Shown: positions 1 through 20,887 of the stretch, in pieces
Layout of the letters: each line of letters starts with the position of its first letter
How positions within the stretch are numbered: the stretch's first letter is position 1
IMG/VR virus record: IMGVR_UViG_3300050138_000151
Span: 1 to 20,887 of that record
DNA: 20,887 nt
Reading direction: 5' to 3' (one strand)
DNA from: a virus
Program-made: the position numbers and the translations under genes
The notes under the pieces: generated by a model
Databases searched by the model: none
Seen by the model: the letters and a program-made list of their open reading frames with translations, nothing else
Told to the model about the DNA's origin: nothing

Positions 1-23
1 AGTTTTACTCCGTTTCAAAAGAA

Positions 24-962
24 TTAGGCGTTATCGGCGCCGATACTGTCCGCGCAAGCGATCTGGATGACGCGGCCGAGTTCGGTGCGCGTGCCGCCGA
101 TCGAAAGCATGGTGTTGATGTCCCACGGGTTGCTCGACAGTTCGTTACGGCGGAGGACTTCCACCTTCACGTCCTGCCAGACGCCGAGGTAAATGCCGGT
201 CTTCACGAAGGCCAGGCAACCACGGCAATTCGCATGGCTGTCTTTGTCGGTGATGGTCGGCAGACGTTCCGACACAATCACGTCCATGCCCATGAAGCGG
301 GTCACGGTCGCATCGACAAGGACACCGCCGTTGCGGTTGAAGTCCGAAGACACGATCTGGGCCTGCTTACGGAAGTCGTCGTTCTGCTTGGAGCCGATGA
401 CGAGCGTGATCTGCTTGTCTTCCTCCAGGGCGTGCGCGTGCTCAAGGATACGATAGGCTTCCGAGAGTTTGGCAACGGACATGCCGGTCGAAGTCGAGCC
501 CGAGCCGAACTGGCTGGAAACCTGATAGTTCGTGGTGTCCCAGCTTTCGGTCGTCAAATGGCCGTCATCGGCACCGATCGTCGCAGTCGCGGTCGCGGCG
601 CGGATAATCTCGTCGTCATAGGCGCGCGAGCAAGCGGCCTTGACGCGAGCGACCAACTGGGACTTCGGGTCGATCGGGGTCTTCAGTTGGTCGAAGTTGT
701 CGATCAACTGGTCGTTCTCTTTGTCGATGGGGACAATCCAACGGCGGGTATAGACGGCGCTGTTGTTGGACTTCGCAGCAAAGCGGCCGGCCGGCGTGAC
801 CATGCTGGTCGGGCCGACGAACTGAATGGGCGAAGCCATCTTGGCGCCGGTATGAACGGCCTCAAGGACTTTGCCACGGAGCTTCGACTGCTCCTGCTGA
901 AGGTTCATCTTCAGGAGGGTTGAAAACTGTACCTGAAACAGGTCTACCAAGCCGTCGGCCAT
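24..962 (-). CDS. Major capsid protein
   Basis: A 312-residue protein that would form the icosahedral head shell. It lies last in the visible leftward head operon, after the scaffold gene, which is the usual place for a major capsid gene. The composition is that of a soluble structural protein, with no signal peptide or membrane segment. It ends with a glycine- and threonine-rich strand region (ML-SIGGTRTELGRV) and an acidic Asp-Asn-Ala tail. The length is normal for HK97-fold coat proteins of the kind annotated simply as phage capsid protein. The ATG at 962 is preceded by GGAG eight bases upstream and by a good sigma70-like promoter at 1031-1059, so this gene can be transcribed separately and strongly. 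The family call rests on context and general resemblance; no short diagnostic motif exists. Confidence 0.85.
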   Translation of the reverse strand: MADGLVDLFQVQFSTLLKMNLQQEQSKLRGKVLEAVHTGAKMASPIQFVGPTSMVTPAGRFAAKSNNSAVYTRRWIVPIDKENDQLIDNFDQLKTPIDPKSQLVARVKAACSRAYDDEIIRAATATATIGADDGHLTTESWDTTNYQVSSQFGSGSTSTGMSVAKLSEAYRILEHAHALEEDKQITLVIGSKQNDDFRKQAQIVSSDFNRNGGVLVDATVTRFMGMDVIVSERLPTITDKDSHANCRGCLAFVKTGIYLGVWQDVKVEVLRRNELSSNPWDINTMLSIGGTRTELGRVIQIACADSIGADNA

Positions 963-1026
963 CGGGGTACTCCAAAAGAATTTCGGGGTCTTTCGGCGTT
1001 CCCGCTAGGCGGAGCCTTGACTTCGA

Positions 1027-1085
1027 CGCAACTATATTTCAACAAACCTGATTTGTCAAGCCCAGCAATAATGTTGCGCGCAAGA
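1027..1085. repeat. Two motifs shared with the divergent control region
   Basis: CGCAACTATATTTCAA (1027-1042) differs by one base from the repeat CGCAACAATATTTCAA at 6962 and 6996. TGTTGCGCGCAAGA (1072-1085) is identical to 7052-7065. Both lie in the same order and orientation in the two regions. Here they cover the capsid promoter, which suggests binding sites for a common regulator; that role is inferred. Confidence 0.6.
1031..1059 (-). promoter_or_regulatory. Leftward sigma70-like promoter for the capsid gene
   Basis: On the minus strand TTGACA (1059-1054) is followed after exactly 17 bases by TATAGT (1036-1031). Transcription would start near 1024 and give a leader of about 60 bases before the capsid ATG. 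The spacer ends in TTGAAA, as in the promoter at 4744-4772. The -10 region overlaps a motif shared with the divergent control region. Confidence 0.7.
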
Positions 1086-1265
1086 TTATTTCTTTCCTCG
1101 CATGTGCTTTGATTTTCCTGCATGTTTGTTCGCTGTCGCAATGGCTTCGCCCTCTGGGACGCCAGCCTTCAACATAGCCGTCGCCTGCGCGGCGGCCTTT
1201 GAAGCAGCCTTACCGCGCAGGTGATGGTTATGTTTGGACGCGAATGTTTTTCCGGTCCATGGCAT
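1086..1265 (-). CDS. Small basic phage protein (59 aa)
   Basis: A 59-residue, lysine-, alanine- and histidine-rich protein beginning MPWTGKTFASKHNHHL and containing AMLKAGVPEGEAIATANK. I recognise this as a widespread small phage protein of unknown function, often found next to head genes. The ATG at 1265 has a perfect GGAGG (1271-1275) five bases upstream. The TAA stop of the scaffold gene (1268-1270) lies between that ribosome site and the start codon, so the gene is probably translated right after scaffold. There is no membrane segment. The strong start signal and the conserved pattern make it a confident gene; a direct role in DNA or head binding would be a guess from its charge. Confidence 0.8.
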   Translation of the reverse strand: MPWTGKTFASKHNHHLRGKAASKAAAQATAMLKAGVPEGEAIATANKHAGKSKHMRGKK

Positions 1266-1267
1266 TG

Positions 1268-2140
1268 TTACCTCCGAGCGGCTCGTCCGGCCGCGACCAT
1301 CTGGGTGATATTGTTGAACTCGCGCAGCGCGGTCGCGTCACCCGCATTCAACCGTTTAACGAAGTCGGTGTCGTTCTGCTTTTCGGCCAGGGCGGCTTCA
1401 GCACCTTCCGCCGTCATCAACTGCTGGTTGCCTGGACTACCAGTTTTAACGAATGTGTCTTCGCCGATCATTGTGCCGACCTTGCGGAACATTTCCATGA
1501 CCTTCGCATAGCCGACCTGGTTCTCCAGCGCATTCACGGCTGCCGGGTCGATACCGAGCTTGGCTGCCGTGTTCTGGGCGATGACGAGGTTCGCCTGAAC
1601 ATTCGGACCCCAGTTGATCGACAGGGCGGTCTTCTCAGTTGCCAAAGCAGCAGCTTTCTCTGCCACGTCACCCGTCTCCGCCTGTTCCAGATAGGAGACG
1701 ACTGCCTTCACGACAGCCGGCGCCGCATCCTTCGAGACATGCGCCTGTTGCAGGACAGGACGAATGGCGGCCAGGAATTTGTCCTCCACGGGGTCGCCAT
1801 TGGTGAACTTGATGTTGGCGAAGTCGTAGTCCTTGGCGTCTGCCGGAACACCGAGCTTGGCATTCAGGTTCTTCCAATTGTCCACGTCATTCGTGTCCTT
1901 CGGCATAATAAGGCGGCGATCGGTTGGAATGCCGATACCCTTCTCTGCTTCCTGATGCGCTTTCATCGCATTGACGAACGCGGCTTTCGCGTCCAGCTTG
2001 TCAAGTCCGCGATTGGTGATATAGCCGACATCTTCCGGTGGAAGACCATCGTACCAGGGTTTCGCAGCGGCAGCGGCAGCGGCAGCGGCAGCGGCGACAG
2101 CAGCGGCGTCCCCGGTAACTTCGGAGCCTGTAGAACTCAT
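1268..2140 (-). CDS. Scaffold / prohead core protein
   Basis: A 290-residue acidic, helical protein directly upstream of the small basic gene and the capsid gene. It would guide coat assembly and leave the prohead before or during packaging. The sequence has a near-uniform alanine tract (about residues 12-26) and a KPWYDGLPPED segment. A long alanine-, lysine- and glutamate-rich helical body follows, and the C-terminus is basic (GRAARR), as is common where scaffolds contact coat protein. The ATG at 2140 is preceded by GAGAGG and overlaps the stop of the Bbp19-like gene as ATGA. The KPWYDGLP pattern near the start is familiar from annotated phage scaffolding proteins. The call is from position and composition, with no catalytic motif. 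Confidence 0.75.
   Translation of the reverse strand: MSSTGSEVTGDAAAVAAAAAAAAAAAKPWYDGLPPEDVGYITNRGLDKLDAKAAFVNAMKAHQEAEKGIGIPTDRRLIMPKDTNDVDNWKNLNAKLGVPADAKDYDFANIKFTNGDPVEDKFLAAIRPVLQQAHVSKDAAPAVVKAVVSYLEQAETGDVAEKAAALATEKTALSINWGPNVQANLVIAQNTAAKLGIDPAAVNALENQVGYAKVMEMFRKVGTMIGEDTFVKTGSPGNQQLMTAEGAEAALAEKQNDTDFVKRLNAGDATALREFNNITQMVAAGRAARR
2064..2093. repeat. GCAGCG hexamer microsatellite in the scaffold gene
   Basis: Five perfect tandem copies of GCAGCG (plus-strand reading) code for part of the alanine tract near the scaffold N-terminus. Six-base units keep the frame, so slippage would change alanine number without breaking the gene. Confidence 0.9.
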
Positions 2141-2421
2141 TTGGATAACCTCTCATAGACAGCGGCAGAATTGCCGACTGATAGTTGGGCGATTTGTTCT
2201 GGCGACAAATTCAGGTTCTTCTGAATGAGCAACCATACTTCGCGGCGACCGTCCAAATTCGCCGCTATGCGTGCGTCGGGATGAAACGTACTTTCATTCG
2301 CCCGACAAAACTTTGCCAGCTTCTCTAGTACACGAAGGTTTGCTGGTTGAGTAAATTCAAAGGTCTGTTGGAATACTTTTTTTGTATCCGTGAAATAAGC
2401 AATCGGGCCCTCGATCGTCAT
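2137..2421 (-). CDS. Bbp19-like phage protein
   Basis: A 94-residue protein. The central segment reads RVLEKLAKFCRANESTFHP, then an acidic-aliphatic stretch and GRREVWLLIQKNLNL. This matches the pattern I know for the Bbp19-like phage domain (a short helical protein with FHPD...GRREV). It is usually encoded between portal and scaffold or capsid in podoviruses related to Bordetella phage BPP-1. Its biochemical role is not established. The ATG at 2421 has GGAGGA upstream and overlaps the preceding gene as ATGA, and its own stop overlaps the scaffold start the same way. It is therefore translated as part of the head operon. Function beyond the family name is unknown. Confidence 0.8.
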   Translation of the reverse strand: MTIEGPIAYFTDTKKVFQQTFEFTQPANLRVLEKLAKFCRANESTFHPDARIAANLDGRREVWLLIQKNLNLSPEQIAQLSVGNSAAVYERLSK

Positions 2422-2645
2422 GCAACTTGTCCTCCAGTTGGCTCCAATCTATCGACCAGGGCGAGCCTGGCGGGCGGATTGTAACGAAATTCCTCTATCT
2501 CTTTATGGCTTATAAGCTTGATGGCAGCTATGCCCTCGTGTGTCTTGCGGAGACGACCGTTCGCGTCCTGCCACCGTGTTACGAAACAGTCTGGAGATTT
2601 TCCTTTGATTTTTTCGACCCGACTGATTGTAATGAACACAGGCAT
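2418..2645 (-). CDS. Hypothetical head-operon protein (75 aa)
   Basis: A 75-residue protein with no family I recognise. It is predicted to be mostly beta at the start (MPVFITISRVEKI) and has a WQDANGRLRKTHEG segment. There is no signal peptide or membrane helix. It starts at ATG 2645 with GGGAG about eight bases upstream, inside the TAATG overlap with the portal stop. It ends in an ATGA overlap with the Bbp19-like gene. The coupled arrangement on both sides is the main evidence that it is real. The position between portal and Bbp19 suggests a head or connector accessory role, which is inference only. Confidence 0.75.
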   Translation of the reverse strand: MPVFITISRVEKIKGKSPDCFVTRWQDANGRLRKTHEGIAAIKLISHKEIEEFRYNPPARLALVDRLEPTGGQVA

Positions 2646-4390
2646 TACTGCGCTCCCGGCGCAGGCAGCGGGGCCTGAACCTGTGCTTCGGGCGGCAATC
2701 CACCCCGGCCACCAGACGCAGCTTTCGCTTTCATCATCGCAGCCTGAGCTGGCATAGCCTGTATCTTGGCTTGCTGTTCGGCCGCCTGCTGTCGGACCTG
2801 CTGCTTCTGCGCGACTTCCTGATCGCTGGCAGTCCAGCTTTCCGGCATACCGTTGATCTTGGCGACAGCCGGGATGATCCGATCGAAGGCAAAGCGATCG
2901 AGAGGCGCCGGGTCTTGCGTGGCGTTCACAACCGACAACGCCGTCTCCAGCGTGCGGTTGAAGCCGGCGACCTCGCTCGCGCGCATGTCGCGGGCCAGCG
3001 GGGACGTATACATGATCTGGCCCGACCCCCTAGCCTCTTGTATGATGCGTGGCATTGGAGGAAGCAGGCGCATGTCTTCGAGCAGCGCCAGTTCACGAAC
3101 GATCATCGGGCCAAGGTATTCGGACTGCTGGCGGCCCACGACCGGGGCGATCAGGATGCCACGCTGGGAAATCATTTCGACCACCTGGGTCGCGCTGAAG
3201 ACTTTCGGGTCCGACAGCAAAATCTTGAACAGGTCCACGAGGCAGGCGCCGTCGATGATCGCCTTCTCCTCTGCCATCATTTCCTTGCTGACTTGGATTT
3301 CGCCAGTCGGCAGGATACCTACAGTCGGCTTGCCGTCGCGCATACCACCGGAGTTGATCGCGTCCGGCCGGAAATTCCACGACATGATCCCGTCATCCTC
3401 GACGAGGTACACCGGGCTCGCGGCGCGATGTCCCTGCGTGAGGAAGTCGCGCTTCTGGGCATTGAGGGTCTTCATCGACGGCAGCACCGCCATAAGGGCA
3501 CCGAAGCCGTAGACTTCGCCGGGCCGCTGGATATAGCGCGAGGACGCAAGCGGAAACTGATTGTACCCGCCTTCCGAAATGAACTCGTTCGTCGTCAGAC
3601 AGATGTTGTAACTGGCGTAGGGTTTGCCCTTGGTGTCGAGACGGCGCGGATCATAGTCGTTGCGCGGGCAGACGCGATGTAGGAAGTCGTATGGCATTTG
3701 CGACGACTTCAGGGCTTGCTCTTTCAAGCGTGCCGGGCACTTGTCTCCAAATGCATCCATCGCCTGCTGACCCGTCATGCGATACCAGCGGCAGAAGCCG
3801 TTGATAAGGTTCTGATGGTTCTCGCGCAGGAACATCTGACCGAGCGGAATAGATTTGTAGCGGAGGCCCTGGACCGGAACGCCAGCTTCATTGGTCGCCT
3901 GATCGACGAACATGTTGCCGGTGCCGTAGGCGCCAAGATGTTTGTAGATGTTCTGGTTCTGCGCCGAAAAGTTTCCGATCGGGGCGTAGCGATATTTAAA
4001 CAGAGCCCGCGTGGCCTGCTCGAACCACAGGCGCGCATCGCGGTTCTTCATCACATAGTCGCTCTCGGAGCCAAGCATGTGCCACGTCATGTTGCGCGGC
4101 GTAAGCAGACTATCGAGAATGGAAGCGAAGCGGTCGAGTGCCTGCATCGCGCTGGCATCGACCTGGCGATCGGACTTCTTCAGGCCGGGGAAATTGTAGT
4201 TGCCATAGTAGAACGTATTACGGCTGGGCGGGTCGGCCAACTGCGCAACCTCGTCCCACTGTTCCGCGAACACCGCGCGATAAACCTGAAGCTGCGAGAA
4301 CTCCTGATTGCACTCCGCAACGATCCGCGCCTCATAATCCTGACGTTCCCTCGTCGGATTTGCTCGATCGATTATGCCAGCGTAACTCAT
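2645..4390 (-). CDS. Portal / head-to-tail connector protein
   Basis: A 581-residue protein, the usual size for the podovirus head-to-tail connecting family (T7 gp8/Bbp21 type). It forms the dodecameric ring through which DNA is packaged and ejected. Recognisable stretches are QWDEVAQLADPPSRNTFY near residue 45, LDRFASILDSLLTPRNMTWH near 85 and the connector-type YKHLGAYGTGNMFVD near 150. The C-terminus is rich in glutamine and alanine (about residue 525 on), as in other portals with a helical barrel or disordered end. The start at 4390 directly follows the stop of the 38-residue gene (TAA-ATG); its ribosome site is weak (GGAAAT), suggesting coupling. The gene downstream overlaps by one base. 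Confidence 0.9.
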   Translation of the reverse strand: MSYAGIIDRANPTRERQDYEARIVAECNQEFSQLQVYRAVFAEQWDEVAQLADPPSRNTFYYGNYNFPGLKKSDRQVDASAMQALDRFASILDSLLTPRNMTWHMLGSESDYVMKNRDARLWFEQATRALFKYRYAPIGNFSAQNQNIYKHLGAYGTGNMFVDQATNEAGVPVQGLRYKSIPLGQMFLRENHQNLINGFCRWYRMTGQQAMDAFGDKCPARLKEQALKSSQMPYDFLHRVCPRNDYDPRRLDTKGKPYASYNICLTTNEFISEGGYNQFPLASSRYIQRPGEVYGFGALMAVLPSMKTLNAQKRDFLTQGHRAASPVYLVEDDGIMSWNFRPDAINSGGMRDGKPTVGILPTGEIQVSKEMMAEEKAIIDGACLVDLFKILLSDPKVFSATQVVEMISQRGILIAPVVGRQQSEYLGPMIVRELALLEDMRLLPPMPRIIQEARGSGQIMYTSPLARDMRASEVAGFNRTLETALSVVNATQDPAPLDRFAFDRIIPAVAKINGMPESWTASDQEVAQKQQVRQQAAEQQAKIQAMPAQAAMMKAKAASGGRGGLPPEAQVQAPLPAPGAQ

Positions 4391-4507
4391 TTAATTTCCA
4401 ATGCCTTTGCGGAGAACTAGATATGCAGCGATGACGATCAGGATAGCCGCTACGGATATCAGCCCAAGAGTAATCCAACCGACCACTTCAAGCAGGAACC
4501 AGCCCAT
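4391..4507 (-). CDS. Single-span membrane peptide (38 aa)
   Basis: A 38-residue peptide starting MGWFLLEVVGWITLG and continuing as an almost unbroken hydrophobic stretch to about residue 31, then a basic end (VLRKGIGN). This is one transmembrane helix with a short positively charged C-terminal tail, which predicts an inner-membrane protein. A clear AAGGA ribosome site sits about seven bases before ATG 4507, and its TAA abuts the portal start. It lies between two head genes rather than in a lysis cassette. A holin-like or ejection-related role is possible but not shown. Confidence 0.7.
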   Translation of the reverse strand: MGWFLLEVVGWITLGLISVAAILIVIAAYLVLRKGIGN

Positions 4508-4516
4508 GTGAAATCC

Positions 4517-4717
4517 TTAAATAGAACCGAACCCGGTGAGTGCCTGGAACGCGGACTGCTGGCCGCCAGTGCCCGCCGCCTTCAAGTTCATTTCCTCTTG
4601 GAGTTTTTTCTTTTTCGCGGCGTCCGCGATTTCTTTGGCCGACTGTTTCGCGGCTGCGCTCAAGCCAAGGTCGCCTGCGGCGTTCATCGAGGATAGGGGA
4701 TTTCCCATGCCGGACAT
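4517..4717 (-). CDS. Small helical protein (66 aa)
   Basis: A 66-residue protein with a lysine-rich helical centre (AKEIADAAKKKKLQEEMNL) and a glycine-rich tail; no membrane segment. I do not recognise a named family, though small lysine/alanine-rich proteins are common between terminase and portal. ATG 4717 has GGAG about nine bases upstream. A good promoter (4744-4772) stands immediately before it, so this gene begins a second transcription unit covering portal to capsid. The spacer to the 38-residue gene is only nine bases. Confidence 0.7.
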   Translation of the reverse strand: MSGMGNPLSSMNAAGDLGLSAAAKQSAKEIADAAKKKKLQEEMNLKAAGTGGQQSAFQALTGFGSI

Positions 4718-4743
4718 ATTGTTTCACTCCAGGGGACTTTGGT

Positions 4744-4772
4744 ATATTATTTCAAGCTCGGCGAATTGTCAA
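4744..4772 (-). promoter_or_regulatory. Leftward sigma70-like promoter inside the head operon
   Basis: On the minus strand TTGACA (4772-4767), 17 bases, then TAATAT (4749-4744). The -35 begins immediately after the terminase stop codon (TGA at 4776-4774). The start site would be near 4737, giving a leader of about 20 bases. The spacer ends in TTGAAA, as in the capsid promoter. Confidence 0.65.
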
Positions 4773-4773
4773 G

Positions 4774-6228
4774 TCACCACAGATCGACCGGAGGACTAAA
4801 ATTTCCCCCGCTGTTCTGTCCGCGTATTCGTGCTTGTAGTTTAACGGGTTGCGCTGTCCGCAGGGTCATAATTCCGATGCGGGTCGCAGACAATAGATCG
4901 TCCCTCATTTTCACGATCTTACCTTCCTTGCGATGATACATCCGGTATTCTTCGAACCACTCCGGGCAAGTATTGAAGACCCGCAATTTCTTAGTAGCAA
5001 GACGCTCGGTCATCAGTGCCAGGCCGGCTTCCGTCGAGTTAGTCCCGTCCGCGAACTTAGCGTGCCCGCCCTGCATTCGCAAGCCATTGGCTCGGTAGAT
5101 CGCCGCCGTGGGAGTAAGGTCGCCTTCGAACTCCCGGCGTATCGTTCCGTCTTGCGGCCAAGCAACGGGGATTTTTTCTCCCCACTTCTGGCCCCACGCC
5201 TTGATGGCCTGGCAATGATCTAGTATCCGCGCATCCTTCATGCGAATGCCGTGTGCAATATGAACTACGTCCGCATCCCGGTCCCAGGCGAGCAGGACGG
5301 CAGCAAACGGATGTCCGATACCGAAGTCGATCGCCCACAGCAACGGCCAGTATTCCGGTATCTCGAACGGTGTTTCGCTAATCTCGCCTTCCGGTGTTCT
5401 GAAGATCAAGCCGCTGCCGAGATAGGGAATACCTTTGGCGCGGGCGTCCCGCTCCTGCGGCAGATAGCCGTCGATAATCTTCTGGCGCTCCGATGCCGGA
5501 ATGTGTTCTGCATCTTCAATCGTCATGCCGATCACGCCACGATCCGGCGACTTGTCGGTGATATAGAGGTTCACAACCTCCGTCGGACCCTTGGCCGGCG
5601 TAAAGGTCATGTAGAGCGAGCCGCCCGTCGCGCTGATGCGTGTCAAGGCTTCCGAGTACACCGGCATGTCGGGCTCCTCGTCGAGCCATACGAGGTCGAG
5701 GGTGGCGCCCTGAAACTTCTCACGTCCCTGATCGTAAGACTTGAAGCCGAGAGTGCTGATGCCACCGGAGACGTGCTGCACCTGAACCGTGTCCACACTT
5801 TCCGCGATACCGCGACTAGACGACACCTTGATGATCTTGGACTTGGGAATGTAACCGGTACCCTGCATATCGACGATACCGGGCGGCCCCAAAAGTTTCG
5901 ACTGCAAGGTTTCGCGTACGACCTGAACGGTGACGCCGGCAGCCCAGGCGTTAATTTCTTTCGTGAAGCGCCGGCCCTTCCACCACTTCGGATAAAGGCC
6001 GGTAAGGTGAAATGCCATTTCGGCGGCACCGGCTTCCGTCTTGCCGACGCGGTTGGCGGCCATCAGCAGGCGTTCCCGCAGAGTAGCGCCCATGTTGAAG
6101 AACTCGATCTGCTTCGGATACGGCTTGAAGAAATCCAGCTTGGAGTATTTTTTCTTCTTGTCCAGAGCGACCAGCGTTTCCGCAAGCCGGCGCGCCGCCG
6201 CTTTCTGTTCGTCGGTTGGTTCGCTCAT
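4774..6228 (-). CDS. terL: Terminase large subunit
   Basis: A 484-residue packaging motor. It hydrolyses ATP to drive DNA into the prohead through the portal, and its C-terminal nuclease cuts the concatemer. The Walker A box is AANRVGKT (residues 57-64) and the Walker B is LVWLDEE with Asp183-Glu184. The nuclease domain begins around AIDFGIGHP, with Asp301 as the likely first metal ligand. The length and motif order fit the terminase large subunit family of podoviruses. The start ATG 6228 has GAGGA about nine bases upstream and overlaps the small-subunit stop (TAATG). The neighbours (small subunit before, portal after) complete the packaging machine. Confidence 0.93.
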   Translation of the reverse strand: MSEPTDEQKAAARRLAETLVALDKKKKYSKLDFFKPYPKQIEFFNMGATLRERLLMAANRVGKTEAGAAEMAFHLTGLYPKWWKGRRFTKEINAWAAGVTVQVVRETLQSKLLGPPGIVDMQGTGYIPKSKIIKVSSSRGIAESVDTVQVQHVSGGISTLGFKSYDQGREKFQGATLDLVWLDEEPDMPVYSEALTRISATGGSLYMTFTPAKGPTEVVNLYITDKSPDRGVIGMTIEDAEHIPASERQKIIDGYLPQERDARAKGIPYLGSGLIFRTPEGEISETPFEIPEYWPLLWAIDFGIGHPFAAVLLAWDRDADVVHIAHGIRMKDARILDHCQAIKAWGQKWGEKIPVAWPQDGTIRREFEGDLTPTAAIYRANGLRMQGGHAKFADGTNSTEAGLALMTERLATKKLRVFNTCPEWFEEYRMYHRKEGKIVKMRDDLLSATRIGIMTLRTAQPVKLQARIRGQNSGGNFSPPVDLW

Positions 6229-6800
6229 TAAAGCAAATCCTCGATACCATCACTGTCCCCGACGATTTCATATTCCGCGTCGATCGGAGCCTCGTATCCA
6301 CGATCCATCAGCATCTTGCCCGCCAGCGCCGGACCCGCAATGCGCGCGGCTTCCATCATCGCATCCATAAGTTCTTCGACGCTGGTGTCATCTCGCTTGA
6401 TGATATGCTCCTGAATGGTCTTGCTGCTAAGGCCGGCGCGATCGAGATAGCTGTTGATCGCCGCCAGGCGCGTTTTGCCATCCACGTCGATCTCACCCTT
6501 CGCCATCTTGTAGAGGTCTTCGGCCAGGATCGTCGCGCCCACGTTCATACGGCGCGGCCGCTCCTCCGCGAGCGCCGCCTGTACTCCGTCGCAGTTCGCC
6601 AGGCGCGCGGCAGCCGCAACAAGCGACTTGTCGTTGGTGGTTTCATAGCCGGCATATTTGTAGGCTTCCGAATGGCTGCCTCCGAATACCAGCATCCCCG
6701 TCACGAACTTTCGTTGCCGCTCGTTCAAGGCGCGCATCGCCGGCCCCAGGTGTTCGGTTGGAGTGCGTTCGGACAATAAACTGTCAAGTTTTCGGCTCAT
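6228..6800 (-). CDS. terS: Terminase small subunit
   Basis: A 190-residue DNA-recognition subunit of the packaging terminase. The N-terminal third contains LNERQRKFVTGML and SEAYKYAGYE, the helix-turn-helix pattern of Terminase_2-type small subunits, which bind the packaging site. The rest is helical and acidic at the end (SDGIEDLL). It lies immediately upstream of the large subunit with a one-base overlap. I choose ATG 6800; a TTG at 6809 would add three residues (MTT). Neither has a Shine-Dalgarno site. The promoter at 6808-6836 would start transcription about at the ATG, so the message may be leaderless. Confidence 0.87.
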   Translation of the reverse strand: MSRKLDSLLSERTPTEHLGPAMRALNERQRKFVTGMLVFGGSHSEAYKYAGYETTNDKSLVAAAARLANCDGVQAALAEERPRRMNVGATILAEDLYKMAKGEIDVDGKTRLAAINSYLDRAGLSSKTIQEHIIKRDDTSVEELMDAMMEAARIAGPALAGKMLMDRGYEAPIDAEYEIVGDSDGIEDLL

Positions 6801-6801
6801 G

Positions 6802-6863
6802 GTTGTCAAACTAACACGAGTGCACGATTATGTCAAGGCCCGGCCTATGTTAGCAAAACTAAC
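6802..6863. repeat. Pair of GTTAG/CTAAC operator-like inverted repeats
   Basis: GTTAGCAAAACTAAC (6849-6863) is a perfect 5-bp inverted repeat with a 5-base centre. GTTGTCAAACTAAC (6802-6815) is a related, less perfect copy. They bracket the leftward terminase promoter, with the second covering its -10. This is the layout expected for repressor or activator sites, but the binding protein is unknown. Confidence 0.5.
6808..6836 (-). promoter_or_regulatory. Leftward promoter for the packaging operon
   Basis: On the minus strand TTGACA (6836-6831), 17 bases, then TAGTTT (6813-6808), a moderate -10. The predicted start (about 6801) coincides with the terminase small subunit ATG. One operator-like GTTAG repeat overlaps the -10 and another lies just upstream. 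Confidence 0.5.
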
Positions 6864-6961
6864 AAAAGCTCAGAATTTCCCGGCCCCATAGAAGGATTAG
6901 TCGCTGTCTGCATAGAGCGACCGATCGGCGGGATATGGGTGCATGTCACCCCCGGTCTTTG

Positions 6962-7059
6962 CGCAACAATATTTCAATGTTGACACTGGTCACTACGCAA
7001 CAATATTTCAATGTTGCGCGAGGGCACAATGGCGCAACAATGGCGCACGATTGTTGCGC
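6962..7059. repeat. Cluster of CGCAACA/TGTTGCG inverted repeats
   Basis: A 21-bp unit, CGCAACAATATTTCAA followed by TGTTG, occurs identically at 6962-6982 and 6996-7016, 34 bp apart. In the second copy the arms CGCAACA and TGTTGCG are perfect (6996-7002 and 7012-7018). A third element has perfect 10-bp arms, GCGCAACAAT (7032-7041) and ATTGTTGCGC (7050-7059). A further ATTGTTGCGC lies at 7166-7175. Related copies stand at the capsid promoter (1027-1085). Confidence 0.8.
6980..7009 (+). promoter_or_regulatory. Candidate rightward promoter within the repeat cluster
   Basis: TTGACA (6980-6985), 18 bases, then TATTTC (7004-7009). The -35 is consensus and the -10 is weak. It would give a leader of more than 350 bases before the first gene. 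The repeat units overlap both boxes. Confidence 0.35.
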
Positions 7060-7258
7060 GCAAGAATGTGTCTATTGACAGGATTGTCAGCTACTAACTT
7101 GACGTAGGGGAAGGTTGGCCAATTCCAAGGCATAAGCAGGGGCGGGCAAGGCAGGCACACGCAATATTGTTGCGCGGCCTAAACCTGCACAATAAGTTCC
7201 ACGCAGGGCGGGAATGATCCTCAACACTAGGCCAAATATAAAGCTTTATTTACTGCTC

Positions 7259-7288
7259 TTGACATTCAGGTGGAAGTATGCGCATGAT
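7259..7288 (+). promoter_or_regulatory. Candidate rightward promoter before the first small gene
   Basis: CTTGACA (7258-7264) followed by a weak -10 candidate CATGAT (7283-7288) at 18 bases. The start would fall just before the hairpin at 7305-7332. Only the -35 is convincing. Confidence 0.35.
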
Positions 7289-7304
7289 GCACCTGTCTTG
7301 TGCA

Positions 7305-7332
7305 GGGGCGGGGACGAGAGTTCCCTCGCCCC
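7305..7332 (+). other. GC-rich hairpin in the leader of the first rightward gene
   Basis: GGGGCG (7305-7310) pairs with CGCCCC (7327-7332), and three more pairs extend inward (one G-U). No U-run follows, so it is not a standard terminator. It starts with the same CAGGGGCGGG string as the hairpin at 8940-8965. Confidence 0.6.
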
Positions 7333-7383
7333 ACCTGTCCAAGCAGGGACATCTACGCTTATATCCACCTGGAGGACAATAAG

Positions 7384-7662
7384 ATGAAAAGAAAAGACTA
7401 TATCACAGTCGCCAATGCTATTCGGCGCCTTGGGCCGCAAGCTCAAGAAGCAGCAATTATCATTTTGATTGCTGAATTTTCTAAAGACCCCTTGTTCAAT
7501 GCCAGCAAGTTTCGGGCCTTGTTTGGCACTATAGATCGCGTTGCGCCTGTAGTTATTGCCAGTGTGCCAGATGCTATAGAAATGATAACCGATCCTGTCA
7601 CGCATGAGCGCAGGCCCGTGGGCCATGTACCAGACCCGGAATTAGAAGACTGGGAACAATAG
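7384..7662 (+). CDS. Hypothetical small phage protein (92 aa)
   Basis: A 92-residue protein starting MKRKDYITVANAIRRLG, with KDPLFNASKFRALFG near residue 40. The 'NP.FD...F..AC/FG' style pattern is one I recognise from many small phage proteins of unknown function; a shorter relative may be the 32-residue gene at 8494. There is no membrane segment. The start at 7384 is fixed by an excellent GGAGGA (7371-7376) eight bases upstream; a longer TTG version from 7300 would read through the hairpin and is unlikely. It is the first gene of the rightward cluster. Function is unknown. Confidence 0.75.
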   Translation: MKRKDYITVANAIRRLGPQAQEAAIIILIAEFSKDPLFNASKFRALFGTIDRVAPVVIASVPDAIEMITDPVTHERRPVGHVPDPELEDWEQ

Positions 7663-7670
7663 GCGCTGAT

Positions 7671-7862
7671 ATGAAACAGAGTAGAAAAACCGCGCGTTTC
7701 ATGGTGCTGGAAAATAAAGGCACATATGGGGACGCAAGCCGTGGCGCGATCCGGCACGCCAACAATATGCACTATGCCAGTAAACTCATTGTTCGGGCCA
7801 ACAAGCTGAGGGCGCGCAACGCGTATCGCATTGCCGCTGGGCTTCCGCCGCTCAAAGCTTGA
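7671..7862 (+). CDS. Hypothetical basic protein (63 aa)
   Basis: A 63-residue, strongly basic protein (MKQSRKTARFMVLENKG at the start; an RANKLRARNAYRIAAGLPP end), possibly nucleic-acid binding by charge alone. It follows the 92-residue gene by eight bases and has only a weak ribosome site, so it may depend on translation from upstream. A rho-independent terminator follows 27 bases after its stop. I do not recognise a family. Confidence 0.6.
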   Translation: MKQSRKTARFMVLENKGTYGDASRGAIRHANNMHYASKLIVRANKLRARNAYRIAAGLPPLKA

Positions 7863-7888
7863 CAAAATTTATTTTGCTGAACCCCTTG

Positions 7889-7916
7889 ACCCCCGCTTGT
7901 CGGGGGTTTATTTTTA
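7889..7916 (+). terminator. Rho-independent terminator
   Basis: ACCCCCG (7889-7895) pairs with CGGGGGT (7901-7907) around a CTTGT loop, followed by a T-rich tract (TTTATTTTT). This is a classic intrinsic terminator for rightward transcription after the 63-residue gene. The next gene starts only 23 bases later with no obvious new promoter, so it may act as a partial terminator or antitermination site. Confidence 0.85.
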
Positions 7917-7938
7917 TCTCGAACATAGGAGATAGACA

Positions 7939-8115
7939 ATGACTAAACCACTCAACCACTCCAAGGAATATATGACGCTCGTAGCGCGTCAGGCTCTTGA
8001 GGCCAAACCTGCTGCTTCGCCTTACCTCAACCGGCCCAAGCGCACTGTTTCTGACATACTTCTCAATCGCTGGATCGAGAACGTCAGCCGCAACCATAGG
8101 AGCTATTCGCTATGA
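7939..8115 (+). CDS. Hypothetical small protein (58 aa)
   Basis: A 58-residue protein, MTKPLNHSKEYMTLVARQAL at the start, ending in a basic stretch (VSRNHRSYSL). It has a good GGAG (7928-7931) before ATG 7939 and overlaps the next gene as ATGA, so both are likely translated together. It lies directly downstream of the terminator. No family recognised, no membrane segment. Confidence 0.65.
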   Translation: MTKPLNHSKEYMTLVARQALEAKPAASPYLNRPKRTVSDILLNRWIENVSRNHRSYSL

Positions 8116-8504
8116 GCCGTATGGATAAACTTTCCACCTATAAGACCACTATCAACACTGATAAACATGGAACCCACATTGTCTACGTTTCGACCAGGAT
8201 TGTGAGCTTCGACGCACACCAAGTCACATTGCGTTCTGGCGGTTGGGAAACTGTTACTACTAAACGCAAGATGAACCAGGCCAGCAATCAGTTTGGCCTT
8301 GGCTTCTATGTACGCCAGCACAAAGGCAAATGGTCTGTAAGGTTCCGGGATGGACGCGCCAGTGTGGCGTTCTTCGACGGTATGAGGATCAATCGCCCTC
8401 GAAATCCCGGCGTATCGTTCCGTCTTGCGGCTGCATTAGAACGTCAACGGCCTACCCCCCATGGCCGGACCGCAATCAATGGTGCAATGGAACATGGACG
8501 TTAA
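8112..8504 (+). CDS. Hypothetical phage protein (130 aa)
   Basis: A 130-residue protein with a beta-rich N-terminal half (VYVSTRIVSFDAHQVTLRSG). A motif region KRKMNQASNQFGLGFYVRQ follows, then GKWSVRFRDGRASVAFFDGM. The 'TKRKMNQAS..FGLG..V.Q..G.W.V' pattern recurs in many small phage proteins that are unnamed in databases; I know no function for it. AGGAG precedes ATG 8112, and the start overlaps the 58-residue gene's stop. The C-terminal 30 residues are basic and proline-rich, likely disordered. Confidence 0.75.
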   Translation: MSRMDKLSTYKTTINTDKHGTHIVYVSTRIVSFDAHQVTLRSGGWETVTTKRKMNQASNQFGLGFYVRQHKGKWSVRFRDGRASVAFFDGMRINRPRNPGVSFRLAAALERQRPTPHGRTAINGAMEHGR

Positions 8505-8592
8505 AGCGGTTGCCCAAGTGTGCGCCGAACATAACGACAGTTTCGACACTAAGGCATTTATTGTCGCATGTGGAGGGTTGTTCGATGTCTAA
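8494..8592 (+). CDS. Very small protein (32 aa)
   Basis: A 32-residue reading frame, MDVKAVAQVCAEHND followed by SFDTKAFIVACGG. The 'FD...FI.ACG' ending matches a pattern common in tiny phage proteins and echoes the 92-residue gene. It overlaps the end of the 130-residue gene by 11 bases and the start of the next by 8. The ribosome site is weak. Its overlap chain and pattern support it, but the size leaves doubt. Confidence 0.5.
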   Translation: MDVKAVAQVCAEHNDSFDTKAFIVACGGLFDV

Positions 8593-8740
8593 ACGCAACA
8601 AGGAAATTGCTCGTCGTATGGGCGGAGGGACAAGCCCGTGGAAAAGATACAACAAACGACCCTATATCTACTCGCCAGCCTACTATTCTTGGTTTCGGGC
8701 TTTAACTGGTAAGGTAAGACAGGAGAGTATCAATGGATAA
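8585..8740 (+). CDS. Small basic protein (51 aa)
   Basis: A 51-residue protein, very basic and aromatic (MSKRNKEIARRMGGG, then WKRYNKRPYIYSPAYYSWF). ATG 8585 has GGAGG (8572-8576) eight bases upstream, which selects this start over longer upstream readings of the same frame. It overlaps the next gene by eight bases. The composition suggests nucleic-acid or membrane-surface binding, but no family is recognised. Confidence 0.65.
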   Translation: MSKRNKEIARRMGGGTSPWKRYNKRPYIYSPAYYSWFRALTGKVRQESING

Positions 8741-8924
8741 TTTCACCGCTATCTCAATTGCAAAAGGCTTTTGCGGGGGCGAAGAAGCCACCCAGGAGCA
8801 GCAGCGCGAGGCGTGGCAGTACCTTGTTGACACCGGCCTAGCATGGACCCTCCAAGGATGGTTCGGACGTCAGGCCCGTGCCCTAATTGAGGCAGGCGAG
8901 ATACAGCCGGCCAATAGACAATAA
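8733..8924 (+). CDS. Hypothetical phage protein (63 aa)
   Basis: A 63-residue protein with AWQYLVDTGLAWTLQGWFGR and ARALIEAGEI. This 'AWQ.L.DTG..W.LQG.FGR.A..LIEAG' pattern is frequent in small phage proteins, usually filed under a domain of unknown function. It is helical and soluble. GGAG precedes ATG 8733, which overlaps the previous gene. After its stop comes a perfect hairpin leader for the next gene. Confidence 0.8.
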   Translation: MDNFTAISIAKGFCGGEEATQEQQREAWQYLVDTGLAWTLQGWFGRQARALIEAGEIQPANRQ

Positions 8925-8939
8925 CGCTTGACTTGATCC

Positions 8940-8965
8940 CAGGGGCGGGTTCATTCTCGCCCCTG
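8940..8965 (+). other. Perfect GC-rich hairpin in an intergenic leader
   Basis: CAGGGGCG (8940-8947) pairs perfectly with CGCCCCTG (8958-8965) around a 10-base loop. No U-run follows. It shares its first ten bases with 7303-7312 and 7137-7146, and like 7305-7332 it lies shortly before a gene start. Confidence 0.7.
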
Positions 8966-8991
8966 TATTGAAGCCAATGGAGTACCCGTCT

Positions 8992-9195
8992 ATGATCAAC
9001 TACCATGAAACCCCCGCCAGCCGTGCGGCCAAGAATGCCGAAGCGAACGAGATTATCGAACGTCACGGCGCCGAAGCCGAACTGTCTCGCGTCAAGAGCC
9101 AGTTGAAGCTGGCCGGCAATCTCATGCGCGCGCCGGAAACCCTGCGCGAGGAAATTGCGCGATGCGCCCTCTATGCCCTAGTGTCGGACACATGA
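8992..9195 (+). CDS. Hypothetical helical protein (67 aa)
   Basis: A 67-residue protein, MINYHETPASRAAKNAEANE at the start, charged and helical, possibly coiled-coil (AEAELSRVKSQLKLAGN). The start is chosen at ATG 8992 because GGAG (8979-8982) is nine bases upstream; an ATG at 8977 would add five residues but overlaps that site. It overlaps the next small gene as ATGA. No family recognised. Confidence 0.65.
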   Translation: MINYHETPASRAAKNAEANEIIERHGAEAELSRVKSQLKLAGNLMRAPETLREEIARCALYALVSDT

Positions 9196-9272
9196 CAGAC
9201 ATTTCTATCCTGCGTTTTGCAGTGCTGGTGTTCGCTGGCGCAATCGCGTTCCTAACTGTTTATGGAATTTGA
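9192..9272 (+). CDS. Tiny single-span membrane peptide (26 aa)
   Basis: A 26-residue frame, MTDISILRFAVLVFAGAIAF and six more residues, almost wholly hydrophobic: one predicted membrane helix. It starts in an ATGA overlap with the preceding gene and stops nine bases before the next ATG, so it fits the coupled chain. Its size prevents any family call. Confidence 0.45.
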   Translation: MTDISILRFAVLVFAGAIAFLTVYGI

Positions 9273-9281
9273 GAGGACAAC

Positions 9282-9530
9282 ATGACCCAATATTTTGCCG
9301 AGACGATGACATATCAGGGCGCCAATAGGCTCAAAAACAAGCTTGAGCATGTATGGCAGAACATGAAAGGGCCGAACAGTCTCGCGTTCGCCAAGGCTCG
9401 TGTCGTGTGCCAAACCCGCGAGGGCGGGCACGACCTGTATTGTGTTAGAAGTAATGTGACATTCGACAAGCTGGGTTATCCTATGGTAGATCAGCGCGAG
9501 CATTTAGACGTACATGGTTGGACATGGTGA
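9282..9530 (+). CDS. Hypothetical protein (82 aa)
   Basis: An 82-residue soluble protein, MTQYFAETMTYQGANRLKNK at the start, with two cysteines (VVCQTREGGHDLYCV) that could pair or bind metal. AGAGGA lies just before ATG 9282. It has no recognised domain. It sits in the middle of the small rightward genes. Confidence 0.65.
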   Translation: MTQYFAETMTYQGANRLKNKLEHVWQNMKGPNSLAFAKARVVCQTREGGHDLYCVRSNVTFDKLGYPMVDQREHLDVHGWTW

Positions 9531-9574
9531 TACCGCGTGCGGCGGTTTCTGCACATATCATGGAGGACACAACA

Positions 9575-10024
9575 ATGAATGATATTTTGGACCTACTTTC
9601 GACGTTCGCGCGCGAGACAGATAAATCTCGCCTGGACGTGATACGCTGGGCGCTGAATAAAGACGCGCCAAACCCTCAATCAACTCAGGCCAAGGTTGCG
9701 GCTGCATTTGCAGACATACCGGTTCAGCCTGAAAAACTTTCGGCACGGGCGCAGGCTCGCGCGGATGAAGACAAGATTACACAGTTCTTGCTGACCTGTT
9801 TGGCGGGTACTATTCTTACATCTTCTGAAGTAGCACATGAGGCTTTAGGAATGCGCGGTCGCGCAATGGGGACCGGCTTTCTGACACGCGTGTCCCACCT
9901 TATTTTGGCGGCGGGATATGAACAAGTGTTTGGCGCAAACGGATATGCCTCGCAACGCAAGTCGCATGGGCATATGTGCCGTATGCTTCGTAAACCCGGC
10001 ACTGTTATCGACGTGAAGGAATAA
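9575..10024 (+). CDS. Hypothetical protein (149 aa), possible DNA-binding fold
   Basis: A 149-residue protein. After a helical N-terminus (MNDILDLLSTFARETDKSRL) and an alanine- and lysine-rich linker, the second half contains ILTSSEVAHEALGMRGRAMG and a following helix. This resembles a winged-helix or helix-turn-helix arrangement, but is not a named family I can confirm. ATG 9575 has GGAGGA seven bases before it; an upstream in-frame ATG at 9518 lies inside the previous gene and lacks such a site. The next gene, which carries a clearer helix-turn-helix, starts four bases after its stop. Confidence 0.65.
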   Translation: MNDILDLLSTFARETDKSRLDVIRWALNKDAPNPQSTQAKVAAAFADIPVQPEKLSARAQARADEDKITQFLLTCLAGTILTSSEVAHEALGMRGRAMGTGFLTRVSHLILAAGYEQVFGANGYASQRKSHGHMCRMLRKPGTVIDVKE

Positions 10025-10027
10025 CCA

Positions 10028-10537
10028 ATGGCAAATTCTGGACTGTCTCTCGACCTGTTAGCAAAGAGCATAAATACCCGTCTCCAGAAAGGGGATGAAA
10101 TGCTCATATCTGCCGTACAGGAAATGCTTGAGGCTCAGTCCCGTCTTGAAGCTGGCGAGCGGGAGGGCTGGGACTGGCCCACTTGGCGTAAACTTTACAT
10201 CACGACCCCTTGGCCGGAAATCCAGAAACGCCTTGGCATGGCAGGTGCCAGGGGCCTGTTAAAAGAAGACGTTTCGAAACTTCTTGGAAGCAATATCGCC
10301 GCACGTGGCAAAATTGCTTCCAAGACCCGTCCCAAGGTTGCAACGCCCGGCGCCGTCAGGGGGCGTCCTAAAGGCGCCGTGACCAAGGTAGCGGAAGCTC
10401 ATGGCATCCACCGGGAGACGGTCAGGAGAGCCTTACAAGAGCCGGAGACGTGGCGTCAGGAGTTTACCCGGCTATGGAAACGCGCCAGCGCCGCCGACCG
10501 GGCTTGGGCACGGATAGAGATACGGGTTAAGAAATGA
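10028..10537 (+). CDS. Helix-turn-helix protein with DUF3102-like start
   Basis: A 169-residue protein. The N-terminal part (NTRLQKGDEMLISAVQEMLE, then a segment ending DWPTWRKLY) resembles the DUF3102-type pattern in which a helix pair precedes 'G.W..W'. The C-terminal part has a basic linker and VTKVAEAHGIHRETVRRALQ, a good helix-turn-helix. It therefore probably binds DNA, as a phage regulator or partition-like protein; the target is unknown. GAAGGA precedes ATG 10028. It overlaps the next gene as ATGA. The nearby operator-like repeats at 6802-7175 are possible targets, which is speculation. Confidence 0.65.
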   Translation: MANSGLSLDLLAKSINTRLQKGDEMLISAVQEMLEAQSRLEAGEREGWDWPTWRKLYITTPWPEIQKRLGMAGARGLLKEDVSKLLGSNIAARGKIASKTRPKVATPGAVRGRPKGAVTKVAEAHGIHRETVRRALQEPETWRQEFTRLWKRASAADRAWARIEIRVKK

Positions 10538-10716
10538 GCGCCACTTTCTTCAAATTGATGTTGTGGTCCTGCATGTATTTGCCGGAGTGTGGCCCTGCCT
10601 GGCACGCGACCTATTCGGACATAGGAGCGTGCCAGAGGGCCGCCGTCGTACTGGAACTGCGAGGCGACGTTATGGCGACGGCCTGTATATCCTATCGCGT
10701 GAAGGTGACAAAATGA
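10534..10716 (+). CDS. Small cysteine-containing protein (60 aa)
   Basis: A 60-residue protein, MSATFFKLMLWSCMYLPECG at the start, with four cysteines and a hydrophobic N-terminus that might act as a weak signal or membrane anchor. It is linked on both sides by ATGA overlaps (10534-10537 and 10713-10716), the main evidence for translation. The ribosome site itself is poor. Function unknown. Confidence 0.55.
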   Translation: MSATFFKLMLWSCMYLPECGPAWHATYSDIGACQRAAVVLELRGDVMATACISYRVKVTK

Positions 10717-10868
10717 GTTATCGTCCGATTGTCTACTGCCGCGAATGCGACGAGCCTATGGACGTATGGACCGAGTTGCAGGAACGTATCTGCGGCGAGT
10801 GCCGCCAGCGCCGCTGGGAAAAGGAACAACAGTTGCGCGACGAGATCGCCAACAGCGGCGACTGCTAG
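10713..10868 (+). CDS. Small zinc-ribbon protein (51 aa)
   Basis: A 51-residue protein with two CxxC knuckles: CREC (residues 9-12) and CGEC (27-30), followed by a charged helix. This is a zinc-ribbon layout, seen in many small phage nucleic-acid- or protein-binding factors. GAAGGTGA precedes ATG 10713. The stop TAG (10866-10868) overlaps the TAG of the primase gene on the other strand inside one CTAG palindrome. The exact role is unknown. Confidence 0.7.
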   Translation: MSYRPIVYCRECDEPMDVWTELQERICGECRQRRWEKEQQLRDEIANSGDC

Positions 10869-12736
10869 TCTTTCACTTCGACGGGCAGCGTCCAATTGGT
10901 TTCGCGCCCGACTTTCTCAAAATATCCCCCGAGCTTTCCGCCCTTGATGGCGCCGGTCAATCCGGCCCTGGCGCGCGACAAACTGGTTTTACGATCTTCG
11001 GGGCTCTCATTTTCCAGTTGCGGTACAATATGCGATATAAGGACCGTAGAGGATACCCACACGGGCTTGAACGCCTTAAGCTGAACTAAGGCCCTGGAAA
11101 TATTCTGGGGGCTGTAAATGTCCGCCTCAGCGTTCAGCAGGTTGGCTTCTTGGTCCGTGATAGGCACGAAAGCGAGGCCGGGACCATATGTCCGGCCAGC
11201 ATACCAGAAGGGCTTGGCATATTCTTCGGCGGATTTCTGCTTCGCCACGGTGATCTTGACGCGCTTGGTTTCCTTGTCCGCATGGACCGCCAGGACCGTA
11301 TCAAAATCGTTATAGAAAACGCCCGAACCGCGCCATACTTCCTTATCGTATTTGGGGGTATGATGGACCAGCACGACGCAGCACTTGAACGTCTTTTTGA
11401 GAAACTCTGCCGCTTCGACCATCTTGCTCGCGTCGCGCGCGTCGTTGTCGTTAAGCCCGGACATGGCCCGGTTCAGAGTATCGAGGAATATGATCCCGAT
11501 TGGCCTGCCCGCCGCCTCGGCTTTGATACTGCCCGCGAACTGAACGAAATCTTCCGGCGTGAAAGCCTTCGGCATTTCGTCTGTCACAAGGATCGGCAGC
11601 TTGCGTTCCTCGCCATAGGCCAATTTCCAGGCCGGAATGTCCTTCGACCCCATACGCTCGATCCCTTCGGCGGCGACATAGAAGGCGCATTCGCCAGTCT
11701 GGGCCACTTCGGCGGCGAGGGTCAAAGCCAGCAGCGACTTGTAGTGGCCGGACGGCCCGTACAACATGGCGATACTGTTCCGCATCAGCTTGTCTTTAAT
11801 GAGCCAAACGGGCGCCGGAATATTTTTGAGTTGGTCTTCGTCTTTCCAGTCGAAGCGGCCATGTCCCTCCGGTGCGCTGTCGGCTGTAGGAGCAGCCTCC
11901 AGACTTTCCGCAATCAGCTTGTCGAGGGCTTCAGCGGGAATACGCTCGCGCACCGGGGGAACATACCACGCGCCAATATCGTTCTGGGCATATTGGCTGG
12001 CGTTCAGAATTTTAAGCTTAAGATCGCTTTGATCCCAGGGGGGCTGGCACTGTTCATTCCAGTCCTGCATCGTGTCAAGCGCGACGTCGGGACTGAGGCC
12101 AAGGCTTATGACTTCGGCGGCAACCGCATAGGTCAGGGCGTCTCCACCTTGGCCCGCGATCGCTACGTGCCCGGCGTTGCAGTAGTCGGCAAGGAGCCGC
12201 GTTGCACGGGCACGCGCAAGCTCAGTATCCAGAACCGCCAATACATCTGCGGCGATACGCTCGCGCGTAACGCCTGCCGCATCGCCCACAAAACTCGGGA
12301 GGGGCTGGATCGGTGCGTTGTTGAGGACATAGGGCACTCCATCAATGGTTGAGGGTTCAATTACGATGTAGGACTGGCGCCCGCGGGTGTCGAGTTTGGG
12401 GCCGAGGATGCCAACTGTGGGCTTGACTTCGCCACTGAAGATTAGATGGCGCCCATGCGGAGTTTTCTGTTCGAGGGTAGTTGGCAGCCAATCGTTATTA
12501 GCCTCCAATATTGCCAAACTGTCGTCGCCAGAAGGACCATCAACGTCAATTACCGCAAGGCCGGAGGCCCCTGTTGCTAGTCCCCAGTTGCAGTCAGGAT
12601 ATTCGTCCGCCCACGTCGCAATTTGCGCAGGATTGCTGGACGCTAAATTCGCCCAAGGGAAGTTTGGGAAAGGGATTTTTGTCCCTGGCTGGAGAGGAAT
12701 AACACACCAGTTTGGGGGAAATTTGGGTATTGTCAT
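10865..12736 (-). CDS. Primase-polymerase fused to RepA-like helicase/ATPase
   Basis: A 623-residue replication protein. Residues 1-150 are a bifunctional primase/polymerase (prim-pol) domain. The DxD metal motif is in GLAVIDVDGPSG (Asp64, Asp66), with PHGRHLIF (93-100) as the later conserved histidine region. Residues about 310-500 are a RecA-fold RepA/AAA_25-type ATPase: Walker A GPSGHYKS (327-334), Walker B IIFLDT (415-420) and the sensor stretch VLVHHT (455-460). It would lay primers and unwind at the fork. The ATG at 12736 has GAGGG upstream. Unlike every neighbour it is on the minus strand: convergent with the zinc-ribbon gene and divergent from the metallopeptidase gene. The C-terminal 120 residues carry no motif that I recognise. 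Confidence 0.87.
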   Translation of the reverse strand: MTIPKFPPNWCVIPLQPGTKIPFPNFPWANLASSNPAQIATWADEYPDCNWGLATGASGLAVIDVDGPSGDDSLAILEANNDWLPTTLEQKTPHGRHLIFSGEVKPTVGILGPKLDTRGRQSYIVIEPSTIDGVPYVLNNAPIQPLPSFVGDAAGVTRERIAADVLAVLDTELARARATRLLADYCNAGHVAIAGQGGDALTYAVAAEVISLGLSPDVALDTMQDWNEQCQPPWDQSDLKLKILNASQYAQNDIGAWYVPPVRERIPAEALDKLIAESLEAAPTADSAPEGHGRFDWKDEDQLKNIPAPVWLIKDKLMRNSIAMLYGPSGHYKSLLALTLAAEVAQTGECAFYVAAEGIERMGSKDIPAWKLAYGEERKLPILVTDEMPKAFTPEDFVQFAGSIKAEAAGRPIGIIFLDTLNRAMSGLNDNDARDASKMVEAAEFLKKTFKCCVVLVHHTPKYDKEVWRGSGVFYNDFDTVLAVHADKETKRVKITVAKQKSAEEYAKPFWYAGRTYGPGLAFVPITDQEANLLNAEADIYSPQNISRALVQLKAFKPVWVSSTVLISHIVPQLENESPEDRKTSLSRARAGLTGAIKGGKLGGYFEKVGRETNWTLPVEVKD

Positions 12737-12758
12737 GCGCCCTCGACGATGCTATAAG
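12730..12758 (+). promoter_or_regulatory. Rightward sigma70-like promoter for the replication operon
   Basis: TTGTCA (12730-12735), exactly 17 bases, then TATAAG (12753-12758). The start would be near 12765, about 20 bases before ATG 12785. The -35 overlaps the start codon of the oppositely oriented primase gene, so firing of one promoter could affect the other gene. A TTGACA on the minus strand (12784-12779) may be the primase -35, but its -10 is poor. Confidence 0.6.
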
Positions 12759-12784
12759 CTGGCACAACCCCGAGGATTTGTCAA

Positions 12785-13120
12785 ATGGCGATCACCCTGA
12801 CCCAAGAAATCCTCCAGACTTCTTACACCCTGTTGCGCCAGACGCAACCATTCAATCGTCTCAAATTGCCGCCCGCGAGCCAAGTGAAATTCCAAATTTT
12901 GCGGGGTAAAAGCGTGTCGGGTGACCATTGCCATTGGAACGGGAAGCATCACATTCGCATCAGCGCGGCCAGGCACCATACGTTGTCGGCGGTCATAATG
13001 ACAATGGCTCACGAAATGTGCCACGTTGCAGACACCAGCAAGTCCGCGCACGGTGCCCAGTTTAACCAGCTTGCGGATCGCGTCTGCAAATGGCATGGAT
13101 TTGATCGCGGTCAGTTCTGA
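12785..13120 (+). CDS. SprT-like zinc metallopeptidase
   Basis: A 111-residue protein with MAHEMCHVAD: the HExxH zinc-protease motif (His76, Glu77, His80), preceded by a hydrophobic helix (AVIMTMA). A third likely ligand, His89, is in SAHGAQF. This is the SprT/SprT-like pattern; the cellular relatives (SPRTN) cleave proteins bound or crosslinked to DNA. Here it is the first gene of the replication operon and overlaps the helicase start by one base (TGATG), so a role in clearing protein from phage DNA is plausible but inferred. It is short, a core domain only. GAGGA lies seven bases before ATG 12785. Confidence 0.85.
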   Translation: MAITLTQEILQTSYTLLRQTQPFNRLKLPPASQVKFQILRGKSVSGDHCHWNGKHHIRISAARHHTLSAVIMTMAHEMCHVADTSKSAHGAQFNQLADRVCKWHGFDRGQF

Positions 13121-15642
13121 TGCAGCTAGATTACTTCGCCAACACGGGCGCCTACACGCTGTCGGTCCCGCGTGCCAGTGGCGCTCAGATCAAAGACCTG
13201 ATGTCCGGTCATGGTTTCGATTTTTCCTCGAAGCTATCTAAGACCGACCTTGCGTGCCTGTTCACTCACGAAAGTTATGCGGCTGCGAGCTTCGGCGCCT
13301 TCGCTACGCCGAGGGCAAAAGAGCAGCTTGCCCCGTTCCTTCAACAGATCGAAGCATCCCAGGCCCTCACGAGCGGCGCGCATATCCGCGTGCCGGCAGA
13401 CAAGGTGCTATGGGAATTTCAGAAAGCGAGCGTGGCCTATGCTCTTGATCGAAAATACACGCTCATTGCCGATCAGCCTGGCTTGGGCAAAACACCTATC
13501 GCAATTGCTTACGCAAATGAAATTAGAGCCGGGCGGGTACTATGTATTGTTCCCGCGAATATTCGAGGCCAGTGGGAGCGACGCATCCGAGAGTGGTCAA
13601 CGATGCAATGGCCCTATTCTGTTTATACAGTCTATCATGGACGGAATGGCGTACACCCTACGGCTAACTGGACGGTCATCTCTTATGACCTTGCGCGTAA
13701 CCCGGCTATCCTCGCCGCCCTTGCGCGGGGTCGATACGATCTTCTCATTATAGACGAAGCGCACATGCTGAAGACCGTGGGCACCAAGCGCACGCGCGCG
13801 GTCTTCGGCAGCGTTCTGTTTCCCGAGCTTGTGCATCTGGCGCCGCATTGCGAGCGCATCATGGCCCTGACCGGGACGCCGCTGCCGAACCGCCCGCGCG
13901 AGGCATATGTGCTGGCGCGCAACCTCTGCCTTGGCGCGGACACGCAGGTATTGACTAATACTGGTATCAAGGCTATAGTGGATGTTCAAGCTTCGGATAA
14001 ACTATGGGACGGTGAACGATGGGTGTCACACGCAGGTGTCGTGTCAAAAGGGGAAAAGGAAATAATCGGCGGCGCGCTAAAAGCGACGGCGGACCACAAG
14101 ATACTATTTGGTGGTCGGTGGACTACGTGGCGAAACGTCCTGGAAGACGGCTGCATCCAGTCCCGCGCGTTGGCGACCGGATGGGAGAGCTTACGGTCGT
14201 TGGCTATCATCCAGGAAAAGGCGGAATTTGCCTTGTTGTGTCATGTTCGTGCGGAAAGCCTCCATATAAAATCACAACGGCAAATGCGAGAAGTGGTCGC
14301 AACAAAAAATGCAATGACTGTAGGAACAAGGCCATTCCTGCTCTCACCTCTCGAAGGTATGAGGGAATTAGCATTGATCGAAAGCTTAGAAAATCTCTCC
14401 TGGGCCGTATCGTCAACATCACCATCAGATGCGAACAGCCAAACAGTCCGTCATATGAATACTATGGCGGCCGCGGTATCAGACTTTGGCCTGGATGGGC
14501 TGCGGATCGCCTCGCCTTCCTCAAATACCTCGTGGCACTTCCCGGCTGCGGCCAACCCGGACTTGATCTGGATAGAATTGACAACGACAAAGGCTACGAG
14601 CCTGGGAACCTGCGATGGACCACAAAGTCGGAGAATATGCGAAACCGGAGAAGCGTTGTCTCCCTTACCACCCGCATCCAAGAACTTGAAGCCCGTCTTC
14701 GACATTGTAAATGCGGGGCCTTTGCGTCGCTTCACAGTGATAACTGATGCCGGCCCCCTCGTGGTACATAACTGTTGGGACTGCATAGACTTCGCATCCG
14801 AAGATGATTTCCGCGAGCGTTTCAATCCGGCGATGCGGATGGAAGGCGAACGCTACAATCCCGAGACGAAGAAGATGGAAAGCTATGTCTATACGGACGA
14901 GCGCAGCGGGCGTCACATGGAATTGCAGAACCGTCTGCGCGTGAACTTCATGGCGCGGCACCTGAAGCGCGAAGTGATGCCGCAGTTAAAGATGCCGGTG
15001 TTCGACATCATTCAACTGACCGAGACTTCGGCGGTGAAGCAGGCCCTCGCGGCTGAGCGGCTCTTGGATATCGACCCCGAGACATTGCAAGGCGCCGACC
15101 TGGCGATCAACGGCCAGTGGGCGATCGTGCGTCAGCAAATGGGCATTGCCCTCGCGCCACAGATTGCCGACTACATCGAAATGCTGCTCGACGGCGGTGA
15201 GGACAAGCTGGTTCTGGCCGGCTGGCATCACGCGGTGCTGGATATCTGGTGCGAGCGTCTTGCCAAGTACGGGATCATTCGGATCGATGGTAACACGACG
15301 GCCAAGCAGAAGGAGCGCCTGGTGGTGCAGTTCGGCGGCGATCCTGCCCGCCATATTGCAGCCGACCCTAATATTCGAGTTGCCATTGGCAACATGCAGT
15401 CGATGGGTCAGGGCACCGACGGCCTGCAACACGTTTGTAACCATATTCTAGTGGGCGAGCCCTCACCCGTGCCCGGCGATAACGAGCAAATGGTGGACCG
15501 CCTGGATCGCGGCGGCCAAGACCTGACGGTGCAGGCTGAGTTCTTCGTGGCGCCTAACTCAATCTTGGAGCGCATTCTGGCCTCCTCTTTGCGCAAGTTG
15601 CAGATCACGCACGCCGCGCTTGACAAGAAAGTTCGCCTATGA
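13120..15642 (+). CDS. SNF2-type helicase interrupted by an intein
   Basis: An 840-residue precursor. The extein parts (1-269 and 552-840, together 558 residues) are a superfamily 2 SNF2-like helicase. Motif I is DQPGLGKT (118-125), motif II is DEAH (212-215), motif III is LTGTPLPN (250-257) and motif VI is QMVDRLDRGGQ (790-800). Such phage proteins act on DNA during replication or recombination as ATP-driven translocases. An intein of 282 residues (270-551) sits just after motif III, and splicing would join LARNL to CWDCIDF. ATG 13120 overlaps the metallopeptidase stop. In the middle of the intein the same DNA encodes a second protein in another frame (see the HNH entry). Confidence 0.9.
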   Translation: MQLDYFANTGAYTLSVPRASGAQIKDLMSGHGFDFSSKLSKTDLACLFTHESYAAASFGAFATPRAKEQLAPFLQQIEASQALTSGAHIRVPADKVLWEFQKASVAYALDRKYTLIADQPGLGKTPIAIAYANEIRAGRVLCIVPANIRGQWERRIREWSTMQWPYSVYTVYHGRNGVHPTANWTVISYDLARNPAILAALARGRYDLLIIDEAHMLKTVGTKRTRAVFGSVLFPELVHLAPHCERIMALTGTPLPNRPREAYVLARNLCLGADTQVLTNTGIKAIVDVQASDKLWDGERWVSHAGVVSKGEKEIIGGALKATADHKILFGGRWTTWRNVLEDGCIQSRALATGWESLRSLAIIQEKAEFALLCHVRAESLHIKSQRQMREVVATKNAMTVGTRPFLLSPLEGMRELALIESLENLSWAVSSTSPSDANSQTVRHMNTMAAAVSDFGLDGLRIASPSSNTSWHFPAAANPDLIWIELTTTKATSLGTCDGPQSRRICETGEALSPLPPASKNLKPVFDIVNAGPLRRFTVITDAGPLVVHNCWDCIDFASEDDFRERFNPAMRMEGERYNPETKKMESYVYTDERSGRHMELQNRLRVNFMARHLKREVMPQLKMPVFDIIQLTETSAVKQALAAERLLDIDPETLQGADLAINGQWAIVRQQMGIALAPQIADYIEMLLDGGEDKLVLAGWHHAVLDIWCERLAKYGIIRIDGNTTAKQKERLVVQFGGDPARHIAADPNIRVAIGNMQSMGQGTDGLQHVCNHILVGEPSPVPGDNEQMVDRLDRGGQDLTVQAEFFVAPNSILERILASSLRKLQITHAALDKKVRL
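13927..14772 (+). mobile_element. Class 1 intein in the helicase gene
   Basis: The element encodes residues 270-551 of the precursor. Block A begins with Cys270 (CLGADTQVLTNTG). A typical next strand LWDGERWVSHAGVV follows, and block B is ATADHKIL with the T-x-x-H motif. Blocks F and G are VFDIVNAGPLRRFTV and then LVVHN, with penultimate His550 and terminal Asn551; the +1 extein residue is Cys552. All the splicing residues are present, so it should be active. No endonuclease domain is readable in this frame: about 150 central residues are low-complexity Ser/Thr/Ala-rich sequence that is the shadow of the HNH gene. The centre is AT-rich (53 of 120 bases G or C at 14281-14400) beside GC-rich extein DNA (45 of 60 at 13861-13920), which suggests import. 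Confidence 0.9.
14019..14747 (+). CDS. HNH homing endonuclease encoded in an alternative frame inside the intein
   Basis: A frame of up to 242 residues lies wholly inside the intein DNA, in a different frame from the helicase. It shows the order typical of phage HNH endonucleases. First comes VGDRMGELTVV (51-61), then a zinc-knuckle pair CSC (76-78) and CNDC (98-101). Next are IRCEQPNSPSYEYYGGRGI (136-154), LDLDRIDNDKGYEPGNLRW (182-200) and MRNRR. A helical tail QELEARLRHCKC closes it. The first HNH histidine position is Arg (LDRID), as I recall for many members of this subfamily. It stops 25 bases before the intein ends. The start is uncertain: ATG 14019 has a poor ribosome site, and GTG 14127 has GGTGG five bases upstream. 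It would cut intein-less alleles to spread the intein. Confidence 0.82.
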   Translation: MGVTRRCRVKRGKGNNRRRAKSDGGPQDTIWWSVDYVAKRPGRRLHPVPRVGDRMGELTVVGYHPGKGGICLVVSCSCGKPPYKITTANARSGRNKKCNDCRNKAIPALTSRRYEGISIDRKLRKSLLGRIVNITIRCEQPNSPSYEYYGGRGIRLWPGWAADRLAFLKYLVALPGCGQPGLDLDRIDNDKGYEPGNLRWTTKSENMRNRRSVVSLTTRIQELEARLRHCKCGAFASLHSDN

Positions 15643-15693
15643 CACCATTGCGGAGTTGCTGGTTGGAGGCCAACTTGGAAGGGGTCCGCCCGA

Positions 15694-15804
15694 ATGAGCG
15701 ATCGGCATTTCGACCGCCCTACGTCCAAAAGACCGGAGGGCCGCGCGGCTCACTGGCTGCACACCAAGGCAGACGGCAACATCTTAATTCAACGGAGGAC
15801 ATGA
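15694..15804 (+). CDS. Possible tiny protein (36 aa)
   Basis: A 36-residue frame (MSDRHFDRPTSKRPEGRAAH and sixteen more) in the 163-base gap after the helicase. GGAAGGGG ends nine bases before ATG 15694, a fair ribosome site. An overlapping 56-residue frame from 15639 competes for the same DNA. A perfect 10-base palindrome GCCGCGCGGC (15740-15749) lies within it, so the gap may instead be an untranslated leader. Low confidence. Confidence 0.3.
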   Translation: MSDRHFDRPTSKRPEGRAAHWLHTKADGNILIQRRT

Positions 15805-15805
15805 C

Positions 15806-16459
15806 ATGATTACGAACGGTACAGTAACGATTGAAGACGGCACGAAGGCGAAAGAAGAATACGCGCCGGCCCGCAAGGTCAGCGTGACTATTGTTTTCTC
15901 GGTGCCGGAAGGCGTGACCGAAAGTGCGCAGTCAAAAATTTATCTGGACACGGCCGCAAGCATGGCGAACGCCAAGGTCAATGAGTTGCTTGGTCGCTCT
16001 GGCACCGCGCGTGCGCTAGTAAAAGTCGAACCCGCCAAAGAACCCGCCACGTCGGGTGCGCCCGCTGCGGAAACTCCTACGGCTGGAGCCCCTTCTGGCA
16101 AAAAGAAACCCGCCAAAGAACCCGCCAAGACGAAGGCTGACCTTGCCAAGGAAGCGGGCCTTCCCACGACCGACACGGTTCACAAGGCCCCTGTGCAGTT
16201 GGACATCGAGGAAGACCTGAACCCGCCAGAAGATGATCTGGGTGACCTGATCGACGCTCCGGCGCCGATCACGGACGCCGAGATCGCCAAGGCGGCGCAA
16301 ATGAAGAACGCGCTTCAGAAACAGAAAGACCCGAACTGGCAACCGCAGAAGCTCCGTGACTTGATTACCACCTATGCCGGCCCGGCGCCCAAGAAGCTCA
16401 CGGATATTCCCGCCGCAAAGCGTCAGGAGTTCCTCGACAAACTGAAAGCATTGGAGTAG
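15806..16459 (+). CDS. Replication-operon accessory protein (217 aa)
   Basis: A 217-residue protein in three parts. The N-terminal domain (about 1-75) has alternating strand pattern (ARKVSVTIVFSVPEGV) and a helix with LDTAASMANAKVNELLG. A lysine/proline/alanine linker (75-125) repeats PAKEPA three times and is probably disordered. The acidic-then-helical C-terminus ends with LRDLITTYAGPAPKKLTDIP and AAKRQEFLDKLKALE. The C-terminal pattern 'LI..Y......L.DIP...R..FL..L' recurs in phage proteins next to DUF2800 genes and often follows a long linker. It may be a protein-interaction module that tethers partners at the fork; this is inference. GGAGGA precedes ATG 15806. Confidence 0.7.
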   Translation: MITNGTVTIEDGTKAKEEYAPARKVSVTIVFSVPEGVTESAQSKIYLDTAASMANAKVNELLGRSGTARALVKVEPAKEPATSGAPAAETPTAGAPSGKKKPAKEPAKTKADLAKEAGLPTTDTVHKAPVQLDIEEDLNPPEDDLGDLIDAPAPITDAEIAKAAQMKNALQKQKDPNWQPQKLRDLITTYAGPAPKKLTDIPAAKRQEFLDKLKALE

Positions 16460-16462
16460 AAC

Positions 16463-16675
16463 ATGGATCACAAGATCGACCTGAAGGGCGTTTATGACTG
16501 GATGCACAAGACGGGATTGCCTGATCCGGCTACCAACATGAGTGCCGATACGATGATCCTTATGGACATTGCCATCAGCCTTCGTAATTTGGTCATGCTG
16601 TCCGAGGAGAGCATGCGGATCAATCAGGAAGTTCTTGCGTCTCTTGATCTTGAAGACGGTGCAACGAAAAACTAA
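16463..16675 (+). CDS. Hypothetical protein (70 aa)
   Basis: A 70-residue acidic, helical protein (MDHKIDLKGVYDWMHKTGLP at the start, MDIAISLRNLVMLSEES in the centre). It follows the accessory gene by three bases, with TGGAG before ATG 16463. No family recognised and no membrane segment strong enough to call. A structured 125-base gap separates it from the DUF2800 gene. Confidence 0.65.
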   Translation: MDHKIDLKGVYDWMHKTGLPDPATNMSADTMILMDIAISLRNLVMLSEESMRINQEVLASLDLEDGATKN

Positions 16676-16689
16676 TCTGACGGATAGGC

Positions 16690-16773
16690 CCCACATTGTT
16701 TGTGGGACAGCCGCCGTTAGTAGGGGCTCTGGACTGCGGACGGCCGGTGCAACCGGACAACCTAGTAGCAGTC
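16690..16773 (+). other. Structured leader upstream of the DUF2800 gene
   Basis: In the gap 16676-16800, CCCAC (16690-16694) pairs with GTGGG (16702-16706). GACTGC (16732-16737) pairs with GCAGTC (16768-16773) and encloses a CCGG-tgcaa-CCGG hairpin (16744-16756). No U-run follows. The strong site GGAGGACAAC comes right after it. It may be a cis-acting RNA structure or processing site. Confidence 0.5.
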
Positions 16774-16800
16774 TATTCCCCGGCTCACTTGGAGGACAAC

Positions 16801-18069
16801 ATGACGACAGAGACATATGACGATGGTGTAGAGCGTGCGGCCCACAGTAACAAGGGCGCCAGCGGCGCCGAGCGGTGGATGAACTGTGAAGGTTCGACCG
16901 CTATCATCGAGGCGATGGACCTGCCCGAAAGCGACGAAGCCGATTATACCCGCGAAGGGCTCGCCGGCCACGAAGCAGGCGCCGACTGCCTGGCCCGAGG
17001 GATCGACACTTGGGAAGTTGCCGGCGAGACATATCACAACACAGTGGTCGACCCCGACATGGCGACCGCCGTGCAAGAATATCTCGATCGTGTACGTCCC
17101 AGTATTCCGGCCGATGGTTTCCACACCCGTGACTTTTTCATCGAGGCCAAGTTGGCGGCGCCGGACGTTCACGCTAAGATGTTCGGCTCTGTGGACTTCG
17201 GCGCGATGGCGACGATCCCCGGCGTCAATGACGGCTGGCCCTTCCTCGACGTGACCGACCTGAAGATGGGCAAGGGGATCATCGTCGAAGTCCAAGACAA
17301 TCCGCAGATGAAGTATTACGCCTTCATGCTGATCCACACCAAGTTCCCGAAGCTGGCTGATGAATTTCCGGTGCGCCTGACGATCGTGCAGCCGCGTGGC
17401 TGGTCCGACGATCTGCACGTCCGCGAGTGGTGGACAACCGTGGGCGCCGTCCGGGCCTGGGTGGTCCGCGACTTGCTGCCGGCGATGAACAGCACCAGCG
17501 ACAATCTGAAGGCCGGCGACTGGTGCCGCTTCTGCCCCGCCAAGATCGCCTGCCCGCTGCTCACCAGCCTGTTCCGGGCCGCCAGTGAGTACGACCCCAA
17601 GGCGGTCGTAGATATGAGCCCTGAGGCTCTGGGGCTCTGCTACGAGAAGATTGGTCCGGTGATGTTCTACAAGAAAGCCTTGGAGGGCGAAGTTTACAGG
17701 CGCAACATGATGGGTCAGGATGTCCCCGGCACGAAGCTGGTCAATAAGCGGGCCGACCGTATCTTTAAAGACACAGTGACCGAACAGGTTCAGGGCGAGG
17801 ACGTGGAAGTCCCTCTGCTCGACGCTGCCCGCCTGCGTTTCGGGGATGAAGCATTCACGGCGCCCGAGTTGAAGTCGCCGGCTCAACTGGAGGCGATCGG
17901 CTCGAAGGCCGCCAAGGACTTCGTGAAGGAATACGCGTACATTCCGATAACCGGCTTGACCGTTGCGCTCGCGTCGGATAGAAAGACGGGCGTGACTATT
18001 GCTACAGTGCAGGAGCGTTTCGGCGCTGCGCTGGAGAAACTCAAAGCCGAAACAATCACAGGAGACTGA
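16801..18069 (+). CDS. DUF2800 Cas4-like nuclease
   Basis: A 422-residue protein of the DUF2800 family, a phage PD-(D/E)xK exonuclease related to Cas4/RecB nucleases. Seen in order: GASGAERWMNC with Cys29, then the helix REGLAGHEAG with His57. GSVDFG follows with Asp132, then FLDVTDLKMGKG with Asp153 and Lys155 as the catalytic D-x-K. QDNPQMKYYAFM comes next and WCRFCPAKIACP (Cys242, 245, 251) near the centre. One early and three later cysteines match the iron-sulphur cluster of Cas4-type enzymes. It would resect DNA ends for recombination or repair together with the DUF2815 binding protein that follows. ATG 16801 is fixed by GGAGGACAAC; a TTG at 16696 would run through the leader structure. 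Confidence 0.88.
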   Translation: MTTETYDDGVERAAHSNKGASGAERWMNCEGSTAIIEAMDLPESDEADYTREGLAGHEAGADCLARGIDTWEVAGETYHNTVVDPDMATAVQEYLDRVRPSIPADGFHTRDFFIEAKLAAPDVHAKMFGSVDFGAMATIPGVNDGWPFLDVTDLKMGKGIIVEVQDNPQMKYYAFMLIHTKFPKLADEFPVRLTIVQPRGWSDDLHVREWWTTVGAVRAWVVRDLLPAMNSTSDNLKAGDWCRFCPAKIACPLLTSLFRAASEYDPKAVVDMSPEALGLCYEKIGPVMFYKKALEGEVYRRNMMGQDVPGTKLVNKRADRIFKDTVTEQVQGEDVEVPLLDAARLRFGDEAFTAPELKSPAQLEAIGSKAAKDFVKEYAYIPITGLTVALASDRKTGVTIATVQERFGAALEKLKAETITGD

Positions 18070-18070
18070 C

Positions 18071-18844
18071 ATGGCTGATAAAGAGAAAAGTGAGAGAATA
18101 ATGTTTGATTTTGTGACCAGCGCGAGGATGTCATATGCGAACGTTTTGAAAAAAGATGCCTACAAGAAAAAGGGAGAAGTTTTAACGCCGGAGGAGTTTG
18201 AAAAGCGTGCGCGGTATAGTGCGCAATTTGTTGTCGATTTGGTTGACCCAAAAATCTTCAAAGATTTTGGAGTTCTTGACGGAGAAAATACCGATTTGGG
18301 AAGACTTCAACGTCAGATTGTTAAACTTCTCCAGGCTAATAATAAGACAGGTAAGAAGCTCAAGATTGGCCGGTTAACTGAAGAACAAGAAACGGCAGGA
18401 ACTCACGTTGAAGTAAGTGTTCCGTGGTATTCGGGCGATAAAGAAGCTGATCGTATGAAAGCCAACGGGAAGGACGGTGAGTATCTTCGTGGTAAAGTAT
18501 ATATCAAGTCGGCTTCAAAGATGCCTCCACAACTAGAAGCATACGAAAACGGAAAAGAAATTCTTTTTAAGACGGCTGAAAGCCTTGTTGTCGCTCAAAA
18601 GTATTTCTATAGTGGGGCATATATAGTGCCAGCTTTTAGCTTGAACTGGTATCATAGCGACAAAGATAAAACGGACGGTGTGTCTCTATATCTCGATGCC
18701 GTTTTATTCGTCAAGCATGGAGAGCGTTTTGGTGGCGCACAAAGAGACGTTACCGAACGGTTCAAGGGCTACATCGGTTCGATCAAGGATGTTGATCCGA
18801 CTGGTGGCGCCGCGTCTGAAGAACTGGACGACGAATCTAGTTGA
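18071..18844 (+). CDS. DUF2815 single-stranded DNA-binding protein
   Basis: A 257-residue protein of the DUF2815 family, predicted OB-fold ssDNA-binding proteins like T7 gp2.5. Recognisable parts are FVTSARMSYANVLKKDAY near the N-terminus and VSVPWYSGDKEAD in the middle. IVPAFSLNWYHSDKDK comes later, and the tail is acidic (SEELDDESS). Such a tail in single-strand-binding proteins contacts polymerase and helicase. GGAG is eight bases before ATG 18071; longer starts lie inside the DUF2800 gene. It is much AT-richer than its neighbours (46 of 120 bases G or C at 18241-18360, versus 38 of 60 at 17221-17280). That points to a recently exchanged gene or a different codon preference. Confidence 0.87.
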   Translation: MADKEKSERIMFDFVTSARMSYANVLKKDAYKKKGEVLTPEEFEKRARYSAQFVVDLVDPKIFKDFGVLDGENTDLGRLQRQIVKLLQANNKTGKKLKIGRLTEEQETAGTHVEVSVPWYSGDKEADRMKANGKDGEYLRGKVYIKSASKMPPQLEAYENGKEILFKTAESLVVAQKYFYSGAYIVPAFSLNWYHSDKDKTDGVSLYLDAVLFVKHGERFGGAQRDVTERFKGYIGSIKDVDPTGGAASEELDDESS

Positions 18845-18860
18845 GCGGAGCGAAGTCCCG

Positions 18861-19014
18861 CCCCTGACGATCCTGCATATCCCAAGCCGGTACGCTGGCG
18901 GAAGATGAAACGGGTCGTCAGGGGAAAAGGGCAGAGGACTTAGTGGTGCTGTGACTTGCGCAAGCAGGCGAACCATTCGACTGCTGGCAGACCAGCCGAG
19001 ATAATAGTCTGCCA
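18861..19014 (+). other. Structured noncoding region between DUF2815 and the 88-residue gene
   Basis: The 182-base gap 18845-19026 has no convincing gene. CCCCTGACGA (18861-18870) pairs perfectly with TCGTCAGGGG (18915-18924), with three more inner pairs including one G-U, and encloses a small CCGG/CTGG hairpin. TGGCAGAC (18985-18992) pairs perfectly with GTCTGCCA (19007-19014), six bases before the GGAGGACAAC ribosome site. CTTGCGCAAG (18955-18964) is a palindrome. There is no U-run, so it is not a typical terminator. It may be a small RNA or leader element. Confidence 0.55.
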
Positions 19015-19026
19015 TTGGAGGACAAC

Positions 19027-19293
19027 ATGGGCATCATGGAAGCAATCCACACGTTGCGCGGTTGGTTCATCAAGAACCAGCTTAAACTTCCGCGCGTGAC
19101 GCTTACGTTTGACGATCCCAAAGACTTCTATGGGTTTCAATTTATCGTGCGGAACGAAATGAACAAAAACGGGTATCAGTTCATTTCTACGCCATCACAG
19201 GCGGACATGACCCACGGTACAATCATGAATATCCAAGTCGATGTCAAATGTCCGGCCGCACGTTCAGGCGACGTATATCATCGTGGCTTCTGA
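19027..19293 (+). CDS. Hypothetical protein (88 aa)
   Basis: An 88-residue protein, MGIMEAIHTLRGWFIKNQLK at the start, with a predicted helix then strands (RVTLTFDDPKDFYGF). It is a small soluble alpha/beta protein of unknown function, of a kind often placed directly before phage DNA polymerase genes. The GGAGGACAAC site fixes ATG 19027; its stop overlaps the polymerase ATG by one base (TGATG). No catalytic motif seen. Confidence 0.7.
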   Translation: MGIMEAIHTLRGWFIKNQLKLPRVTLTFDDPKDFYGFQFIVRNEMNKNGYQFISTPSQADMTHGTIMNIQVDVKCPAARSGDVYHRGF

Positions 19294-20887
19294 TGAAGTA
19301 TATTGTCCCCGACTTTGAAAGTGTGAGTTGTGTGGACCTGAAGAAAGTCGGGGCATGGCGCTACGCCGAAGATATCACCACGAATATCATCGTACTTCGT
19401 TGGGCCTATAGCAATAGTGAACGTATTGGCACTTGGCATCCCGGCGATCCGTTCCCGTTCGCCGCAGAGATCGGGGCCGGTTATATCTTCAATGCCCACA
19501 ATGCGGCCTTTGAGAAGGCCCTGTGGCGCCTTCACATGATGCCGGTGTATGGTTGGCCCGCCTTGCCAAACCAGTTCTGGGACTGCTCCCTGGCCCGCTG
19601 CGCCAACCTCTGTCTGCCGCAGGGCTTGGATGAAGCGGTACGCGCCTTGCGACTGCCGTCCCAGAAGGATACCGAGGCCAGTAAACTGACGATCGGGTTG
19701 TCCAAGTTCGATCGCAAGGGTTATCTTGCGGAGATTACGCCCGACATTCTCCGCACAGTGGACGAATACTGCGCCGACGACTGCCGCGCCCAGAAGGGCC
19801 TGCGCGAACGGGTCGGCACCTTGAGCCCGGCCGAGCGCCAAGTATGGATGCTAGACCAGCGGATCAATGAACGGGGCTTCAGGATCGACCTGGACCTTGT
19901 TGATAGTATGGCGAAGATCGTGGACGATGCCACGGTGCCGATGCTGGCGGAGTTCACGGCGATCACCGGCATTCCGAAGCTGGGAAGTCCGAAGCTGCTG
20001 GCATGGTGCCGTGAACGCGGTGTTCATCTGCCGAACCTACAGAAAGAAACGATCGCAACAATCTTGAAGGAGGACGATCCCGATGCAGAAGATTATGAAG
20101 AACTTGCAGATGACGAAGTTGGAACCACACGAACGGAGGAATTATCGGAGGATGTCCGCCGCGCTCTTAAAATTAAGCAGCTTGTTGGCAGCGCGAGCGT
20201 CAAGAAATTGGCGCGCGCCAAAATGTGCGTCGGCTCTGATAGCCGAGTACATGGATCACTACAATATCATGGCGCTGGTCCCGGTTTGTGGGCGGGACGT
20301 TTACTGCAACCTCACAATTTTCCAAGGGGCACTCTCACAGCCGTTGAAAAAGAAACGAAAGCCGACTTCCTCACGCGTAAAGTAGAAGCCCTTCAAACAG
20401 GAGACTGGAAATATGTCGAGGCGACAGTTGGGCCGGCAGTCGAGACTGTCGTTTCTTCGCTCCGCCATATCATCGTACCATCACTTGGGCGAGAGTTGGT
20501 GGTTGGCGACTTTGCTGGCATTCAAGCACGTATCGCGCTCGCGGCGGCAGGACAACATGACAAGACGGCGTTGATGGCGGCGGGCTACGATGTCTATATC
20601 GACATGTGTTGTGAAATCTTTAATATGCCGAAGTTCGACACGCGCGATGAAAAATTAGTCGAGGCATTCAAAGCCCAATTTAATGAACTGCGCCAGATCG
20701 GAAAGCACACCGTCCTTGGCTTGGGCTTCCAAATGGGATGGAAGAAGTTCAAGCTGCGTTATTGCAAAGATCGGCCCGACGATTTCGCTGAAGGTGTGGT
20801 ATCCCTATACCGTAATGACTGGGCGCCGCAAGTGCCGAAGCTCTGGTGCGGGCTCGACGCGGCGGCGCGCGACACTGTGTGGGAAAG
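19293..20887 (+). CDS. Family A DNA polymerase with 3'-5' exonuclease (partial)
   Basis: The frame stays open to the window end; 531 codons are visible and the C-terminus is missing. Exonuclease motifs are PDFES (Asp7, Glu9), FNAHNAAFE (67-75) and YCADDC (Tyr159, Asp163). The polymerase part has QPHNFPRG (339-346), then motif A GDFAGIQAR (405-413) with Asp406. The O-helix/motif B region is RQIGKHTVLGLGFQMG (467-482), with Lys471. Motif C is beyond the window. This is the phage replicative polymerase of the T7/PolA class, with proofreading. It closes the visible replication operon. The start overlaps the 88-residue gene, and internal frames in this region are shadows. The segment about residues 258-285 is acidic and likely a flexible insert. 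Confidence 0.93.
   Translation, partial: MKYIVPDFESVSCVDLKKVGAWRYAEDITTNIIVLRWAYSNSERIGTWHPGDPFPFAAEIGAGYIFNAHNAAFEKALWRLHMMPVYGWPALPNQFWDCSLARCANLCLPQGLDEAVRALRLPSQKDTEASKLTIGLSKFDRKGYLAEITPDILRTVDEYCADDCRAQKGLRERVGTLSPAERQVWMLDQRINERGFRIDLDLVDSMAKIVDDATVPMLAEFTAITGIPKLGSPKLLAWCRERGVHLPNLQKETIATILKEDDPDAEDYEELADDEVGTTRTEELSEDVRRALKIKQLVGSASVKKLARAKMCVGSDSRVHGSLQYHGAGPGLWAGRLLQPHNFPRGTLTAVEKETKADFLTRKVEALQTGDWKYVEATVGPAVETVVSSLRHIIVPSLGRELVVGDFAGIQARIALAAAGQHDKTALMAAGYDVYIDMCCEIFNMPKFDTRDEKLVEAFKAQFNELRQIGKHTVLGLGFQMGWKKFKLRYCKDRPDDFAEGVVSLYRNDWAPQVPKLWCGLDAAARDTVWE

Follow-up and report, generated by a model that had tools for sequence, protein, structure and literature searches.

The intein in the viral helicase gene analysed here contains, on the same strand and in a different reading frame, a complete gene for an HNH endonuclease. 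The two are interpreted as a composite mobile element, a minimal cis-splicing intein with a nested out-of-frame HNH gene, to which reading we assign a probability of roughly 85%; splicing, internal initiation, cleavage and homing are inferred steps within it. The window, meaning the whole stretch of DNA that was analysed, is a 20.9-kb virus record of 20,887 nt (IMGVR_UViG_3300050138_000151), and the features on which the argument depends are as follows.

13120-15642, + strand: SNF2-family helicase gene, the host gene; an open reading frame (ORF) for an 840 aa precursor.
13927-14772, + strand: intein of 282 aa, from Cys1 to His-Asn and followed by Cys+1 (14773-14775).
13927-14121, + strand: N-terminal splicing half, residues 1-65, with blocks A and B; substitutions fall at intein codon position 3.
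14011-14021, + strand: putative RBS (GGTGA, 14011-14015) and ATG (14019-14021) of the HNH gene, within the intein codons for W27-D-G-E-R-W32.
14019-14118, + strand: dual-coding stretch, splicing domain and HNH leader (~34 codons), recognised by the depletion of HNH-frame stops from W32.
14019-14747, + strand: HNH endonuclease ORF (242 aa), read at -1 (phase 2) relative to the intein.
14172-14744, + strand: conserved core of the HNH protein, with invariant alignment columns and a dN/dS of 0.13.
14209-14676, + strand: shadow linker, the intein-frame reading of the HNH gene; mostly predicted to be disordered, with zero stops.
14689-14772, + strand: C-terminal splicing half, the last 28 residues, ending VFDIVNAGPLRRFTVITDAGPLVVHN; it overlaps the C-terminal tail of the HNH (to 14744).

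The host ORF matches the Pfam model SNF2-rel_dom (E = 1e-10) and a PHROG DNA helicase profile (2.5e-60). The preliminary description of an uninterrupted helicase frame carrying all class 1 splicing residues proved exact in both coordinates and residues: within the precursor the intein begins at Cys270 and ends at His550-Asn551, with Cys552 as the +1 residue and TADH as block B, so that C1, T54-A-D-H57, H281-N282 and C+1 are all present in intein numbering. Across an alignment of 62 rows (the window and 61 relatives), C1, G13, W27, T54 and H57 are invariant, while H281 and N282 are retained in at least 90%. An AlphaFold model built on a 58-row alignment has two confident parts, residues ~1-95 and 250-282 (pLDDT ~97), and between them residues 112-242 fall below a pLDDT of 50; the values for the N- and C-terminal splicing halves are ~97 and ~96, respectively. 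The 40 best Foldseek matches to this model were almost all solved inteins, headed by those of gp41-1, DnaB, DnaX and NpuDnaE (probability 1.00, E ~2e-3), the remainder of the 40 being Hint-fold relatives (Vint, Bil and Hedgehog domains). A profile of the intein's relatives likewise matched the solved RecA and NEQ068 inteins (E ~2e-4 to 1e-3). The intein is hence predicted by modelling to have a Hint fold and, with its residues, is of class 1 type, protein splicing itself being an inference.

Several other searches were uninformative: the intein alone matched no Pfam model, Pfam and NCBIfam yielded nothing useful for the window's intein and HNH, and scanning viral contigs with the single intein sequence gave zero matches, such that alignments were needed as queries. 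The segment QALATGS (residues ~80-86 of the intein) was considered as a splicing-domain motif and rejected, being the shadow of the HNH motif PSxGDRFG. Separately, the profile phrog_93, labelled 'endonuclease', matches the intein frame and not the HNH frame, which suggests that some phage 'endonuclease' annotations may be splicing domains.

The codons of the HNH gene start at the third position of the intein codons. Its ORF matches the HNH endonuclease profile phrog_374 (E = 6e-31), although no HNH match was returned by Pfam-A, comparison of the HNH profile with the PDB produced only zinc-ribbon noise, and a fold search gave weak matches, Gme HNH and PacI among them. The core contains GDRMGEL, YGGRGI (at 14463), DRIDND (at 14571) and PGNLRW, and the codons of its zinc cysteines lie at 14244, 14250, 14310 and 14319, all four cysteines being invariant. 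AF2 confidently predicts the HNH frame to fold as a separate protein (mean pLDDT 88). The ORF and its PHROG match thus substantiate the original claim that 14019-14747 encodes, in another frame of the same DNA, an HNH with its zinc knuckles and motifs in sequence, and that splicing domain and endonuclease are separate overlapping genes, the HNH being the conserved protein in the middle. A bifunctional (maxi) intein, in which the endonuclease is fused in frame, is not what is found, as the HNH lies in the -1 frame. The position usually held by the first catalytic histidine of the HNH motif is occupied by arginine (DRID) throughout the clade, and catalysis therefore cannot be assumed.

The preliminary description had proposed searching phage inteins for HNH domains in alternative frames, and these proved to be recurrent. 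When IMG/VR and GTDB contigs were searched with alignments and the matches parsed with HMMs, 168 unique inteins were obtained, 159 of which have an HNH out of frame on the same strand: 134, including the window, share the window's phase and 25 have the other one. None of these 159 has the HNH in frame, which may reflect a small number of acquisitions rather than selection. The remaining inteins lack an HNH and comprise seven contiguous mini-inteins and two split inteins. The query of one contig search was limited to intein residues 1-69, and its matches were consequently not selected for the presence of an HNH; the profile used to parse the N domain took in part of the shadow sequence and so mildly favours inteins that have an HNH. 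The best 80 HNH matches in viral contigs are all inside such inteins, and the 17 HNHs found outside inteins are weaker matches from cellular genomes.

Among phage records, tblastn located the intein in 174, covering 80% or more of its length in 161; DNA polymerase is the annotation of most of the 174, and the HNH frame is found in the same places. The arrangement is consequently no one-off and belongs to a large family that resides mostly in phage DNA polymerase A genes, at several sites, in addition to the helicase site of the window, which is common to L011 and L012. Cultured phages with the arrangement include Guernseyvirinae, Dhillonvirus and phages of Vibrio, Pseudomonas, Streptococcus, Caulobacter and Shewanella, and the other phase occurs in cultured phages or prophages such as Streptococcus Javan113, Caulobacter RW and Shewanella SFCi1. 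The window's own DNA polymerase A gene (19248-20885) has an empty site, IGKHTVLGLGF, at which relatives carry this intein family.

The point at which the HNH frame opens can be located from the distribution of its stops. Between the start of the intein and Trp32, 240 HNH-frame stops are observed against 195 expected, whereas between Trp32 and Trp65 there are only six against 182 expected, with no depletion in a control frame; over this second interval the HNH frame is open in 126 of 131 members, compared with 28 expected. As the depletion begins only at Trp32, the HNH open frame is concluded to start there. Trp65 (~nt 194), where the codon periodicity flips, had been considered as the start and was rejected on this evidence. 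The TGG codon of Trp32 yields ATG or GTG when an A or G stands before it, and ATG, GTG or TTG is present in 125 of 132 sequences. Directly upstream, the codons for W-D-G-[E/V]-E form an SD-like site, which together with the start reads GGTGA-ACG-ATG in the window. The predicted duplex with the anti-SD is -12.3 kcal/mol in the window and averages -9.05 over 131 relatives, all at -4 or lower, against a background of -3.8. Synonymous shuffling of the site still gives -8.33 compared with the observed -9.05 kcal/mol, and the signal is thus largely dictated by the conserved amino acids themselves. It is only in the window's phase that TGG can yield NTG; this may explain why that phase is the commoner one, though this is an inference.

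The initial picture is refined by these results: the HNH ORF extends beyond the linker, its first ~34 codons lying inside the splicing domain and its start and putative RBS in the conserved WDGxEW motif. The leader that results (Trp32-Trp65) is not conserved as a protein, having a dN/dS of 1.32 in the HNH frame against 0.23 in the intein frame, and the synonymous rate of the intein is lowered across the dual-coding stretch (0.247 vs 0.368). With a leader on one product and a shadow linker in the other, each protein carries a passenger read from the other's sequence.

Programmed -1 ribosomal frameshifting would offer another route to the HNH, generating an N-extein/Hint-N/HNH fusion that would in effect be a recoded in-frame bifunctional intein. 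The HNH frame of the main family is indeed -1 relative to the intein and opens near nt 90 of the intein in the same 126 of 131 members, but this opening coincides exactly with a start codon preceded by an SD-like site, and no slippery heptamer was noticed at the boundary when some of the sequences were inspected, unsystematically, by eye. Nor can a -1 shift serve the HNHs in the other phase; L157, L278 and L279 have their own AGGAG and ATG in the linker region. Frameshifting is accordingly improbable, without being ruled out.

The two overlapping genes that the composite reading requires are subject to selection in different parts of the intein. Over 27 non-overlapping pairs of relatives, substitutions at intein codon positions 1, 2 and 3 number 170, 112 and 386 in the N-terminal part and 49, 36 and 186 in the C-terminal part; in the linker they number 382, 1494 and 543, intein position 2 being position 3 of the HNH. 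This periodicity switches sharply near nt 195 of the intein and reverts 85 nt before its end. Nei-Gojobori estimates of dN/dS are 0.13 for the HNH frame and 1.46 for the intein frame in the linker, 0.17 (intein) and 1.81 (HNH) in the N domain (nt 0-90), and 0.11 (intein) and 1.94 (HNH) in the C domain; the N-terminal splicing half as a whole has values of 0.17-0.23 in its own frame. This implies that the middle is conserved as an HNH and the ends as an intein. Counts for the frames of overlapping genes are not independent, and these values represent contrasts rather than absolute measures.

The intein frame, which has no conserved sequence of its own across the HNH, also remains open there to an extent not expected by chance. 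When HNH codons were shuffled synonymously in the 119 HNH regions of the window's phase, 396 intein-frame stops were expected and none is observed; the third frame of the same regions contains 1498 stops against 1534 expected. For the other phase the result is zero against 123 expected (23 sequences). These counts cover contiguous cases, and the sequences are related and hence non-independent; the set is diverse, with a mean HNH identity of ~49%. For the window alone the probability of no intein-frame stop is 0.077, or about 8%, so the case rests on its relatives: stop avoidance beyond chance is indecisive for the single sequence and overwhelming for the family. Both of the tests originally suggested, dN/dS in the two frames and codon shuffling, thus gave positive results, and they uphold the proposals that the splicing frame must be kept free of stops across the HNH and that the shadow frame, with its dN/dS of 1.46 and predicted disorder, is tolerated as a linker. 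The only phase-2 member with intein-frame stops (L277:2501-3412) has an intact HNH and is a broken or split copy.

A further possibility is that the intein alone is maintained and the HNH is a decaying, unexpressed passenger. One HNH contains a nonsense codon while its intein is intact (L156), HNH-less mini-inteins exist, and a near-identical pair from one metagenome differs in the presence of the HNH. The polymerase flanks of this pair, L157 and L280, are identical at 597/600 and 599/600 positions, and in L280 a stretch of exactly 531 nt, or 177 codons, is missing from the HNH between two copies of ACCG, the ends of the HNH remaining on both sides. With its gap in frame and these remnants, L280 reads as an in-frame deletion derivative, and the pair suggests, from sequence comparison alone, that the HNH is dispensable for keeping the intein. 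However, a passenger would not account for the HNH-frame dN/dS of 0.13 in the linker, for ORFs that are near-complete in almost all members, or for the depletion of HNH-frame stops even inside the splicing domain. Random breakage of the HNH with retention of the intein had been named at the outset as an observation that would refute the composite; it is rare, the nonsense codon in L156 being the only one in 121 sequences checked. The other short HNH among the 121, in L072, is explained by a repeat insertion and is still open; at L072:2055-3146 the insertion is ~225 nt long and apparently duplicates the zinc-knuckle part of the HNH. Since it is contradicted by the selection data, general decay is unlikely and retains very little probability, although single copies may still be dead.

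Because inteins with an in-frame HNH are a known kind, as in the dCTP deaminase intein of cyanophage CL131 (PMC6293099), it could also be argued that the HNH is truly in frame and hidden by two sequencing or assembly errors. Against this stand the recurrence of one phase across 134 unique inteins and many cultured phages, alignment gaps between close relatives that nearly all span multiples of three, and codon-position signals that flip sharply at fixed points; such errors, the second potential refutation foreseen in the preliminary description, are excluded by recurrence of the layout in independent genomes and assemblies. A group I intron with an intron-encoded HNH, as might be supposed from the 'type I self-splicing intron' annotation of a homologue in Sodalis phage SO-1 (GQ502199), can be dismissed, there being no Rfam match over 12700-15800, an insert frame that is open in every contiguous case, and purifying selection on the splicing-domain residues as protein.

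Variation between members of the family extends to fractured forms. In L064, L076 and L162 the N-half, the C-half and the HNH each have a frame of their own; these polymerase inteins, with those of L085 and L202, which share this layout, are probable natural split inteins. In L022 and L043 the HNH is replaced by a different homing endonuclease with a GIY-YIG-like start, and the polymerase is broken at a second intein site into N-half, endonuclease and C-half ORFs (L022:14-3998, L043:36-3731), the C-half ORF of L022 starting at the endonuclease stop (ATGA). Both polymerases also carry a contiguous out-of-frame HNH intein downstream of the break. PHROG profiles were used to check the split loci L022 and L076. 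A fractured gene with a split intein is therefore represented by L022, L043 and L076 and not by the window, which has a single 840-aa ORF.

Presence/absence polymorphism is evident at one insertion site. The DNA polymerase A site is filled by the intein in Salmonella phage Ent1 and empty in S119, the two agreeing at 95% of positions across the joined site; 469 records can be matched over 80% or more of this 500-nt empty site. In addition, Rhizobium phage RHph_N65 has a relative of the helicase without the insert. Precise loss of the intein would also fit its presence and absence. Distances between HNHs correlate with those between splicing domains (Mantel rho 0.41, p = 0.002, 111 sequences), as expected of a composite that is inherited or transferred together. 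In the HNH tree the phase-2 sequences form one group (SH-aLRT 99), while phase-1 sequences are scattered over several parts of the tree, one set of them lying with free-standing HNHs. On tree topology, more than one acquisition of an HNH is likely, though not proved, and acquisition through invasion of a mini-intein is inferred.

The proposed mechanism builds on what is directly observed: two frames that are open and maintained, selection specific to each, an HNH frame that opens at a defined position with an SD-like site, and the recurrence, correlated divergence and presence/absence polymorphism of the element. The HNH gene, in the usual position of an endonuclease and in the other reading frame, would supply the presumed homing function. 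Ribosomes reading the helicase would cross the HNH DNA and produce a precursor whose folded splicing halves are linked through ~150 mostly disordered shadow residues, from which the intein would excise. Internal initiation at the SD-like site and the ATG or GTG, within the WDG-[E/V]-E-W codons, would give free HNH protein with a leader of ~34 residues; this protein would then cut alleles lacking the intein, and repair would copy intein and HNH together. We also lean, with less assurance, towards regarding these elements as a widespread class in which splicing and homing are divided between two overlapping genes, LWDGxEWV serves both as splicing sequence and as RBS and start, and contiguous, HNH-deleted and split forms belong to one life cycle.

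Inteins are taught as single bifunctional proteins. The present family suggests that a large class, apparently overlooked, encodes splicing and homing in separate overlapping genes, so that many phage 'mini-inteins without endonuclease' may in fact be armed. It would link the nested out-of-frame HNH, the HNH-deleted mini-intein and the split intein with free-standing endonuclease as one series, which bears on the origin of split inteins. It further provides a natural setting for mutating splicing and homing independently of each other, and a clear natural case of long-term dual coding, mostly missed by the annotations examined, for which cultured phages (Jerseyvirus) are available.

In 2009, Dassa et al. 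reportedly described fractured genes in which a free-standing endonuclease gene separates the two parts of a split intein. The window resembles them in that the endonuclease is a separate gene between splicing halves, but those host genes are interrupted and depend on trans-splicing, whereas the host ORF here is continuous; fractured relatives within the present family are L022, L043, L064, L076, L162 and L202. The bifunctional dCTP deaminase intein of cyanophage CL131 (PMC6293099) shares a Hint splicing domain and an HNH at the endonuclease position, the difference being that its HNH is part of the intein protein. The DNA polymerase inteins of Guernseyvirinae and Dhillonvirus (SETP3, Ent1, EP23) are homologous to that of the window and have the HNH in the same relative frame. 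In the records examined this frame is unannotated (that of Ent1 mentions 'splicing domains' only), with the exception of gp39 of Sodalis phage SO-1 (L007:2360-3118), where the out-of-frame HNH is annotated as a gene and called the product of a type I self-splicing intron.

The arrangement was not mentioned in the intein papers and reviews that were searched for terms relating to frame or HNH. A preprint on actinobacteriophage inteins of 'non-canonical architecture' (bioRxiv 10.1101/2025.01.02.630785), cited for overlapping frames by the paper on the ShiLan domain (PMC11855218), may already cover part of this class, as its title and the context of that citation suggest overlapping frames around phage inteins. 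The closest published case is the ShiLan domain itself, an insertion in a mycobacteriophage DNA methylase with an out-of-frame HNH and an open host frame (Arsenault et al. 2025; PMC11855218). Its distribution is disjunct and was read as the result of homing, leaderless translation was suggested, and its authors found no intein splicing domains and thought that the insert remains in the protein (PMC11855218). Common to both systems are an out-of-frame HNH in a phage gene, a host frame that is free of stops across the insert, a disjunct distribution and an interpretation as homing. By contrast with ShiLan, the HNH of the window lies inside an intein whose splicing residues are intact and whose splicing domains are under purifying selection; this HNH starts within the splicing domain, and it belongs to a far larger family.
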